From the NCBI RefSeq assembly GCF_031458235.1, contig NZ_JAVDYB010000001.1:124001-188000 (forward strand): a stretch of DNA of 64,000 nucleotides. Direction: 5' to 3'. Below, in pieces: positions 1-64,000 of the stretch. Origin of the DNA: Catenuloplanes atrovinosus. GTDB taxonomy: Bacteria; Actinomycetota; Actinomycetes; Mycobacteriales; Micromonosporaceae. A program made the position numbers and the translations under genes. The notes under the pieces are model-generated. The model saw only the letters and a program-made list of their open reading frames with translations, was not told the DNA's origin and did no database searches. Every line of letters begins with the position of its first letter. The stretch's first letter is position 1.

Positions 1-151
1 CCTCGTCGCGCAGCCGCTGCTGGGCGCGCTGCACCGCGATCGGGGTCGCGCCGACCGTGCCGTGATTCAGGTAGGAGACGGCCGGGTCGAGCGAGAAGAG
101 AAGCCGCGCGCCGGCTATCGCGTCCGGCGGCCGTACGTCACCAGCGCCCAC
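1..151 (-). CDS. Class-V aminotransferase family protein, N-terminal fragment (runs off the window)
   Basis: Only the first 50 or so codons lie in the window. The minus-strand frame opens at a GTG at 151 and stays open to base 1. It reads SLDPAVSYLNHGTVGATP followed by an amphipathic helix ending RLRDE. An N-terminal FxLDP...YLNHGxxGxxP segment is typical of the isopenicillin-N-epimerase-like branch of class-V PLP-dependent aminotransferases. The lysine that binds PLP would lie outside the window, so the exact reaction cannot be told. The gene is on the same strand as xerC, 40 bp downstream of it. The GTG start is the best in-frame choice but lacks a strong ribosome-binding site. Confidence 0.65.
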   Translation of the reverse strand, partial: MGAGDVRPPDAIAGARLLFSLDPAVSYLNHGTVGATPIAVQRAQQRLRDE

Positions 152-191
152 CCGTCGATCGTAAAGGTCACACCGGTACGGATGCTGCTTT

Positions 192-1178
192 TCACGCCCG
201 GGGATGTGCCTGCCGGTACGCCGCGCGCAGCCGCTCGACCGACACGTGCGTGTAGATCTGCGTGGTCGCCAGCGACGCATGCCCCAGCAACTCCTGCACC
301 GACCGCAGGTCCGCGCCTCCTTCCAGCAGGTGGGTGGCGGCGGAGTGGCGCAGCCCGTGCGGTGTGGTGTGCGGCAGGTTCTCCGCCCGTGCGTAGGTGG
401 CGACGATCCGCCGCGCGATCGTCGCCTGCAGCCGCCCTCCGCGTGCACCGAGCAGCAGGGCGTCGCCACTGTCCGGGGTGGTCAGGGCGGGGCGCCCTCG
501 GCGCAGGTAGGTGTCCAGTGCTTGTTCGGCCGGGACGCCGTACGGGACGGAGCGCTCCCGGTTGCCCTTGCCGAGGACGCGCACCAGACGACGGGTGCGG
601 TCCAGGTCGGCGAGGTCGAGCCCGCACAGCTCACTGACCCGGATGCCCGTGGCGTAGAGCAACTCCAGCACGAGGTGGTCGCGGAGCCGCACGGGGGTGG
701 GCGGCTGGGTCGTGACTTCCTCGGTGGCGGGCGTCGATCCGGCCGGCGCCGTGACCAGGGCGGTTGCCTGATCGGCCCGCAGGGCGCCGGGCAGCGTGCG
801 GTGCGGGCGTGGGCTGGCGAGTTGCGCTCCCACGTCGTGTTCCAGGTGGCCGGCGCGGTACCCCCAGGCCGTGAGGGCACGGGCCGAGGCCGCCCGGCGG
901 GCGAGGGAGGTGCGGGCGGCCCCGTTCGTGCGCTGTGCCGCCAGCCAGCTGCGTAGCTCGGCGATGTCCAGGTCGCCCAGTCTGGTGCACCCGGAGTCGG
1001 CGGCGTGCCCGAGTAATGAGACCGCGTCGCCCACATAGGCCCGCACGGTGTGCGCCGACCTGTCCTCGACGGTCGCCAGGTGATGCGCGAACTCGTCGAC
1101 CACGGTGCGCATCTCGGACGGCAGGGCGTCGTAGAGGTGCTGTGTCGCGCGGGTACGCGCCGGCTCGCTGCTCCCCAT
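192..1178 (-). CDS. xerC: Tyrosine recombinase XerC
   Basis: Site-specific tyrosine recombinase, probably resolving chromosome dimers at dif with XerD. It has 328 residues, close to the family norm. An N-terminal SAM-like core-binding domain (about 25-115) precedes the catalytic domain (about 150-320). The catalytic set is visible: Arg180 (ATGIRVSEL), Lys204 (GKGNRERSV), His274 and Arg277 (HGLRHSAATH), His300 (LLGHASL) and the nucleophile Tyr309 (QIYTHVS). An insert of about 15 residues with Thr and Pro at 145-162 is slightly unusual. XerC next to dprA/comM is a common actinobacterial arrangement, so this is read as housekeeping XerC and not a phage integrase. Start ATG at 1178. Confidence 0.92.
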   Translation of the reverse strand: MGSSEPARTRATQHLYDALPSEMRTVVDEFAHHLATVEDRSAHTVRAYVGDAVSLLGHAADSGCTRLGDLDIAELRSWLAAQRTNGAARTSLARRAASARALTAWGYRAGHLEHDVGAQLASPRPHRTLPGALRADQATALVTAPAGSTPATEEVTTQPPTPVRLRDHLVLELLYATGIRVSELCGLDLADLDRTRRLVRVLGKGNRERSVPYGVPAEQALDTYLRRGRPALTTPDSGDALLLGARGGRLQATIARRIVATYARAENLPHTTPHGLRHSAATHLLEGGADLRSVQELLGHASLATTQIYTHVSVERLRAAYRQAHPRA

Positions 1179-2159
1179 CCGTCGACAGTCCGCGTCCCGC
1201 CGGTCGGCGTCAACCCGCCGCGCGCGGATTCGGCGTGTTCCTTGATCACAGGGCCTGGCGCGTGGGGTGGGCGGCGTGGCGGGATGATCTCGTACCCGCC
1301 GTGATCGGGACGCCCGCCATCGCTGGGGCTATATCCCGTGGGTTGTCTCCAGGGCCACGCACGTCGGCGTGGTCGGGGTCCCGCTCGCTGACGGCCGCGG
1401 GCCGGGTTAGCGCGGGTCGGTGTGACGCGTACGTGAGCGAGTGCGGACTTGGGCCCGGATCTGCGGCAGCGGTGGAGGGAGGACGAAGATCCGCCCGAAT
1501 AAGGCGGGAGAAGGGACTCCGCGAGCCGGGAGTGGGGGCGCCGCCGATCGTTGATACCGGCGGACAGCAACTGCGGGCACTCGTCGTCGACCAGGTCGGT
1601 GGGCCTGCGCGGGCGAGCCCGGGGACGACCCCGCTTACAGAGGTGACGAACACCACCGTCACCACGAGGGCGAGGATGAGCCGGCCGAAGCCGGCACCCG
1701 GTGTTGTCGGCGACGTCTTGTCATGGGGGGCGTAACAGCCCCCGGTACGGTGGCGCAGTTCGCCGGCCTAGGCGCCGGGCCGCGCCGCCGTCGGTGCCGG
1801 TCAGGAGGCGGCCCTCGGCGGTGGCCGGATCGAGGCCGGCTACGCCGACGAGATGTCGTTTCGGCGAGCGTGGCGACTGGAGCGACCTCGCGCGTTCGGT
1901 GCGGGCCCGGCGTCGCCAGGCCAGTCGCCCCGCGGTATCGCAACCGTGCGGCGCAGCCGGCCGCGCCGGGCGTGGTGCGCACCGGCGACTCGATGGATCG
2001 GTCGCTACCCGCGCGCCCGCGGCGGGCTGGCCCGGTGGGGACGCCCGGCCCGGCCCAGGCGGGCGCCTGAGGACGGCGCCGTGCGCAGCGCGGCGGTGCA
2101 TGTGACGACCGATCTGGTGCGGAGCGGGCGGAAAACCGCGGCACACAGCGGGGGCAGCG

Positions 2160-2390
2160 GTCATGGCGGCGAGGTGCAGCGGTCACGGTGGCGAGGTGCA
2201 GTGGTCGTGGCGGCGAGGTGCAGTGGTCGTGGCGGCGAGGTGCAGTGGTCGTGGCGGCGAGGTGCGGTGGTCGTGGCGGCGAGGTGCAGTGGTCATGGCG
2301 GCGAGGCCAGCGGTCATAGCGGCGAGGTGCAGCGGTCACGGCGGCGAGGTGCAGTGGTCATGGCGGCGAGGTGCAGCGGGGCAGTGGTCG
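2160..2390. repeat. 22-bp tandem repeat array, about 10 copies
   Basis: The core GGCGGCGAGGTGCAG recurs with GAGGTG (GAGGCC in the seventh copy) at 2171, 2193, 2215, 2237, 2259, 2281, 2303, 2324, 2346 and 2368. Every step is 22 bp except one of 21. The variable part alternates between GTGGTCGT, GTGGTCAT and GCGGTCAC. Because 22 is not a multiple of three, the reading frame rotates each copy, so the array is not a protein repeat. There are no unique spacers, which excludes CRISPR. Confidence 0.9.
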
Positions 2391-2653
2391 CGGCGACCCT
2401 CTCGATCGGCCGGCAGGCACGGCGGGACGGGACGGGACGGGACGGATGGTCATGGTGCGGTGGCGAGCGGCGGGATGAGGCGAGCGATCCAGGCCGAAGC
2501 GCGTGACGAGATCGAGGTGCGGGAGTCCGCTCTCGGGCGCATCTGGTGGACCGTCAAGCCACGGCGCTGCCCAGGTGTCGACTGGCGTGCCGGCGCATAA
2601 GCCCGCATACCGGTGTCGTATGTGCGACCGGGCGGCGCCGGGACCGCTCCGCA

Positions 2654-2678
2654 GCCGCAGGCCGGCGAAGATCCGCCA
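2654..2678. repeat. 25-bp dispersed repeat, copy 1
   Basis: Identical over 25 bases to 58,289-58,313 (core CAGGCCGGCGAAGATCCGCC). Both copies are in non-coding DNA. An exact match this long is not expected by chance in 64 kb even at this GC content. Confidence 0.8.
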
Positions 2679-3008
2679 GACACTCGGTGAACCGACGCGG
2701 AGATCGACGCCAGAGCGAGAGCCTATGAGCGCGGGACGCGGGAGCGCAGAGCGCGGGCGTGAAAGGCGCGGAAGCCGGGGCGGCGAAGCTGCCGCCGCGA
2801 CCGGTGATGAAAAGAGATTCGGTAAGAAGCGCCAGGCGGAGAAGCGTGGCGAATTTGATGGGGAACACAGTGTTGGCATGGATCTCCAACGCCGCGACCG
2901 GGTCGCGCCGGCCGGCTCTGGTGCGCGGCTGCGCGACGCGGTCCCGCACGCGCTTGACTCAGCCGCGCTGGGCACGCCGTCGCAGAGTGCCAGCGGTGTA
3001 CGCGGCAG

Positions 3009-3133
3009 AACATGCCCGGTCTGCGGTGGCCTTGGCGTTGCGGCGGAGGTGGTGTGATGCCCGGTCTGCGGTGGCGTCGGTGTTGCGGCGGAGGTGGTGT
3101 GATGCCCGGTCTGCGGTGGCGTCGGCGTCTCGA
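3009..3133. repeat. 45-bp tandem repeat, about 2.8 copies
   Basis: ATGCCCGGTCTGCGGTGGC begins at 3012, 3057 and 3102, a 45-bp period. The first copy diverges at a few positions (CCTTGGC for CGTCGGT) and the third breaks off after about 30 bp. The period is a multiple of three, so both strands can be read as repetitive peptides, but no flanking gene structure supports translation. Confidence 0.85.
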
Positions 3134-3265
3134 CGGGGACGGTGAGACACCCGGGGAGCGACGGTGTGGCGACGGAGGCGGTGGGACGGAGGGCTCGGCG
3201 TCGCCACGGAGGCTGGGACATCTCTGAGGGGCGGCTCCGGCGTCGCGACGAAGGCGGAAGAACAG

Positions 3266-4450
3266 TCATGACGGCGGCACCCGGCGCGGAGGGACCAGTA
3301 CGTAACTTCCGCCGTGGTCGACCACGAAGCCGAGCTCCACGAGAAGGGCCAGGCGGCGGAGCGTGGTGCGGGGGTCGATGCCGGCCCGGGCCGAGAGTTG
3401 GTCGGCGGTGATCTCGCGGCCGTGGGGGAAGGCGTCGAGCAGCCGGGCGGAGTCCTCGTCGAGTCGGTCGCGGTCCTGGACGGTGCCGCGAGGGCGGGGG
3501 GCGAGGTCGTCGCCGATGGAGCCGACCTCCTCGAGGATGTCGGCGGCGCTGGTGACGAGGCGGGTGCCGGGCTGGTTGCGCAGGGCGTCGTGGCAGCCGA
3601 CGGACATCAGGGAGCCGACCGGGCCGGGCACGGCCATGGCGGTGCGGCCGGGGAGGGCGTGGGCGCGGCCGAGCGTCTGGATGGCGCCGCTGCGGGCGGC
3701 GGCCTCGACCACGACGGTGCCGCGGGTGGCGGCGGCGATGAGGCGGTTGCGGACCAGGAAGCGGTGGCGCAGCGGCGGCTCGCCCGGTGCCCACTCCGAC
3801 AGGAGCAGGCCGGTCTCGGAGATCCTCTCGAAGAGCGCGGTGTTGCCGCTCGGGTAGGGGCGGTCGATGCCGCAGGCGAGGACCGCGATGGTGACTCCGC
3901 CGGCGCGCAGCGCGGAACGGTGGGCGGCGCCGTCGACGCCGAACGCGCCGCCGGAGACGACGGTCCAGCCCTGGCTCGCGAGGTCGAAGCCGATCTCCGA
4001 GGCGATGCGGTCGCCGTACTCCGTGGCGGCCCGGGCGCCGACGACCGCGACGGAGCGGGCCAGCGAGGCGGCGAGCGGGAGCGGCCCGCGCGCCCACAGG
4101 CACAGCGGGGGCCGGGTGTCCCGGTCGACGCGCTCCCGGTCGCTGCGCAGGTCGATCGTGCGCAGGTCGGCCACCTGCTCCGGCCACTCCTCGTCGCCGG
4201 GGACGAGGAGCCGCGCCCCGACCTGCTCGGCCCGGGTCAGGAACCCCTCGGCGGTCTGCAACGGGTCACCGGCCCGCAGGCGTGCGGCGGCCGTGTTGCG
4301 GGTGGCGGAGTGGCAGGCCGGGTCGTTGAGGATGCGCCAGAGCGCCTCCGGTGCGCCGTAGGCGTGGACCATCTCCCAGCCGATCAGGTGGCCGGGCTCG
4401 AGCAGCCAGTTCAGCGCGACCCGGGCCAGCCGGTCGGCCCGCCCGGTCAT
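3266..4450 (-). CDS. dprA: DNA-processing protein DprA (DNA uptake/recombination mediator)
   Basis: DprA binds incoming single-stranded DNA and loads RecA during transformation. The product has 394 residues from the ATG at 4450 (MTGRADRLARVALNWLL). An N-terminal helical region is followed by a Rossmann-like core with SVAVVGARAATEYG, VVSGGAFGVDGAAH, ACGIDRPYPSGN, LLSEWAPG and the RNRLIAA segment. A C-terminal winged-helix domain (ITADQLSARAGIDPRTTLRR) resembles the DprA extension. The frame is open further upstream to 4549, which would overlap comM; the 4450 start puts dprA 46 bp after comM and fits the family N-terminus. It is co-directional with comM and yraN and probably in one operon. Natural transformation is not well established for this group, so the in vivo role is uncertain. 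Confidence 0.9.
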   Translation of the reverse strand: MTGRADRLARVALNWLLEPGHLIGWEMVHAYGAPEALWRILNDPACHSATRNTAAARLRAGDPLQTAEGFLTRAEQVGARLLVPGDEEWPEQVADLRTIDLRSDRERVDRDTRPPLCLWARGPLPLAASLARSVAVVGARAATEYGDRIASEIGFDLASQGWTVVSGGAFGVDGAAHRSALRAGGVTIAVLACGIDRPYPSGNTALFERISETGLLLSEWAPGEPPLRHRFLVRNRLIAAATRGTVVVEAAARSGAIQTLGRAHALPGRTAMAVPGPVGSLMSVGCHDALRNQPGTRLVTSAADILEEVGSIGDDLAPRPRGTVQDRDRLDEDSARLLDAFPHGREITADQLSARAGIDPRTTLRRLALLVELGFVVDHGGSYVLVPPRRVPPS

Positions 4451-4496
4451 GCCGGCACCCCGGCTCGTCGCGTCGCCGGGCCGGTGATCGGTGTGC

Positions 4497-6017
4497 TCAT
4501 CCGTGCTCCCCGGCCCGCAGCTGGCTGGCCTCGGCGACCTCGCCGGCACCGGGGCGATCGAGGCCGTCCAGGTCGGCGATGGTCCAGGCGAGGCGGAGGG
4601 CGCGGTCGAAGCCGCGGGCGGTGAGCGAGCCGCGGTCGAGCGCCCGCTGGAGCAGCGTGACGTCGGCGCGGGGCAGCTGCCAGGGCGGGCGGCGCAGCGC
4701 GGCGCCGGGGACCTCCGCGTTGGTCCGCCAGCCGTGCGCGGACCAGCGCGCCCGGGCCGCGGCGCGGGCGCGGGTGACGCGCGCGGCGACGGCGGCGGAC
4801 GTCTCGCGTGGGCGGTCGTCGCCGACCAGGTCGGCCGCGCGCATCGGGTGCAGGCGGACGCGCAGGTCGATGCGGTCCATCAGCGGCCCGGAGAGCCGGC
4901 CGAGGTAGCGGCGCCGGGCCTGTGGCGTGCACTCGCAGCCCGCGTCGCCGGACGGCCTCGCACAGGGGCACGGGTTGGCCGCGATGATCAGCTGTACGCG
5001 GGTGGGGTATTCGGTGGTGCCGCCGGTGCGGTTGAGCGTGACCCGCCCGGACTCCAGCGGCTGGCGCAGCGAGTCGAGCACGCGCGCCGCGAACTCGGGC
5101 GCCTCGTCGAGGAAGAGCACGCCCCGGTGGGCGAGGGACAGCGCGCCGGGCCGGGCGAGGCCGGAGCCGCCGCCGACCAGCGAGGAGAGGCTGGCCGTGT
5201 GGTGCGGGGCCTGGAACGGCGGCCGGCGGATCAGGCGACCGCCGGGCGGGAGCACACCGGCGATCGAGTGCACCGCGGTGACCTCCAGCGCGGCCGCGTC
5301 GTCGAGCTCGGGGAGCACGGACGGCAGGCGCTCGGCGAGCATGGTCTTGCCGGCGCCGGGCGGCCCGATGAGCGCGAGGTTGTGCGCGCCGGCGGCGGCG
5401 ACCTCCAGCGCGCGGCGGCCGACGGCCTGCCCGGCCACGTCCGCCAGGTCGGGCGCGGGTGGCGGCGGGGGCGCCGGGAGGCCGGGCGGCGGAAGCAGCG
5501 TGTCCGTGCCGCGGACGAAGCCGATCAGCCGCTGCAGCGTGTCGACCGCGCGGACGTCCAGGCCGGGGACGACGGTGGCCTCGTCCGCGTTCTGGACCGG
5601 TACGACGGCGCGGGTGAGGCCGGCCCGGGCGGCGGCGGTGACCATCGGGAGCACGCCGCGGATCGGGCGCACGGCGCCGTCCAGGCCGAGCTCGCCGAGG
5701 ATCGCCACGCCGTGCAGGCCGACCGGGGGCAGCTCGCCCGCGCAGGCCAGGATTCCGGCCGCGATGGCCAGGTCGAAGGCGGAGCCGCGCTTGGGCAGCG
5801 TGGCGGGGAGGAGGTTGACGGTGAGCCGCCGGTTCGGCCACTCCTCGCCGGAGTTGACGATCGCGGCGCGGACCCGGTCGCGGGCCTCGTTGAGCGCGGC
5901 GTCGGGCAGGCCGGTGAGGGTGACCCCGGGCAGGCCGGGGGCGATGTCGACCTCGACCTCGACGAGGTGGCCCTCCACACCGACCAGCCCGACGCAGCTC
6001 ACCTTGGCGTAGCTCAT
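4497..6017 (-). CDS. comM: ComM/YifB-family Mg-chelatase-like AAA ATPase
   Basis: A 506-residue AAA+ protein of the YifB/ComM family; ComM is a hexameric branch-migration helicase that helps integrate transforming DNA. The N-terminal ChlI-like domain (about 1-180) starts with the typical MSYAKVSCVGLVG and contains PGLPGVTLTGLPD. The Mg-chelatase AAA core carries Walker A GPPGAGKT and Walker B GVLFLDEAPEF. A Cys-containing segment (ANPCPCARP...GCECTP) and an arginine-rich sensor region (MDRIDLRVRL) follow. The start at 6017 was chosen because the open frame upstream of it has no family similarity and overlaps yraN. yraN ends 11 bp upstream and dprA follows. Confidence 0.93.
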   Translation of the reverse strand: MSYAKVSCVGLVGVEGHLVEVEVDIAPGLPGVTLTGLPDAALNEARDRVRAAIVNSGEEWPNRRLTVNLLPATLPKRGSAFDLAIAAGILACAGELPPVGLHGVAILGELGLDGAVRPIRGVLPMVTAAARAGLTRAVVPVQNADEATVVPGLDVRAVDTLQRLIGFVRGTDTLLPPPGLPAPPPPPAPDLADVAGQAVGRRALEVAAAGAHNLALIGPPGAGKTMLAERLPSVLPELDDAAALEVTAVHSIAGVLPPGGRLIRRPPFQAPHHTASLSSLVGGGSGLARPGALSLAHRGVLFLDEAPEFAARVLDSLRQPLESGRVTLNRTGGTTEYPTRVQLIIAANPCPCARPSGDAGCECTPQARRRYLGRLSGPLMDRIDLRVRLHPMRAADLVGDDRPRETSAAVAARVTRARAAARARWSAHGWRTNAEVPGAALRRPPWQLPRADVTLLQRALDRGSLTARGFDRALRLAWTIADLDGLDRPGAGEVAEASQLRAGEHG

Positions 6018-6028
6018 CGCCGGCCGCC

Positions 6029-6388
6029 TCAGAACGCGCTGCGGACGTGCTCGACCGCGGCCGCGCCTTGGCGCCGGGCGGTCACGGCGACCACGTCGAA
6101 GCGGACGTGGCCGCCGTGACCGGGCGCGCCGGCCAGCCAGCGGGAGGCGACGCGTCGCAGCCGTTGCCGCTTGCGCGGGCCGACCGCCTCCGCGGGCGCG
6201 CCGAACGTCGTCGACCGGCGCGTCTTGACCTCGCAGAAGACGAGGTCGTCGCCGTCGGAGAGGATGATGTCCACCTCGCCGTCGGCGCACTGCCAGTTGC
6301 GGGCGACCGGGGTCATCCCCGCCTCGATCAGATGCCGCAGCGCCACTCGTTCCCCGTAGGCGCCGACCGCGCGGGTTGTGGATGTCAT
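6029..6388 (-). CDS. YraN/UPF0102 family endonuclease-like protein
   Basis: A 119-residue member of the UPF0102 (YraN) family, which has a PD-(D/E)XK nuclease-like fold. The signature residues are visible in GEVDIILSDGDDLVFCEVKTR (Asp, then Glu-x-Lys), preceded by GAYGERVALRHL. The start ATG at 6388 gives MTSTTRAVGAYGE, matching family N-termini; the frame is open upstream but proline-rich and atypical. It is the first gene of the yraN-comM-dprA run. Its biochemical role is not well established in any organism. Confidence 0.88.
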   Translation of the reverse strand: MTSTTRAVGAYGERVALRHLIEAGMTPVARNWQCADGEVDIILSDGDDLVFCEVKTRRSTTFGAPAEAVGPRKRQRLRRVASRWLAGAPGHGGHVRFDVVAVTARRQGAAAVEHVRSAF

Positions 6389-6573
6389 GGGATTCACGGT
6401 CGTGAGGGGAGGAGGCGGGGGCAACGGCGCAAGATCGAAATGTGGAGGGGGAAACCGCCTGTGGACAGGCGGATGATCATGGACGATTGTGGTAGGTGAG
6501 GTCCGTTTCGCGCACCTCACGGCCGGTGGAACGGGCGGCCCGCGGTAGCGCGCGGAAGGACGGGTGACATACG

Positions 6574-7563
6574 GTGCCGACCGTGGATGGACGTCGGTAT
6601 GCAGATGAACCTGAACCGCAGTGGTACGGCGACCGCGACTGGCGCACCCCCGCCGCCGACGCGGCCGAGGCCGACCCCCGGGCAGCCACCCGCCCCCGCC
6701 GCGCCTCGGACCCGCTGACCGACCCGACCGGTTACAGCGACCACTGGAACACGCCGCGCACCCCCACCCCGGAGACGCCGGACGTGCCCGCCCAGCCCGA
6801 CGCCCGCTCCCGGCGCGGCTACGCCGGCGGGTACGAGTACGACGCCGTCACCGGCCGCGGCCTGGAGGCACTGCCGGTGGTCACGCCGGCCACCGCGGCC
6901 CCGGAGCCGGTCGCCGAGCCCGCCGTCCCGGACGCGAGCCGCACCGCGGCGTACCCGCTGACCGGCGACATCCCCAAGTTCCGCACCGAGGCGCTGGACC
7001 GCGCCGCCCTCCGCCGCCCGCCCGCGGACCCCTCCGCCGCCGCGCGACCGGACGCCGCCGCACCCGACCCGGCCCCCGCCGCCGTCCACCCACCGGCGGC
7101 CCCGGCGTTCATCCCACCGGCGGGCGAGCCGCCCTACGGCGTACCGGCCGAGCCGCCCTACGGCGTACCCGCGGAGCCGCCCTTCGGCCCGCCGGTGGAA
7201 CCGCCGTTCAGCCCGGCCGCCGGCGGCCACCCCGGCCAGGAGCCGGCCTTCGGCCCCGGCGGCGAGCGCGTCTACACCACCCGCCGCCCCATCCTGGCCG
7301 TACCCATCGGCCTGGTCGCGGTTCTGCTGGAGATCCCGGCCCTGCGCCTGCTCCTGGACGGGTTCACCGGCGGCACCGCCGCGGCCGGCAACCTGGTCAG
7401 CGGCCTCGCGCTCGCGCTCAGCCTCCCGCTCACCGGCTTCGGCCTCTACGCGCTGCTGACCACCGGACGCGCCGCCGACCACCGCACGTGGTGGCGCCCG
7501 CCGCTGGCCTACCTGCCCCTCGGCCTCATCCTGCTGATCGCCGCGGCCGTCGCGGCCAGGTGA
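6574..7563 (+). CDS. Proline-rich protein with C-terminal membrane segments, function unknown
   Basis: I do not recognise a functional family. The product has 329 residues from a GTG. The first 230 are rich in Pro, Ala and acidic residues and probably disordered, with a near-perfect short repeat (GEPPYGVPAEPPYGVPAEPPFG at about 187-208). Three hydrophobic segments follow: ILAVPIGLVAVLLEI, a NLVSGLALALSLPL stretch and a C-terminal LPLGLILLIAAAVAA. The N-terminus is therefore likely cytoplasmic or extracytoplasmic tail sequence on a small membrane anchor. It is divergent from yraN and followed by a GC-rich hairpin (7602-7624). Confidence 0.75.
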   Translation: MPTVDGRRYADEPEPQWYGDRDWRTPAADAAEADPRAATRPRRASDPLTDPTGYSDHWNTPRTPTPETPDVPAQPDARSRRGYAGGYEYDAVTGRGLEALPVVTPATAAPEPVAEPAVPDASRTAAYPLTGDIPKFRTEALDRAALRRPPADPSAAARPDAAAPDPAPAAVHPPAAPAFIPPAGEPPYGVPAEPPYGVPAEPPFGPPVEPPFSPAAGGHPGQEPAFGPGGERVYTTRRPILAVPIGLVAVLLEIPALRLLLDGFTGGTAAAGNLVSGLALALSLPLTGFGLYALLTTGRAADHRTWWRPPLAYLPLGLILLIAAAVAAR

Positions 7564-7601
7564 ACAGCCGGCGGGGGAGCTGAAAAGCGCGGACGACGGC
7601 C

Positions 7602-7624
7602 CTCCCGGGGTGGCGCCCCGGGAG
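7602..7624 (+). terminator. GC-rich hairpin after the proline-rich membrane protein gene
   Basis: A perfect 9-bp stem, CTCCCGGGG / CCCCGGGAG, with a 5-nt loop, 40 bp after the stop codon at 7563. There is no U-tract, common for actinobacterial hairpin terminators. It separates the upstream gene from the rpsB promoter region. Confidence 0.5.
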
Positions 7625-7855
7625 CGGCGTATGCTTGTCCACGGCGACCGCGACAGGCGGTCGACCTCGCGCGCCTTCTTCACGGCGGCCATTGATCACT
7701 CTCGGTGACCAGTGACACTCCGCCGCGAGGCGCCGGCCTCCCTGGTCCCGATCTCGCGCAAGCGCCGGGCCCACCCTGGCCGGCGACCGGGCGCCAGGCG
7801 CCGAGCCGACTGGCATCGGCGGCACAACCAGGGACAACGCAGGGAGCATTTCACC

Positions 7856-8707
7856 ATGGCTGTAGTGACCATGCGCCAGCTGCTGGAGAGCGGCGTTCAC
7901 TTCGGGCACCAGACCCGTCGCTGGAACCCGAAGATGAAGCGCTTCATCTTCACCGAGCGCAACGGCATCTACATCATCGACCTCCGCCAGACCCTCGACT
8001 ACATCGAGAAGGCGTACGACTTCATCCGCGACACCGTCGCGGAGGGCGGCAGCATCCTCTTCGTCGGCACCAAGAAGCAGGCGCAGGAGGCCATCGCCGA
8101 GCAGGCCACCCGGGTCGGCCAGCCGTACGTGAACCACCGCTGGCTGGGCGGCATGCTGACCAACTTCCAGACGGTCTACAAGCGGCTGCAGCGGATGAAG
8201 GAGCTGGAGGCCCTGGGCGACCTGAGCGGCACCGCCGCCGGGTACACCAAGAAGGAGACCCTGCAGCTCTTCCGCGAGAAGACCAAGCTCACCAAGACGC
8301 TGGGTGGTCTCCGGGACATGCAGAAGGTGCCGTCGGCGATCTGGGTCGTCGACACCAAGAAGGAGCACATCGCGGTCGACGAGGCCCGCAAGCTGGGCAT
8401 CCCGGTCATCGCGGTGCTGGACACCAACTGCGACCCCGACGAGGTCGACTTCCCGATCCCGGGCAACGACGACGCCATCCGCTCCGCCGAGCTGCTGACC
8501 CGCGTGGTCGCCTCCGCGGTGGCCGACGGCCTGATCGCCCGCTCGGGCCGCGCCTCCCGCGGTGGCTCGGACGACAAGCCGCAGGGCACCGCGGTCGGCG
8601 CCGACGAGCCGCTGGCCGAGTGGGAGCGCGAGCTGCTCGAGTCCGGTGAGAAGAAGGCCGCCGACGCCGAGGCCACCCCGGCCGCGGCTCCGGCCGCCGC
8701 CGAGTAA
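7856..8707 (+). CDS. rpsB: 30S ribosomal protein S2 (uS2)
   Basis: S2 binds late in 30S assembly at the head-body junction and is needed for S1 binding where S1 is present. The product has 283 residues from the ATG at 7856 ([20 protein letters not shown]), preceded by AGGGAG-type ribosome-binding sequence. Family motifs [29 protein letters not shown] and FPIPGNDDA are present. The C-terminus is an Ala/Pro/Glu-rich tail of about 25 residues, usual for actinobacteria. The frame extends upstream to 7712, but that part is Arg-rich leader and not family-like. It is followed by tsf after a 119-bp gap containing a hairpin. Confidence 0.98.
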
Positions 8708-8716
8708 CACCGCCGC

Positions 8717-8748
8717 GTCGCGCGGGCCTGTGCAAGCGGGCCCGCGCC
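8717..8748 (+). terminator. Hairpin between rpsB and tsf (possible attenuator)
   Basis: A strong GC stem (GCGCGGGCC paired with GGGCCCGCGC around an 8-nt loop) sits 10 bp after rpsB. Since tsf normally shares the rpsB transcript, this is more likely a partial terminator or processing site setting the S2/EF-Ts ratio. That role is inference. Confidence 0.45.
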
Positions 8749-8826
8749 GCGTCCGGCGCGCACGATCGACACCGGGCGCGGCAGGTATGACCGCCGCCAC
8801 ACGACACAGACATCGAAGAGAGAGTC

Positions 8827-9657
8827 ATGTCCAACTTCACCGCCGCGGACGTCAAGAAGCTGCGCGACCTCACGGGCGCCGGCATGATGGACAGCAAGAA
8901 GGCCCTGACCGAGGCCGAGGGCGACTTCGACAAGGCCGTCGAGCTGCTCCGCATCAAGGGCGCGAAGGACGTCGGCAAGCGTGCCGGCCGTACCGCCGCC
9001 AACGGTCTCGTCGCCCACTCCGGCAAGGCGCTGCTCGAGCTCAACTGTGAGACCGACTTCGTCGCGAAGAACGCCGACTTCATCGCGTTCGCGCAGCAGC
9101 TGGTCGAGCACGCCGAGACCGCCGGCGTCACCGACGTGGAGGCGCTGAAGGCCTCCACGCTGTCCGACGGCCGCACCGTCGACGCCGCCGTGCAGGAGCT
9201 CTCCGCCAAGATCGGCGAGAAGCTGGTCGTCAACCGGTTCGCCGTGCTGGACGGCACCACCGCCGTCTACCTGCACCGCAAGGCGCAGGACCTGCCGCCG
9301 GCCGTCGGCGTGCTGGTGGAGTACACCGGCAAGTCGGACGAGGCCGCCGACGCGGACGCGCGCGCCGTCGCGATGCAGATCGCCGCCATGCGCCCGAAGT
9401 ACGTCACCCGCGACGAGGTCCCCGCGGACGTCGTCGAGTCGGAGCGCCGGATCGCCGAGCAGACCGCCCGCGAGGAGGGCAAGCCGGAGGCCGCGCTGCC
9501 GAAGATCGTCGAGGGCCGGGTCAACGGCTTCTTCAAGGACACCGTGCTGATCGAGCAGGCCTCGGTCGCCGACAACAAGAAGACCGTGAAGCAGGTTCTC
9601 GCCGAGGCGGGCATCGAGATCACCCGGTTCGTCCGGCTCGAGGTCGGCCAGGCCTGA
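8827..9657 (+). CDS. tsf: Translation elongation factor Ts
   Basis: Guanine nucleotide exchange factor for EF-Tu. It has 276 residues with the N-terminal UBA-like domain ([27 protein letters not shown]), the EF-Ts signature [12 protein letters not shown], and two core subdomains ending in [18 protein letters not shown] ribosome-binding site precedes the ATG at 8827. It lies between rpsB and pyrH as in most bacteria. A GC hairpin (9679-9700) follows the stop. Confidence 0.98.
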
Positions 9658-9678
9658 TCCCAGGCTCACGCACGACGG

Positions 9679-9700
9679 GCGCCGGCCGGCAGGCCGGCGC
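9679..9700 (+). terminator. GC hairpin after tsf
   Basis: A perfect 9-bp stem GCGCCGGCC/GGCCGGCGC with a 4-nt loop, 21 bp downstream of the tsf stop and without a T-tract. It probably ends or reduces rpsB-tsf transcription before pyrH, which has a 190-bp leader of its own. Confidence 0.5.
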
Positions 9701-9850
9701 CGCAGGCCATGACACGAGGAGGCCGTTGGTGTACTGCGACAGGCACCGCGGTCTCCTCGTCGCATATGGTGCACACCGCGACGGCTGCGCGCGGGCGTGG
9801 CGGCGCCGGCGGGTAAGTCAGAGACAACAGCTTGAGGGAAGGCGGGTCGC

Positions 9851-10618
9851 ATGACGGTGGTGACCGAGCAGGTCGTTCCGGTGGAGGAACCGGCGGGCTC
9901 ACCGGCGGGCGGCAAGCCCCGGCGGGTCGTGCTGAAGCTCTCCGGCGAGGTCTTCGGCGGCGGCAGCGTCGGCGTGGACCCGGACGTGGTGTCGGCCATC
10001 GCGCGCCAGATCGCCACGGTGGTGCGCCGCGGCGTGCAGGTCTCCGTGGTCGTCGGCGGCGGAAACTTCTTCCGCGGCGCCGACCTGCAGAAGCGTGGCA
10101 TGGACCGCAACCGGGCCGACTACATGGGCATGCTCGGCACCGTCATGAACTCGCTCGCGCTCCAGGACTTCCTGGAGAAGGAGGGCATCGAGACGCGCGT
10201 GCAGAGCGCGATCACGATGGCCCAGGTCGCCGAGCCGTACATTCCGCTCCGCGCGATCCGCCACCTGCAGAAGGGCCGAGTCGTGATCTTCGGCGCCGGC
10301 GCCGGCATGCCGTACTTCTCGACCGACACGGTGGCCGCCCAGCGTGCGCTGGAGATCAAGGCCGACGTGGTCCTGATGAGCAAGAACGGCGTGGACGGCG
10401 TCTACACCGCGGACCCGCGGACCGACCCGACCGCCACCAAGCTCGACTTCGTCACGTTCTCCGAGGCGCTCCAGCAGGGGCTGCGGGTGGCCGACGCGAC
10501 CGCGTTCAGCCTCTGCATGGACAACGGCATGCCGATGTTGGTTTTCGGCGCCGAGGGACCTGACACGATCATCAAGGCCGTGGGCGGCGAGAAGATCGGC
10601 ACCTTGATCACCGCCTAG
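9851..10618 (+). CDS. pyrH: Uridylate kinase (UMP kinase)
   Basis: Phosphorylates UMP to UDP with ATP in pyrimidine nucleotide synthesis; amino-acid kinase fold, hexameric in the family. It has 255 residues with [44 protein letters not shown] and the DGVYTADPR motif. The N-terminus has about 24 extra residues before [10 protein letters not shown], typical of actinobacterial PyrH. The ATG at 9851 is preceded by GGGAAGGCGGG. The next gene is frr, as in most bacteria. Confidence 0.97.
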
Positions 10619-10785
10619 GTGCAAGGCCCGCCCGAGGGCGGGAAGAACCACAAGATCAAATTCAAGAGCATGATGGGGTACGACGGACGCCGCGCTGTTG
10701 GCGATGACGGCGCCCGCCGGACCACTGATGATCCCCGGGTAACCACGTAGCACCCGCCGAGCAGGAGTGAGGAGGCGACGGAGCG

Positions 10786-11343
10786 GTGATCGACGATACG
10801 CTCCTCGAGGCCGAGGAGAAGATGGAGCGTGCCGTCGAGCACGCCAAGGACGAGCTGGCGGCCATCCGCACCGGTCGCGCCACGCCGGCGATGTTCTCCC
10901 GGATCGTCATCGACTACTACGGCACGCCCACCCCGCTCCCGCAGATGGCATCCGTCGCCATCCCGGAGCCGCGGATGGCGATCATCAAGCCGTACGACGC
11001 CTCGCAGCTGGGCGCCATGGAGAAGGCCATCCGCGACTCGGACCTCGGGGTCAACCCGTCGAACGAGGGCTCGATGCTGCGCATCCTGCTGCCGCAGATG
11101 ACCGAGGAGCGCCGCCGCGAGATGGTCAAGGTCGCCCGCGGCAAGGCCGAGGACGGCAAGGTGGCGGTGCGCAACGTGCGCCGCCGCGCCAAGGAGGAGC
11201 TGGACCGCATCGTCAAGGACGGCGAGGCCGGCGAGGACGAGGGACGCCGCGCCGAGAAGGAGCTGGACGACCTCACCCACCGGTACGTGGCCCAGGTCGA
11301 CGAGCTGGTCAAGCACAAGGAAGCCGAGCTCCTCGAGGTCTGA
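10786..11343 (+). CDS. frr: Ribosome recycling factor
   Basis: Splits post-termination ribosomes together with EF-G. It has 185 residues, the standard length, with the characteristic [35 protein letters not shown] and a long C-terminal helix ([29 protein letters not shown], described here in part). The start is GTG at 10786 after a GGAGGCGAC Shine-Dalgarno. Its TGA overlaps the ATG of cdsA (TGATG), implying translational coupling. Confidence 0.97.
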
Positions 11344-12938
11344 TGTCGTACCTCGACCCCTACGACGACGCGCGCGACGCACGGCAGCGGGCGCGGCACG
11401 GTGGTGCCGCGCCCGACCCGTACCGGCCGGATCAGCGCCCGGACCACGGTCCGGAACGCGGTCCCCGCGGCGACCGGCCGGGCGGCCGGGAGCCGATCGC
11501 GCCCGTCTACGCGCCGCCCGGCACGGAGACGAGCTCCACCACGGACTACGTGATGGACCGCCCGTCCGGCCCGCGGCCGGCGGTTGTCCCGGGCCGCCCC
11601 GGCACGGACGCGCCGGGCCGCGCGGGTGTGCCGGGTCGCCCGGGGGCGGATGCGCCGGGCCGGGCCGGTGTGCCGGGCCGCCCGGGCACCGATGCCCCCG
11701 GCCGCCCTGGTACGCCGGGTCACCCGGATGCGCCGGCCCGTGCCGGTATCCCGGGTCGCTCGGGGGCGGATGCGCCGGGTCACGCCGGTGCGCCGGGCCG
11801 TCCGGGGCCGGATGCGCCGGTTCGCTCGGGTGTGCCGGGCTATCCGGAGGCGGATGCGCCGGGTCGCGCGACGGCGGACGTGCCGGGTCGCGCCGGTGCC
11901 GCCGTGCCCGTCCGTCCGGGGGCGGAGTCGCCCAGCGGGCTCGACGGTCGTCCGCGGGGTTCGTCGCCGGGGGAGAGGGACCTGCTGGACGAGGAGCTGC
12001 CGGAGCCGCCGCGCCGCCGGGTGAAGGGGCGCCGCCGGGCGACCCGCTCCGGTGCCCCGGCGCCGGGCAACGCGCTGCGCCGGGCCGCCTACGAGTCCGG
12101 TGACGAGCCGGGGAAGGGCCGCGGCCTGCCCGCGGCCGGCCGGGACCTGCCGGCCGCGATCGTCGTCAGCATCGTGCTGGCCGGGCTGGTCGCCGGCTCG
12201 CTGGTCTTCTGGCGCGAGGGCTTCCTGCTGCTGGTCGCGGCCGCCATCGTGGTCGGCGTGTGGGAGATGACGCGGGCGGTCGCGGCCGGCGGCGCTCACC
12301 CGCCGCTCATCCCGCTGGCCGCCGGCGGCGTACTGATGGCGGGCCTGGCCTGGTACGCCGGACCGGACGCACTCTCCCTCGGCCTGCTGGTCACGGTGCT
12401 GGCCGCCATGCTGTGGCGGCTCGGCGACGGCGTGTCCGGATTCCTCAAGGACGCCGCGGCGAGCACGCTGATCGCGGTCTACGTGCCGTTCCTGGGCGGG
12501 TTCGCGGCGCTGCTGGCCTACCCGGAGGACGGCGTGGCCCGGGTGGTCGTCACGATCGCGGCCGTGGCGCTGACCGACACCGGCGGTTACGTCGCCGGCG
12601 TCTTCCTCGGCAGGCACTACATGGCGCCGTCGATCAGCCCGAAGAAGTCCTGGGAGGGCTTCGGCGGCTCCGCGCTCGCGTCCGCCCTGGGAAGTGCGCT
12701 GCTGGTCTATCTCATGCTCGGCGTGGCACCGTGGTGGGGCGCGCTCTTCGGAATCGGCATAACGATCTCCGCGGTGCTCGGTGATCTGGCAGAGTCGATG
12801 ATCAAGAGGGATCTCGGCATCAAGGACATGAGCAATCTGCTGCCGGGCCACGGCGGTCTGATGGACCGGCTGGACTCGGTCCTGTTCGCGTTGCCGACGG
12901 CGTTCCTGCTGCTCTCCCTGCTCGCACCGGCCTCCTGA
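11343..12938 (+). CDS. cdsA: Phosphatidate cytidylyltransferase with a long collagen-like N-terminal extension
   Basis: Makes CDP-diacylglycerol from CTP and phosphatidic acid at the membrane, the branch point of phospholipid synthesis. The catalytic part is about residues 260-531: roughly eight hydrophobic segments ending in the CdsA signature (MIKRDLGIKDMSNLL followed by PGHGGLMDRLDS). The whole protein has 531 residues, about twice the usual 270. The first 250 residues are hydrophilic and rich in Gly-x-y-like triplets, with a unit near GRAGVPGRPGADAP repeated imperfectly about eight times, then a basic patch (RRRVKGRRRATR) just before the first membrane segment. The ATG overlaps the frr stop. 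The extension is presumably a cytoplasmic disordered tail; its function is unknown. Confidence 0.93.
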   Translation: MSYLDPYDDARDARQRARHGGAAPDPYRPDQRPDHGPERGPRGDRPGGREPIAPVYAPPGTETSSTTDYVMDRPSGPRPAVVPGRPGTDAPGRAGVPGRPGADAPGRAGVPGRPGTDAPGRPGTPGHPDAPARAGIPGRSGADAPGHAGAPGRPGPDAPVRSGVPGYPEADAPGRATADVPGRAGAAVPVRPGAESPSGLDGRPRGSSPGERDLLDEELPEPPRRRVKGRRRATRSGAPAPGNALRRAAYESGDEPGKGRGLPAAGRDLPAAIVVSIVLAGLVAGSLVFWREGFLLLVAAAIVVGVWEMTRAVAAGGAHPPLIPLAAGGVLMAGLAWYAGPDALSLGLLVTVLAAMLWRLGDGVSGFLKDAAASTLIAVYVPFLGGFAALLAYPEDGVARVVVTIAAVALTDTGGYVAGVFLGRHYMAPSISPKKSWEGFGGSALASALGSALLVYLMLGVAPWWGALFGIGITISAVLGDLAESMIKRDLGIKDMSNLLPGHGGLMDRLDSVLFALPTAFLLLSLLAPAS

Positions 12939-13130
12939 GCGCGCCGAGAGGGCCGGGCGGCCCGCGCGTGGAGGGGGTGGGGTGAGCGAGGACGCAGCTT
13001 TGGCACCCTGTGCGGCATTGCTACCGGCCGTACCGTGGGAGACTGGACAGGTCGCGGCCTCGTTCCCACTGTGGTGAGATTCCCGCCGCGAGATTTGACC
13101 CGACGTAGTGAGGCAGCTGCAGACACCGTG

Positions 13131-14309
13131 ATGGGCCCGACCCTTCCTCTCATCCCCGTCGTTCCCAGCACCCCGGAGACGCCCGACGACGCCGTGCCCG
13201 CGCAGGCCGGCCCCCGTCGCCGTCGTCCGGCGATGCCGCCGCGCCACCTGGCCGACCTCGACCCCGAGGCGCGCCGCGCGGCGGTCAAGGAGCTGGGCCT
13301 GCCCGAGTTCCGGGCCAAGCAGCTCTCCACCCACTACTTCGGTCGCCTGGTGCGTGACGTCGCGGAGATGACCGACCTGCCGGCCGCGGCCCGGGAGCGG
13401 ATCGGGGCGGACCTGCTGCCCCACCTGCTCACCCCGGTGCGCGAGCTGGCCTGCGACAACGGGGCGACCCGCAAGGCGCTCTGGCGGCTGCACGACAACG
13501 CGCTCGTGGAGAGCGTGCTGATGGGCTACCCGGACCGGATCACCGCGTGCGTGTCCAGCCAGGCCGGCTGCGGCATGGCCTGCCCGTTCTGCGCGACCGG
13601 CCAGGCCGGCCTGACCCGCAACCTCTCCACCGCCGAGATCGTGGACCAGGTCGTCTACCTGGCCGGCGTCGCGGCGAGCGGCGCGGTGGCCGGTTCCCCG
13701 CCGCGGCTGTCCCGGGTCGTCTTCATGGGCATGGGCGAGCCGCTGGCGAACTATCCGCGCGTCATCGCCGCGATCCGCCGCCTGACGGCCCCGGCCCCGG
13801 ACGGTTTGGGGCTTTCTCAGCGACATGTCACCGTTTCGACGGTGGGTCTGGTTCCGGCCATGCGTAAGTTGGCCGATGAGGACCTCTCGGTGACCCTTGC
13901 GCTGTCCCTGCACGCGCCCGATGATGATCTGCGCGATGAACTCGTTCCGGTCAACCAGCGCTGGAAGGTGGCCGAGGTGCTAGATGCCGCGTGGGATTAC
14001 GCGGCGCGCACGGGGCGGCGCGTGTCGATCGAGTACGCCATGATTCGGGATGTGAACGATCAACCCTGGCGTGCGGACCTCCTCGGCCGGCTGCTGGCCG
14101 GGAAGCTGGCGCACGTCAACCTCATTCCGCTCAACCCCACGCCGGGCAGCCGCTGGGACGCCAGCCCGAAGCCGGTGGAGCGGGAGTTCGTCCGCCGCCT
14201 GCGCGCGGCCGGCGTCTCCACCACGGTCCGCGACACCCGCGGCCAGGAGATCGACGGTGCCTGCGGCCAGCTGGCGGCGAGCGTGGTCGACGGCGCGGAG
14301 GCACGATGA
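13131..14309 (+). CDS. rlmN: Dual-specificity 23S rRNA/tRNA methyltransferase RlmN
   Basis: Radical-SAM enzyme that methylates C2 of A2503 in 23S rRNA and A37 of some tRNAs. It has 392 residues from the ATG at 13131 ([13 protein letters not shown]), which follows a GTG. The CxxxCxxC cluster motif is in [47 protein letters not shown] and a C-terminal [18 protein letters not shown] with the methyl-carrying/resolving cysteine follow. The reading frame is open from 13,035 but that part is not family-like. Codons for residues about 225-310 (13,800-14,070) use noticeably more A/T at third positions (GAT, CGT, GTT, GAT GAT GAT) than the flanks. Confidence 0.96.
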
Positions 14310-14466
14310 ACCCTCCGTCTCGCGGGTATGTACGTCTTGGCGTCGCACGGATGGACGCTCTTCGTGGCCGCCCGGCTCGGGGCCGCGATGAACGAGGTTC
14401 ACTGACGGCCGCGCGTGCGAGGGTGCCCGCCGGCGCCGAGCGAGCGAACCAGGACCAGGAGACACA

Positions 14467-16080
14467 GTGACGAGTCAGGGTCAGCGTTTCCGGAGGCGCG
14501 CGCTACGCCGCGGGTACAAGGTGGAAGAGGTCGACGCGTTCCTCGACCGGGTGGAGGCCACGCTCGCGGGTGAGCAGAGCGGCCCGCCGGTGTCCGCGCA
14601 GGAGGTGCACGACGTCGTCTTCCGCGTGCGCTTCGGCGGTTACGACGAGTGGCAGGTCGACCTGCACCTGGACCGGGTCGAGCGGCAGCTCGCGGAGCTG
14701 GACGAGCGCGGCGGCGCCCGTGGGCCCGAGCGCGTCCCGGCCGGCGCCGACCGGATGGGCCCGCCCGACCGGATGGGCCCGCCGGACCGCATGGGCGGCG
14801 GCCCCGGTGGTCCCGGCGGTCCCGGGTTCGGTCCCGGTCCCGGCGGCTTCGACGGCCCGGGTGGCTTCGACGGTCCCGGTGGTTTCGACAACGGCTTCGA
14901 CGGCCCCGGCGGCCCGGGTGGCTTCGACGAGCCGCGCCCCGGCTTCGGCCCGCCACCGGACCGGATGGGCCCGCCGGACCGGATGGGTCCGCCCGACCGG
15001 ATGGGCCCGCCCGACCGGATGGGCCCGCCCGGGCGCGTCCCGGCCGGTGCCCGCGGCGGCTTCGACGACGGTCCGCCGCCGTTCGGCGGCTTCGACGAGC
15101 CCCGCACCGGCGGGTTCGCCGCCGGCCCGCCTCCGCGTGACCCCCGCGACCGTGGCGGCTTCGACGAGCCGCGCACCGGCGGTTTCGGCGGCCCGCCGCC
15201 GCGCGATCCCCGGGACCCGCGCGATCCCCGGGACCCGCGCGACCGTGGCGGCTTCGGCGACGACCCACGGACCGGCGGTTTCGACCTTCCGCCCCGCGAC
15301 GACCCGCGTACCGGCGGCTTCGACCTCCCGCCGCGTGGCGGACCGCAGGGTCCCGGCGGGCCTCAGGGTCCGCACGGCCCCGGCGGCATGGGCCCCGGCG
15401 GCATGGGCCCGGGCGGCCCCGGCAGCATGGGCCCCGGTGGCCCCGGCCCGCGCGGACCCCAGGGTCCGGGCGGCATGGGTCCCGGCGGCCCGGGCGGTCC
15501 CGGCGGCTACGACCAGAACCCGTACGACGACCCGCGTGACCCCCGCGACCCGCGCGGTGACCGCGGCGGCTTCGACGCGCCCAGCGGCGGCTTCCCCGGC
15601 TTCGAGCCGGGCCGGCACGGCAAGATGGACATGACCGCGGAGATCCGCCTGCCCGAGCTGGAGCGGCGCCCCCGTAACCCGCAGGCCGGCCCGCCCGCGA
15701 TCGGTGGCCCGCCGCCCGGCGGGTTCGGCGGCCCTCCGCCCGGCGGCGGCTTCGGCGGCCCGCCCATGCCCCCGCCCGGCGGCGGTTACGACGGTGGCTA
15801 CGACGCCGGCCCGCCCATGGGTGGCCCCGGCGGCGACCTCCAGCGCGTGGACCAGCTGCGGCGCACGTTCCAGCCGCGGCGGTTCGGCAGCGGCTACGAC
15901 CCGGACCAGGTGGACCGGCTGTTCGAGGGCATCCTCACCGCCATGTCCGGCCGCGGCCCGATGCCGGTGAACGAGAACGACCTGGACACGCTGCAGTTCG
16001 GCCTGGTGCCGGGCGGCTACTTCGAGGCCGAGGTGGACGCGGCCCTCAAGGAGGTCAAGGACATCCTGCTCGGCCGTTGA
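14467..16080 (+). CDS. DivIVA-domain protein with a glycine/proline-rich central linker
   Basis: A 537-residue protein with DivIVA-like segments at both ends. The N-terminus (RRGYKVEEVDAFLDRVEATL, then VRFGGYDEWQVDLHLDRVERQL) and C-terminus (FGSGYDPDQVDRLFEGIL, then VPGGYFEAEVDAALKEV) both have the GYxxxEVDxxLD pattern of DivIVA/Wag31 coiled coils, twice each. Between them are about 340 low-complexity residues: PDRMGPPDRMGPP repeats, FDGPGGFDGPGG and DEPRTGGF units. DivIVA family members organise polar growth and septation in actinomycetes; this one lacks the long coiled coil and may be a scaffold. Start GTG at 14467. It is followed by a strong terminator. Confidence 0.85.
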   Translation: MTSQGQRFRRRALRRGYKVEEVDAFLDRVEATLAGEQSGPPVSAQEVHDVVFRVRFGGYDEWQVDLHLDRVERQLAELDERGGARGPERVPAGADRMGPPDRMGPPDRMGGGPGGPGGPGFGPGPGGFDGPGGFDGPGGFDNGFDGPGGPGGFDEPRPGFGPPPDRMGPPDRMGPPDRMGPPDRMGPPGRVPAGARGGFDDGPPPFGGFDEPRTGGFAAGPPPRDPRDRGGFDEPRTGGFGGPPPRDPRDPRDPRDPRDRGGFGDDPRTGGFDLPPRDDPRTGGFDLPPRGGPQGPGGPQGPHGPGGMGPGGMGPGGPGSMGPGGPGPRGPQGPGGMGPGGPGGPGGYDQNPYDDPRDPRDPRGDRGGFDAPSGGFPGFEPGRHGKMDMTAEIRLPELERRPRNPQAGPPAIGGPPPGGFGGPPPGGGFGGPPMPPPGGGYDGGYDAGPPMGGPGGDLQRVDQLRRTFQPRRFGSGYDPDQVDRLFEGILTAMSGRGPMPVNENDLDTLQFGLVPGGYFEAEVDAALKEVKDILLGR

Positions 16081-16092
16081 GCAGCGGAAACA

Positions 16093-16139
16093 GATCAGCC
16101 CGCCTCCCGGACGTACCGTGGGAGCGGGCTTGATCTTTT
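16093..16139. terminator. Bidirectional intrinsic terminator
   Basis: GATCAGCCCGCCTCCC pairs with GGGAGCGGGCTTGATC (one bulge), with an 11-nt loop and TTTT on the plus strand. It ends the DivIVA-like gene and lies just beyond the stop of the convergent small membrane protein gene (16152). Confidence 0.85.
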
Positions 16140-16151
16140 GTGGGGTGGAAT

Positions 16152-16373
16152 CTACTCCCGCAGGCCGGCGCGGCGCAGCACCGCGTCGCCGATGAGCGTC
16201 ACCGCGATCCCGGCCGCGATGACGATCAGGAAGAGGTTCTCGACGTTGCCCTCGTGGTTGCCCATGGTGCACGCCAGCAGGGCCAGGATGGTCAGCACCC
16301 CCAGGATGCGTCCCGCCTTGCGGTTGCCGGGCTTGAGCTGATCGGGTGCGACCACCGGCTCGCTATCCGCCAC
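16152..16373 (-). CDS. Small two-helix membrane protein, function unknown
   Basis: A 73-residue protein from a GTG at 16373, preceded by a good GAAGGA site 8 nt upstream. A hydrophilic N-terminus (ADSEPVVAPDQLKPGNRKAG) leads into two hydrophobic stretches, RILGVLTILALLACTMG and NLFLIVIAAGIAVTLIGDAVL, separated by a short acidic loop. No known family is recognised. The frame is open upstream to 16508, but the ribosome-binding site decides for the short form. It is divergent from namH. Confidence 0.75.
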   Translation of the reverse strand: MADSEPVVAPDQLKPGNRKAGRILGVLTILALLACTMGNHEGNVENLFLIVIAAGIAVTLIGDAVLRRAGLRE

Positions 16374-16537
16374 TGTGGGTCCTTCCTCGCGCTGTGCGTT
16401 CACATCCGCGATCAGTCTGACATGCGGCGGATGTTGTGACGCAGAAGCCTCCCGCCCGACGCACCGGAAGTGTGTGCCGCGGGTCGGGTAACGTCTGGCC
16501 CGACTCACCGACCGTCGTAGCTTAAGGGAGCAGTGCC

Positions 16538-18100
16538 GTGCGAGTGACGGGAACCGGTCATGCGAGCATGCGGATCGACACCGCGGCCGGAAGCATCCTC
16601 ACCGACCCCTGGGTGAACCCCGCCTTCTTCGCGTCGTGGTTCCCCTTCCCGGACAACTCGCAGCTCGACTGGGAGTCGCTCGGCCAGGTCGACTACCTGT
16701 ACGTGTCGCACCTGCACCGCGACCACTTCGACGCGGAGAACCTCAAGCGGTACGTGTCGAAGAAGGCGGCCGTGCTGCTGCCGGAGTACCCGACCAGCGA
16801 GCTCGAGGACGAGTTGCGCGAGTTGGGTTTCCGCAGCTTCATCAAGACCAGGAACGAGGAGGTCGTCGAGCTCGACGGCGGCCTCAAGATCATGATCCAG
16901 GCGCTGATCTCGCCGACCGACGGCCCGATCGGCGACTCCTCGCTGTGGGTCGAGTACGACGGCGTCCGCCTGCTCAACCAGAACGACGCCCGCCCGAGCG
17001 ACCTCTCCCGCTTCGCCGAGCTGGGCCACGTGCACGCGCACATGCTGCAGTTCTCCGGCGCGATCTGGTACCCGATGGTCTACGAGCTGCCGGACGCCGC
17101 CAAGCGCGCGTTCGGCAAGCAGAAGCGCGAGCGGCAGTACGACCGGACCTGGCGCTACATCGACGACCTGAAGGCCGACCACGTCTTCCCGATCGCCGGC
17201 CCGCCGTGCTTCCTGGACGACTCGCTCTGGCAGTTCAACGACATCTTCGGCGACGAGGGTGCGATCTTCCCGGACCAGAGCGAGTTCCTGAAGGAGTACG
17301 CGAAGGTCGGCGGCACCAACGGCGTCGTGCTGCTGCCCGGCTCGGTCGCCGAGCTGAACGCGGAGGGCGGCATCGCCACCGAGCACCCGGTGCCGGTCGA
17401 CGAGTTCTTCGCGAACAAGGTGGCCCACCTGGAGGAGATGCGGGAGCGCAAGCGCCCGATCATCGAGGCCGAGAAGGCGTCCTGGCGGCACCCGGAGATC
17501 GACGTCCTCGCGGAGATGAAGCGCCGGATCGAGCCGCTGCTCGAAGAGTCGATCTACATGGCCAAGGGCGTCGGCGGCCCGGTCCGCTTCGACCTGATCG
17601 GGTACGACGGCGAGTCCGTCGAGTCGATCGTGGTGGACTTCCCCGGCAAGCAGGTCCGGCCGTACGCGGACGAGAAGGTCCGGTACCGGTTCAAGACCGA
17701 GCGCGCGCTGATCGAGCACCTGCTCTTCACCGGCGAGGTCGACTGGGTCAACTCGCTCTTCCTGTCCTGCCGCTTCTCCGCCGCGCGGATCGGCCAGTAC
17801 AACGAGTTCGTCTACGCGTTCTTCAAGTGCCTCTCCACCGAGCGCCTGCAGTACGCGGAGGGCTGGTACGACGAGCACGAGCGCGCGGTCGAGGCGGAGA
17901 GCATCGAGCTCGGCGACTGGGAGGTCCAGCGCCGCTGCCCGCACCTGAAGGCCGACCTGACCCGCTTCGGCATCGTCGAGGGCGACCAGCTCACCTGCCA
18001 GCTCCACGGCTGGCGTTTCGACCTGCCGTCCGGCCGCTGCCTCACCTCGGTCGGCCACAAGATCCGCGCCTCCCGCAAGGGCGCCTCCGCGGAGGCCTGA
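16538..18100 (+). CDS. namH: UDP-N-acetylmuramate hydroxylase (NamH type, metallo-beta-lactamase-like plus Rieske)
   Basis: Hydroxylates the N-acetyl group of UDP-MurNAc to N-glycolyl, modifying peptidoglycan precursors in the cytoplasm. It has 520 residues, matching mycobacterial NamH in length and layout. An N-terminal metallo-beta-lactamase-like domain opens VTGTGHASMRI, contains GSILTDPWVNPAFFASWFPF, and has the HLHRDHFDAENL metal motif. A C-terminal Rieske [2Fe-2S] domain has CPHLKADL then CQLHGW (CxH...CxxH). Intermediate landmarks such as MLQFSGAIWYPMVYELP and AGPPCFLDD also match the mycobacterial protein as I remember it. Start GTG at 16538 after AAGGGAG. N-glycolylated muramic acid is a known trait of Micromonosporaceae and mycolata, which fits the organism guess. 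Confidence 0.88.
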   Translation: MRVTGTGHASMRIDTAAGSILTDPWVNPAFFASWFPFPDNSQLDWESLGQVDYLYVSHLHRDHFDAENLKRYVSKKAAVLLPEYPTSELEDELRELGFRSFIKTRNEEVVELDGGLKIMIQALISPTDGPIGDSSLWVEYDGVRLLNQNDARPSDLSRFAELGHVHAHMLQFSGAIWYPMVYELPDAAKRAFGKQKRERQYDRTWRYIDDLKADHVFPIAGPPCFLDDSLWQFNDIFGDEGAIFPDQSEFLKEYAKVGGTNGVVLLPGSVAELNAEGGIATEHPVPVDEFFANKVAHLEEMRERKRPIIEAEKASWRHPEIDVLAEMKRRIEPLLEESIYMAKGVGGPVRFDLIGYDGESVESIVVDFPGKQVRPYADEKVRYRFKTERALIEHLLFTGEVDWVNSLFLSCRFSAARIGQYNEFVYAFFKCLSTERLQYAEGWYDEHERAVEAESIELGDWEVQRRCPHLKADLTRFGIVEGDQLTCQLHGWRFDLPSGRCLTSVGHKIRASRKGASAEA

Positions 18101-18167
18101 CCCGGGCCGCGCCTCCACCCGTTAACCGGTTGCCGTCGATCCACCGCGCCCGCGAGGATCGGCGATC

Positions 18168-19061
18168 GTGACGCTGCACGACGACGAGATCCCGGTCGAC
18201 GAGACGATCGTCCGGGCGCTGCTGCGGGCGGAGCGCCCGGAGTGGGCCGGCCTGCCGCTGGCCCGCGCCGGCGCCGGGACCGACAACACGATGTTCCGGC
18301 TCGGCGACGAGCTGCTGGTCCGGGTGCCGCGCCGCCCGTTCACCGCCGGCATGCTGAGCAAGGAGCGGCACTGGCTGCCCCGGTTCGCGCCGCTGCTCCC
18401 GCTCGCCGTCCCGGAGCCGGTGCACGACGGCCGCCCGTCGGCCGTGTTCCCGCTGCCCTGGTCGGTCTACCGCTGGATCGACGGCGCCGAGGCCGGCCCG
18501 GACACGGTGCGGGACTGGCCCGCGTTCGGCCGCGACCTGGCCGCCTTCGTGCGCGAGCTGCACGGGCTCGACCCGATGGACGCGTCCCGGGCCGGCGACC
18601 TGTGCCTGTACCGGGGCGGCGCGCTGCGCGACGCCGGCGACTGGACCGGCCGCAGCTTCGCGGAGTGTGCCGGCCTGGTGCCCGGCATCGACGCGCTGGA
18701 GCGGATGTGGCGCGAGGCCGTCGCGCTGCCCGACCCGGCCGCGCCGCACGTCTGGCTGCACTCCGACCTCAAGCCCACCAACCTGCTGGTACGCGACGGC
18801 GCGCTGCACGCCGTGATCGACTTCGCCGGCCTGACCCGCGGCTTCCCGGATGCCGAGCACGCCACGATCTGGGACTTCCCGGCGCCGGCCCGCGAGGCGT
18901 ACTGGGCCGCGCTCGACCTCGACGACGCCACCTGGAGACGCGCCCGCGCCTGGGCGATCGTGGTCGCCACCGGCGGCATCGCCTACTACCGCGACACGTT
19001 CCCCGCGTTCGTCGCGGAGTGCCGTGCGCGGCTGACATCCGTCCTTGCCTTCGATCGATAA
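18168..19061 (+). CDS. Aminoglycoside phosphotransferase (APH)-family kinase
   Basis: A 297-residue APH/choline-kinase-fold protein. The ATP-site N-lobe has RVPRRPFTAGMLSKE; the catalytic loop is HSDLKPTNLLV, where the usual HGDxxxxN is HSDxxxxN with Asp and Asn kept; the metal-binding IDFAGLTRGFPDAEH supplies the DFG-like Asp. C-terminal helices carry AIVVATGGIAYYRD. Members phosphorylate antibiotics, sugars or other small alcohols and substrate cannot be told from sequence. The nearest branch looks like the family of macrolide/aminoglycoside-like phosphotransferases of soil actinomycetes. Start GTG at 18168, 67 bp after namH. Confidence 0.82.
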   Translation: MTLHDDEIPVDETIVRALLRAERPEWAGLPLARAGAGTDNTMFRLGDELLVRVPRRPFTAGMLSKERHWLPRFAPLLPLAVPEPVHDGRPSAVFPLPWSVYRWIDGAEAGPDTVRDWPAFGRDLAAFVRELHGLDPMDASRAGDLCLYRGGALRDAGDWTGRSFAECAGLVPGIDALERMWREAVALPDPAAPHVWLHSDLKPTNLLVRDGALHAVIDFAGLTRGFPDAEHATIWDFPAPAREAYWAALDLDDATWRRARAWAIVVATGGIAYYRDTFPAFVAECRARLTSVLAFDR

Positions 19062-19098
19062 TGTTCCCCCTGTCGTTCTCTCGATCGGAGGCATACTC

Positions 19099-19704
19099 GT
19101 GTCCGAGTCACCGCAGAACCGCGGCCTCGCGCTCTGGCTGCCGTTCGCCGGCGTCATCCTGGCCGCGGTGATCACCGGCGTGTTCGCGCTGGTGGCGGCG
19201 CGCGACAACGACGCTCCGGACGCCGCGGTGGCCACCAGCCCGCCCGCCCCGCCCGCCGCCGTCACCACGCCCGCCGCGGCCACCACGACCGGCGCGTCCC
19301 CGACGCCGGGCAGCACGCCGGCCGGCACGGAGCTGTTCAACGCCCCGATCACGTTCCAGGCCGGCAGCGACAGCGAGACGGACCTCGACGGTGACGCGCC
19401 GAAACGGACGCCGGACGACGAGGACAACGACATCCTCCTCGAGCCCGACATGCGCGAGGACGCCGGCGATCTCTCCGACTTCGACGGCAGCGCGCTGATC
19501 GCGAAGTGGGACGGCGACGGCACGCCCGGCTACGAGCAGTGCCGGCAGGCCGCGGCCAACCAGGGCATCACCACGGTCGAGGACGTCCGGAAGGGCACCG
19601 TGCTGTGTGTGCGCACCAGCGAGGGCCGCATCGTCCGGATGATCGCCACCGACTACCAGAAGTTCCACAGCATGACGTTCGACACCGTCATGTGGAGCGC
19701 CTGA
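19099..19704 (+). CDS. Membrane-anchored extracytoplasmic protein, function unknown
   Basis: A 201-residue protein from a GTG at 19099 with a CGGAGG site. One N-terminal hydrophobic segment (LALWLPFAGVILAAVITGVF, about 10-30) is followed by a Thr/Pro/Ala-rich linker (about 40-75) and an acidic domain containing two Cys (EQCRQAA and TVLCVRTSEGRIVRM). Single anchor, linker and compact C-terminal domain suggest a surface protein. The C-terminal fold resembles small domains found in many actinobacterial secreted proteins but I cannot name it. It is convergent with the oxidoreductase gene, 6 bp apart. Confidence 0.7.
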   Translation: MSESPQNRGLALWLPFAGVILAAVITGVFALVAARDNDAPDAAVATSPPAPPAAVTTPAAATTTGASPTPGSTPAGTELFNAPITFQAGSDSETDLDGDAPKRTPDDEDNDILLEPDMREDAGDLSDFDGSALIAKWDGDGTPGYEQCRQAAANQGITTVEDVRKGTVLCVRTSEGRIVRMIATDYQKFHSMTFDTVMWSA

Positions 19705-19710
19705 CCCCGG

Positions 19711-21273
19711 TCAGCGCCCCAGGTCCGCGAGGATGGCGCGCGCCGCGTTGTGGCCGGCCGCGCCGATCACGCTGCCGGCCGGGAACGTGCCCGCGCTGCC
19801 CGCGTAGAGGCCGTCCAGCCCGGTCGCGTACGGCATCCGGTCGGTGAACGACACGGTGTTGTCGACGTGGTGGATGTGGCCGCCGGTGATGCCGAAGTGG
19901 GCCTCGATGCCGGGCGGCGTCAGCGGCACCACGTCCGCGACCAGCGCCCGCGTCCCCGGCGCGTAGGACTCGCAGACGTCCAGCAGCCGGTCCACGTAGG
20001 ACGGCAGCAGCGCGTCCCAGCTCCCGGCCGCCGGCGCGTACGGCACCGACTGCACGAACAGCGCCGACGAGTGATGCCCGTCCGCGTCCCGCAGCGACGG
20101 GTCGACCGTGGTGTGCAGGTACCACTCGATGGTCGGCTCGGCCGGCAGCTCGCCCGCGAGCACGGACGCCCACATCCCGCGCAGCGACGCCATCGGCGCG
20201 CCCCCGGCGGACGAGCCGGGCAGCAGGTGGATCGTGGCGCCGAACGGGCTCGGCGCGCCCGGCGGCAGGCAGGAGAAGTCCGGCAGTCCGGAGAGCGCCA
20301 GGTTGACCTTCAGGGTGGTGCCCGGCCGGCGCACCGCCTCCATCCGGGACACCAGCGACGCCGGCAGGGTACCGGTCGGGACCAGGGACATCAGCCGGTA
20401 CGGGTCGCAGGCGCCGAGCACGACGGGCGCGGTCACGGACCGGCCGTCGGCCAGCGTCACGCCGGACACCGCGCCGCCGGTCACGTCGATCGCGCTCACC
20501 TCCGTACCGGTGCGGATGGTGGCTCCGGCGGCCCGGGCCGCGGACGCGAACGTGGCGGAGACCGTGCCCATGCCGCCCCGGGCGATCATCCAGGTGCCGT
20601 CCGCGCCGGGCAGCCGGCACATGTTGTGCACCAGGAAGTTGTGGCCGGTGCCGGGGTCGTCCGGCCCCGCGTGGAGCCCGGACAGCCCGTCGGTCACCGC
20701 GTACATGGAGACCAGCAGCTCGGACGCGAAGCCGAAGCGGGCCAGATAGTCCGCCACCGAGCCCCGGACCAGGTCCGTGAAGACCTCCCGGAGCGCCGGC
20801 CGGACATACCGGTCCGCGGTCTCCTCCACCGGCAGCGGCGGCGACAGCCAGGCCGGGGCCAGATCGTCGCGCAGCGCGGCCAGCTCCGCCTGCATCGCGT
20901 CGTCGGCCGCCACGTCCGCCGCCGAGAAGAACGACGTCAGCTGCGCCCGCGTCGCCGCCCGGTCGCGGCCGAACAGCAGGTACGGCCCGTCCGGCGTGGG
21001 CAGGAAGTAGTGCGGGTCGCGGCGCAGCACCGGGATGTCCACGTCCAGCGTGCGCAGCAGCTCCGGCGGCATCAGGCCGAGCAGGTACGACCCGGTCGAG
21101 TGCCGCAGCCCGGGCACGCGCGGGAACGGGGCCTCCGTGCGCGCGGCGCCGCCGAGCACGTCAGACCCCTCCAGCACCAGCACGTCCAGCCCGGCGCGGG
21201 CCAGCAGGATCGCGGAGACCAGCCCGTTGTGCCCGGCGCCCACGATGATCACATCGGCCCGCGAGGTCGTCAT
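19711..21273 (-). CDS. FAD-dependent oxidoreductase, phytoene-desaturase/PYROXD2-like
   Basis: A 520-residue flavoprotein. The dinucleotide-binding motif is at the N-terminus (DVIIVGAGHNGLVSAILLARAG) with the second FAD motif GSDVLGGAART. The C-terminus has the closing FAD segment (LDGLYAGSAGTFPAGSVIGAAG followed by HNAARAILADL). GAGHNGL is typical of the CrtI/PYROXD2 group rather than of monoamine oxidases. The substrate is unknown; no carotenoid genes are nearby. It lies 10 bp downstream of a TetR gene on the same strand, so it is probably controlled by it. Confidence 0.82.
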   Translation of the reverse strand: MTTSRADVIIVGAGHNGLVSAILLARAGLDVLVLEGSDVLGGAARTEAPFPRVPGLRHSTGSYLLGLMPPELLRTLDVDIPVLRRDPHYFLPTPDGPYLLFGRDRAATRAQLTSFFSAADVAADDAMQAELAALRDDLAPAWLSPPLPVEETADRYVRPALREVFTDLVRGSVADYLARFGFASELLVSMYAVTDGLSGLHAGPDDPGTGHNFLVHNMCRLPGADGTWMIARGGMGTVSATFASAARAAGATIRTGTEVSAIDVTGGAVSGVTLADGRSVTAPVVLGACDPYRLMSLVPTGTLPASLVSRMEAVRRPGTTLKVNLALSGLPDFSCLPPGAPSPFGATIHLLPGSSAGGAPMASLRGMWASVLAGELPAEPTIEWYLHTTVDPSLRDADGHHSSALFVQSVPYAPAAGSWDALLPSYVDRLLDVCESYAPGTRALVADVVPLTPPGIEAHFGITGGHIHHVDNTVSFTDRMPYATGLDGLYAGSAGTFPAGSVIGAAGHNAARAILADLGR

Positions 21274-21283
21274 GGCCGCGAGC

Positions 21284-21847
21284 CTAGCGGGGCCGCAGCA
21301 CCTCCGCGAGCAGGTCGAGTTCCCGCTCGAACAGCGCCTCCGGGTCCGGCGTGGCCCACTGGACGTGCCCGAACACCTCCAGCGCGACCAGCCCGTACAC
21401 CCGGCTCCACGCGGTCAGGAAGGCGTCCGGCGCGAACCCGGTCAGCTCCGCCAGGAACAGCTCCGCGAACCCGGAGCTGTCGCAGTGCTCCAGCACGCCG
21501 CCGAACATCAGCGCGAACTCCCGCGGATGCGCCAGGCTCCACCGCCGGAACGCGCGCGCCATCCCGGTCAGCCGCACCATCGGCGGCTCGCCGGCGAGGT
21601 CGTCGCGCACCGCCCGGACCGCCTCGGTCAGCTCCGCGAACAGGTCCGCCGCCAGCGCCCCGACCAGCGCGTCCAGCCCCGGGAAGTACCGGTAGAGGGC
21701 CGGCGCGGTCATGCCGACCTCACGCCCGATCGCGCGCAGCGACACCGCGGAGAGCCCGCCGCCGACCAGCAGCCGCCGGGCGACCTCCTTGATCTCCGCC
21801 ACGGTGGCGGTGCGCACCCGTTCCCGCCGGGTCGGCGCCGCGCTCAT
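21284..21847 (-). CDS. TetR-family transcriptional regulator
   Basis: A 187-residue TetR-type repressor. The N-terminal helix-turn-helix region spans about 15-65 (AVSLRAIGREVGMTAPALYRYFPG). The C-terminal ligand domain has the WSLAHPREFALMFGG segment of the TetR_C_13-like group. It is co-directional with the downstream flavoprotein (10-bp gap) and lies 22 bp downstream of the YihY-like gene, so the three may form one transcript. No clear operator palindrome was seen. Confidence 0.85.
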   Translation of the reverse strand: MSAAPTRRERVRTATVAEIKEVARRLLVGGGLSAVSLRAIGREVGMTAPALYRYFPGLDALVGALAADLFAELTEAVRAVRDDLAGEPPMVRLTGMARAFRRWSLAHPREFALMFGGVLEHCDSSGFAELFLAELTGFAPDAFLTAWSRVYGLVALEVFGHVQWATPDPEALFERELDLLAEVLRPR

Positions 21848-21869
21848 CCGCCCATCCTAGGCCCGCTTC

Positions 21870-22784
21870 TCAAAGATCAAGATCATTCGAGGGTACGGTG
21901 GACGGGCGCTCGGTCCGCCCCGCGCCGGGCGCCGACCCGCTGTCCCGCTCCGGTGCCGCCGCCCGCGTCTCGCTGCGCTCGGTCCCCCGGCCGCCGCTGT
22001 CGCCCCGCTCGCCGCCGCCGATGCTGCTCCGGCTGGCCGCGAATCCCGCCAGCACGATCACGTGGAACAGGTACAGCCACAGCCCCACCGCCACCACGCC
22101 GCCCACCGCGTCCAGCCCGCCGAACGGCAGCCCCAGATCCAGCGGCAGCGCGCAGAACAGCAGGAACCCGTGCGCGAACCCGGACAGGTTCGCCGCCGTG
22201 AACGACCCGACCAGCACGGTCCGCAGCCACCCCGGGCCGCTCCCCGGCGCCAGCCCCCGGTAGACCCAGATCATCACCGGCGTCAGCGCCAGCCACACCG
22301 CCGTGAACGACACCACGATCCCGCCGAACCGCGCCCATCCGCCCTGCTCGAACAGCCGGGCCGCGTACGGCACGCACACCAGCGTCGCGGTCAGCAGCCC
22401 CGGCGAGGCCACCAGCAGCGGCAACAGCAGCACCCGCCCGCGCCACCCGACCAGCGACTCACCGGGCCCCGCCACCGACACGAACGCCCGCCGCAGCCCC
22501 TCGCCGTAGAACGTGGCCGGCAACAGCGCCGCCAGCGCCAGCCCCGGCGTCAGCCCCAGCCCCGCCTCCAGCAGCGCCGCCGCCGCCCGATCCGCCCCGA
22601 TCCGGTCCGGCAGCACCGCCACCGCCGGCTCCGCCAGCGCCCGCATCCCGTCCGCCCCGGCCAGCACGCTCGCCGCCCAGATCGCCAGCAGCGCCACCGG
22701 CACCACCGCGATCCCCCCATAGAACGTGATCGCCGCCGCATGCAGCGCCAGATCCCGCCCCTTCAGCGGCCTGAACAATCGCAT
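21870..22784 (-). CDS. YihY/BrkB-family inner-membrane protein
   Basis: A 304-residue integral membrane protein of the YihY/UPF0761 (once 'RNase BN') family. The family opening is present (DLALHAAAITFYGGIAVVP), with six or so hydrophobic segments up to about residue 245 and a hydrophilic, charged C-terminal tail of about 55 residues. Function is not settled for the family; some members are linked to membrane or polysaccharide export. The start ATG at 22784 has an AAGGGGG site. It is divergent from the Uma2 remnant and dxr. Confidence 0.8.
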   Translation of the reverse strand: MRLFRPLKGRDLALHAAAITFYGGIAVVPVALLAIWAASVLAGADGMRALAEPAVAVLPDRIGADRAAAALLEAGLGLTPGLALAALLPATFYGEGLRRAFVSVAGPGESLVGWRGRVLLLPLLVASPGLLTATLVCVPYAARLFEQGGWARFGGIVVSFTAVWLALTPVMIWVYRGLAPGSGPGWLRTVLVGSFTAANLSGFAHGFLLFCALPLDLGLPFGGLDAVGGVVAVGLWLYLFHVIVLAGFAASRSSIGGGERGDSGGRGTERSETRAAAPERDSGSAPGAGRTERPSTVPSNDLDL

Positions 22785-22976
22785 GTCCCCCTTACTTCCC
22801 CGGCACCGCCGCCCGCACGCTCACGGTTCAGCGTGGGGGCCGACGCATCGCCGATCCACGAATGGGGAACGTCGCCCGCCACGGGCAGCGCCGATAGGCT
22901 GGCTTCGGCATGATGTTCCGCGGCGAGGGAGGGCACGTGGGAACCAGGCCGATCGAGGAACTCGAGGCCGCGGCCG

Positions 22977-23168
22977 AAGGAGTACGCGGCATCCGGTGTG
23001 CCCTTCTTCCTCCGGGTCGATTTCCGCAACAGGGTTCCGGCGATGACGCTGCTGGAACTCGTCGACGGCGAGTACCAGCCGCTCGTCCCGGCCGCGGCCG
23101 GGACGAGGTTCGTGATGAGGGAGCCGTTCGGGTTCGAGGTGGATCCCGCGGAGCTGCTGGACGAGTGA
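22977..23168 (+). pseudogene. Uma2-family (DUF820) endonuclease remnant, C-terminal end only
   Basis: An open frame without a proper start reads KEYAASGVPFFLRVDF, then TLLELVDGEYQPL, then [14 protein letters not shown] and a stop. This is the recognisable C-terminal third of Uma2/DUF820 PD-(D/E)XK proteins. Upstream the frame is interrupted by TGA at 22911, and no DNA in other frames restores the catalytic part. The fragment is 50 bp upstream of dxr. Uma2 genes are abundant and often decayed in Micromonosporaceae. Confidence 0.75.
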
Positions 23169-23217
23169 GCGGCGGGCGCTCGGTGGGGCGTTGGGGAACG
23201 TGGGGAAGAATGGGGGC

Positions 23218-24456
23218 GTGAGTTCGCCTCGGCATATCGTTCTGCTCGGTTCGACCGGGTCCATCGGCACGCAGGCCATCGACATCGTGGTACGGAATCC
23301 GGAACGGTTCCGGGTGGTGGCGATCGGCGCGGGCGGGGGCAACGTGGAGTTGCTGGCCCGTCAGGCGCTGGAGCTGGGCGTCGAGGTGGTCGGTGTGGCG
23401 AAGGCCACGGCCGCGCAGGATCTGACGCTCGCCTTCTACGCGGAGGCCTCCCGGCGCGGCTGGACCAGCGGTGAGTTCCGCATCCCGAAGATTCTGGCCG
23501 GGCCGGACGCGATGGCCGAGCTGGCCGCGCTCCCGTGCGACATCGTGCTCAACGGCGTGGTCGGCTCGCTTGGCCTGGCGCCCACGCTGGCCGCGCTCAA
23601 GCACGGCCGCACGCTCGCCCTGGCGAACAAGGAGTCGCTGGTCGCGGGCGGTTCGCTGGTCCGCGCCGCGATCCAGCGCCCGGACCAGATCGTGGCCGTC
23701 GACTCCGAGCACTCGGCGCTGGCCCAGTGCCTGCGCGGCGGAACCGCGGACGAGGTGCACAAGCTGATCCTGACCGCGAGCGGCGGCCCGTTCCGCGGGC
23801 GCGAGCGCGACGAGCTGGCCGAGGTCACGCCCGCGCAGGCGCTCGCGCACCCGACCTGGGACATGGGGCCGGTCATCACGATGAACTCGGCCACACTCGT
23901 GAACAAGGGGCTCGAGGTGATCGAGGCCCACGAGCTGTACGGCATCCCGTACGACCGGATCGAGGTCGTCGTCCACCCGCAGTCGATGATCCACTCGATG
24001 GTCGAGTTCGTGGACGGCTCCACGCTCACCCAGGCCAGCCCGCCGGACATGCGGCTGCCGATCGCGCTGGCGCTGGGCTGGCCGGAGCGGGTGCCGGGCG
24101 CGGCCCGGCCGGTCGACTGGAGCACCGCGAGCGCCTGGACGTTCGAGCCGCTGGACGAGGTGGCCTTCCCGGCGGTGGAGCTGGCCAAGCGGGCCGGCCG
24201 CGAGGGCCGGTGCCGCCCGGCGATCTACAACGCGGCGAACGAGGAGTGCGTGGCCGCGTTCGCCCGTGGCGACCTTCCGTTCCTCGGCATCGTGGACACC
24301 GTGCGGGACGTCCTCGCGGAGGCGCCCGATTTCGGCGAACCGGGTACCGTCGACGACGTGCTTTCCGCTGAGGCCTGGGCGCGTACGCGAAGCCGAGAGA
24401 TCATTACGACGTTGAGCGCCGGGAGCCCGGCGACCCGTACCGGGGGAGCTGCATGA
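23218..24456 (+). CDS. dxr: 1-deoxy-D-xylulose 5-phosphate reductoisomerase
   Basis: Second enzyme of the MEP isoprenoid pathway (DXP to MEP, NADPH- and metal-dependent). It has 412 residues. The NADPH-binding [14 protein letters not shown] is at residues 11-24; [19 protein letters not shown] (metal ligands), [31 protein letters not shown] and [12 protein letters not shown] follow in order. GTG at 23218 was chosen because [16 protein letters not shown] is the family N-terminus. The stop overlaps the rseP start by ATGA. With ispG nearby it confirms MEP isoprenoid synthesis. Confidence 0.97.
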
Positions 24457-25718
24457 GCTGGATGTTCTGGGTCGGCGTGCTGGTCTTCGCGATCGGCTTG
24501 ATCATCTCCTTGGCGCTGCACGAGGCCGGGCACATGTGGTCCGCGCAGGCCTTCAAGATGAAGGTCACCCGTTTCTTCATCGGCTTCGGCCCGACGCTGT
24601 TCTCGTTCCGCCGCGGCGAGATCGAGTACGGCGTGAAGGCGATCCCGGCCGGTGCGTTCGTGAAGATCGTCGGCATGGTGCCGCAGGACGACGACGTGGC
24701 GCCGGAGGACGAGCCGCGCGCGATGTGGCGGCAGGCGCTGTGGAAGCGGACGATCGTGATGGGCGCCGGTTCCGCGATGCACTTCGCGCTCGGCACGGTG
24801 CTGCTCTGGGGCACGTTCGCGTTCATCCCGTTCAGCGACCCGGCCCGGGCCGACGAGGTCCGGCCCGAGGTGGCCGCCGTCACCCAGTGCACCACGCCGA
24901 AGCTGGAGGTCCGGGACGGCCGGCAGGTGCTCTGCGACCCGGCGACCGGCACGCCCAGCGCGGCGAAGCAGGCCGGTCTCCAGCCCGGCGACGTGATCAC
25001 CGCGGTGAACGGCACGCCGGTGACCGGCTGGGGCCAGATGAGCGAGCTGATCCGGGCGGCCGGCGGCAGGTCGACCACGCTCGCGTTCGAGCGCGGCGGC
25101 GTCGCGCAGACCGCCACCGTGACCATCCCGCTGGCCGAGCGGGTGAAGCAGGACTCGGACGTGCGGACCGTCGAGGACATCACGCCGGACGACATCGAGA
25201 CGGTCGGCGTGCTCGGCATCAGCCCGGTGATCCCGAAGACGGTGGCCGGACCGGCCGCCGCGTTCGGGCTGACCTACCACGGCGTGATCGACATGGTGGT
25301 GAACACGTTCGAGTCGCTGAGGCGCATCCCGGAGAAGATCCCGCTGCTCTGGGCCGCGATCGTCGGCGAGGAGCGCGACCCGGAGACGCCGATCAGCGTG
25401 CTCGGCGCCACCCGGCTCGGTGGCGAACTGGTCGAGCGCCAGGAGTACGCGGTCGCGCTGCGGCTGCTGGTGGTGCTCAACTTCTTCATCGGCATCTTCA
25501 ACCTGCTGCCGCTGCTCCCGCTGGACGGCGGTCACATCGCGATCGCCTGGTTCGAGCGCATCCGGTCGTGGATCTACGCGCGTCTCGGCCGGCCCGACCC
25601 GGGCCGGGTGGACTACTTCAAGCTGATGCCGTTGACGTACGTGGTCATTCTCATCTTCGGTGCGTTCACGCTGCTCACGCTGACCGCCGATATCGTCAAC
25701 CCGATCACTCTTAACTGA
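24453..25718 (+). CDS. rseP: Site-2 intramembrane metalloprotease (RseP/Rip1 type)
   Basis: An M50 zinc protease that cleaves anti-sigma factors and other membrane proteins inside the bilayer. It has 421 residues. The HExxH motif is in the first membrane helix ([13 protein letters not shown]). A single PDZ domain (about 165-230: [20 protein letters not shown]) follows. The third zinc ligand is in [13 protein letters not shown] last hydrophobic segment closes the protein. The gene is translationally coupled to dxr and 16 bp from ispG; this trio is conserved in actinobacteria (Rip1 in mycobacteria). Confidence 0.94.
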
Positions 25719-25734
25719 GTCAGAAGGACAGCCT

Positions 25735-26913
25735 GTGACCGCCATCAACCTCGGAATGCCCGCGGTTCCCCCGCCGCCGCTCGCCCCCCGGCGTGCCAGC
25801 CGGCAGATCATGGTCGGCTCGGTCGCGGTCGGCGGTGGCGCTCCGGTGAGCGTCCAGTCGATGACCACCACGCTGACCGCCGACGTCAACTCCACGCTGC
25901 AGCAGATCGCGGAGCTCACCGCGGCCGGCTGCCAGATCGTCCGCGTCGCCGTCCCGTCCCAGGACGACGTGCTGGCGCTGCCCGCGATCGCCAAGAAGTC
26001 CCAGCTCCCGGTGATCGCCGACATCCACTTCCAGCCGAAGTACGTGTTCGCCGCGATCGACGCCGGCTGCGCCGCGGTCCGGGTCAACCCGGGCAACATC
26101 CGCCAGTTCGACGACAAGGTCAAGGAGATCGCGAAGGCCGCGTCCGACGCCAAGGTCCCGATCCGGATCGGCGTGAACGCGGGCTCGCTGGACAAGCGCC
26201 TGCTGGAGAAGCACGGCAAGGCGACCGCGGAGGCGCTGGTCGAGTCCGCGCTCTGGGAGTGCTCGCTGTTCGAGGAGCACGGCTTCCGGGACATCAAGAT
26301 CTCGGTCAAGCACAACGACCCGGTGGTGATGATCCGGGCGTACCGGCAGCTCGCCGAGCAGTGCGACTACCCGCTGCACCTGGGCGTCACCGAGGCCGGC
26401 CCCGCGTTCCAGGGCACGATCAAGTCGGCGGTCGCGTTCGGCGCGCTGCTGGCCGAGGGCATCGGCGACACGATCCGCGTCTCGCTCTCCGCGCCGCCGG
26501 TCGAGGAGATCAAGGTCGGCAACCAGATCCTGGAGTCGCTGGGCCTGCGCGAGCGCGGCCTGGAAATCGTCTCCTGCCCGTCCTGCGGCCGCGCGCAGGT
26601 CGACGTCTACACGCTGGCCGAGCAGGTCACGGCCGCGCTCGACGGCTTCCCCGCGCCGCTGCGCGTCGCCGTCATGGGCTGCGTGGTGAACGGTCCCGGC
26701 GAGGCCCGCGAGGCCGACCTGGGCGTCGCGTCCGGCAACGGCAAGGGTCAGATCTTCGTCAAGGGCCAGGTCATCAAGACCGTGCCGGAGTCGCAGATCG
26801 TCGAGACGCTGGTCGAGGAGGCGCTGCGCCTCGCCGACGAGATGGGCACGGAGCTCCCGGAGGAACTCCGCGACCTGCTGCCCGCCACGAAGCCGATCGT
26901 GACGGTCCACTAG
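25735..26913 (+). CDS. ispG: 4-hydroxy-3-methylbut-2-en-1-yl diphosphate synthase (IspG/GcpE)
   Basis: The [4Fe-4S] enzyme of the MEP pathway that makes HMBPP from MEcPP. It has 392 residues: an N-terminal TIM barrel ([63 protein letters not shown]) and a C-terminal cluster domain with the Cys pair in [14 protein letters not shown], a third Cys in [17 protein letters not shown] and the ligand Glu that follows. Start GTG at 25735. A perfect terminator lies just downstream. Confidence 0.97.
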
Positions 26914-26928
26914 TAATCTTCAGGGGGC

Positions 26929-26965
26929 GAAGCCCCGGGCCTGCTTCCACCAGGCCCGGGGCTTC
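26929..26965. terminator. Strong intrinsic hairpin after ispG
   Basis: A perfect 15-bp stem (GAAGCCCCGGGCCTG / CAGGCCCGGGGCTTC) with a 7-nt loop lies between the ispG stop and the convergent PadR stop. It probably ends transcription in both directions. Confidence 0.85.
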
Positions 26966-26979
26966 ACCGTGTGCGGCCG

Positions 26980-27567
26980 TCACTCCGTTTCGGCGAGGAT
27001 CGCGTACAGCTTGCGCTTGGTCTCGTTGAGGACGTCCAGCGCCGCCTGCCGCTGCTCCGGCGTGCCGCTGATGCCGACCTGCTTCAGGGCGCTCATGATG
27101 CCGACCGCCGCCTGCCGGAAGTCCTGCGCCTGGGACACCCACTCGTCGCCGTACTCCGCCCAGGGCGGCTGCTCGGCCGCGGTGGCCGCCGCCTCCCGGC
27201 CGGTGTCGGTCAGCGTGAACCGCTTCCGCCCGCCGTCGGTCTCCGCGACGATCAGGCCCTCGTCCTCCAGCAGCTGCAACGTCGGGTAGACCGACCCCGG
27301 GCTCGGCCGCCAGATGCCGCCGGTCCGCTGCTCCAGCTCCTGGATGATCTCGTAACCGTGCATCGGCCGCTCGGCCAGCAGCGCCAGCACCGCGGCGCGC
27401 ACGTTACGCCCGCGGCCGCCGCGCCCGCGCCCGTGATGCCCGCCCGGCCCGTGATGCCCGCCGTGCCCCCACGGCCCGAACCCGGGACCACCCGGCCCGA
27501 ACGGCGGGAAACCGAACCCGCGCCGGCGCCCCTCGTCTCCCCAGAACTCCCTGGCGAAGCCCTTCAT
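26980..27567 (-). CDS. PadR-family transcriptional regulator
   Basis: A 195-residue PadR repressor. The winged helix (about 53-130: RAAVLALLAERPMHGYEIIQ, GSVYPTLQLLEDEGLIV) is followed by a C-terminal helical dimerisation segment. The first 50 residues are Gly/His/Arg-rich (GHGGHHGPGGHHGRGRGGRG), an insertion common in actinobacterial PadR proteins. Start ATG at 27567. A near-perfect 30-bp dyad 45 bp upstream (27613-27642) is the likely operator, so autorepression is expected. No co-transcribed exporter is adjacent, so the target is unknown. Confidence 0.9.
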   Translation of the reverse strand: MKGFAREFWGDEGRRRGFGFPPFGPGGPGFGPWGHGGHHGPGGHHGRGRGGRGRNVRAAVLALLAERPMHGYEIIQELEQRTGGIWRPSPGSVYPTLQLLEDEGLIVAETDGGRKRFTLTDTGREAAATAAEQPPWAEYGDEWVSQAQDFRQAAVGIMSALKQVGISGTPEQRQAALDVLNETKRKLYAILAETE

Positions 27568-27612
27568 GACCCTTCTCCATCCTGCCGATCAGACTGTCGG
27601 CGTGCTGTCGTT

Positions 27613-27642
27613 GATACTTCGACGATATATCGGCAAAGTATC
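27613..27642. promoter_or_regulatory. PadR operator: 30-bp dyad
   Basis: Left half GATACTTCGACGATA and right half TATCGGCAAAGTATC match as inverted repeats at 13 of 15 positions. The site is AT-rich against the background and contains the central CGATATATCG. It lies just upstream of padR. ATAC...GTAT-type dyads are typical PadR binding sites. Confidence 0.8.
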
Positions 27643-27878
27643 GCCGCCAACCCCGAGAAGAACCCTGAAGATCAAAAAGCGCCGGCGGGGGTACGGCGGA
27701 GCCGCTCGGCCGGCGCCTGATGCCGGACCACGCCGCAGTTCCCCGGCCGTCTCGCGGGACGGTCGCACCGCGGGCCGATCGCGCTTCGCGGGCGGCGGAG
27801 GCTCGGCGCGGCCGGCCCGCCACCGGGCGCAGAACGGCGCGCCGGCCCGGGAGAGGGGGCCGGCGCGCCGAGACCGGA
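27643..27878. other. Spacer between padR promoter and galactanase stop
   Basis: With 27568-27612 this makes a 311-bp gap between padR and ganB. Apart from the PadR operator I see only GC-rich sequence. Open frames through it (both strands) are Arg-rich and not supported by any family. Confidence 0.5.
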
Positions 27879-29405
27879 TCAGAAGCGGCCGAAGACCTTG
27901 AGCGCGGGCAGCGCCCGGCCCGAGTAGTCGAACAGCGCCTGGTTCTCCCAGCCGTCGCCGGAGGCGGGGTCGGCCGGGTCCCAGCCGGCGCCGGGCACCG
28001 CGGTCCAGGTCGGCTCCCAGTAGAAGACGCCCAGCGCGCCCGGCACGCCGTCGACCACGGTCAGGATGTCCCGCAGCGCGTCCGCCTGGCCGCGCGGCGT
28101 CGCCGGGTAGCCGCCGGCCGCGGCCAGCGTGGCGTTGAAGATGTTCGTCTCGTGGTCCTGCTCCGCGAGCGTGAAGCCGTAGGCGGTCTCCACGACCATG
28201 ACCGGCTTCCCGTACCGGCCGGAGAGGTCCACGAGGTTCGCCTGCAACTCGCCGAGCGCGCCGTGCCAGTAGACGTAGTGCGAGACCGCGATCGCGTCGA
28301 ACGGCACGCCGCGGGCGACGGCCTGGTCGAACCACCAGCGGTGGCCGCCGTTGTCCCCGCCCTCGGCCAGGTGCAGCACGACCTTCGTGGCCGGGGACGC
28401 GTCCGTCACCGCGGTGCTGCCGGCGGTGAGCAGCGCGGCCAGCCCGTCCCAGTTGTCCCAGCGGCCGTCCGGCCACAGCATGCCGCCGTTGATCTCGTTG
28501 CCGACCTGCGCCAGGTCCGCGGGCGTGCCCTGCGCGCGCAGCGCGGAGATCACCTCGAAGGTGTGGTCGTACACGGCCTGCCGCAGCCCGGCGAAGTCCA
28601 GCGCGGCCCACGCGGCCGGCTTGTTCTGCTTACCGGGGTCGGCCCAGGCGTCGGAGTAGTGGAAGTCGATCAGCAGCCGCTGGCCGGCCGCGTGCGCGCG
28701 GCGGGCCTTGGCGAGCGTGTCGTCGAGGTCGTTGTAGCCGTCGGCCGGGTCCACCCAGACCTTGAGCCGGATGTAGTTCACGTCGTTCGCGGCCAGCAGC
28801 CGGAACGGGTCGCGGCGCGGGCCGGAGAAGTCGCGGTAGACGGCGCCGTGGTCCTCGTTCTTCGTCACGTGCGAGACGTCCGCGCCGCGGATCTCCAGGC
28901 CGGGTGAGCCGCCGGGCGTGAGCGCGACGGCGTCGAAGTGCGTCCACTGCCCGGCGGCGGCCTCGGAGTGCAGCACGATCGTGCACCGGCCGCCGGTGAC
29001 GGTCACCGTGACGGCCAGCCGCACCCAGAGCTCGCCGGTGCGCGGGATCGCGGCCCGCCGCTCCGCGGAGCCGCAGTGGCGCAGCGAGACGTACGCGTCC
29101 GGCTGGTTGCCGTCCGACCGCACCCAGAGGCTGAGCGTGTGTGGCCCGCGCGCGAGCCCGGTGACGGCCTGCGTGGTCTCCACCCGATATGCCGTGGACG
29201 CGGCGTGGGTGAGCCGGCCGCCGCCCTGGTGGCCGCCCGCCTCGGCGAACGAGGCGTCCCGGTTGCCGCTCTCCGACCAGCCGGACAGGCCGGACTCGAA
29301 GCCGGCGTTGGCCACGGCCGGGCCGGTGGCGGCGAGCGCGGGGGCGGCGGAACCGAGAAGCAGGCCGAGCGAGATGATCGAGACGAGGACGGGTCTGCGA
29401 AGCAT
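27879..29405 (-). CDS. ganB: Secreted arabinogalactan endo-beta-1,4-galactanase (GH53)
   Basis: Hydrolyses internal beta-1,4-galactosyl bonds of galactan/arabinogalactan outside the cell. It has 508 residues. A Sec signal peptide (SIISLGLLLGSAAPALA, cleavage near residue 25) precedes a carbohydrate-binding-like beta domain (about 28-165, VANAGFESGLSGW opening as in CBM61/CBM4-like modules). The GH53 barrel (about 170-505) has EIRGADVSHV, NYIRLKVWVDP, LIDFHYSDAWADPG, acid/base Glu in QVGNEINGGMLWP, and nucleophile Glu in VMVVETAYGF. The gene is preceded by a perfect TGTGAGCGCTCACA operator (29423-29436), 17 bp before the ATG, so it belongs to the LacI regulon of this locus. Confidence 0.92.
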   Translation of the reverse strand: MLRRPVLVSIISLGLLLGSAAPALAATGPAVANAGFESGLSGWSESGNRDASFAEAGGHQGGGRLTHAASTAYRVETTQAVTGLARGPHTLSLWVRSDGNQPDAYVSLRHCGSAERRAAIPRTGELWVRLAVTVTVTGGRCTIVLHSEAAAGQWTHFDAVALTPGGSPGLEIRGADVSHVTKNEDHGAVYRDFSGPRRDPFRLLAANDVNYIRLKVWVDPADGYNDLDDTLAKARRAHAAGQRLLIDFHYSDAWADPGKQNKPAAWAALDFAGLRQAVYDHTFEVISALRAQGTPADLAQVGNEINGGMLWPDGRWDNWDGLAALLTAGSTAVTDASPATKVVLHLAEGGDNGGHRWWFDQAVARGVPFDAIAVSHYVYWHGALGELQANLVDLSGRYGKPVMVVETAYGFTLAEQDHETNIFNATLAAAGGYPATPRGQADALRDILTVVDGVPGALGVFYWEPTWTAVPGAGWDPADPASGDGWENQALFDYSGRALPALKVFGRF

Positions 29406-29422
29406 GACGGGCTCCTACAATC

Positions 29423-29436
29423 TGTGAGCGCTCACA
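29423..29436. promoter_or_regulatory. LacI-type operator upstream of ganB
   Basis: Perfect 14-bp palindrome TGTGAGCGCTCACA, 17 bp from the ganB start. Identical to the site at 31620-31633. Confidence 0.88.
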
Positions 29437-29479
29437 GGTGCGTCGGGGGAAACCGCTTCAAAGGCCGTCGACGGTACGC

Positions 29480-29493
29480 TGTGAGCGCTCACG
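29480..29493. promoter_or_regulatory. Second LacI-type operator between ganB and the beta-galactosidase gene
   Basis: TGTGAGCGCTCACG, one mismatch from the perfect palindrome, 44 bp further from ganB. Two sites 57 bp apart could allow cooperative or looped repression of ganB. It lies downstream of the beta-galactosidase gene's stop. Confidence 0.8.
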
Positions 29494-29515
29494 GAACCAT
29501 CCACGGCGATCGCTG

Positions 29516-31516
29516 TCAAGGGGTGGTGCGCAGCACCCGCACCGCGCCCGCCGGCACCACCACGCCGTCCGCGCACGGCTCCCCGGTCAGCAGCTCCACG
29601 CCGCTGCCGGGCACGGTCGCGTCCGACTCCGTGTGGTTCAGCGCGATCACGAAGTCGCCGCGCCGCACCACCTCCACGCCCGCGGGCAGGTCGCGCTCGG
29701 GCAGGCCCAGCGAGGCGACGAACGCGTCCAGCGCCTCCGCGCGCAGCCGGGTGGAGACGTAGAAGGCCCGCCCCGCGCCGTACGCGTGCGACGTGATCGC
29801 CGGCAGCCCGGCCGCCGGCCCGTCCAGGTAGGACGCGATCTCGGTGGCGCCGTCGAGCAGCAGCCGCTCCGCCCACACGTCGCCGGAGACCCCGGTGGAC
29901 AGCGCGGTCGTCTCGCCCTCGCGCAGCGGCAGGAACTCCTCCACCCGCAGGCCGAGCACGTCGCGCAGCGCGCCCGGGTGCGGCCCCGGGTGCACCGCGT
30001 CGTGCTCGTCCACGATCCCGGAGAAGTACGAGACGACCAGCGTGCCGCCGCCGGCCACGTAGTCGCGCAGGCCGGCCGCGGCCGCGGCCGTGAGCAGGTA
30101 GCCGGCGGGCAGGAACACCACCGGGTACGCCGCGAGCGGCGCGGACGGCCGGGCGAAGTCCACGGTCAGGTGCCGCCGCCACAGCGCCTCGTAGAACGCC
30201 TCCTGCCGCTCGCGGAACGCCAGCTCGGCCGAGGGCCGCCAGGGCAGCTCCAGCGCCCACCACGACTCCCAGTCCCAGATGATCGCGGCGTCCGCGGCGA
30301 CCGGCGTGCCGCGCACCGCGTCCAGCGCGCCGAGCGACGTGCCCAGCGACACCACGTCCCGCCAGATCCGGGTGTCCGTGCCGCCGTGCGGCAGCATCGC
30401 GGAGTGGAACTTCTCCGCGCCGTAGCGGGAGGCCCGCCACTGGAAGAACATGATCCCGTCCGCGCCCCGGGCCAGGTGCGCGAGGCTGTTGCGGATCAGC
30501 TCGCCCGGGCGCTTGGCGAGGTTGCGCGGCTGCCAGTTGACCGCGCCGGTGGAGTGCTCCATCAGCAGCCACGGCGCGCCGCCCGCGACCGACCGGGTCA
30601 GGTCCGCGCACATGGCCAGCTCGATGTGGTTGTCCGGCCGTTCCGCCTGCAGGTAGTGGTCGTTGGAGACCACGTCCACCTCGGCCGCCCAGCGCCAGTA
30701 GTCGATGTTCTTGCAGTTGGCCAGCATGAAGTTCGTGGTCACCGGTACGCCCGGCGACAGCGCGTGCAGGATGTCCCGCTCGCGGCGGAAGTTCGCCAGG
30801 TGCGCGTCCGACGAGAACCGGTAGTAGTCCAGCTCCTGCGCCGGGTTGACCGCGGTCGGCGCCTCGGTGGGCGGCTCGATCTCGTCCCAGTCCGAGTAGC
30901 GCTGGCTCCAGAACGTGGTGCCCCAGGCCGCGTTGAGCGCGTCCAGTGAGCCGTACCGGTCGGCGAGCCAGGACCGGAACGCGGCGCCGGAGGCCGGGCA
31001 GTAGCAGATGCCGTTCGCGCCGCCGTACTCGTTGTGCGCGTGCCACAGCAGCACGGCCGGGTGCGACCCGTACCGTCTCCCCAGTTCCGTGGTGATCGCG
31101 GCGGCCGCGGCTGCGTAGTCGGGGGAGCTCGGGCAGAACGTCTGCCGCGCGCCCCCGCCCAGCGGCGTCGACGACCGGGTCATCGGCCGGGCCGCGGGGA
31201 AGCGCCGCAGGAACCACGGCGGCGGCGCGGCGGTGGGCGTGGCCAGGTCCACCGCGATGCCGTGCGCGTGCAGCAGGTCGAGCAGCCGGTCCAGCCAGCC
31301 GAACTCGTACCGTCCCGGGGTCGGCTCGAGCATCGCCCAGCTGAAGATGCCGACGCTGACCAGGTTGACGCCGGCCTCGCGCATCAGCGCCACGTCCTCG
31401 GCCCAGACCTCCTCGGGCCACTGCTCGGGGTTGTAGTCCCCGCCGTAGGCGATCCGATCCAACCCGGGGACGAGCGGCGTGACCTGCGGTACCGCCAACT
31501 GAGACACCTGGACCAT
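29516..31516 (-). CDS. Beta-galactosidase, GH42 family
   Basis: Intracellular enzyme hydrolysing galacto-oligosaccharides imported after galactanase action. It has 666 residues, usual for GH42, without a signal peptide. The barrel begins DRIAYGGDYNPEQWPEEVW; the acid/base Glu is in LLWHAHNEYGGANG, with Cys (CYCP) of the GH42 zinc-type cluster nearby; the nucleophile Glu is in WLLMEHSTGAVNWQPRN. A trimerisation domain (about 395-600) and a small C-terminal beta domain follow. The start ATG at 31516 was chosen over the open frame to 31606 because operator-like TGTGAACGCTCCCA (31531-31544) and the promoter lie in that extension. Confidence 0.93.
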   Translation of the reverse strand: MVQVSQLAVPQVTPLVPGLDRIAYGGDYNPEQWPEEVWAEDVALMREAGVNLVSVGIFSWAMLEPTPGRYEFGWLDRLLDLLHAHGIAVDLATPTAAPPPWFLRRFPAARPMTRSSTPLGGGARQTFCPSSPDYAAAAAAITTELGRRYGSHPAVLLWHAHNEYGGANGICYCPASGAAFRSWLADRYGSLDALNAAWGTTFWSQRYSDWDEIEPPTEAPTAVNPAQELDYYRFSSDAHLANFRRERDILHALSPGVPVTTNFMLANCKNIDYWRWAAEVDVVSNDHYLQAERPDNHIELAMCADLTRSVAGGAPWLLMEHSTGAVNWQPRNLAKRPGELIRNSLAHLARGADGIMFFQWRASRYGAEKFHSAMLPHGGTDTRIWRDVVSLGTSLGALDAVRGTPVAADAAIIWDWESWWALELPWRPSAELAFRERQEAFYEALWRRHLTVDFARPSAPLAAYPVVFLPAGYLLTAAAAAGLRDYVAGGGTLVVSYFSGIVDEHDAVHPGPHPGALRDVLGLRVEEFLPLREGETTALSTGVSGDVWAERLLLDGATEIASYLDGPAAGLPAITSHAYGAGRAFYVSTRLRAEALDAFVASLGLPERDLPAGVEVVRRGDFVIALNHTESDATVPGSGVELLTGEPCADGVVVPAGAVRVLRTTP

Positions 31517-31530
31517 GTGCGGCTCCGAAC

Positions 31531-31544
31531 TGTGAACGCTCCCA
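31531..31544. promoter_or_regulatory. Imperfect LacI-type operator before the GH42 gene
   Basis: TGTGAACGCTCCCA differs at two positions from the locus consensus and sits 15 bp upstream of the GH42 start. Confidence 0.65.
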
Positions 31545-31591
31545 ACCGGTTCGACGCATGATTGCACAGCCTTGAACAGCAAGGACAGGTA

Positions 31592-31633
31592 TTGACACGT
31601 CGGCATCCGGCCGCCAGGCTGTGAGCGCTCACA
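31592..31633 (+). promoter_or_regulatory. Promoter and operator of the sugar ABC transporter operon
   Basis: TTGACA (31592-31597) is 17 bp from CAGGCT (31615-31620), a plausible -35/-10 pair. The perfect operator TGTGAGCGCTCACA (31620-31633) covers the expected transcription start, the classic position for repression. It also lies in the divergent region of the GH42 gene. Confidence 0.7.
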
Positions 31634-31789
31634 GTTGTTTCCGCTCAGTCACGTGCCGGTAACGCCGGCACCGCCGCGCCGCCACGCCACGGGCACCCGT
31701 GAGGTCGGCCGGCCGACGTGCAGGTATGCCGCCGTACGGCGAAACCGCACGCCCTCACGCTCACGAAACGTCGAAGAGAGGCTCTTGAG

Positions 31790-33091
31790 ATGAGGCCTTC
31801 GATAGGCAAGACCCTCGCCGCCGCGCTGGTCACCACGGTGCTGGCGACCGCGGCCTGCTCCGGCTCCGGGGACACCACCGAGGAGCCGACCGGCCCGGTC
31901 GAGCTCAGCTTCTGGTCCTGGGCGCCGGGCATCGAGAAGACCGTCGACCTCTGGAACCAGCAGAACCCGGACACCAAGGTGGTGCTGAGCAAGCAGGCCG
32001 GCGGCAGCGACATCGTCACCAAGCTGCTCACCGCCGCGAAGGCCGGCAACCCGCCGGACCTGGCGCAGGTGGAGTACCAGTCGCTGCCCACGCTGGTCAG
32101 CAACGACGTGCTCGCGGACATCGCGGAGCGGGCCGGCCCGGTGAAGGAGAAGTTCCCCGAGGGCGCCTGGCAGCAGGTCACGCTCGGCACCGAGTCGGTC
32201 TACGCGATCCCGCAGGACTCCGGCCCGATGATGCTCTACTACCGCGCGGACATCTTCCAGGAGCTGGGCCTGAGCGTGCCGAAGACCTGGGACGAGTTCG
32301 CGGCCGCGGCGCGCACCGTCCGGCAGAAGGACGACTCGAAGTGGCTGACCACGTTCTCCGCGGCCGACCCGGGCTGGTTCGCCGGGCTCGCGCAGCAGGC
32401 GGGCGCGTCCTGGTGGGGCATCGACGGCGAGACGTGGACGGTGTCGGTCAACGACGCGGCCACCAAGAAGGTCGCCGACTACTGGGGCGGCCTGGTCAAC
32501 GAGGGCGTGGTCTCCGGCAACCCGATGTACACGCCGGAGTGGAACAAGGCGCTGAACGACGGCACGATCATCGCCTGGCCGAGCGCGGTCTGGGGTCCCG
32601 GCGTGCTGGAGGGCAACGCGCCGGACACCAAGGGCAAGTGGGCGATGGCGCCGCTGCCGCAGTGGGCCGCCGGGGAGAACCGGACCGGCAACTGGGGCGG
32701 CTCGTCGACCGGCGTGACCGCGGCGTCGAAGCACAAGGAGGCGGCCGTCAGGTTCGCCACCTGGATGAACACGGACCCGGCCGCGACCGACTCGCTGATC
32801 ACCTCGGGCGCGATCTACCCGGCCGCCAGTGACGCGCAGTCCAGCCAGCATCTGCGGAAGCCGCCCGCGTTCTTCCCGGAGCAGGCGGACTTCTACACCT
32901 CGGCGAAGGCGATCGCGGGCACCGCGGCCGGCTTCACCTGGGGACCGAACGTGAACGTCACGTACGACACGTACAAGGACGCGTTCGCCAAGGCGATCAC
33001 CGCAAAGACGCCGTTCTCCGGCGCGCTGGACGTGATGCAGTCGGCCACGGTCGACGACATGCGGAAAAACGGCTTCACGGTCGCGGGCTGA
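31790..33091 (+). CDS. Carbohydrate ABC transporter substrate-binding lipoprotein
   Basis: Extracytoplasmic sugar-binding protein of the SBP_bac_1 (MalE-like) group; here probably binding galacto-oligosaccharides. It has 433 residues. The lipoprotein signal is at the N-terminus with a lipobox-like LATAACSGSG. Family features include VELSFWSWAPG, LAQVEYQSLPTL and MNTDPAATDSLITSGAIYPA. The start ATG at 31790 follows GAAGAGAGG. It is the first gene of a three-gene importer with the two permeases; no ATPase is encoded, so a shared MsiK-type ATPase elsewhere is expected. Confidence 0.92.
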   Translation: MRPSIGKTLAAALVTTVLATAACSGSGDTTEEPTGPVELSFWSWAPGIEKTVDLWNQQNPDTKVVLSKQAGGSDIVTKLLTAAKAGNPPDLAQVEYQSLPTLVSNDVLADIAERAGPVKEKFPEGAWQQVTLGTESVYAIPQDSGPMMLYYRADIFQELGLSVPKTWDEFAAAARTVRQKDDSKWLTTFSAADPGWFAGLAQQAGASWWGIDGETWTVSVNDAATKKVADYWGGLVNEGVVSGNPMYTPEWNKALNDGTIIAWPSAVWGPGVLEGNAPDTKGKWAMAPLPQWAAGENRTGNWGGSSTGVTAASKHKEAAVRFATWMNTDPAATDSLITSGAIYPAASDAQSSQHLRKPPAFFPEQADFYTSAKAIAGTAAGFTWGPNVNVTYDTYKDAFAKAITAKTPFSGALDVMQSATVDDMRKNGFTVAG

Positions 33092-33092
33092 A

Positions 33093-34028
33093 ATGAGCAC
33101 ACCGGCCACCGGCCGGCGGCGGAAGGGTACGGTGCCCCGCGGGGTGCCGTACCTCTTCCTCACCCCGGCCATCCTGCTGTTCACGCTCTTCCTGCTGCTG
33201 CCGATCGGCTACGCGGTCTACCTCAGCTTCCGCCGGATCAAGGTCAGCGGGCTCGGCCTGGGGAAGGGCTCCCGCACCGAGATCTGGGCGGGCTTCGACA
33301 ACTACGCGCGGGCGCTCGGCGACCCGGAACTGCTCGGCAGTGCCGGGCGGGTGCTCGCGTACGGCCTGGTCCTGCTGCCCGTCATGCTCGGCCTGGCGCT
33401 GCTGTTCGCGCTGTTGCTGGACGCGCCACGGGTCCGGTTCGGCCGGTTCGCGAAGCTGGCGATCTTCCTGCCGTACGCGGTGCCCGGCGTGATCGCCAGC
33501 ATGTTGTGGGGCTTCCTCTACCTGCCCGCGGTCAGCCCGTTCAACGACGTCGCGGACGCGCTCGGCCTGCCCGGGCCGGACCCGCTGAACGGCGGCTCGG
33601 TCTTCTTCGCGATCGTCAACATCGCGGTCTGGGGCGGCGTCGGCTTCAACATGATCGTGCTGTTCACGTCGCTGCGCGCGGTGCCCGGCGAGATCTACGA
33701 GTCCGCGCAGCTGGACGGCGCGTCCGACCTGCAGATCGCGCTGCGCATCAAGATCCCGCTGCTGCTGCCCTCGCTGATCATGACGATGGTCTTCTCGCTG
33801 ATCGCCACGCTCCAGGTCTTCACCGAGCCGCTGACGATCCGCTCGCTGACCAACTCGATCTCGTCGTCCTGGACGCCGCTGATGAAGGTCTACCGCGACG
33901 CGTTCTCGCAGAACGACATCTACTCGGCCGCGGCCAGCTCCGTCGTCATCGCGCTGGTGACGCTGGTGCTGTCCTTCGGCTTCCTGCGCCTGGTGTCCCG
34001 GCAGGCCTTCGGAGGTGAGAACCGATGA
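33093..34028 (+). CDS. Sugar ABC transporter permease (MalF-like)
   Basis: A 311-residue inner-membrane permease with about six membrane segments. The EAA loop that docks the ATPase is EIYESAQLDGASDLQIALRI followed by KIPLLLPSL. The ATG lies 1 bp after the stop of the binding-protein gene and its TGA overlaps the next ATG. Confidence 0.94.
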   Translation: MSTPATGRRRKGTVPRGVPYLFLTPAILLFTLFLLLPIGYAVYLSFRRIKVSGLGLGKGSRTEIWAGFDNYARALGDPELLGSAGRVLAYGLVLLPVMLGLALLFALLLDAPRVRFGRFAKLAIFLPYAVPGVIASMLWGFLYLPAVSPFNDVADALGLPGPDPLNGGSVFFAIVNIAVWGGVGFNMIVLFTSLRAVPGEIYESAQLDGASDLQIALRIKIPLLLPSLIMTMVFSLIATLQVFTEPLTIRSLTNSISSSWTPLMKVYRDAFSQNDIYSAAASSVVIALVTLVLSFGFLRLVSRQAFGGENR

Positions 34029-34912
34029 CCACACCGGCTCTTTCCCAGGATCGGCGAGCCGCCACGGTACGGCCGGCGGCCCGCCGCCGCACGTCCTGGC
34101 TCGGCTCCGCGATCCTGCTGCTCGGCGCCGTCTACTGCCTGCTGCCGATCGCCTGGGTGGTGGCGGCGTCGACCAAGAACGGCTCGGACCTCTTCACGTC
34201 GTTCACGTTCGCGCCCGGCACCGGGTTCGGCGAGAACCTCGGCGACCTCTCCGCGAACGGCGGCGGCATCTACTGGCGGTGGCTGCTCAACACCGCGCTC
34301 TACGCGGGCGTGGGCGGGCTGCTCTCCGCGCTGGTCTCCGGCATCTCCGGGTACACGCTGGCCACGTACCGGTTCGCCGGCCGGAACGCGATCTTCAACG
34401 TGCTGCTGGCCGGCGTGCTGGTGCCCGGCGTCACGCTCGCCATCCCGCAGTACCTGCTGCTGGCCAAGGTGGGGCTGACCGACACGTACTGGTCGGTGCT
34501 GCTGCCGCAGATCATCAGCCCGTACGGCATCTACCTGGCCCGGATCTACGCGGCCGCGGCCGTGCCGGACACCGTGGTCGAGGCCGCGCGCACGGACGGC
34601 GCCGGCGAGTTCCGGATCTTCGCCCGGGTGGCGCTGCCGATGATGGTGCCGGGACTGGTGACCGTGTTCCTGTTCCAGTTCGTGGCGATCTGGAACAACT
34701 TCCTGCTCCCGTTCATCATGCTCTCCACGGACGACCGCTTCCCCGTCACCGTGGGCCTGTTCACGCTGCTCAACCAGGGTGCGACCGTGCCCGCGCTGTA
34801 CAGTCAGGTGATCATCGGGTCGCTGCTGTCGATCGTGCCCCTGATCGCGCTGTTCCTCACGCTCCAGCGCTACTGGCGTACCGACCTGATCTCCGGCGCG
34901 GTGAAGGGCTGA
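34025..34912 (+). CDS. Sugar ABC transporter permease (MalG-like)
   Basis: A 295-residue permease pairing with the upstream one. It has six membrane segments and the EAA loop DTVVEAARTDGAGEFRIFAR followed by VALPMMVPGL. It overlaps the upstream gene by ATGA. The LacI regulator gene follows after 26 bp. Confidence 0.94.
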   Translation: MTTPALSQDRRAATVRPAARRRTSWLGSAILLLGAVYCLLPIAWVVAASTKNGSDLFTSFTFAPGTGFGENLGDLSANGGGIYWRWLLNTALYAGVGGLLSALVSGISGYTLATYRFAGRNAIFNVLLAGVLVPGVTLAIPQYLLLAKVGLTDTYWSVLLPQIISPYGIYLARIYAAAAVPDTVVEAARTDGAGEFRIFARVALPMMVPGLVTVFLFQFVAIWNNFLLPFIMLSTDDRFPVTVGLFTLLNQGATVPALYSQVIIGSLLSIVPLIALFLTLQRYWRTDLISGAVKG

Positions 34913-34938
34913 TGCGCGCGTACAGGAGAATGTGAGCC

Positions 34939-35970
34939 GTGGCCGAGCAGAACCGTCCCCGCAGCACCCGCCCGCAGCGTCACCGCCCGACGATGGACGA
35001 CGTCGCCGCGGTCGCGGGTGTCTCGCGGGGCACGGTCTCCCGCGTGCTCAACGGCGGCCACAACGTCAGCGGCCCCGCGCTGGAGGCGGTCGAGCGCGCG
35101 ATCCGCAAGACCGGCTACGTCGTCAATCAGCACGCGCGCAGCCTGGTCACCCAGCGCTCCGACTCGGTGGCGTTCATCCTCTCCGAACCGCAGGACCGGC
35201 TGTTCGAGGACCCGAACTTCAACAACCTGCTGCGCGGCTGCACCCAGGTGCTGGCCGAGCACGACATCACGCTGCTGCTCACGGTGGCCGGCACCAGCGA
35301 GGACCGCAAGCGCATCGGCCGCTGGGTGACGGCCGGCCACGTGGACGGCGCGCTGGTCGTCTCCAACCACCTGGGCAGCCCGCTGCTCGACGAGCTCAAG
35401 GGCCGCGGGCTGCCGTTCGTGGTCTGCGGCCGCCCGCTCGGGCACGAGCGCGAGGTCAGCTACGTGGCGGCGGACGACCGGGACGGTGCCCGGCAGATGG
35501 TCGCCTACCTGCGCTCGCGCGGCCACCGGCGGATCGGCATCATCACCGGCCCGCTGGACACGTCCGGCGGCGTGGACCGGCTGGCCGGGTACCGCGACGT
35601 GGCCGGCGACGCGGAGCCCGGCCTGATCGAGGCCGGCGACTACAGCCAGGCGTCCGGTGAGGCCGCGATGGAGCGGCTGCTGCGGCAGAACCCGGACCTG
35701 GACGCGGTCTTCGTCTGCTCCGACCTGATGGCGGTGGGCGCGATCGCGTACCTGCACCGGATCGGCAAGCGGGTGCCGGAGGACATCGCGATCGGCGGCT
35801 TCGACGACTCCAAGGTCGCGACCACCACCACGCCGCGGCTGACCACCATCCGCCAGCCGTTCGCGCGGGTCAGCCAGGAGATGGTCCGGCTGCTGCTGGC
35901 GCACATCGCGGGTGAGCAGCACGCCGCGGTCATCCTCCCCACCGAACTGGTGATTCGCGAGTCCGCTTAG
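34939..35970 (+). CDS. LacI-family regulator of the galactan locus
   Basis: A 343-residue LacI/GalR repressor. The DNA-binding helix-turn-helix and hinge (about 14-70) read TMDDVAAVAGVSRGTVSRVL then YVVNQHARSLVTQRS. The periplasmic-binding-like sugar domain includes FICSDLMAVGAI-like FVCSDLMAVGAIAYL and DIAIGGFDDSKVATTTTP. Start GTG at 34939. The TGTGAGCGCTCACA sites ahead of ganB, the transporter operon and, weaker, the GH42 gene are standard LacI-type dyads. That this protein binds them is inference from position. Confidence 0.93.
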   Translation: MAEQNRPRSTRPQRHRPTMDDVAAVAGVSRGTVSRVLNGGHNVSGPALEAVERAIRKTGYVVNQHARSLVTQRSDSVAFILSEPQDRLFEDPNFNNLLRGCTQVLAEHDITLLLTVAGTSEDRKRIGRWVTAGHVDGALVVSNHLGSPLLDELKGRGLPFVVCGRPLGHEREVSYVAADDRDGARQMVAYLRSRGHRRIGIITGPLDTSGGVDRLAGYRDVAGDAEPGLIEAGDYSQASGEAAMERLLRQNPDLDAVFVCSDLMAVGAIAYLHRIGKRVPEDIAIGGFDDSKVATTTTPRLTTIRQPFARVSQEMVRLLLAHIAGEQHAAVILPTELVIRESA

Positions 35971-36042
35971 CCTGATCCGCCCGAATGTGGGTAACCTCGG
36001 CGGATAGCGACAATCGTCGATTTTGCGGAGGAGGTCCGCACC

Positions 36043-37116
36043 ATGCGCAGAACCGTTGCCCTGACCTCGGTCGTCGCGCTCGGGCTGACACTGGCCGGCG
36101 CGGTGAGCGTGCACGCGGCGGCCGAGACGAACGACGTACCCCTGGCCGAGGGTTTCGACTTCAACGCTCCTCAGATCATGGCCGAAGGACTCGAGGTGCC
36201 GTGGGGGCTGACCTGGCTCCCGGACGGCGACGCGCTGGTCGCGGAGCGGATGACCGCGCGGCTGCTGCGGATCTCGGCGGACGGCGGCACGCCCGTCGTG
36301 GCCGGCACCGTGCCCGGCGTCTCCCCGGTCGGCGAGGCCGGGCTGCTCGGCCTCGCGGTGTCCCCGGACGAGTGGGTCTACGCCTATCTGACCAGCGCCA
36401 CCGACAACCGGATCGTGCGCTTCCGGCTGGACGCGGTCGGCTCGCCGCAGACCGTTCTGACCGGCATCCCGCGCGGCAGCATCCACGCCGGCGGGCGGAT
36501 CGCGTTCGGCCCGGACGGCAAGCTCTACGCGGGCGCCGGCGACGCGGGCACCACGGCCAACGCGCAGAACCCGGCCAGCCTCGGCGGCAAGATCCTCAGG
36601 ATGAACCCGGACGGTACGGTGCCGGCCGACAACCCGACCGCGGGCTCGCTGGTCTACTCGCTCGGCCACCGCAACGTGCAGGGCCTGGCCTGGGACGCGG
36701 CCGGCCGGCTCTACGCCAGCGAGTTCGGGCAGAACACCTGGGACGAGGTCAACCTGATCACGCCGGGCGCGAACTACGGCTGGCCGGTCGTGGAGGGCGA
36801 CGGCAACGACCCGCGCTACGTCGACCCGGTGGTGGTCTGGTCCACCGCGGCGGCCTCGCCGAGCGGCGCCGCGATCTCCGGGTCCACGCTCTACGTCGCC
36901 GCGCTGCGCGGCGCCCGGCTGTGGACCGTGCCGCTCGGCGCGGACGGTGGCGCGGGCACGCCGGTGGCCGAGCTGCAGGGCCGGTTCGGGCGGCTGCGGA
37001 CCGTGGAGGTCGGCCCGGACGGGTCCCTGTGGGTGGCCACCAGCAACCGGGACGGGCGAGGTTCCCCGGCGCCGGCCGACGACCGCGTGCTGCGCTTCCC
37101 GCCGGCCGCGTCCTGA
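36043..37116 (+). CDS. Secreted PQQ-dependent sugar dehydrogenase (GSDH family)
   Basis: A 357-residue soluble beta-propeller of the glucose/sorbosone dehydrogenase family. Signal peptide TSVVALGLTLAGAVSVHA is cut near residue 26. Landmarks are EVPWGLTWLPDG, GLLGLAVSPD, HAGGRIAFGPDGKLYAGAGD (PQQ site His), SLGHRNVQGLAWD, EFGQNTWDEVNLI and NYGWPVVEG. Members oxidise aldoses using PQQ and calcium; no PQQ biosynthesis genes are in the window, so the cofactor source is unknown. A GGAGGAGGTCC site precedes the ATG at 36043. Confidence 0.88.
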   Translation: MRRTVALTSVVALGLTLAGAVSVHAAAETNDVPLAEGFDFNAPQIMAEGLEVPWGLTWLPDGDALVAERMTARLLRISADGGTPVVAGTVPGVSPVGEAGLLGLAVSPDEWVYAYLTSATDNRIVRFRLDAVGSPQTVLTGIPRGSIHAGGRIAFGPDGKLYAGAGDAGTTANAQNPASLGGKILRMNPDGTVPADNPTAGSLVYSLGHRNVQGLAWDAAGRLYASEFGQNTWDEVNLITPGANYGWPVVEGDGNDPRYVDPVVVWSTAAASPSGAAISGSTLYVAALRGARLWTVPLGADGGAGTPVAELQGRFGRLRTVEVGPDGSLWVATSNRDGRGSPAPADDRVLRFPPAAS

Positions 37117-37202
37117 GCCGGTGATCGAGGCGTCGGTCCCGGTCGTTGCCGCGACGCGACCGACGCCTCGGCCACCAGCCGCTCTCGCTGAGCCTTTGCG
37201 CG

Positions 37203-37470
37203 CGGCGGCTCGCCGCCGGGCACGTGTGTGCGGCGGCTCGCCGTTGGGCGGGTGTGTGCGGCGGCTCGCCGTTGGGCGGGTGTGTGCGGCGGCTCGCCGT
37301 TGGGCGGGTGTGTGCGGCGGCTCGCCGTTGGGCGCGTGGGCGCGGCGGCTCACCGTTGGGCGCGTGGGCGCGGCGGCTCACCGTTGGGCGCGTGGGCGCG
37401 GCGGCTCACCGTGCGGCGCGTGGGCGCGGCGGCTCACCGTGCGGCACGTGGGCACGGCGGTCACCGTGCG
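37203..37470. repeat. 28-bp tandem repeat array, ten copies
   Basis: GGCT of the unit begins at 37207, 37235, 37263, 37291, 37319, 37347, 37375, 37403 and 37431, with a decayed copy at 37459: exact 28-bp spacing. The core is CGGCGGCTCGCCGTTGGGCG, changing to CGGCGGCTCACCG in later copies. There are no spacers, so it is not CRISPR. It fills most of the 414-bp gap between the convergent PQQ-dehydrogenase and glycosyltransferase genes (37117-37530). Confidence 0.92.
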
Positions 37471-37530
37471 GCACGTGCGTGGTGCTCGGTGTTCGGCATG
37501 TGCGCGGGGCGTGCGTGGCGCGCGGCGCGC

Positions 37531-38715
37531 TCAGCGCGGGTGTGCCGTGGGCAGGGCGGCCTCGATCAGGCCGACCGCGCGGTCCACGCCGCTGTCCGCC
37601 CGGACCTCGCGGGACAGTGCCGCGCACCGGTCCGCGACCGCCGGGTCCGTGGTCAGCGCCAGCAGCGTGGACCGCAGCTCCTCGGCCGTCACCGTGGCCG
37701 ACTCGATCACCCGTCCCACGCCCAGCTCGGCCAGCCGCTCCGCGTTGGCGAACTGGTCGGCCGCCTGCGGCGCGGCGATCATCGGCGTGCCGTGGAACAG
37801 TCCTTCGCCGCAGCCACCCATCCCGGCGTGGGTGAGGAACGCGTCCGCCCGCGCCAGGATCGCCGGCTGCGGCACCCACGGGTGCACCTCGACGGACGGC
37901 GGCACGTCGCCCAGCTCGGCCGGGTCCACCTCGCGGCCGATCTGGAGCACGGTGTGCCAGCCGGGCAGCCCGCCGAACGCGGCGATGCAGCGCCGGTAGA
38001 AGTCCGGATGCCGGGTGAACGCGGAGCCGAGCGAGACCAGCAGCACCTTCTCCGCGCCGGCCGGCCGGGTCCAGCCGCCGCCCGCGGCCCGGTCGCCGAG
38101 CAGCGGGCCGACGAACCGGAAGACCTCCGGATCGACCCGGTCCGCGTGCGGTTGCAGCGCTCTCGGGATCAGCGCCAGCCCCCGGTCCGGGCGGCCCATG
38201 AACGCGGGCCCGTCGGTGACCGGGAACCCCTGCTCGGTCAGCCAGGCCGTGAACCGGCGGTGGTAGTCGGCGCCGCGCGGGTCCGCGCGCATCGCCTCGA
38301 TCGCCGGCGCCATCTCCTCCTCGTAGCCGTCCCACGGCACGAACGTGGGGGAGAGCTGGATCGCCGGGACGCCCCACTCCGCGCCGAGGATTCGCGCCGG
38401 AGCACCGGCGATGTCGTAGAGGAACAGGTCGGGGCGGTCGTCGGCGTAGGCGGCGCGCAACTGCGGGAGCATCGCGATCGCGTCGTCCAGGAAGAGCGTG
38501 AGCTGCGCGATCGTGTCGTAGTCGGCGCCGCCGTCGGTGGGCAGCGTCGACGCGTACGGTCTCAGCTCCGCACCGGCCGCGCGCACGGTCGCGGCCCAGG
38601 ACGGATCGTTGGCGTAGGTGACCCGGTGGCCGCGGGCGGCCAGCGCGCGCAGCAGGTCCAGGCTCGGGTTGACGTGCCCGTGGAACGGGATGCTGACCAT
38701 GGCGATGTGTGACAC
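37531..38715 (-). CDS. Macrolide-family UDP-glycosyltransferase (MGT/OleD-like)
   Basis: A 394-residue GT-B glycosyltransferase of family GT1. The N-terminus is SHIAMVSIPFHGHVNPSLDL; the donor-site signature is WVPQPAILARADAFLTHAGM then GCGEGLFHGTPMIAAPQAAD and FANAERLAELGVGR. The family includes enzymes that inactivate macrolides by adding glucose. The GTG start at 38715 is fixed by an AGGAG site 6 nt upstream; the frame is open far upstream but that part is antisense of the TetR gene. It is divergent from tetR with two palindromic operators between them, pointing to ligand-induced expression. Confidence 0.9.
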   Translation of the reverse strand: MSHIAMVSIPFHGHVNPSLDLLRALAARGHRVTYANDPSWAATVRAAGAELRPYASTLPTDGGADYDTIAQLTLFLDDAIAMLPQLRAAYADDRPDLFLYDIAGAPARILGAEWGVPAIQLSPTFVPWDGYEEEMAPAIEAMRADPRGADYHRRFTAWLTEQGFPVTDGPAFMGRPDRGLALIPRALQPHADRVDPEVFRFVGPLLGDRAAGGGWTRPAGAEKVLLVSLGSAFTRHPDFYRRCIAAFGGLPGWHTVLQIGREVDPAELGDVPPSVEVHPWVPQPAILARADAFLTHAGMGGCGEGLFHGTPMIAAPQAADQFANAERLAELGVGRVIESATVTAEELRSTLLALTTDPAVADRCAALSREVRADSGVDRAVGLIEAALPTAHPR

Positions 38716-38733
38716 GGGAATCTCCTGTCCGGC

Positions 38734-38769
38734 GACATGGCGAGACGAGCCGTCTCGTCTCGCCATGTC
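38734..38769. promoter_or_regulatory. Operator 1 of the glycosyltransferase/TetR divergon
   Basis: A perfect inverted repeat with 16-bp arms, GACATGGCGAGACGAG / CTCGTCTCGCCATGTC, around CCGT. It lies 18 bp upstream of the glycosyltransferase start. Confidence 0.88.
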
Positions 38770-38801
38770 CACGGTGACCGCGATCGCGCCGGATGTCAAG
38801 A

Positions 38802-38818
38802 CGAGACGACTCGTCTCG
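38802..38818. promoter_or_regulatory. Operator 2 of the divergon
   Basis: A perfect 17-bp dyad CGAGACGA-C-TCGTCTCG, 12 bp upstream of the tetR start. It shares the CGAGACGA half-site with operator 1, so both are probably bound by the same TetR protein. Confidence 0.88.
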
Positions 38819-38829
38819 CGGACGTTAGG

Positions 38830-39462
38830 ATGGCGGCCGTGCCCGCACCCGACCCCGCCCGCCGCAACGAACGCTCCCGCCGCGCGATCCTGGACGCCAC
38901 CCGCGCGCTGCTGGCCGAGACCGGATACGCGGACCTCACGGTCGGCGCGATCGCGGCCCGGGCCGGCGCCGGGAAGCAGACCATCTACCGCTGGTGGGGC
39001 GGCAAGAGCGCGGTCGTGCTGGACGCGCTGGTCGACACGGTCGCGGCCGAGGGCATGACGCTGCCCGACTCCGGCGACCTGCGCGCGGACCTGCGACTGG
39101 TGCTGCGCGCCACGGTCGCGGAGTTCGCCGACCCGGTGCTGTCCGCCACCACCCGCGCGCTCACCATCGAGACGCTGATCGACGACGAGTTGGCCGTCCA
39201 GGTGCGCGACCGGCTGCTCCGCCCGCAGCTCGACGCGGTCAAGGACCGGCTGCGCGCCGGGCAGCGCGCGGGCGACGTTCGTACCGGTGTCGATCTCGAC
39301 CAGGCGGTGGAGCTGATCTTCGGCCCGCTCTACCACCGCTGGCTGCTGCGCACCGGCCCGCTCACCGAGGAGTACGCGGACGGTCTCGTCGATCTGGTCA
39401 TGACCGCGCTGCGCCGGGGTAACGGGAGGGCGGCGGACGACGACGAAAGGCGGGGGAGTTGA
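38830..39462 (+). CDS. TetR-family regulator, likely controlling the divergent glycosyltransferase
   Basis: A 210-residue TetR protein. The DNA-binding region spans about 15-65 (YADLTVGAIAARAGAGKQTIYRWW). The C-terminal domain fits the TetR_C_16-like group (FGPLYHRWLLRTGPLTEEYADGLVD). The ATG at 38830 was chosen because operator 2 ends at 38818; the frame is open upstream through the operators. Its stop overlaps the next ATG (TGATG). Confidence 0.9.
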   Translation: MAAVPAPDPARRNERSRRAILDATRALLAETGYADLTVGAIAARAGAGKQTIYRWWGGKSAVVLDALVDTVAAEGMTLPDSGDLRADLRLVLRATVAEFADPVLSATTRALTIETLIDDELAVQVRDRLLRPQLDAVKDRLRAGQRAGDVRTGVDLDQAVELIFGPLYHRWLLRTGPLTEEYADGLVDLVMTALRRGNGRAADDDERRGS

Positions 39463-40340
39463 TGCACGCGAAGACCCGTGGATCTGGCAGGCTTGAGGGC
39501 GTGCTGACGGTGCCGGTTCGCCAGCTCGGCGAGACCGAGCGCTCGGCGGTGATGAGGGTCCTCGACTCGGATCCGTACGCGACCGCGCAGGTCGCCGAGC
39601 GGATCACCGCGCACGGGCTCTCCTGGTGGCGCAGCGACGGCCGGATCTACGGGTACGGTGCACGCCGCCACCTGGAATCGCTGCTCTGGTCCGGTGCCCA
39701 CCTCACGCCGATCCTCGCCACGCCGCCCGCCGTCGAGGCGTTCGCCGAGCTGATCGCCGGGGAGCACCGCGTCTGCTCCTCGATCGTGGGCCGCGCCGAC
39801 GCCGTGCTCGGCCTCTGGGACCGGCTCGCCGGCGCCTGGGACCAGGCCCGCGAGATCCGTCCGAACCAGCCGATCCTGGCCACCGGCGAGCCGCCCTCGG
39901 TCCGCCCCGACCCGGCCGTCCGCCTCGCGGAGAACTCGGAGATAGACCTGATCTTCCCGGCCGCCGTCGCGATGTACACGGAGGAGGTCGGCGTCTCCCC
40001 GCTCGCCGACGGCGGCGGCAGCGGCTACAAGCGCCGCGTGGCCGAACTGGTGCGCTCCCGCCGGACGTACGTCAGGATCGAGAACCGCCAGGTCGTCTTC
40101 AAGGCCGAACTCGCCGTGGTCACCCCGCACACCGCCCAGGTCCAGGGCGTCTGGGTCAACCCGGCCTGGCGCGGCCTCGGCCTGGCCGCCCCCGCCATGG
40201 CCGCCGTGGTCACCGACGCCCTCCGCCGCGTCGCCCCCACCGTCAGCCTCTACGTCAACGACTACAACCACGCCGCCCGCCGCGTCTACGCCCGCTGCGG
40301 CTTCCGCTCCGCCGGCACCTTCGCCACCATCCTCTTCTAA
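39462..40340 (+). CDS. GNAT-family acetyltransferase (DUF4081-containing)
   Basis: A 292-residue protein with an N-terminal DUF4081 part (VPVRQLGETERSAVMRVL, about 18-150) and a C-terminal GNAT fold (about 160-292) with the acetyl-CoA loop VWVNPAWRGLGLAAPAMAAV and the NDYNHAARRVYARCGF end. Its counterpart usually sits directly after ispG (Rv2867c in mycobacteria). Start ATG at 39462, preceded by a GGGGGAG site and overlapping the tetR stop; a GTG at 39501 is an alternative. Target unknown. Confidence 0.9.
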   Translation: MHAKTRGSGRLEGVLTVPVRQLGETERSAVMRVLDSDPYATAQVAERITAHGLSWWRSDGRIYGYGARRHLESLLWSGAHLTPILATPPAVEAFAELIAGEHRVCSSIVGRADAVLGLWDRLAGAWDQAREIRPNQPILATGEPPSVRPDPAVRLAENSEIDLIFPAAVAMYTEEVGVSPLADGGGSGYKRRVAELVRSRRTYVRIENRQVVFKAELAVVTPHTAQVQGVWVNPAWRGLGLAAPAMAAVVTDALRRVAPTVSLYVNDYNHAARRVYARCGFRSAGTFATILF

Positions 40341-40410
40341 CCCTCCCCCCGCCCGTACCGCCGACCCTCGCTGAGCCCTCACCGCAGCACGCGCAGCACG
40401 CGCAGCACGC

Positions 40411-40735
40411 GCAGCGTGCGTATCGTCGCAGCGTGCGTATCCGCGCGGCGTGCGCATCCCGCGGCGTGCGCATCCGCGCGGCGTGCGTATCCGCGCGGCG
40501 TGCGTATCCGCGCGGCGTGCGTATCCGCGCGGCGTGCGTATCCGCGTGGCGTTCGCCTTGTCTCGTGCGTATCGGCGTGGTGCGCCTATGCGCGACGTTC
40601 GCCTTGTCGCGGCGTGCGCATCGACGTGGTGCGCCTTCTCTCGTGGCGTTTGCCTTGTCGCGGCGTGCGCATCGGCATGGTGCGCCTTTCCTCGTGGCGT
40701 GCGCCTCATCGGCGCGCGCTTGTCCGCGTGGCGCT
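40411..40735. repeat. 17-bp tandem repeat array grading into degenerate 34/51-bp spacings
   Basis: GTGCG of the unit GCGTGCGTATCCGCGCG begins at 40416, 40433, 40450, 40466, 40483, 40500, 40517 and 40534, then GTTCG at 40551. All steps are 17 bp but one of 16. Further GTGCGC copies at 40580, 40614, 40665 and 40699 keep distances of 34, 51 and 34, multiples of 17. It follows the GNAT stop. No spacers are present. Confidence 0.88.
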
Positions 40736-40841
40736 CCTGTCCCGTGGCGCGAGACCTCCCGGCATTCAGCGGCCCGCCAGCCGTCCCGTCCTCGCCCGAT
40801 ATTTCGTCGTATTTACGGTGGTGGCTGGGTGTCCACTGTGA
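40736..40841. other. Rest of the 1-kb gap between the GNAT gene and the IS110 element
   Basis: The 40341-41381 interval holds the 17-bp array, the 57-bp palindrome and the stem-loop repeat block. I see no gene in it; the open frames on both strands are products of the repeats. Confidence 0.55.
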
Positions 40842-40898
40842 CTATGTGAGCCTCAGGCACGTTATTCGGGGCGAATTACGTGCCTGAGGCTCACATAG
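40842..40898. repeat. 57-bp near-perfect palindrome
   Basis: The arms CTATGTGAGCCTCAGGCACG-T and A-CGTGCCTGAGGCTCACATAG pair perfectly over 21 bp. Inside them a T:T mismatch and a further ATTCG/CGAAT pairing leave a 3-nt GGG loop. The sequence is much less GC-rich than its surroundings. No T-tract follows, so it is not a typical terminator. Confidence 0.9.
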
Positions 40899-41008
40899 AT
40901 GAAAACTGGTCGATCGACAGGGCGTTGCGGTCTCGGATGCGGCGCAGGTGCGGCCGGGAGGTGGGGGACCGTGTGGATGGCGTGGGTTTCGGTGGCCACA
41001 CGGATGCC

Positions 41009-41113
41009 GGCTCCGATCGGCGGACCGGAGCGGAGCGCCAGCGGAGTCGGAGGGTAGCCGGAGGTTTGCCCGCGGGAGCATGCGGGCCGGACCGGGCTGG
41101 GAGCGGGAATATC
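41009..41113. repeat. About 105-bp dispersed repeat, copy 1
   Basis: Shares blocks GGAGCGGAGCGCCAGCGGAG, GGTTTGCCCGCGGGAGCATG and AGCGGGAATA with 59,520-59,624 in the same order. The 3' half is then amplified in the adjacent block (41071-41381). Confidence 0.8.
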
Positions 41114-41381
41114 GGGGTCCGGGGTCGTTCCCGGGGTCGGCACAGTGCCTGCGGGAGCGTGCGGGCTGGTCCGGGCTGGGAGCGGGAATATCGGGGTCCG
41201 GGTCGTCCCCGGAGTCGGCACAGTGCCTGCGTGAGCATGCGGGCCGGACCGGGCTGGGAGCGGGAATGCCGGGGTTCGGGGTCGGCACAGTGCCCGCGGG
41301 AGCGTGCGGGCTGGTCCGGGCTGGGAGCGGGAATATCGGGGTCCGGGGTCGTCCCCGGAGTCGGCACAGTGCCCGCGGGAG
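41071..41381. repeat. About 78-bp tandem units carrying a stem-loop, four to five copies
   Basis: Units begin at GGGAGC near 41074, 41153, 41231, 41298 and 41377 (spacings 79, 78, 67, 79). Each contains CCCGCGGGAGCATGCGGG or its G variant, in which GCCCGC and GCGGGC can pair around GGGAGCAT, then CGGGCTGGGAGCGGGAAT. The last unit is cut after CCCGCGGGAG by the IS110 element. Confidence 0.88.
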
Positions 41382-41391
41382 TTGCTCTGTG

Positions 41392-42627
41392 TCAACGTCT
41401 CTGGTCGAGTATGAGTTGGAGTTGGCCGTGTTTGTCCTGTTCGTAGGGGGTGTTCGTGGTCCAGCATTTCCAGATCACTGTCAGCCAGGCGCGGGCGAGG
41501 ATCCGGACGGCGTGCTGGTGTGTGTGGCCGCGTTCGCGGGCGCGGTGGTAGAGGTTCGCCGCCCATGGGTTGGCGTGGCGGCTATCGGCGGCGAAGTCGC
41601 AGACCGCGTCACGAAGGTGTTTGTCCGCGCTCCAGCGGAACGTGACCACCTTCGATCGGCCGGACTGGCGGGTCGAGGGAGCGGCGCCGGCCAGGCAGGC
41701 CATCGCGTTCGGGGTGGGGAACCGGCCGCGGGCGTCACCGATCTCGGCCAGAAGCCGGGCCGCGCGGATCGTGCCGGCTTTCGGCAGGCCGGCGAAGATC
41801 GGCGCGTCGGGGTGGGCGTCGAATGCCTCACCGATCTGCGTGCTGAGGGCTTTGATCTGCGCGACGAGGCTCTGCAGGATCGCCACGAGCGCGACGGTGA
41901 TCCCTGCCAGCCCGGCCCCGGCCGGGCCCTGCGGCCCGCGGGGCGCGGACCGGATCCGCGCCAGCAACACCGCCGCTGACGTCCGCCCGGAATACCGCTG
42001 CCGGGCCAGCCACCGGGCCAGCCGGGCCTCGGTCAACCGGTCCAGGGCGTCCTGGCTGGTGAACACGGCCAGGAACGCCAGACTGATCGGCGAGTCCAGG
42101 TCCGCGAACAACCCGACCGTCCCGGGCATGGCGGTGTCCAGATGCGCCCGTAGCTGGTTCGCCGCCGCGACCCTATGCCCGATCACGTCCTTACGCGCCC
42201 TCGACAACCGCCGCAACACCACCGTGTCATCCCGATCGGTGCACAGGGGCGTGAGCCGAGCCCGGTCCGTGCGCACCACATCGGCCAGCACGAACGCATC
42301 GAACCGGTCATCCTTGTTCCCCGCCGACCCATACCGGCCCCGCAACGCCTTCACCTGCCCCGGAGCAATCACGAACACCGGAAGACCCGCATCGAGCAGC
42401 GCATCGACGACCGGCCCGTCACCCCGCTCGATCCCGACCGCGTCCACCTCATGCCGGTCCAGCACCCCGACCATCCGGGCCAGCCCCGCCGCCTTGTGCG
42501 TCACCGTGACCCGCTCCACCACCCGCCCGGCCTCGTCGACCACACACACCACATGATCATCTTTCGCCCAGTCGACTCCCGCCCACCGCACTCGACCCGA
42601 CACCACCGTCTTTGCCACACTCACCAC
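41392..42627 (-). CDS. IS110-family transposase (DEDD recombinase)
   Basis: A 411-residue bridge-RNA-guided recombinase of the IS110 type. The N-terminal RuvC-like DEDD domain (about 1-160) has GVDWAKDDH, VGIERGDG, and GNKDDRFDAFVLADVVRTD, giving the four acidic residues. A helical middle region follows. The C-terminal Transposase_20 domain has FAGLPKAGTIRAARLLAEIG and AGAAPSTRQSGRSK, which includes the likely serine nucleophile. The gene is intact, so the element may be active. Start GTG at 42627; a second GTG follows at the next codon. Confidence 0.93.
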   Translation of the reverse strand: MVSVAKTVVSGRVRWAGVDWAKDDHVVCVVDEAGRVVERVTVTHKAAGLARMVGVLDRHEVDAVGIERGDGPVVDALLDAGLPVFVIAPGQVKALRGRYGSAGNKDDRFDAFVLADVVRTDRARLTPLCTDRDDTVVLRRLSRARKDVIGHRVAAANQLRAHLDTAMPGTVGLFADLDSPISLAFLAVFTSQDALDRLTEARLARWLARQRYSGRTSAAVLLARIRSAPRGPQGPAGAGLAGITVALVAILQSLVAQIKALSTQIGEAFDAHPDAPIFAGLPKAGTIRAARLLAEIGDARGRFPTPNAMACLAGAAPSTRQSGRSKVVTFRWSADKHLRDAVCDFAADSRHANPWAANLYHRARERGHTHQHAVRILARAWLTVIWKCWTTNTPYEQDKHGQLQLILDQRR

Positions 42628-42883
42628 AGGATTCCTCGCTGTTGCAGCAGCAGGGGAAACACCAGGCGGCTCCCGGGGACCACCACCACCGAAAGCTCAT
42701 TGACCGGCACTCGACAAGGTGCATAGCTCTGTCGTCGGTCAAGGTGGCACCCCGGGCGCCCGTCAGGCCTCGCAGAACTCCCGCAGGACCTCAAAAATCT
42801 CGCAAGCAGAGGCAATGACCCAACGAACACCCGGTGCTACCCGACCCATACAGACCCGGGCACCACCCATGTTGACCAATGAG
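42628..42883 (-). ncRNA. Candidate bridge RNA region of the IS110 element
   Basis: Non-coding DNA upstream of the transposase, read on the minus strand. It contains ACAGAGC (42732 to 42726), identical to the element's far end (41390 to 41384), and CAATGAG (42702 to 42696), complementary to the element's near end CTCATTG (42883 to 42877). These are placed as left and right donor guides would be. It also contains GCGGGAG (42784 to 42778), complementary to the target half CTCCCGC that now flanks the transposase end. The order, target loop first and donor loop second, matches the known IS110 arrangement. RNA boundaries are not determined. Confidence 0.6.
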
Positions 42884-42922
42884 CATGCGGGCCGCACCCC
42901 GCTGGGCGCGGGAAGATCATGG
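42881..42922. repeat. Right half of the repeat unit split by IS110
   Basis: GAGCATGCGGGCCGCACC, CGCTGGG and GCGGGAAGATC follow the element and align with the 78-bp unit, with a few mismatches. Confidence 0.75.
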
Positions 42923-42979
42923 GCTTGATTGTGGGAAACGGGGTTTCGGCTGGCCGGCGTCATTACGATCGGTGACGTT

Positions 42980-42993
42980 TGAGTCGAGACTCA
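42980..42993. promoter_or_regulatory. Short palindrome upstream of the 43007 gene
   Basis: TGAGTCGAGACTCA (6-bp arms, 2-nt centre) 13 bp before the start codon; could be an operator or a leader hairpin. Confidence 0.4.
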
Positions 42994-43006
42994 GCGGGGG
43001 CGGGAC

Positions 43007-43513
43007 ATGGGGCAGATCGTCAAGCAGGTGTCGGAGACTACGACGAAGTACTACTGGTATCCGGGGGAGCGGAAGGAGTGGCTGCGGGCGCTGCTGGCGG
43101 TGGTGGCCGGTGCGGCGGTGTTCGGGGCGCTGTGGGTGGTGACGCGGGATCTGCTGGTGGCGGTGGTGGCGGGTACGTCGGTGGCCGCGGCGGTGGCGGG
43201 GGTGAACTTCGGGCGGCGGGACGCGCGTGCGCTGGACGGGTTTCCCAAGCTGGGTGACAAGGCGGCGCGGCGGGCGGCGGTCGGGCACACGGGCAAGGCG
43301 GCGTGGCGGGCGCTGGCGCACGGGTTCGGGGGTGCGGCCGCGGCCGTGCTGATCCTGAACCTGCCGGATCAGGGGCTGCTGGCGGACTGGGTGCTGCCGG
43401 TGGTGCCGACCGTGGTGGGGGCGCTCGGTCACCAGGCGGGGATGCTGCACGAGCGGCTGGGTGTCTCGGTGTCCACGGGCGGCCCGGCCAAGCGGCTCGT
43501 TGAAACCTCCTAA
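43007..43513 (+). CDS. Membrane protein of unknown function
   Basis: A 168-residue protein from the ATG at 43007. A soluble N-terminus (MGQIVKQVSETTTKYYWYPG) leads into two adjacent hydrophobic segments, LLAVVAGAAVFGALWVV and LLVAVVAGTSVAAAVAG; a basic stretch (FGRRDARALDGFPKLGDKAARR) and a further hydrophobic pair (AAAAVLILNL, WVLPVVPTVVGAL) follow. No known family is recognised. It is the first gene after the IS element; nothing links it to its neighbours. Confidence 0.72.
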   Translation: MGQIVKQVSETTTKYYWYPGERKEWLRALLAVVAGAAVFGALWVVTRDLLVAVVAGTSVAAAVAGVNFGRRDARALDGFPKLGDKAARRAAVGHTGKAAWRALAHGFGGAAAAVLILNLPDQGLLADWVLPVVPTVVGALGHQAGMLHERLGVSVSTGGPAKRLVETS

Positions 43514-43551
43514 ATCACGAAATTTCGGTGGATAGCTGGCAAGGTGGGGGC

Positions 43552-44634
43552 GTGAAGCGAATCCAGCGGCGCGTCGCGGTCGCCGGGATTCTCACGCTGG
43601 GCCTGCTCGTGGCGGGGTGCGGCGGTGGGGATGCCGCGGAGACGGCGGGGGACGAGGGCTACCGGGTCGGGCTGCTGCTGCCGGAATCGAAGACCACCCG
43701 GTACGACACGTTCGACCGGCCGTTCATCGAGGCGCGGCTGGGCGAGGCGTGCGCGGACTGCGAGGTGCTCTACCGCAACGCGGACTCGGACGCGCGACAG
43801 CAGGCGGCGCAGGCGGAGGAGCTTCTCGACCAGGACGTCCGGGTGCTGATCCTGGACGCGGTGGACGCGACCGCGGCGGGGGCGGTGGTGCAGGGCGCGG
43901 AGGCGCGCGGCGTGCCGGTGGTGGCCTACGACCGGCTGGCGGCGGGGCCGGTCGACTACTACGTCTCGTTCGACAACGAGAAGGTGGGACAGGCGCAGGC
44001 GCGGTCGCTGCTGGAGGCGCTGGGGCCGAGCCCGGCCGGCGGGGCGATCGTGATGATCAACGGGGCGCCGGCCGATCCGAACGCGGCCGGGTTCAAGCGG
44101 GGCGCGCACGCGGTGCTGGACGGCGCGGTGACCATCGGCCGGGAGTTCGACACGCCGGACTGGTCCGCGGAGGCGGCCCGGACCGGGATGGCGGCGGCGA
44201 TCACGGCGCTGGGCGCGGAGAAGATCATCGGCGTGTACGCGGCCAACGACGGTACGGCCGGAGGCGCGATCGAGGCGCTGAAGGCCGCGGGCGTGACGGA
44301 TCTGCCGCCGGTCACCGGGCAGGACGCGGAGATCGCGGCGGTGCAGCGCATCCTGACCGGCGAGCAGCACTCCACGATCTACAAGGCGATCAAGCCGCAG
44401 GCCACGGTCGCGGCGGACATGGCGGTGGCGGCCGCGACCGGCACGCCGTACGCGGGGCACGCCACCACGTTCACCGACAACGGCACGGCCAAGGTCACGT
44501 CCGTGCTGTTGCCGCCGGTCGCGGTGACGCGCGCGAACGTGAAGGACACGGTGGTCGCGGACGGCTTCTACACGGCGCCGCAGCTGTGCACCGGATCGTT
44601 CGCCGCGGCCTGCCACGACGCCGGCATCCGCTGA
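43552..44634 (+). CDS. Sugar-binding lipoprotein (periplasmic-binding-protein-like domain, xylose type), orphan
   Basis: A 360-residue lipoprotein with signal GILTLGLLVAGCGGG. The type-I periplasmic-binding fold (Peripla_BP_4, as in XylF/RbsB) includes VGLLLPESKTTRYDTFDRPF, VRVLILDAVDATAAGAVV, VVAYDRLAAGPVDYYVSFDN and GVYAANDGTAGGAIEAL. Of this family, the D-xylose binders are closest in the YDR...DYYVSFDN segment. No permease or ATPase is adjacent, so it may serve a distant transporter or act as a sensor. Start GTG at 43552 after a GGTGGGGG stretch. Confidence 0.82.
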   Translation: MKRIQRRVAVAGILTLGLLVAGCGGGDAAETAGDEGYRVGLLLPESKTTRYDTFDRPFIEARLGEACADCEVLYRNADSDARQQAAQAEELLDQDVRVLILDAVDATAAGAVVQGAEARGVPVVAYDRLAAGPVDYYVSFDNEKVGQAQARSLLEALGPSPAGGAIVMINGAPADPNAAGFKRGAHAVLDGAVTIGREFDTPDWSAEAARTGMAAAITALGAEKIIGVYAANDGTAGGAIEALKAAGVTDLPPVTGQDAEIAAVQRILTGEQHSTIYKAIKPQATVAADMAVAAATGTPYAGHATTFTDNGTAKVTSVLLPPVAVTRANVKDTVVADGFYTAPQLCTGSFAAACHDAGIR

Positions 44635-44647
44635 ACGCCGGCCGCCT

Positions 44648-45529
44648 CTAGCGATAGACGCGAGTTCGGGCGAAAGCGGTGAAACCGGCCGTTGGGTAGA
44701 CCATGCGCGGGATCGGATAGGCGTTGTCGCCGCGCGCGTAGACGATCGCGGTGTCGCCACCCGCCTTGCCGAACGCGTGCAGCGTGGCCGATATCGCGGC
44801 GCGGGCCAGGCCACGGCGGCGGTGCCCGGGCAGCGTGCCGATCGGCTCCAGCAGCCCGGCCCGGTTGTCCTCGTCGTACCAGCCCAGGCAGTACGCGACC
44901 AGCCGGCCGTCCGCGTCCTCGACGACCGTGTCGAATTCCGGCCGGTACGGCGGACGCGAGGCCATCGTGCGGTACCGCTCGTCCGTGACGGAGGACGGGT
45001 GCCAGACCGCGCGGTGCAGCGCGGCCCGCCGCGGGATCTCGCCCGGTCCGTGCAGCGGCCGCACCGTGTAACCGGCCGGCGTGCGCGGCGCCGGCGCCTC
45101 GTCCAGCGTGACCCGGTGCGCCAGGAAGAACGGGCCGTCGTCGTCCGGGTCGGTGCGCAGCCCGGCGCGGACCAGCGCGGCGGCCAGGTGGTGCTCGGTC
45201 TCCAGGATGTCCACGGACAGGTGCGGGTACGTCGTCTTCGCCCAGGACAGCGCCGTGTCGGCGGCATCCGGCCGGGCCTGGTCCGCGTGGAACGTCAGCG
45301 TGGCGCCGTCCTGCCGCTCCGCACCGTACGCCGTGATCGCGGCCAGCGTGCGCCCGCCCTCCCGCCACATCGACGTGCGCGTGCCCGGCACCGCGCCGTT
45401 GAACTGCCCGAACGTCCACGCGAGGTCGCCGACGTGCCAGCGGGAGAGCGCGGTCCAGGTGCGTCGCGTGAACTCCAGCAGCGCGTCGACGTCCTCCGGG
45501 CCGTTCAGCTCGTGCCGCTCCACCGCCAT
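44648..45529 (-). CDS. GNAT-family N-acetyltransferase
   Basis: A 293-residue protein with a tandem-GNAT look: an N-terminal degenerate half (RHELNGPEDVDALLEFTRRT, TLTFHADQARPDAADTALSW) and a C-terminal half with GYTVRPLHGPGEIPRRAALH, the acetyl-CoA loop GTLPGHRRRGLARAAISATL and GDNAYPIPRMVYPTAGF. The substrate is unknown. Start ATG at 45529; the frame continues upstream to 47392 only as antisense of the DmpA-like gene. It is convergent with the upstream lipoprotein gene. Confidence 0.82.
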   Translation of the reverse strand: MAVERHELNGPEDVDALLEFTRRTWTALSRWHVGDLAWTFGQFNGAVPGTRTSMWREGGRTLAAITAYGAERQDGATLTFHADQARPDAADTALSWAKTTYPHLSVDILETEHHLAAALVRAGLRTDPDDDGPFFLAHRVTLDEAPAPRTPAGYTVRPLHGPGEIPRRAALHRAVWHPSSVTDERYRTMASRPPYRPEFDTVVEDADGRLVAYCLGWYDEDNRAGLLEPIGTLPGHRRRGLARAAISATLHAFGKAGGDTAIVYARGDNAYPIPRMVYPTAGFTAFARTRVYR

Positions 45530-45607
45530 CCGCGGATCTTCGCAGGCACCCGCGCGGCGGGCCACTGTGTTTAGCTGTCCGGATTCCGTCCAGCGGCAGG
45601 AGGACTC

Positions 45608-46651
45608 GTGAATCAGCCGAGCCGTCGCGCCCGGGATCTCGGCGTGGTCGTCGGGACGCTGCCCACCGGCGCGCACAACGCGATCACGGACGTCGGCGGC
45701 GTCCTGGTCGGACACACCACGGTCGACGACGGCGCGACGCTGCGGACCGGCGTGACCGCGGTCGTGCCGGTCGGGCTCGGGCCCGGGCGGTGGACGCTGC
45801 CGGCCGCGGTGTTCACCGGCAACGGCCACGGCAAGCTGGTCGGCTCCACCCAGGTGGACGAGCTCGGCGTGCTGGAGTCGCCGATCGTGCTGACCGCCAC
45901 GCTGTCCGTCTTCCGGGCCGCGGACGCGCTGCTCACGTACCTGATGGACCGCCGACCGGACGGTCTGTCGTTCAACCCGCTGGTCGGCGAGGTGAACGAC
46001 GGCCACCTGTCGGACATCCGCCGGCGGCCGATCACCGAGGAGCACGTGCTGGCCGCGCTGCGCGGCGCGTCGGCGGCGCCGCCGGCCGAGGGGTGCGTGG
46101 GCGCCGGCACCGGCACCACCGCGCTGGGCTTCAAGGGCGGCATCGGTACGTCGTCGCGGGCCGTCCGGGTCGCGGGCCGTCCCGGCACGGTGGGCGCGCT
46201 GGTGCAGTCGAACGTCGGCGGCGTGCTCACCGCGCTCGGCGTGCCGCTGCCGGTGGAGGAGCTGATCCCGGACGCGCCGCGCGGCACGCCGCCGGGGAAC
46301 TCCTGCATGATCGTGGTGGCCACGGACGTGCCGGTGGACGCGCGGCAGCTCGGCCGGCTCGCCCGGCGCGCGATCTTCGCGCTGGGCCGGGTCGGCGCCG
46401 CGTTCACCAGCGGCAGCGGGGACTACGCGATCGCGTTCAGCACCGCGTATCCCGGGCAGCCGGTGGCCGGCGACGGCGACTTGGACCCGGTGTTCGCGGC
46501 GGTGCTGGACGCGGTGGAGGAGGCGATGCTGAACTCGCTGTTCATGGCCGTGACCACGATCGGCGCGGGCGGGCGGACCAGCCACGCGGTGCCGCATCGC
46601 GCGGTGATGCGGCGCCTGTCCGCGGCCGGCCGGCTCGCGCCCGGGGTCTGA
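45608..46651 (+). CDS. DmpA-type P1 family aminopeptidase (S58)
   Basis: A 347-residue Ntn-type self-processing aminopeptidase family. N-terminal NAITDVGGVLVGHTTVDDG is the family opening; SFNPLVGEVNDGHLSDIRRR and GCVGAGTGTTALGFKGGIG follow. Autoprocessing is expected before the Ser in PPGNSCMIVVATDVP, corresponding to the Gly-Ser site of DmpA; here it is Asn-Ser. Beta- and D/L-aminopeptidase activities are known in the family; the physiological substrate is unclear. Start GTG at 45608 preceded by GGCAGGAGGA. Confidence 0.88.
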   Translation: MNQPSRRARDLGVVVGTLPTGAHNAITDVGGVLVGHTTVDDGATLRTGVTAVVPVGLGPGRWTLPAAVFTGNGHGKLVGSTQVDELGVLESPIVLTATLSVFRAADALLTYLMDRRPDGLSFNPLVGEVNDGHLSDIRRRPITEEHVLAALRGASAAPPAEGCVGAGTGTTALGFKGGIGTSSRAVRVAGRPGTVGALVQSNVGGVLTALGVPLPVEELIPDAPRGTPPGNSCMIVVATDVPVDARQLGRLARRAIFALGRVGAAFTSGSGDYAIAFSTAYPGQPVAGDGDLDPVFAAVLDAVEEAMLNSLFMAVTTIGAGGRTSHAVPHRAVMRRLSAAGRLAPGV

Positions 46652-46659
46652 CCGGCGCC

Positions 46660-48141
46660 TCAGGGGAGCAGGAAAAGGCCGGTCAGCGCGACGGCCATCG
46701 CCGCGGAGACGGTCAGGCTGGTCCAGCGGGACGCCGCGGTGCCGCCCGCGGTCACCAGTGGCAGCCCGCGCCAGGACGTCACGGCGTGGACCGCGCCGGC
46801 CGCGGAGAGCCCGCAGGCGACCGCCCACAGCCACGGCTGGACGACCAGCCAGTCGCCGGTCACGCGGGCCACGGTAAGGCAGCCGGCCGAGATCAGCGCG
46901 GCCTCCACGATCTGCAGCCGGTCCGGTGCGGAGCCCCACACGCGGCGGCCGCGGATTCGTACCGGCCCGATCGCGGTGGTGAACAGCGACGCGCCGGCGA
47001 GCAGCAGGAACCCGGTGACCACGGTGACCGCCCACTCCGGCAGCGAGCGGGAGTCGGCCGGCGGGTCCGCGCCGAGCAGCCGCAGCCCGATCGGGTCCAC
47101 GCTGCGAGCGGTGTCGCCGAGCACGGCCACGCCCCGGCCGGTGGCCGGCTCGAACGCCACGAACGCGCTGAACCCGCCGGTGCCGCCGTTGTGCCAGACG
47201 ATCCGGCGATCGTCCGCGGTGCGGGTGAACCACCCGTAGCCGATCCGCTGGCCCGGGTCGGCGTCGAACCGGTCCGCGGTCGCGGCCTGGCCCGGCGCGG
47301 TGCCGGCGAGCAGCGCGGTGAGCAGCCGGCCGAGGTCCGCCGCGGTGGACCAGGCGCCGACGCCGGCCGGTGCGGTGCCGGACGCGGTCCACGGCGCGGC
47401 CGGCCGCCCGGACGGCGTGGCGCCCTCGGCCGCGCCCGGCGGCGGCGCGGCGCCGTCCAGCGTGAACACGGTGTCGCCCATGCCGAGCGGTGTCAGGATC
47501 CGGTCGGTGAGCAGCCGCGGGTACGGCGTGCCGGCGCGCGTCGCGAGCGCCAGCCCGAGCACGGACGCGCCGTAGTTGGAGTAGTGCACCTCGCCGCGCC
47601 CGTCCAGTTCCCCGGTCTCGCCGATCTCACGTGCGACGTCGTCCGGGCCGATCCCCGCGTACGGGTCCGCGGCCCGGGCCTGGCGCAGGAAGAGCGAGAC
47701 CGGGTTCAGCGGTGGCAGCCGGGGCAGGCCGGCGCGGTGGCTCGCCAGTTCCTCCGCCGTGATCGACGCGGCCGGGCCGGCGGTGCCGGGCAGCAGCGCG
47801 CCGAGCGTGTCCTGCGCGCGGAGCACGCCGCCGGTCTCCAGGTCGGCGAGGAGCATGCCGGTCAGCGCCTTGGTCACGGAGCCGATCTCGAACGCGGTGT
47901 CCGGCGTGATGCGGTCGTCGCCGAGCCCGGCGTACCGCACGGCACCGCTCTCCACGTACGCCACGGAGAGCCCGCGGTAGCCGTCGGGGTCTTCCACGGC
48001 GTCGCGCACCCGCTGGGCGAGCGCGGCGTCGCCGCTCCGCTCCGGGCCGAGCGACGGTGGGCGTGGACCGGCGACCAGGGCGGCCGCGACGGCGAGGACC
48101 GCCACGACGACCGCGGCGACGATCTGCGGTCGGGCACTCAC
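46660..48141 (-). CDS. Beta-lactamase-family serine hydrolase with C-terminal membrane segments
   Basis: A 493-residue membrane-anchored serine hydrolase. N-terminal signal anchor (VAAVVVAVLAVAAALVAG), then the beta-lactamase/PBP-like domain: SxxK is Ser88-Lys91 (EIGSVTKAL), YxN is YSN in HYSNYGASVLG, and the third motif is HNGGTGGF. The last 120 residues hold about four hydrophobic segments (VVTGFLLLAGASLFTTAIG onwards). Such class-C-like proteins act as peptidases/esterases on wall or secreted substrates. It is 13 bp downstream of an ArsR-like gene, likely one operon. Start GTG at 48141. Confidence 0.86.
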   Translation of the reverse strand: MSARPQIVAAVVVAVLAVAAALVAGPRPPSLGPERSGDAALAQRVRDAVEDPDGYRGLSVAYVESGAVRYAGLGDDRITPDTAFEIGSVTKALTGMLLADLETGGVLRAQDTLGALLPGTAGPAASITAEELASHRAGLPRLPPLNPVSLFLRQARAADPYAGIGPDDVAREIGETGELDGRGEVHYSNYGASVLGLALATRAGTPYPRLLTDRILTPLGMGDTVFTLDGAAPPPGAAEGATPSGRPAAPWTASGTAPAGVGAWSTAADLGRLLTALLAGTAPGQAATADRFDADPGQRIGYGWFTRTADDRRIVWHNGGTGGFSAFVAFEPATGRGVAVLGDTARSVDPIGLRLLGADPPADSRSLPEWAVTVVTGFLLLAGASLFTTAIGPVRIRGRRVWGSAPDRLQIVEAALISAGCLTVARVTGDWLVVQPWLWAVACGLSAAGAVHAVTSWRGLPLVTAGGTAASRWTSLTVSAAMAVALTGLFLLP

Positions 48142-48154
48142 GATGGATCTCCTC

Positions 48155-48670
48155 TCAGCGGATGGCCGCGGTCAGGATGACCAGCAGCGGCACGACGCGG
48201 TCGCCCGGCACCTCGTAGACGCCGCGGGACGGTGATCGCAGCCAGCCGGCGCCGGCCAGCTGCTTCAGGTGGTGGTAGAGCTGCCCGGTGGTGCCCAGCC
48301 CGTCCAGCGCGCCGAGCTCGGTCGCGCCGCGCGTGCCGAGCAGCACCTCGCGCAGCAGCCGCAGCCGCACCGGGTGGGCGAGCGCGCTGAGCGCGCCCAC
48401 GGCCGCGGACCAGTCCGCGTCCAGCACCGCGGGGGTGGGCACCGGGCCCCACTGCCAGTCCCACACCGCGCCGGTCGGCAGCTCGACGTGCCCGGCGTAG
48501 ACGACGCCGTCGCCGACGGACTGCTTGACGCCGTTCAGCGCGAAGAACCGGTCGTCCTGGTCACGTGGTACGGCCGGCGGCGCGCCGGCGGAGGCCGGCC
48601 GGTCGCCCTCGATCGCGGACAGCCGGGCCTCGATCCGCGCGAGGCGCTCGGCGATCTCCAACTCCTCCAT
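48155..48670 (-). CDS. ArsR-like winged-helix regulator
   Basis: A 171-residue protein with a coiled N-terminal helix (ELEIAERLARIEARLSAIEG) and a C-terminal ArsR-type winged helix (ALAHPVRLRLLREVLLGT, LGTTGQLYHHLKQLAGAGWL). No metal-binding cysteines are seen. The family often uses such a helix as a dimerisation element. Start ATG at 48670. The downstream serine hydrolase is the obvious target. Confidence 0.83.
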   Translation of the reverse strand: MEELEIAERLARIEARLSAIEGDRPASAGAPPAVPRDQDDRFFALNGVKQSVGDGVVYAGHVELPTGAVWDWQWGPVPTPAVLDADWSAAVGALSALAHPVRLRLLREVLLGTRGATELGALDGLGTTGQLYHHLKQLAGAGWLRSPSRGVYEVPGDRVVPLLVILTAAIR

Positions 48671-48840
48671 AATTCCATTGTTACGTAAAAACGTCATCGT
48701 GCAACCCTCGGGGCGGCATGGAATCCGGCGGGGAGGTCGTGGACCGACTGGTCCCTCTCGATCGCGGACACCGCGCGTCCCGGGCCGCCCGACCGAAATT
48801 TGAGTATCTCGGCCGATAAAGCGTCGTTTTACCGGGCGTG

Positions 48841-49827
48841 ATGAGTAGCCGGCCGATCTTCGTCATGGGATGTCCGCGGTCCGGTACCACGATGTTGCAG
48901 CTCATGCTGCACGCGCACCCGCGGATCGCGATCCCGCCCGAGACCCGGTTCGTGCTGTCCGGGTACGCCCGCCGCCACCGCTTCGGTGACCTGCGCAGGC
49001 CGGACAACCGCCGCGCGCTCGCCGAGTGGATCCTCCACGACGAGGAGACCCAGGTCGCCGACCTCGGGCTGGACGCGGACGAGGTGACCGCGCAGATCGT
49101 GGCCGGCCCGCCCACGCTCGGCTCCGCGATGGGCACGGTCTTCCGCGCGTACGCCCGGCGGTTCGGCAAGCCGCGCTGGGGCGACAAGCGGCCGTCCTAC
49201 ATCCACAACGTGGACATCGTGCTCCGGCTCTTCCCGGACGCGCAGATCATCACGATCACCCGGGACGGCCGCGACTGCGTGGCGTCGCTGCTGGAGATGC
49301 CGTGGCACCGGGACGGCATCCACCGCGCGATCTCGGCCTGGGCCCGCGCGGTCGACGGCGCCCGTCGCGCCGAGCGGATGCTCGCCCCCGACTCCTACTT
49401 CCCGCTCCGGTACGAGAGCCTGGTCCAGAACCCGGAGGGCGAGCTGCGCCGCCTCTGCGCGTTCCTCGGCGAGGACTTCGACCCGGCCATGACCCGCCCG
49501 GACCGGGTCGCGTCCGTGGCCGTACCCGAGCGCAAGAAATGGCACGTCCGCACGCACGCGGAGGTGGGCGACGACCGCGTCGGCACCTGGCGGGACCGCC
49601 TCCGGCCCTGGCAGATCGCGCTCTGCGAGGACGCGCTCGGCGACCGCCTCGCCGCCCAGGGCTACGCGCTCTCCGGCATCGGCACCGCCCCGCCGGCCCA
49701 GCGCGTGCGCTACGCCACGGTCGCGGCCCGCCACCGCCTCGGCGCCGTCCGCCGGCACGCCGCCAACGCGTACCACCGCGTCCGCCCCGACACCCAGCTC
49801 CCCGCCCAGCTCATCCCGCCGCGCTGA
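48841..49827 (+). CDS. Sulfotransferase family protein
   Basis: A 328-residue PAPS-dependent sulfotransferase-fold protein. The 5'-phosphosulfate loop is IFVMGCPRSGTTMLQLML; the 3'-phosphate region is IITITRDGRDCVASLLEMPW and the core closes with LRYESLVQNPEGELRRLCAFL. The acceptor is unknown; possible roles are glycan, lipid or natural product sulfation. A GTG three bases upstream (48838) is an alternative start. Confidence 0.85.
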   Translation: MSSRPIFVMGCPRSGTTMLQLMLHAHPRIAIPPETRFVLSGYARRHRFGDLRRPDNRRALAEWILHDEETQVADLGLDADEVTAQIVAGPPTLGSAMGTVFRAYARRFGKPRWGDKRPSYIHNVDIVLRLFPDAQIITITRDGRDCVASLLEMPWHRDGIHRAISAWARAVDGARRAERMLAPDSYFPLRYESLVQNPEGELRRLCAFLGEDFDPAMTRPDRVASVAVPERKKWHVRTHAEVGDDRVGTWRDRLRPWQIALCEDALGDRLAAQGYALSGIGTAPPAQRVRYATVAARHRLGAVRRHAANAYHRVRPDTQLPAQLIPPR

Positions 49828-50371
49828 CGTTTTCCCCGGTTTCGCCGCCCGGCTGCGGCGGGGCGGCGTACCGTCGAGAGCAGCAGAGGGAGACAAGGGC
49901 GATGGTTCCGAGAGGAACGAAGGCACCGGAACCAACTGCGGCACACGGCAGGGACGGGGTGAGCCCCGAGACCGCCGTGCATATAAGAAACCCCCAGGCG
50001 CAGGCCTGGGGGTTTCTTGGTGTCCGCGTCGGAGCCGGACGGCGGCGCGGGACCGGTGCGGCGAGAGAGGTGACCGACCGCGGCCCCGCGCCGCTGGAAG
50101 CGCCGGGGCGAAGCGAGCGGGCCCCGGGCCCGGGGGCCGGCCGAAGGCCCCCTGGTCACACCAGTCAGGATGCGGCGGGAACGGGCTGGCCGCAACGCAT
50201 TTCGGGCCGGCCGGCAACTCCACGGTGGACATCGATGAGCACTTTTTGAGCGCCCGGAGGGATGTTGTGAACACCTTTTCGGGGTAAGGCTTGGATCGAT
50301 GTTGGCCGGGCCTGGTGTCGCGCGCCGGACTTCCCGGAGCGTGAGGCCCGAAACTTCCAGGAGGTCCACAC
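49828..50371. other. 544-bp intergenic region with structured leader-like RNA
   Basis: Between the sulfotransferase and amidase genes. It contains a possible structured RNA (49904-49968 hairpins) ending in the terminator at 49985-50018. The rest is GC-rich; a region with GGGCCCCGGGCCCGGGGGCC (around 50119-50138) could fold strongly. No protein-coding gene is supported. Confidence 0.5.
49985..50018 (+). terminator. Strong intrinsic terminator
   Basis: A perfect 15-bp stem, AAGAAACCCCCAGGC / GCCTGGGGGTTTCTT, with a 4-nt GCAG loop. Upstream lie GGTTCCG/CGGAACC (49904-49910 with 49927-49933) and CGGGG/CCCCG (49955-49959 with 49964-49968) pairs. Confidence 0.88.
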
Positions 50372-51493
50372 GTGGTTTCTCGACGGACACTGCTCACCGG
50401 TGCGACGGTGGTGGGCGCGGGAGCCGTCGCGGCGGCGGCGGGCGGTGTGGCCTACGCGGGGGCCGAGCAGCGCCGCATCCCGCGCACGCTCGCGCACCAG
50501 CGCGGGCGGGTGGCGAGCCGGGAGCGGAACGACGTCGCGGAGTTCACGCTGACGCACCTCTCGGTGACGGCGGCGGCCGGCGCCGCGGTGCGGCTGCGCG
50601 ACGGCAGCGGCTGGGGCGAGTGGCTCGAGCTGGCCTGCTGCCAGGGCGGCCGGGACGGCCTGGCGGCGTCCGGCAACCGGTCGCTGGTGCTGGCGCACGG
50701 CGTCACCGGCTACGAGGTGCAGACCACGGACGGCAGCCCGGCCGTGGTGCGTGAGATCAACACCATCGACGGCCCGGCCGGCATGGTGGCGGCGGTGGCG
50801 AAGAACGCGCTGCCGCTGCGCGGCACCCAGGCCCTGGCGCTCAACCGCTACCTGCCCCGGCAGGCGTGGGGCGCGGACGAGTCACTGCGGCTCAACCCGG
50901 ACGGCACGCAGAAGTGGCCGGCCGAGTTCTTCCCGGTGCAGACGCTGACCGTGCACCACACCGGCGTGGACGCGCACAACGACGACCCCGACCCGGCCGC
51001 GACCGTCCGGGCCATCTACTACGACGACACGATCGCGGACGACTTCGGCGACCTCGGCTACCACCTGCTGATCGACGAGGCCGGCGCGGTCTACGAGGGC
51101 CGCTGGTCCGGTACGGACGGCGTGCCGGTCTATGGCGGCACCGCCAACGCGGACGGCCGGCCGAAGGCGGTCAACGGTGCGCACGTGGGCGGGTTCAACG
51201 CCGGCAACGTGGGCGTCTCGCTGCTCGGCCGGTTCACCAACCGGCAGCCGACCGCGGCCGCCCGCGAGTCGCTGGTCCGGGTGCTGGCCGGCATCGCGGG
51301 CCTGGTCAACCTGGACCCGCTGGCCCAGGTCAACTACGTCAACCCGGTCTCCGGCGCCGGTGGCCGGGTCAACACGATCCTCGGCCACCGGGACTGGCAG
51401 GCGATCGGTGCCGGGGCGACCGAGTGCCCGGGCAACGCGTTCCACCCGACGCTCGCGGCGCTGCGCCAGGAGGTCGCGGCCGAGCTGAGCTGA
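50372..51493 (+). CDS. Tat-exported N-acetylmuramoyl-L-alanine amidase (PGRP/amidase_2 domain)
   Basis: Peptidoglycan amidase cleaving between MurNAc and L-Ala. It has 373 residues. N-terminal Tat signal (SRRTLLTGATVVGAGAVAAA, twin Arg at 4-5). An N-terminal beta-rich domain of about 120 residues is followed by a PGRP-type domain (about 155-372): LPRQAWGADESLRLNPDG, zinc His in LTVHHTGVDAHND, YHLLIDEAGAVYEGR, zinc His in LGHRDWQAIGAGATECPG with the zinc Cys. Start GTG at 50372 after CAGGAGG. Confidence 0.93.
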   Translation: MVSRRTLLTGATVVGAGAVAAAAGGVAYAGAEQRRIPRTLAHQRGRVASRERNDVAEFTLTHLSVTAAAGAAVRLRDGSGWGEWLELACCQGGRDGLAASGNRSLVLAHGVTGYEVQTTDGSPAVVREINTIDGPAGMVAAVAKNALPLRGTQALALNRYLPRQAWGADESLRLNPDGTQKWPAEFFPVQTLTVHHTGVDAHNDDPDPAATVRAIYYDDTIADDFGDLGYHLLIDEAGAVYEGRWSGTDGVPVYGGTANADGRPKAVNGAHVGGFNAGNVGVSLLGRFTNRQPTAAARESLVRVLAGIAGLVNLDPLAQVNYVNPVSGAGGRVNTILGHRDWQAIGAGATECPGNAFHPTLAALRQEVAAELS

Positions 51494-51552
51494 CCGTTCG
51501 GCGGCACGACGGCCCGGGTCCCGATGGGGGCTCGGGCCGCGTCGTTCGTACC

Positions 51553-51584
51553 GGAGTGGGAAGTTCCTGGTTTCGGAATCTCCC
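51553..51584. terminator. Hairpin downstream of the amidase gene
   Basis: GTGGGAAGTTCC pairs with GGAATCTCCCAC (two mismatches) around a loop of about 8 nt, 60 bp after the amidase stop. No clear T-tract. Confidence 0.45.
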
Positions 51585-51774
51585 ACGCCGGGCAGTGTCC
51601 TATGCAACAACTCGTCGCCGGGCGGCGCACGCACCGGCCGGGGCGGGACAGAAGAGGGCTACACGCCCCGCTGACGTACCGCCATGAGGCTGCGCCGGTG
51701 GGTGCGGGCCGAGGGAACGCCGGGCACCACGGCACCTCCGCCGTGGTGCCGGCGTCTGTCTAGGCTCTCCGACC

Positions 51775-52236
51775 ATGAGACTTCCCGACCTGGGTGTCGG
51801 CACACCCGCGCCGACCGGCGGACCACGGCTGCTGGGTGAGGTACTGAGCAGCGGCCTGGCCGACCCGGCCGTCTGTGAGGCGGCCGGCCGCGTGCTGATC
51901 GTCAGCAGCCGGTTCACCGCGTGGGCCACCGGCGACGGGCTGACCGAGGCGGGCGCCGGCGAACTGGGCCGGATGAGCGCGGACGTGGACGCGGGCTGGT
52001 CCGCGGTGCACGAGGCGTGGCGGGAACTGGCCCGGCGGCAGGAGGCGTCCGCGGCCGACCGGCGCGCGATCACCACCGCGATCGGCATGTCGGTGCGGGA
52101 GCGGATCGAGGCGTACCGGAAGGCGGACGCGGAGGCCGGCCTGGACGAGGCCCGCGCCGCGCTCGCCGGCGCGCTGACCGCGCTCGCCGCGCGGCACGAG
52201 GCGCTGCCGCATCGCGCATCCTGGGATCGCGGCTGA
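51775..52236 (+). CDS. Alpha-helical protein of unknown function
   Basis: A 153-residue, Ala-rich, largely helical protein from the ATG at 51775. Features: GGPRLLGEVLSSGLADPAVC, RFTAWATGDGLTEAGAGELG, and a C-terminal long helix pair (RIEAYRKADAEAGLDEARAA). No signal peptide, membrane segment or known motif. Codon bias looks like that of its neighbours. Confidence 0.6.
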   Translation: MRLPDLGVGTPAPTGGPRLLGEVLSSGLADPAVCEAAGRVLIVSSRFTAWATGDGLTEAGAGELGRMSADVDAGWSAVHEAWRELARRQEASAADRRAITTAIGMSVRERIEAYRKADAEAGLDEARAALAGALTALAARHEALPHRASWDRG

Positions 52237-52278
52237 CCCTCGGGCGTGGGATGCCCGCGGTCCGCATACGGTGGCACG

Positions 52279-52470
52279 ATGCGACCGATCATTGGCGGCA
52301 CGTCATATCGGGAGCCGGCGTCGTCGGGCCGCCGGCGGACGTGCCGCCGACCTGCTCCCGCACGCCTACGGGCGGATGGTGACCGAGGCCGCGGGCGTGC
52401 GGTGCCACCCGGAGGGAGCGGTGACCTCGAGCCGCTCGCCGCGTTGGTCACCCCGGCGGCGAAGGCCTAA
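52279..52470 (+). pseudogene. Decayed twin of the class-I glutamine amidotransferase (C26) gene
   Basis: Opens MRPIIGGTSYREPA, the start of gamma-glutamyl-GABA hydrolase family proteins; after a frameshift reads AADLLPHAYGRMVTEAAG, the next family segment; it then runs into VRCHPEG, the C-terminal catalytic HPE motif, and, in the first frame again, LEPLAALVTPAAKA and a stop. Only about 63 codons remain of about 240, so the middle with the nucleophile Cys is deleted. The intact paralogue follows 81 bp later. Confidence 0.75.
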
Positions 52471-52551
52471 CGCGATCGCAACCGTGGCGGCGCGCGGGAC
52501 GGCCCGCGCATCGCCGATCACACGCAATGAAGAGGGACCAGGGGAGGACGC

Positions 52552-53274
52552 ATGACTCGACCGCTGATCGGGCTCACCACGTACGCGCAGGACACCCGCT
52601 TCGGCACGGTGGACGTTCCGGCGGCGGTGCTGCCGCTGACCTATGTGCGCGCGGTGCACGCGACCGGCGGGCGGGCCGTGCTGATCACCACGGACGACCC
52701 GGGTGAGGACGTGCTGGCCGGCCTGGACGGCATCGTGTTCACCGGCGGCTCGGACGTGGGCCCGGCCTACTACGGCGCGGAGCCGCACCCGCTCACGGTC
52801 AGCGTGCCGGAGCGCGACGAGGCGGAGATGCTGCTGATGCGCGCCGCGCTGGCCAACCCGCATCTGCCGGTGCTCGGCGTGTGCCGCGGCATGCAGCTGC
52901 TCACCGTCGCCTCCGGTGGCCGGCTGCACCAGCACGTGCCGGACGTGGTCGGGCACACCGGGCACATGCCCGGCGACGACGAGGACGGATACCACGGGGT
53001 ACGGCTCGCGCCCGGCTCCCGCGCGCACGCCATCCTCGGCCCGGAGGCGCCGGTCAACTCGTACCACCACCAGGCGGTGCAGGACCCGGGCCGGCTGGTC
53101 GCCAGCGGCTGGGCGGACGACGGGCTGATCGAGGCGGTGGAGGACCCGGACGCCGGATTCGTGCTCGGCGTGCAGTGGCACCCGGAGCGCACCGACGACC
53201 TGCGCCCGTTCGCCGCGCTGGTCGAGGCCGCACGCGGCCGTGCCGTCGTCACCCGGGCGCGCATGGCCGCGTGA
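52552..53274 (+). CDS. Gamma-glutamyl-gamma-aminobutyrate hydrolase family protein (peptidase C26)
   Basis: A 240-residue class-I glutamine amidotransferase-like hydrolase of the PuuD group, acting on gamma-glutamyl compounds. The family N-terminus is PLIGLTTYAQD. The nucleophile Cys is in VLGVCRGMQLL, the His-Glu pair in VLGVQWHPERTDD, and the oxyanion region is GIVFTGGSDVGP. The second family landmark NSYHHQAVQ is kept. Start ATG at 52552 with GGGGAGG. The pseudogene at 52279 suggests a former tandem duplication. Confidence 0.9.
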   Translation: MTRPLIGLTTYAQDTRFGTVDVPAAVLPLTYVRAVHATGGRAVLITTDDPGEDVLAGLDGIVFTGGSDVGPAYYGAEPHPLTVSVPERDEAEMLLMRAALANPHLPVLGVCRGMQLLTVASGGRLHQHVPDVVGHTGHMPGDDEDGYHGVRLAPGSRAHAILGPEAPVNSYHHQAVQDPGRLVASGWADDGLIEAVEDPDAGFVLGVQWHPERTDDLRPFAALVEAARGRAVVTRARMAA

Positions 53275-53346
53275 GCCGTGTTACGTCCCGGCGCTGAGCG
53301 GGTATAGGGCGGGCCGGATCGCCGGGACGCGTCGGGAGGATGCTTC

Positions 53347-56300
53347 ATGGGCTCCGCCTCGGATGATGGCGACCTCCCCGCAGAATTGGCGCTGGCCTTC
53401 GCGGCCGGCGGGGAGATGGGCGCCCGCCTGCGCGACCTCGACTGGGCCGCGACGCCGCTCGGCCCGCCCGCGCGGTGGCCGGCGGTGCTGCGCGCCGCGG
53501 TCGCGATGATGCTGGCCTCGCGCGCGCAGATCATCATCTTCTGGGGCCCGGACTACGTGGCGCTCTACAACGACGCGTACGTGCCGGCGATGGGCGACAA
53601 GCACCCGGCCTTCCTGGCCCGGCCCGGCCGCGAGATGTGGAGCGAGGCCTGGGACGTGATCGGCGGGCTGTTCGACGGCGTGGTCGCGAGCGGCGAGTCC
53701 TACTGGGCGCCGGACCACCGCTTCATGCTGGAGCGGCACGGCTACCTGGAGGAGACGTACTTCGACATCTCGTACGACCCGCTGCGCCTGCCGGACGGCA
53801 CGGTCGGCGGCGTCTACTGCATCGTGACCGACACCACCGCGCGGGTGCTGAGCGAGCGGCGGGTCACGGCGCTGAGTGCGCTCGGCTCCCGGCTCGGTGA
53901 GACCGCGAGCCAGCCCGCGCTCGCCGCGGAGGTGGTGCGGGTGCTCGAGGAGTTCGCGGCGGACGTGCCGTTCTCGCTGGTCCACCTGGAACCGGCCGAG
54001 GCCGGCGAGCCGCCGATCCGCGCGGTGGGCGGCGCCGCGGACGCGGACGTGCTGCCCGGCGTCCCGGTGCCGGCGGCGGACGGAGGGGAGGCGTTCCCGC
54101 GTACCGCGGAGGTGTTGCTCAAGGCCCCTGACGCCGCGGCCGGCGAGGCGCTCGCGCTGCCGCTGACCGCCGGGCACCAGACCGTGGGGGTGCTGGTGGT
54201 GGGCCTGAGCCGGCATCTCGCCCGGGACGACGCCTATCTCGGCTTCTTCCGCCTGATCGCGGCGCAGGTCGGCAACGCGGTGGCGAACCTGCGCGCCTAC
54301 GAGCACGAGCGCGCGCAGGCGGCCGCGCTCACCGCCTTGGACGAGGCCAAGACCAGCTTCTTCTCCAACGTCAGCCACGAGCTGCGCACGCCGCTGACGC
54401 TGATCCTGGGGCCGCTGGAGGACGCGCTCGCCGCGCCCGGCCTCGCCGGTGAGCAGCGGGACCGGCTGGAGGTCATGCAGCGCAACGGATTCCGGCTGCT
54501 CAAGCTGGTCAACACGGTGCTCGACTTCTCCCGGATCTCGGCCGGCCGGCTGCGTGCCGCCTATCAGCCCACCGACCTGGCCGACTACACCGCGCGGCTG
54601 GCCAGCACGTTCCGGTCCGCGACGGACCGGGCCGGGCTGCGGCTGGTGGTGGACTGCCCGTCGCTGCCCGCACCGGTCCACGTCGACCGGGAGATGTGGG
54701 AGAAGATCATCCTGAACCTGCTGTCGAACGCGGTGAAGTTCACGTTCGCCGGCAGCGTCACGGTCCGGGTGCGGGCCGCCGGCCCGGTCGCGGTGGTCGA
54801 GGTGGCGGACACCGGCATCGGCATCGCGGCGGAGGAGATCCCGCTGCTGTTCGAGCGGTTCCACCGGGTCGCCGGCGTCCGGTCGCGCAGCCACGAGGGC
54901 ACCGGCATCGGCCTGGCACTGGTCCGCGAGCTGATCGAGCAGCACGGCGGCACCGTCCGGGTGACCAGCACGCCGGGCGAGGGCAGCACGTTCACGCTGA
55001 CCGTGCCGTTCGGCAGCGCGCACCTGCCGCCGGACCGGCTGATCGCGGCCGTGCCGCTGGCCGAGGACGTCGACGGACGGCAGTACCTGGAGGAGACGCG
55101 GCAGTGGCTGGCCGAGGAGCCGGCCGAGCCCGTGATCCCGGCCCGGCGGCCCGGCCGGGGACGCATCCTGCTCGCGGACGACAACGGTGACCTGCGCGAC
55201 CACGTGACCCGACTGCTGCGCCCGCACTGGGACGTGGTGGCGGTCCCGGACGGGCAGGCCGCGCTGGACGCCGCGCTCGGCGCCTCGTTCGACCTGGTGC
55301 TGACCGACGTGATGATGCCCCGGATGGACGGCTTCGCGCTGGTCGGGGCGCTGCGCCGGGACCCGCGTACCAGCAGCGTACCGGTGGTCATCCTGTCCGC
55401 CCGGGCCGGCGAGGAGGCGTCCGTCGAGGGCCTCGCCGCGGGCGCGGACGACTACCTGGTCAAGCCGTTCTCCGCGCGCGACCTGATCGCCCGGGTCCGC
55501 GCGAACCTGGAACTCGGACAGCTCCGCGGCCGGATCACCAACCGGCTGCGCGCGCTGGTCGACGCGGCCGCGGACCTCAACGCGGCCCGGTCCACCGCGG
55601 CCGTGATCGAGGCCGCGGCCACGCACGCGCTGAGCATGGTCAACGCGGGCCGGGTGGTGGCGAGCGTGCGCGGCGCCAGCTTCGAGACGCGGCGCGTCGA
55701 GCACACCGAGGAGCGGCCGTCCGCGGTGGTGCCGCTGGCCGGCGCGACCGGCGACCCGCTCGGCGAGCTCTCCGTCTGGCGCGACGGCCACGACCCGACG
55801 CCGTTCGACGAGGCCGTGCTCGCCCAGCTCGGCCGGCTGGTCGGCATCCGGCTGGAGAACGCGCGGCTGTACGAGGCCGAGCACCGGATCGCCACCACGC
55901 TCCAGCACAGCCTGCTGCCCCGGTCGCTGCCCCGGGTTCCGGGCGCGATGATCGCCAGCCGGTACCTGTCCGGCAGCGCGGAGGCCGAGGTCGGCGGCGA
56001 CTGGTACGACGTGATCGTCGACCCGTCCGGCCACCTCGACCTGGTCATCGGCGACGTGGTCGGCAAGGGCGTGCACGCGGCCGCGGCCATGGGACAGCTG
56101 CGCAACGCGCTCCGGGCGTACCTGCTGGAGGGCTTCGACCCGGGCGAGGCGCTGACCCGGCTCAACCGGCTGGTCGACAACCTCGGGCGCCGGCAGTTCG
56201 CCACCGTGGTCTGCGTCCGGTACGACCCGTCCCGGCGCGACCTGTGGTTCGCCAGCGCCGGACACCCGTCACCGGTGCGGATCTCACCGGACCGGTCGGT

Positions 56301-56982
56301 CGCGTTCCTCTACGGCAACGCGCTCGGGCCGCCGATCGGAGCGCTGCCGCAGGCCTCGTACCGCACCGGCACCGACCGGCTCACGGTCGGCGCCCGCCTG
56401 CTGCTCTACACGGACGGCCTGGTCGAGGACCGCCGGCAGGGCATCGACACCGGGCTGGAAGCGCTGCTGGCGGACGCCGCCCGCCCCGCCGACCACGTGG
56501 AGGACCTCATCGACCTGATGCTGCGCCGGGTGGCCGACCAGCCCCGGCACGACGACATCGCGCTGCTCGCGCTGGAGGCGACCGAGCCGGACCGGCTGGA
56601 GCTGCGGCTGCCGGCCGACCCGAACCGGCTGTCCGTCCTCCGGCGGCGGCTGGAGGAGTTCCTGACCGCGCACGGCGTACCGGAGAACGAGGTCTTCGAC
56701 CTGACCGTGGCCGTGTCCGAGGCGGCCGCGAACGCGATCGAACACCCGGTCGCGCCGCGCGAGCCGGTGATCGACGTGACCGTGCTCGTCGAGGCGGACG
56801 CGAACGGCGGGCCGGCCGCGGTGGCGGCGACGGTCCGGGACACCGGCCGCTGGCGGCCGCAGGGCGGGTCCGGGTTCCGCGGGCGGGGGCTGGCGCTGAT
56901 CCGCGCGCTGGCGACGCTGACCGTGGAGCGGTCGGACGCGGGGACCGCGCTGACGCTGCGGCGAACCCTCGGCGGCTCGTGA
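53347..56982 (+). CDS. Hybrid histidine kinase/receiver/SpoIIE phosphatase with C-terminal RsbW-like kinase
   Basis: A 1211-residue multidomain signalling protein with no membrane segments. In order: PAS-like sensor (about 30-160), GAF domain (about 170-320), HisKA with His344 (FFSNVSHELRTPLTLILGP), HATPase (about 440-555, NLLSNAVKF and GIGLALVRELIEQHGG), receiver domain (about 605-727) with phospho-acceptor Asp654 (VLTDVMMPRMDG), a GAF-like linker (about 735-835), SpoIIE/PP2C phosphatase (about 850-1075; Asp885 in EVGGDWYDV, Asp903 in GDVVGKG), and an HPK/RsbW-like HATPase (about 1085-1205, SEAAANAIEHPV). Such fusions control anti-anti-sigma factors; the STAS protein encoded convergently next door is a candidate substrate. 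ATG at 53347. Confidence 0.92.
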   Translation: MGSASDDGDLPAELALAFAAGGEMGARLRDLDWAATPLGPPARWPAVLRAAVAMMLASRAQIIIFWGPDYVALYNDAYVPAMGDKHPAFLARPGREMWSEAWDVIGGLFDGVVASGESYWAPDHRFMLERHGYLEETYFDISYDPLRLPDGTVGGVYCIVTDTTARVLSERRVTALSALGSRLGETASQPALAAEVVRVLEEFAADVPFSLVHLEPAEAGEPPIRAVGGAADADVLPGVPVPAADGGEAFPRTAEVLLKAPDAAAGEALALPLTAGHQTVGVLVVGLSRHLARDDAYLGFFRLIAAQVGNAVANLRAYEHERAQAAALTALDEAKTSFFSNVSHELRTPLTLILGPLEDALAAPGLAGEQRDRLEVMQRNGFRLLKLVNTVLDFSRISAGRLRAAYQPTDLADYTARLASTFRSATDRAGLRLVVDCPSLPAPVHVDREMWEKIILNLLSNAVKFTFAGSVTVRVRAAGPVAVVEVADTGIGIAAEEIPLLFERFHRVAGVRSRSHEGTGIGLALVRELIEQHGGTVRVTSTPGEGSTFTLTVPFGSAHLPPDRLIAAVPLAEDVDGRQYLEETRQWLAEEPAEPVIPARRPGRGRILLADDNGDLRDHVTRLLRPHWDVVAVPDGQAALDAALGASFDLVLTDVMMPRMDGFALVGALRRDPRTSSVPVVILSARAGEEASVEGLAAGADDYLVKPFSARDLIARVRANLELGQLRGRITNRLRALVDAAADLNAARSTAAVIEAAATHALSMVNAGRVVASVRGASFETRRVEHTEERPSAVVPLAGATGDPLGELSVWRDGHDPTPFDEAVLAQLGRLVGIRLENARLYEAEHRIATTLQHSLLPRSLPRVPGAMIASRYLSGSAEAEVGGDWYDVIVDPSGHLDLVIGDVVGKGVHAAAAMGQLRNALRAYLLEGFDPGEALTRLNRLVDNLGRRQFATVVCVRYDPSRRDLWFASAGHPSPVRISPDRSVAFLYGNALGPPIGALPQASYRTGTDRLTVGARLLLYTDGLVEDRRQGIDTGLEALLADAARPADHVEDLIDLMLRRVADQPRHDDIALLALEATEPDRLELRLPADPNRLSVLRRRLEEFLTAHGVPENEVFDLTVAVSEAAANAIEHPVAPREPVIDVTVLVEADANGGPAAVAATVRDTGRWRPQGGSGFRGRGLALIRALATLTVERSDAGTALTLRRTLGGS

Positions 56983-56989
56983 GGCCCGG

Positions 56990-57280
56990 TCAGGCGGGCG
57001 TCAGCCAGGGCTGATCGCCCAGGCCGGAGATCTCCAGCACGCGGCGGACCTGGCGGGACGGCAGCACGGAGAGCCGGCCGGCGTAGTGCTCCGCGATGCG
57101 GACCAGCGCGTGGATCGCGGCCGAGTCGAAGAACGAGACCGGGCGCAGGTCGAGCGTGAGGAACGTGGCCTTCGGCCCGGTCGCGGTCGCGTAGAGCCGG
57201 TCGGCCGTGGCCATGTCGACCTCGCCGGACACGCGGACGCTGAGCTTGTCTCCGTCGACCTCGCTGACGGCGGAGAACAT
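56990..57280 (-). CDS. STAS-domain anti-sigma factor antagonist
   Basis: A 96-residue STAS (SpoIIAA/RsbV-type) protein. The core is VRVSGEVDMATADRLYATA then LTLDLRPVSFFDSAAIHALVR, which holds the phosphorylatable Ser in FFDSAAI. It ends with LEISGLGDQPWLTPA. The ATG at 57280 is used; a GTG at 57304 would add 8 residues. It is convergent with the hybrid SpoIIE gene (7 bp between stops), the type of partner expected for that phosphatase. Confidence 0.86.
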   Translation of the reverse strand: MFSAVSEVDGDKLSVRVSGEVDMATADRLYATATGPKATFLTLDLRPVSFFDSAAIHALVRIAEHYAGRLSVLPSRQVRRVLEISGLGDQPWLTPA

Positions 57281-57411
57281 CGGCTCGGAGCCCTGTTGAT
57301 CCACGCCAGCTACGATTTCACAGCGCCGCCGGGCGGAGCAACAACCTCCCACTCCATCCAGTGAACGCACAGCTTTCCGCGCCGAGCGGGCCTCGGCGAT
57401 AGGCTTTCGGC

Positions 57412-58269
57412 ATGACCGTACGCGCGCCGCTCACCCCGGGCACCGTCACGCCGTGGCGGCAGGTGCCCGCGCAGATCCCCCGCCCGGAGTACGTCGGCAA
57501 GGAGCGCCCGCGGCAATGGACCGGGTCGCACGTGCAGACTCCGGAGACCATCGAGAAGATGCGCGTCGCCGGCCGGCTCGCCGCCCAGGCCACGCAGCTC
57601 GCCGGCGAGCACTGCAAGCCCGGCGTCACCACGGACGAGATCGACCGGGTGGTGCACGAGTTCCTGATCGACCACGGGGCGTACCCGTCCACGCTCGGCT
57701 ACAAGGGCTTCCCGAAGTCGTGCTGCACCTCGCTCAACGAGGTCATCTGCCACGGCATCCCGGACAGCACGGTGCTGGAGGACGGCGACATCATCAACGT
57801 CGACGTCACGGCGTACATCGGCGGAGTGCACGGCGACACGGACGCGACGTTCTGCGTCGGCGACGTGTCCGAGGAGGCGCGGCTGCTGGTCGAGCGCACC
57901 CACGAGGCGATGATGCGCGGCATCCGGGCGGTCGCCCCGGGCCGGCAGATCAACGCGATCGGCCGGGTCATCGAGTCGTACGCGCGGCGTTTCGGGTACG
58001 GCGTGGTGCGCGACTTCACCGGTCACGGCATCGGCGAGACGTTCCACAGCGGGCTCTACATCCCGCACTACGACAATCCCGCGCTGGACATCGTGATGGA
58101 GCCGGGCATGACGTTCACCATCGAGCCGATGATCACGCTGGGCACCCACGAGTACGAGATGTGGGACGACCGGTGGACCGTGGTCACCAAGGACCGCCGG
58201 TGGACCGCGCAGTTCGAGCACACGCTGGTCGTGACCGAGACCGGCTACGAGATCCTCACGCTGCCCTAG
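57412..58269 (+). CDS. map: Methionine aminopeptidase, type I
   Basis: Removes the initiator Met from new proteins. It has 285 residues with an N-terminal extension of about 35 residues typical of actinobacterial MapB ([19 protein letters not shown]). Metal ligands are in [22 protein letters not shown] (Asp pair), GHGIGETFH (His), MTFTIEPM (Glu) and AQFEHTLVV (Glu). His of [15 protein letters not shown] is the active-site His. ATG at 57412 overlaps no other gene; the CTAGG stop region is followed by the dispersed 25-bp repeat. Its place near ispG and rimP matches mycobacterial synteny. Confidence 0.95.
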
Positions 58270-58288
58270 GGTGGGTTCGGTGGACCTC

Positions 58289-58313
58289 GCCGCAGGCCGG
58301 CGAAGATCCGCCA
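58289..58313. repeat. 25-bp dispersed repeat, copy 2
   Basis: Identical to 2654-2678 (core CAGGCCGGCGAAGATCCGCC). It is in the gap between the convergent map and nucleotidyltransferase-like genes. Confidence 0.8.
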
Positions 58314-58326
58314 CACACGCCCTGGG

Positions 58327-59040
58327 TCATCCCTCGAACAGCGTCTCCGGGGTCGCGTCCACCGGGCGGCCACGGCTGCCCAGCTCGGTGGCCAGCTCGC
58401 GCAGGACGCGGCCCAGGTCGGACATGTCCAGGCCGGCGAAACCGGTCTTGCGCACCGCGTCGGCGCCGTCCCGGAAGTAGGTGCGGCTCAGCAGGCCGGT
58501 GACCATCGCCGCGTGCAGCCGGACCTCGCCGAGCTGGAGCAGCGCGGCGTCGGTCTCGTACCACTCGGCCAGTCGCGCCGCGCGGGCGTGCGCCATCGAC
58601 GCGGACACCCACGCCTGCCGGGCCAGGCCGGTGAACTCCGCCGGCCGGGCCCGCGCCAGCCGGCTCAGGTGCACGTCGCGGAGCCGCCGCAGCCAGCCGT
58701 CCGGGTCGTGCACCGGGCGGGTGGTCACGTACCGGTCCGCCATCAGCGGCCACCGTGGCGACAGCGTGCGCGCCTCGTGCAGGTAGTCGTCCGCGCCGGC
58801 CGCGCTCATCCGGACCAGCACGCCGTCCACCCGGCGGCTCACGCCACCCGGCCCACCGCCCGCGCGGTAGGTGACCACGATCATCTCGACGCCGCTGGAG
58901 TCGGCGTCGTCGCCGTGCGCCAGGCCGCCGTGCACGCCCACGCTGAGCACGTCCGCCGGGTAGCGTCGCCGGACCGCCGCGCCGATCCGCTCCGCGACCG
59001 CCCAGCGCGGATTCACCAGATACGGATTCGCACCGCCCAC
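58327..59040 (-). CDS. Kanamycin-nucleotidyltransferase-like protein with altered active site
   Basis: A 237-residue protein starting GTG at 59040 (GGANPYLVNPRWAVAERIGA), matching the N-terminus of KNTase-like proteins. The nucleotidyltransferase loop reads SVGVHGGLAHGDDADSSGVEMIVVTY. The usual Gly-Ser pair is Gly-Gly and the first of the two metal-binding acids (Asp-x-Glu) is replaced by Gly (SGVE). The C-terminal helical domain is preserved. Loss of key residues suggests weak or non-catalytic function. The frame is open to 59100 but the extension is not family-like. Confidence 0.75.
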   Translation of the reverse strand: MGGANPYLVNPRWAVAERIGAAVRRRYPADVLSVGVHGGLAHGDDADSSGVEMIVVTYRAGGGPGGVSRRVDGVLVRMSAAGADDYLHEARTLSPRWPLMADRYVTTRPVHDPDGWLRRLRDVHLSRLARARPAEFTGLARQAWVSASMAHARAARLAEWYETDAALLQLGEVRLHAAMVTGLLSRTYFRDGADAVRKTGFAGLDMSDLGRVLRELATELGSRGRPVDATPETLFEG

Positions 59041-59336
59041 CCGGCCAATCCTCGTCCTGCCGGGCCGCTCGGCGAGGCCCTCGGCGCCGGCCGCGCACAA
59101 TCCTCCAAAGACCCCGGGTGGGTATGAAGTGAGCGGTTCATTTATTTCGGAAATGTCGGTCGTGGGGAAGGGAATGCGTCATGCGCCTTCTTCGCGCGAC
59201 TCGCCGATATGTCGCGTAGCGGAAGAACGGAGACGCCGACGAATGCGTTTCGCAGGCTGTCGGTCGCGGGGCCGAACAGTCCTTTCCCGGATCGCGTGAC
59301 CGCGCCGGACACGGCACGGTCACCGCTTCCACAATC

Positions 59337-59551
59337 GGTCAGCGGGGCGATCGGCGCTGGTCGGCGCCACCGGCCGTGAAAGTCGCGGCCTTTTCGGCAC
59401 CGCCCGCGGAACCGGCTCCGCCACGGCGTTCGGTCGGAATCGGTCAGGCGGGGCGATCGGCGCCGGTCGGCGCGACCGGCCGTGAAAGTCGCGGCCTTTT
59501 CGGCACCGCCCGCGAAACCGGCTCCGCCGCGGCGTCCGGAGCGGAGCGCCA
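59337..59551. repeat. Tandem duplication of about 106 bp
   Basis: GGGGCGATCGGCGC...CCGGCCGTGAAAGTCGCGGCC...TTTTCGGCACCGCCCGCG and CGGCTCCGCC recur 106 bp apart with a few substitutions. It lies in the 593-bp gene-free gap 59041-59633, whose other half has no visible features. Confidence 0.85.
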
Positions 59552-59624
59552 GCGGAGTCGGAGGCCGCCGCGCGGTTTGCCCGCGGGAGCATGCGAAACC
59601 CGGCCCCGCCGGAAGCGGGAATAG
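59520..59624. repeat. About 105-bp dispersed repeat, copy 2
   Basis: Shares GGAGCGGAGCGCCAGCGGAG, GGTTTGCCCGCGGGAGCATG and AGCGGGAATA with 41009-41113. Here it is a single copy, not amplified and not hit by an IS element. Confidence 0.8.
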
Positions 59625-59633
59625 CAAAGATTG

Positions 59634-60065
59634 TCAGCTCTGGCGTCCCGGGAACGGGACCGTGGCCGGCGTGACGCCGGCGGACACCCGCCACCGCGTC
59701 GCCCGGATCGCGCAGTCGGTGAGCGCGTTGAGCGCGAGGACGCGGTCCGTGCCGGTGGTCGGCGGCAGTGCCGCGCGCCAGACCGCGGCCGCGCGCTCCT
59801 CGATCTCCACGGCCAGCTTCAGCGCGGCCGCCTGGTCCGTGACCGGGTACGGCAGCGCGTAGCCGGCCGGCGGCGGTGATGCGGTGGTGCCGAGTTCGGC
59901 GACGCGGGCGAGCAGGGCGTCTCGCAGGTCGCGGTGCGCCGCCTCGGCATCGCGAGCCTGGGTGACCAGCGCGTTCCCGGTGAGACGCACGCCGATCGGC
60001 CCATAGGCGAAGATCACGGCCTCCTCCGCCGCGAGCGCGGCCGCGAGTTCGGGCGCGAGGCTCAT
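59634..60065 (-). CDS. Ferritin-like protein (DUF4439)
   Basis: A 143-residue, all-helical protein of the DUF4439 ferritin-like family. It has AAALAAEEAVIFAYGPIGVRL, DAEAAHRDLRDALLARV and KLAVEIEERAAAVWRAAL helices. Some carboxylates fit a ferritin-like iron site but a full set is not obvious. It is translationally linked to the short ORF at 60062-60139 and the upstream lipoprotein gene. This pair next to rimP is common in Micromonosporaceae. Start ATG at 60065. Confidence 0.82.
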   Translation of the reverse strand: MSLAPELAAALAAEEAVIFAYGPIGVRLTGNALVTQARDAEAAHRDLRDALLARVAELGTTASPPPAGYALPYPVTDQAAALKLAVEIEERAAAVWRAALPPTTGTDRVLALNALTDCAIRATRWRVSAGVTPATVPFPGRQS

Positions 60066-60139
60066 GCCGGACCGTCCTTCCGGGTGCGGTGTCCGTGTGG
60101 TCGGCGCTGAGCCGATGATTCGCTCGCAGACTCGCTCAT
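60062..60139 (-). CDS. 25-codon ORF overlapping both neighbours
   Basis: MSESASESSAQRRPHGHRTR then KDGPA. Its ATG (60139-60137) overlaps the stop of the upstream gene in ATGA, and its TGA (60064-60062) overlaps the ATG of the downstream ferritin-like gene in ATGA. It is polar and basic and has no known relatives. Whether it makes a stable peptide or just relays translation is unknown. Confidence 0.45.
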   Translation of the reverse strand: MSESASESSAQRRPHGHRTRKDGPA

Positions 60140-60639
60140 GACAGCACCTCCGCGTGGGTGGCGCGGGCCGCGGCGATGGAGCCGAGCAGGGCGGCGCGTT
60201 CGGGTGGGGCGGTGGCGCAGGCGGTGGCCGCGGTTTCCCGGCCGGTCTGTTCGGCGGCGCGCAGTGCGGCGAGCGTCTCCTGCGCGGGCGAGGTGGTGGC
60301 GGCCGTGGGCGCGGCGCTCGCGACCGTGGAGGCCGGGGCGGAGGGGGTGGGCGACATGATCTCGGTGAGCGCGGCGGCGTGCGCGGTGTGCGCCTCCAGC
60401 GGCGGCGTGAGGCGGTCGGCCAGGTTCGGGTGAGCGGTCAGCGCGGCCTGGTAGAGCGCGGCCAGCGCGCGGGTCTCGGCGAGCAGCGGCTCGAGCGCGT
60501 CCGGCGGCGGTGGTGGGGGCGGCACCGGCGGGTCGCCGTCGCCGAACAGGGAGCAGGCGCCGGACGCGACCGCGGCGCCGGCCAGCGTGGCGGAGCCGGC
60601 GAGTACGCGGCGGCGGGTGAGGTCCCGCGTGGAGCCCAT
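60136..60639 (-). CDS. Tat-type lipoprotein, ferritin-like, function unknown
   Basis: A 167-residue protein with a twin-Arg signal (DLTRRRVLAGSATLAGAAVA) and a lipobox-like SGACS. After a Pro-rich spacer (PPVPPPPPPPDALEP) the rest is Ala-rich helices interrupted by a Ser/Thr/Pro-rich middle. It resembles the secreted partner of the DUF4439 protein. Start ATG at 60639; stop overlaps the short downstream ORF. Confidence 0.72.
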   Translation of the reverse strand: MGSTRDLTRRRVLAGSATLAGAAVASGACSLFGDGDPPVPPPPPPPDALEPLLAETRALAALYQAALTAHPNLADRLTPPLEAHTAHAAALTEIMSPTPSAPASTVASAAPTAATTSPAQETLAALRAAEQTGRETAATACATAPPERAALLGSIAAARATHAEVLS

Positions 60640-60955
60640 CGTGCTTGCCCTCCCGTAAGGCGTGTCACAGCGATGGATCAGTCAACACTACGGCGACCGG
60701 ATCTTCTCGTCGGCATCCCAGAAGCCGCGGAACGGATCGTGACATGTCTCGTTGTATGTGAAGGGCATGCGTAGCGTAACGACTGTCGCGCGCCGGAAGG
60801 ACAGTTCGGAGCGGCGGCCCGCCGTCGAACGGGCGGTCGCGTTACGCTCAGCGCAACCGCTGGGCGATTCGGGCCCAGCGGACCACTGGCGTGGCCGCTT
60901 TCAATAGGTTTGCGGCTGTTGACCGCCGGTGGCCGAGCGCGAGGGGGTATGCCGG
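60640..60955. other. Divergent promoter region before rimP
   Basis: 316 bp between the Tat lipoprotein gene and rimP. The inverted pair AGCGTAACG (60773-60781) and CGTTACGCT (60840-60848) may mark regulatory sites. No coding sequence or terminator is seen. Confidence 0.45.
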
Positions 60956-61642
60956 ATGACGCAGCGTGGCCGAGGTGCCGGCCGCCCGGGCCCGGGGGGC
61001 CGGGGAGCAGCCGCACCCGACCGGCGCAGGCCGTCCCCGGGTCCCCAGCGACCGCGGGTGGACACCGCGGCGCTCCGCGCCCGGCTGGAGTCGATCATCA
61101 CACCGGTCGTCGCGGAGGCGGGTTGCGACCTGGAGGACCTGACGGTCTCCCGGGCCGGCCGCCGGCAGATCATCCGCATCCTGGTGGACGCGGACGGCGG
61201 CGTGGGTCTGGACGCGATCGCGGACGTCTCCCGCGCGATCTCCGCGGCGCTGGACGCGGCGGAGGAGAGCGGTGGCGAACTGGTCCCGGGGGAGTACCAG
61301 CTGGAGGTCAGCTCGCCGGGCGTGGACCGGCCGCTCACCCAGCCCCGGCACTGGCGGCGCAACGTGGGCCGGCTGGTGCAGGTCTCGGCCGGGGACCGGC
61401 AGGTGACCGGGCGGATCACCGCCGCCGACGAGGACGGGGTCGTCATCGAGACGGCCAAGGGCATCGTCGAGGCGGAGTACGCCCAGCTCGGCCCGGGCAA
61501 GGTGCAGATCGAGTTCAACCGGGTCGAGGAGGCCGACTTCGGCCCCGACGACGAGCTTGACAGTGACCCCGACGACGACGATGACGATGACGACCTCGAT
61601 GACGAGGATGACGACGAGGAAGTGGAGGGCGAGGAGAGGTGA
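60956..61642 (+). CDS. rimP: Ribosome maturation factor RimP
   Basis: Assists 30S subunit maturation. It has 228 residues, longer than the usual 150. The ATG at 60956 gives a Gly/Arg-rich extension ([16 protein letters not shown]) before the N-terminal domain ([21 protein letters not shown]) with [14 protein letters not shown] between the two domains. The last 40 residues are almost all Asp and Glu. GTGA overlap with nusA indicates coupling. Confidence 0.95.
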
Positions 61643-62682
61643 ACATCGACCTCGCGGCGCTGCGCGCGCTGGAGCGCGAGCGGGAGATCCCGTTCGAGAC
61701 GATCCTCGCCGCGATCGAGACCGCGCTGCTCACGGCGTACCGGCACACGGACGGCGCGGAGTCGCACGCCCGGGTGCAGATCGACCGGAAGTCGGGCGCG
61801 GCGTCGGTCTACGCCCAGGAGGTGGACGCGGACGGCGTCGTCACCCGGGAATGGGACGACACCCCGCACGACTTCGGGCGGATCGCCGCGATGACGGCCA
61901 AGCAGGTCATCCTGCAGCGGCTGCGCGAGGCGACGGACGAGGTGCACTTCGGCGAGTACGTGGGGCGCGACGGCGACCTGGTCACCGGTGTGATCCAGGC
62001 GCACGAGGCGCGTGCCGAGAAGGGCATCGTCACGATCGACCTGGGCAAGCTGGAGGCGGTGCTCCCGCAGGTGGAGCAGGTCCCCGGCGAGCAGTACGAG
62101 CACGGCCAGCGCATCCGCTGCGTGGTGGTGCACGTCGCCAAGGGCTTCCGCGGCCCGCAGATCACGCTGTCCCGCTCCCACCCGAACCTGGTGAAGAAGC
62201 TGTTCGCGCTGGAGGTTCCGGAGATCGCGGACGGCACCGTGGAGATCGCGGCGATCGCACGTGAGGCAGGTCACCGGACGAAGATCGCGGTCCGGTCGAC
62301 CGCGTCGGGCGTCAACGCGAAGGGTGCCTGCATCGGCCCGATGGGCCAGCGGGTGCGCGCGGTGATGAGCGAGCTGCACGGTGAGAAGATCGACATCATC
62401 GACTGGTCGGAGGACCCGGCGCAGTTCGTCGGAAACGCCCTTTCGCCCGCGAAGGCCCTGCGTGTCGAGGTTGTGGACGCCGGAACTCGTACCGCCCGGG
62501 TCACCGTGCCCGATTTCCAGCTCTCGCTGGCGATCGGCCGCGAGGGGCAGAACGCGCGGCTGGCGGCGCGGCTGACCGGCTGGCGCATCGACATCCGTCC
62601 GGACAACGAGCAGTCCTCCGGGGGCGGCCGGGATCGTGCGGATCAAGCCGCCGAACCAGGCGGCGCCGTTGCGGGCGCTTAG
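61639..62682 (+). CDS. nusA: Transcription termination/antitermination protein NusA
   Basis: RNA polymerase-associated factor. It has 347 residues, the compact actinobacterial form without C-terminal acidic repeats. The N-terminal domain (about 1-105) starts [19 protein letters not shown]; the S1 domain (about 110-175) has [14 protein letters not shown]; two KH domains carry [14 protein letters not shown] and [19 protein letters not shown]. Start GTG overlaps the rimP stop. ylxR and infB follow. Confidence 0.96.
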
Positions 62683-62698
62683 GAGTAGACTTCTTGCG

Positions 62699-63067
62699 GT
62701 GGGGCGACGAGTGGACGATGTTCCGCTCGGAAAGTCCCCCGTGCGCCTGGCGCCTCCAGTCCGAACCTGTGTCGGCTGCCGGCACCGCGCATCAGCATCT
62801 GAAGTCCTGCGATTCGTCAAGGTCGGTTCGGAGCTCCGGCCCGACCCGCGTCGCAGGCTGCCGGGCCGAGGAGCGCACCTGCACCTCGATCCGGCTTGCT
62901 TCGCGCTGGCGGAGCGGCGCCGGGCCTTCGGCCGGGCGCTGCGGTTCACCGGTGTCCTGGACACCGCGCCGCTGGCCGAGCACATCCGTGCGGTCACCGC
63001 ACCGCATGGGACTACTGGTGGCGGGGCCTCGCCCCGCCCGGACCAGCAAGGTGGACGACCAACATGA
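62699..63067 (+). CDS. ylxR: YlxR-family RNA-binding protein (DUF448)
   Basis: A 122-residue member of the YlxR family, conserved between nusA and infB. The signature is VRTCVGCRHRASASEVLRFV followed by GRGAHLHLDPACFALAERRR, a nucleic-acid-binding fold. GTG at 62699 is used with the AGGAG at about 62681; the frame is open to 62636 inside nusA. It may modulate RNase P or translation; function is not settled. Confidence 0.88.
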   Translation: MGRRVDDVPLGKSPVRLAPPVRTCVGCRHRASASEVLRFVKVGSELRPDPRRRLPGRGAHLHLDPACFALAERRRAFGRALRFTGVLDTAPLAEHIRAVTAPHGTTGGGASPRPDQQGGRPT

Positions 63068-63160
63068 GCACACGATGAAGTCCCTGAAATGACCAGGCTT
63101 CAAGTGCACGAGTGAGGTCGCTGCGGGCCGTGCCCGCACGACCTCGGAGTGAGGAGTGCA

Positions 63161-64000
63161 GTGGCAGGAAAGGCCCGCGTACACGAGCTTGCCAAAGAGC
63201 TCGGGGTCGAGAGTAAGACCGTTCTCGCCAAGCTCAAGGAGATGGGCGAGTTCGTCAAGTCCGCATCCAGCACCGTCGAGGCGCCCGTCGCCCGCCGGCT
63301 CCGGGGTGCGATGGCCGCAGGCTCGGCGCCCAGCGCGCCCGCCGCGCCGGCCCCGTCCGGTTCCGGTGACGCACCGCGTCCCGGCCCTTCCGTGCGTCCG
63401 GGTCCGCCCCGGCGCCCCGGGCCGCCGGTACCCGGTCCCAACAACGGCGGCGCGCCCGCGCCCGCCGGTCCCACGCCCGGCGGCTCCGTGCCGCGTACCC
63501 CGTCGGGTTCGGCTCCGAGCCCGGCATCGTTCCGTCCCAAGGCGCCGGTTCCCGGCCCGCCGGCCCCCGTGGCCAAGCCGGCCAGCGCCCACGACATCGA
63601 GGTGGCCGCCGCCGAGCAGCGCGCCGCCGCGCTGAAGGCGGAGCAGGAGGCGGCCGTCAAGGCCGCCCAGCAGGCCGCCCGTCAGCGTGAGGACACCCGC
63701 CGCGAGGGCGGGGCGCCGGCGCCCGGCGGCCCGTCGCTGCGGCCGAAGTTCGGCCCCGGCGCGATGCCGCCCCGGCCCGGTTCGCCCGCGGCCCGTCCGC
63801 AGGGCGGTCAGGGTGGTCAGGGTGGCCCGCGTCCCGAGCGCCGTGACGGCGACCGTCAGGGCCGTCCCGGCCCCGGCGGCCAGGGTGGCAACCGTCCGCC
63901 GCGCAGCGGCGGCAACAACCCGTTCGGCATCACGCCGGGCGGCAACCGTCCGCAGGCTCCGGCGGCGGGCCCCGGCCCGCGGCCGACCCCGGCCGGCATG
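63161..64000 (+). CDS. infB: Translation initiation factor IF-2, N-terminal part (runs off the window)
   Basis: Starts GTG at 63161 after GAGGAG with [20 protein letters not shown], the IF2_N domain, then the usual actinobacterial Pro/Gly/Ala/Gln-rich disordered region to the window end (280 codons so far). The GTPase domain is beyond the window. It follows nusA-ylxR as in most bacteria. Confidence 0.95.

Follow-up and report, generated by a model that had tools for sequence, protein, structure and literature searches.

An IS110-group insertion sequence of Catenuloplanes atrovinosus and its predicted bridge RNA directed at a dispersed stem-loop repeat

We describe an insertion sequence of Catenuloplanes atrovinosus, belonging to the IS110 group of the IS110 family, whose left end very probably encodes a bridge RNA with target-binding and donor-binding loops that guides insertion into a dispersed stem-loop repeat. 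The mechanism appears to be that of IS621: the recombinase would excise the element as a circle, the bridge RNA would pair both with the circle junction and with the loop of the repeat CCCGCATG-CT-CCCGCGGGC, and the top strands would be cut and exchanged at the CT core with the help of handshake bases. Pairing and exchange at the CT core would thus cause the element to land at one position and in one orientation in the repeat. A sequence-only reading of this DNA is right in substance, and the mechanism has been described before for related elements. New here is a distantly related IS110 element in a second species, which occupies another sub-site of the same repeat in five of five cases and has matching guides.

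The element and its insertion sites

The window, i.e. the whole stretch of 64,000 nucleotides that was analysed (C1:124001-188000), lies in a single-contig 8.9-Mb genome. The features of the element and of its target are as follows.

41382..42883, minus strand: IS110-group insertion sequence of 1,502 bp, one CT core included (five 100% identical copies)
41392..42627, minus strand: IS110 recombinase, 411 aa, with DEDD RuvC-like domain and Transposase_20 (Pfam, NCBIfam)
42628-42883, minus strand: non-coding left end, 256 bp (ORF positions)
42882..42883, minus strand: CT core at the left-end junction, reading AG on the forward strand (junctions of all copies)
41380..41381, minus strand: CT core at the right-end junction, reading AG on the forward strand (junctions of all copies)
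41390..41395, minus strand: TTGACA, possible -35 box of a circle-junction promoter (conserved at the right end)
41067..41381, minus strand: target repeats in tandem, as four register copies with spacing 79, 78 and 67 (window sequence)
42884..42930, minus strand: remaining half of the interrupted repeat, on the GCCCGCATG side (junction; far limit set by eye)

The recombinase matches PF01548 (E 1.1e-33), PF02371 (E 4.7e-16) and the NCBIfam model NF033542 (170.5 bits, cut-off 140). The only solved relative found was the IS621 recombinase (chain 8wt6_A), with a whole-sequence E of 1.2e-7 and no single stretch passing alone. In the alignment of the two proteins, GVDWA, ER and NKDDRFDA of the query face GIDTA, EA and NKTDTVDA, and QSGRS faces ESGSS; these stretches presumably hold the DEDD and serine residues. 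Residues D102 and S241 are named in a section of PMC11208158.

The right end is short, the transposase ORF stopping 10 bp before the boundary. Membership of the IS1111 group, with the RNA in a long right end, is not supported: the RNA model described below matches in the left end and the right end measures about 10 bp. TTGACA is present at the right end of 60 of 62 elements, query included; a complete circle-junction promoter was not apparent, TANNNT occurring 14-20 bases from TTGACA in only 5 of the 62.

Re-reading of the sequence bore out the coordinates first given for the element, its AG/CT core and the 256-bp non-coding region. The accompanying claim that the ends can be placed exactly holds for the coordinates, but not for base-level fixing from the window copy alone, which is ambiguous because of a 3-base microhomology (CTC) at the junction. 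In one relative (L066) the left end and the right flank have just CT in common. The CT core is found at both junctions without any other target duplication in 5/5 copies, and four uninterrupted orthologues contain one CT.

The five full-length copies, 100% identical over 1,502 bp, were found in the source genome among the best 40 of 388 candidates, which were scored; three further matches were short (43.7 bits). As the sequence-only reading had anticipated for further copies, all five found lie at CCCGCATG-CT-CCCGC with different flanks: the insertion site is CCCGCATG-CT-CCCGCGGGC inside one dispersed stem-loop repeat, the left flank ending in CCCGCATG and the right flank starting with CTCCCGCGGGCAC (5/5), and the flanks outside the repeat differ between copies (5/5).

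The exact 20-mer GCCCGCATGCTCCCGCGGGC occurs 61 times in the source genome and 30, 69, 50 and 52 times in four other Catenuloplanes species; the reversed pattern has no occurrence in any of these five genomes. As single-stranded DNA, GCCCGCATGCTCCCGCGGGC forms a hairpin whose stem has 6 bp and whose loop contains the CT core (8/200 shuffles fold as well). Its first G is present at two of the five insertion sites, and the other three would form a 5-bp stem. An alignment of 16 of 30 repeat loci (A2) separates a conserved left part (consensus TTCCCGCTTCCGGCGTGGTCGCGGCCCGCATGCTCCCGCGGGC) from variable right parts. In the same alignment (16 of loci L009-L037) the left part is constant over about 45 bp, and several right-hand modules can be discerned, sometimes in tandem. 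The window copy lies at one end of a tandem array, its insertion having broken the next repeat unit. One array unit, which is empty, agrees exactly with the target 15-mer (41072-41086); the others (41151-41165, 41229-41243 and 41296-41310) have one mismatch each.

The flanks of two copies (L004 and L002) were followed into four species, giving eight loci. At four of the eight orthologous loci examined the repeat is uninterrupted, with one CT and without the element, an empty site of the kind that the sequence-only reading had proposed to look for in a related strain: for L004 in G002 and G003 (none at that place in G001 and G004), and for L002 in G001 and G003 (none at that place in G002 and G004). 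Three of these four empty repeats deviate from CCGCATG immediately left of the core.

The predicted bridge RNA and its guides

The candidate RNA and its guides were placed as follows.

42673..42827, minus strand: candidate bridge RNA body with target-binding and donor-binding loops (held-out covariance model R1, consensus fold)
42801..42809, minus strand: left target guide CUGCUUGCG, re-registered (column homology with relatives)
42778..42784, minus strand: right target guide GCGGGAG (7/7 with CTCCCGC)
42776..42777, minus strand: target-loop handshake bases UU (can pair with AA, the last two donor-left bases)
42726..42732, minus strand: left donor guide ACAGAGC, UAU next (equals the right end of the element)
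42696..42702, minus strand: right donor guide CAAUGAG (7/7 with the left end of the element, CTCATTG)
42694..42695, minus strand: donor-loop handshake bases CU (C opposite target -1 G, paired; U opposite -2 T, unpaired)

A 5' stem-loop of the bridge RNA would sit at coordinates higher than 42827.

The relatives derive from 80 fetched loci (L039-L118; 47-71% protein identity). Exclusion by hand of L084, L089 and L117, which are without upstream sequence, left 77, of which 70 have the left-end pattern CTCAYTGST; the seven without it were removed, and 70 relatives plus the query were kept. Alignment A1 comprises 57 of the 70, three (L058, L097 and L114) having been dropped as oddly aligned and ten as identical or shorter than 140 bases. 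Model R1, built from these 57 relatives with the query left out, detects the RNA at 42673-42827 on the minus strand with 86 bits (E 7.4e-13), the runner-up in the window reaching 18 bits; the covariance-model check proposed by the sequence-only reading was thus positive. Rfam, at gathering scores, gave no match in the window. In five Catenuloplanes genomes, with the best 150 of approximately 23,000-26,000 candidates per genome scored, the model matches the five source-genome copies as well as a single place in G002 and another in G004. Every one of these matches adjoins a transposase gene, i.e. no orphan bridge RNA without a transposase was seen among those candidates.

In the alignment of the relatives, a long stem of paired bases, in which one A is bulged, is followed by a loop made up of a small hairpin between two guide stretches, and then by a second module of this kind. 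RNAalifold, run on the 57 relatives without the query, gave 32 pairs with both target guides in unpaired columns; for 21 of these pairs at least one sequence has both sides changed and pairing kept. The idea that the guides lie in loops is therefore borne out by the consensus of 57 relatives, as regards the target guides, but not by the query's own minimum-energy fold, in which the left and right target guides pair with each other and which is only modestly more stable than its shuffles (z -1.70, 9/200 shuffles as good; whole left end z -2.43, 4/200). A fold of this sort is among the outcomes that the sequence-only reading had named as refuting. The guides of relative L050 are also partly paired with each other in its fold, so loop closure in single-sequence prediction says little in this family. 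We consider that the consensus fold and the covariation outweigh the query's own minimum-energy fold.

The three words ACAGAGC (42732-42726), CAATGAG (42702-42696) and GCGGGAG (42784-42778) were all located on the minus strand where they had been claimed. Among 20,000 dinucleotide shuffles of the 256 bp, 783 contain GCGGGAG, 148 ACAGAGC and 192 CAATGAG; at least two words occur in 17, and all three in order in none.

The left target guide required correction. GCTTGCG (42807 to 42801), as proposed from the window, is two bases out of register with the structural alignment of the relatives, which gives 42809-42801. In that register CTGCTTGCG faces CCGCATGCT with 7/9 pairs, one of them a wobble; A(-3) and the core T are mismatched. 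When the guide may be placed freely, 17,163 of 20,000 shuffled segments are equally good, so that the left guide does not exceed chance if the query sequence is taken by itself. According to a passage by Durrant and colleagues (PMC11208160), most natural cases have zero to two mismatches, and the two of the query fall within this range. The alternative, that GCUUGCG (42807-42801) is the real left target guide and pairs GCCCGCA via three wobbles, would allow all 7/7 positions to pair in the window copy, wobbles counted. It would leave TG between the paired target and the core, whereas the guide of the relatives runs into the core, its last two bases being CT in 59 of 71 rows (the query is not among these). 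In addition, column alignment places CUGCUUGCG there, and across the five copies the first base of GCUUGCG faces G, G, A, A and T, thus being unpaired in one of them. Taken together, this makes the GCUUGCG register unlikely.

Guides and targets among the relatives

Pairing was scored for 65 distinct left ends, query included, 58 with the right flank and 62 with the left flank. Core columns were left out of the guide statistics, and the ends of the relatives were set by conserved end motifs, chosen after inspection of those motifs. Own targets were compared with reassigned ones in 20,000 shuffles, a procedure that ignores the kinship of the elements.

The right target guide forms 282 pairs with the right flank, as against a shuffled mean of 201.0 (282 reached in 0/20,000). 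In 51 of the 58 elements, the query among them, all 7/7 positions are paired if wobbles are counted; 17 distinct right targets are represented. For the left target guide the figures are 254 pairs against a shuffled mean of 211.3 (0/20,000), the guide being poor in many single elements, with at least three mismatches in 37 of 62. In ten rows (L090, L091, L094, L095, L098-L101, L106 and L107) it is seemingly shifted, so that it pairs with the left target and not with the core, its last two bases being other than CT.

In the target loop, handshake base 1 is complementary to the last donor base in 57 of 58 elements (0/20,000 shuffles) and base 2 pairs in 36 of 58 (9/20,000). Base 1 switches together with the donor, being U-A in 44 rows and A-T in 17, with one A-C mismatch. 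The donor-loop handshake exhibits little covariation at base 1 (233/20,000) and none at base 2 (6,946/20,000). When distinct guide-target pairs of the relatives only are considered, the shuffles reach the observed pairing in 0/20,000 cases for the right guide, 0/20,000 for the left guide and 100/20,000 for the target-loop handshake. The covariation of the target-loop handshake agrees with that reported for IS621 relatives in a part of PMC11208158.

These data bear on the possibility that the recombinase protein alone recognizes the repeat, by its sequence or as a hairpin, and that the guide-like words of the left end are relics or due to chance. The target 20-mer does fold as a single-stranded DNA hairpin, the left guide of the query is weak, and a passage of PMC1525189 describes REP targeting in five IS families, the transposase itself appearing responsible in the case of IS1397 and ISKpn1. 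We nevertheless regard protein-only targeting as very improbable, taking into account that guides and flanks change together across the 17 distinct right targets, that the guides of another IS110, whose protein is 33% identical, address a different sub-site, and that the three donor and target words in order were found in 0/20,000 shuffles. Still less credible is the spread of the five copies by inter-repeat recombination or by duplication of repeat-bearing segments, rather than by site-specific insertion: the repeat is abundant and the copies are identical, but the flanks outside the repeat differ in 5/5 cases and the repeat is intact, with a single CT, at the four orthologous loci. The view that the element is programmed for the stem-loop repeat family is supported by the five copies at the target, the RNA model and the empty sites.

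A shared repeat and comparison with known systems

Among 27 PF01548 matches in the genus, the surroundings of 23 were examined, four in G004 being left out. Eleven of the 23 IS110 elements lie inside the repeat, i.e. five copies of the window element, five of a second lineage (L155-L159, in G003) and one further element (L164, by eye). For the other 12 no repeat was seen at the ends (three-motif scan with up to two mismatches, or inspection of the flanks).

The second lineage has a 428-aa open frame, whose product is 33% identical to the query protein over 396 residues. All five copies sit in the right part of the repeat, at CCTCC-CT-GCACG; their ends were set by comparing the copies, so that GCACG could be target or element. 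In the left end, CGTGCAG pairs 7/7 with CTGCACG in 5/5 copies, CCATTAG pairs 7/7 with the lineage's own left end, and this left end also holds GGGGTGTC, identical to its own right end plus the core C. GTTCCTCCC pairs with the left target up to the core C at 9/9 positions, with one wobble, in four of the five copies and at 6/9 in L156; the base following GTTCCTCCC, G, is unpaired against the core T. As handshake bases the lineage has AU, facing donor TG, and GG, facing target CC. In G003 the string CCTCCCTGCACG is present 32 times in uninterrupted form. The sub-site string GGCGCTCCTCCCTGC occurs 59, 64, 92, 82 and 75 times in the five genomes, with no reversed occurrence.

On balance, we favour the view that bridge-RNA addresses for distinct sub-sites within the Catenuloplanes repeat were acquired independently by distantly related IS110 lineages of the genus, which would make the repeat an RNA-addressed landing pad. 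In support of this, two lineages in two species each have 5/5 insertions in the repeat and matching guides. A third lineage at the repeat (L164, in a third species) is a single-copy lead.

This third IS110 (L164:1000-2450, in G002; 369-aa open frame) lies, by eye, inside another right-hand variant of the repeat, and its left end holds TCCGCTGGC, which is present also at its left flank. Another IS110 group with the ends GGGGTGTCCCTATGG ... GATCAAAAAGGTAACGG occurs in two species (L145 and L149 in G000; L146, L150 and L153 in G004); it has no repeat motif at its ends, one end of L149 lying about 40 bp from a repeat copy.

An origin or mobilization of the repeat by a RAYT was considered and rejected, since Y1_Tnp (RAYT) genes were found in 0/5 Catenuloplanes genomes at E <= 0.001, in a search whose control was positive in 5 of 14 known genomes.

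For Catenuloplanes together with insertion sequence, no paper was found in the open-licence literature. The elements described here provide a compact natural record of bridge-RNA reprogramming, in which guides and sites change together among 65 distinct left ends, the target-loop handshake base included. Two recombinases using different sub-sites of one repeat offer a setting in which to ask how new guides originate and what makes dispersed stem-loops preferred. The results also point to an actinobacterial REP-like repeat in five genomes in which no Y1_Tnp (RAYT) gene was found. What they add is a set of natural covariation and a landing site that lineages share; established knowledge is not overturned.

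The features of IS621 (Escherichia coli) used for comparison are those given in parts of PMC11208160 and PMC11208158. Like IS621, the query has a DEDD recombinase with Transposase_20, a long left end, a predicted two-loop RNA and a CT core, and, as far as those parts describe IS621, the same guide order (LTG-RTG-LDG-RDG), handshake bases and a target in a REP-type repeat. Unlike IS621, its recombinase is distant (whole-sequence E 1.2e-7) and its target repeat is a different one, with Y1_Tnp (RAYT) not found in the five genomes searched. The right target guide has 7 bases, whereas that of IS621 has 4, extendable to 7, in the account of PMC11208160; at the end of the left target guide, the position reading the core T is G in the query and U in IS621. 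By eye, the query has a 6-bp subterminal inverted repeat (GTCAAC/GTTGAC, 42871-42876 and 41391-41396), as against 7-17 bp in the IS1111 group and, in a section of PMC11208160, 2-3 bp in the IS110 group.

Insertion into host REPs is known for other members of the IS110 family, with 7/7, 7/7, 6/6 and 4/4 copies in REPs for ISPpu9, ISPpu10, ISPa11 and ISRm19, respectively, in the relevant part of PMC1525189. Similarly, every query copy counted sits in one host repeat family, the hosts of the former being Pseudomonas and Sinorhizobium and that of the query Catenuloplanes. ISPa11 is treated in a passage of PMC11187229 as IS1111-type, with the RNA downstream of the gene, whereas that of the query is upstream. 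Since ISPpu9 and ISPpu10 share the REPs of one Pseudomonas putida host, as the same part of PMC1525189 has it, the use of one repeat family by two Catenuloplanes lineages is an instance of a known pattern. With its actinobacterial relatives (L039-L118) the query shares the CTCAYTGST left end, the right-end TTGACA and the RNA fold (57 aligned); unlike the query, these mostly hit other targets with matching guides, the right target CTCCCGC recurring only in L042 and L111 among those scored.
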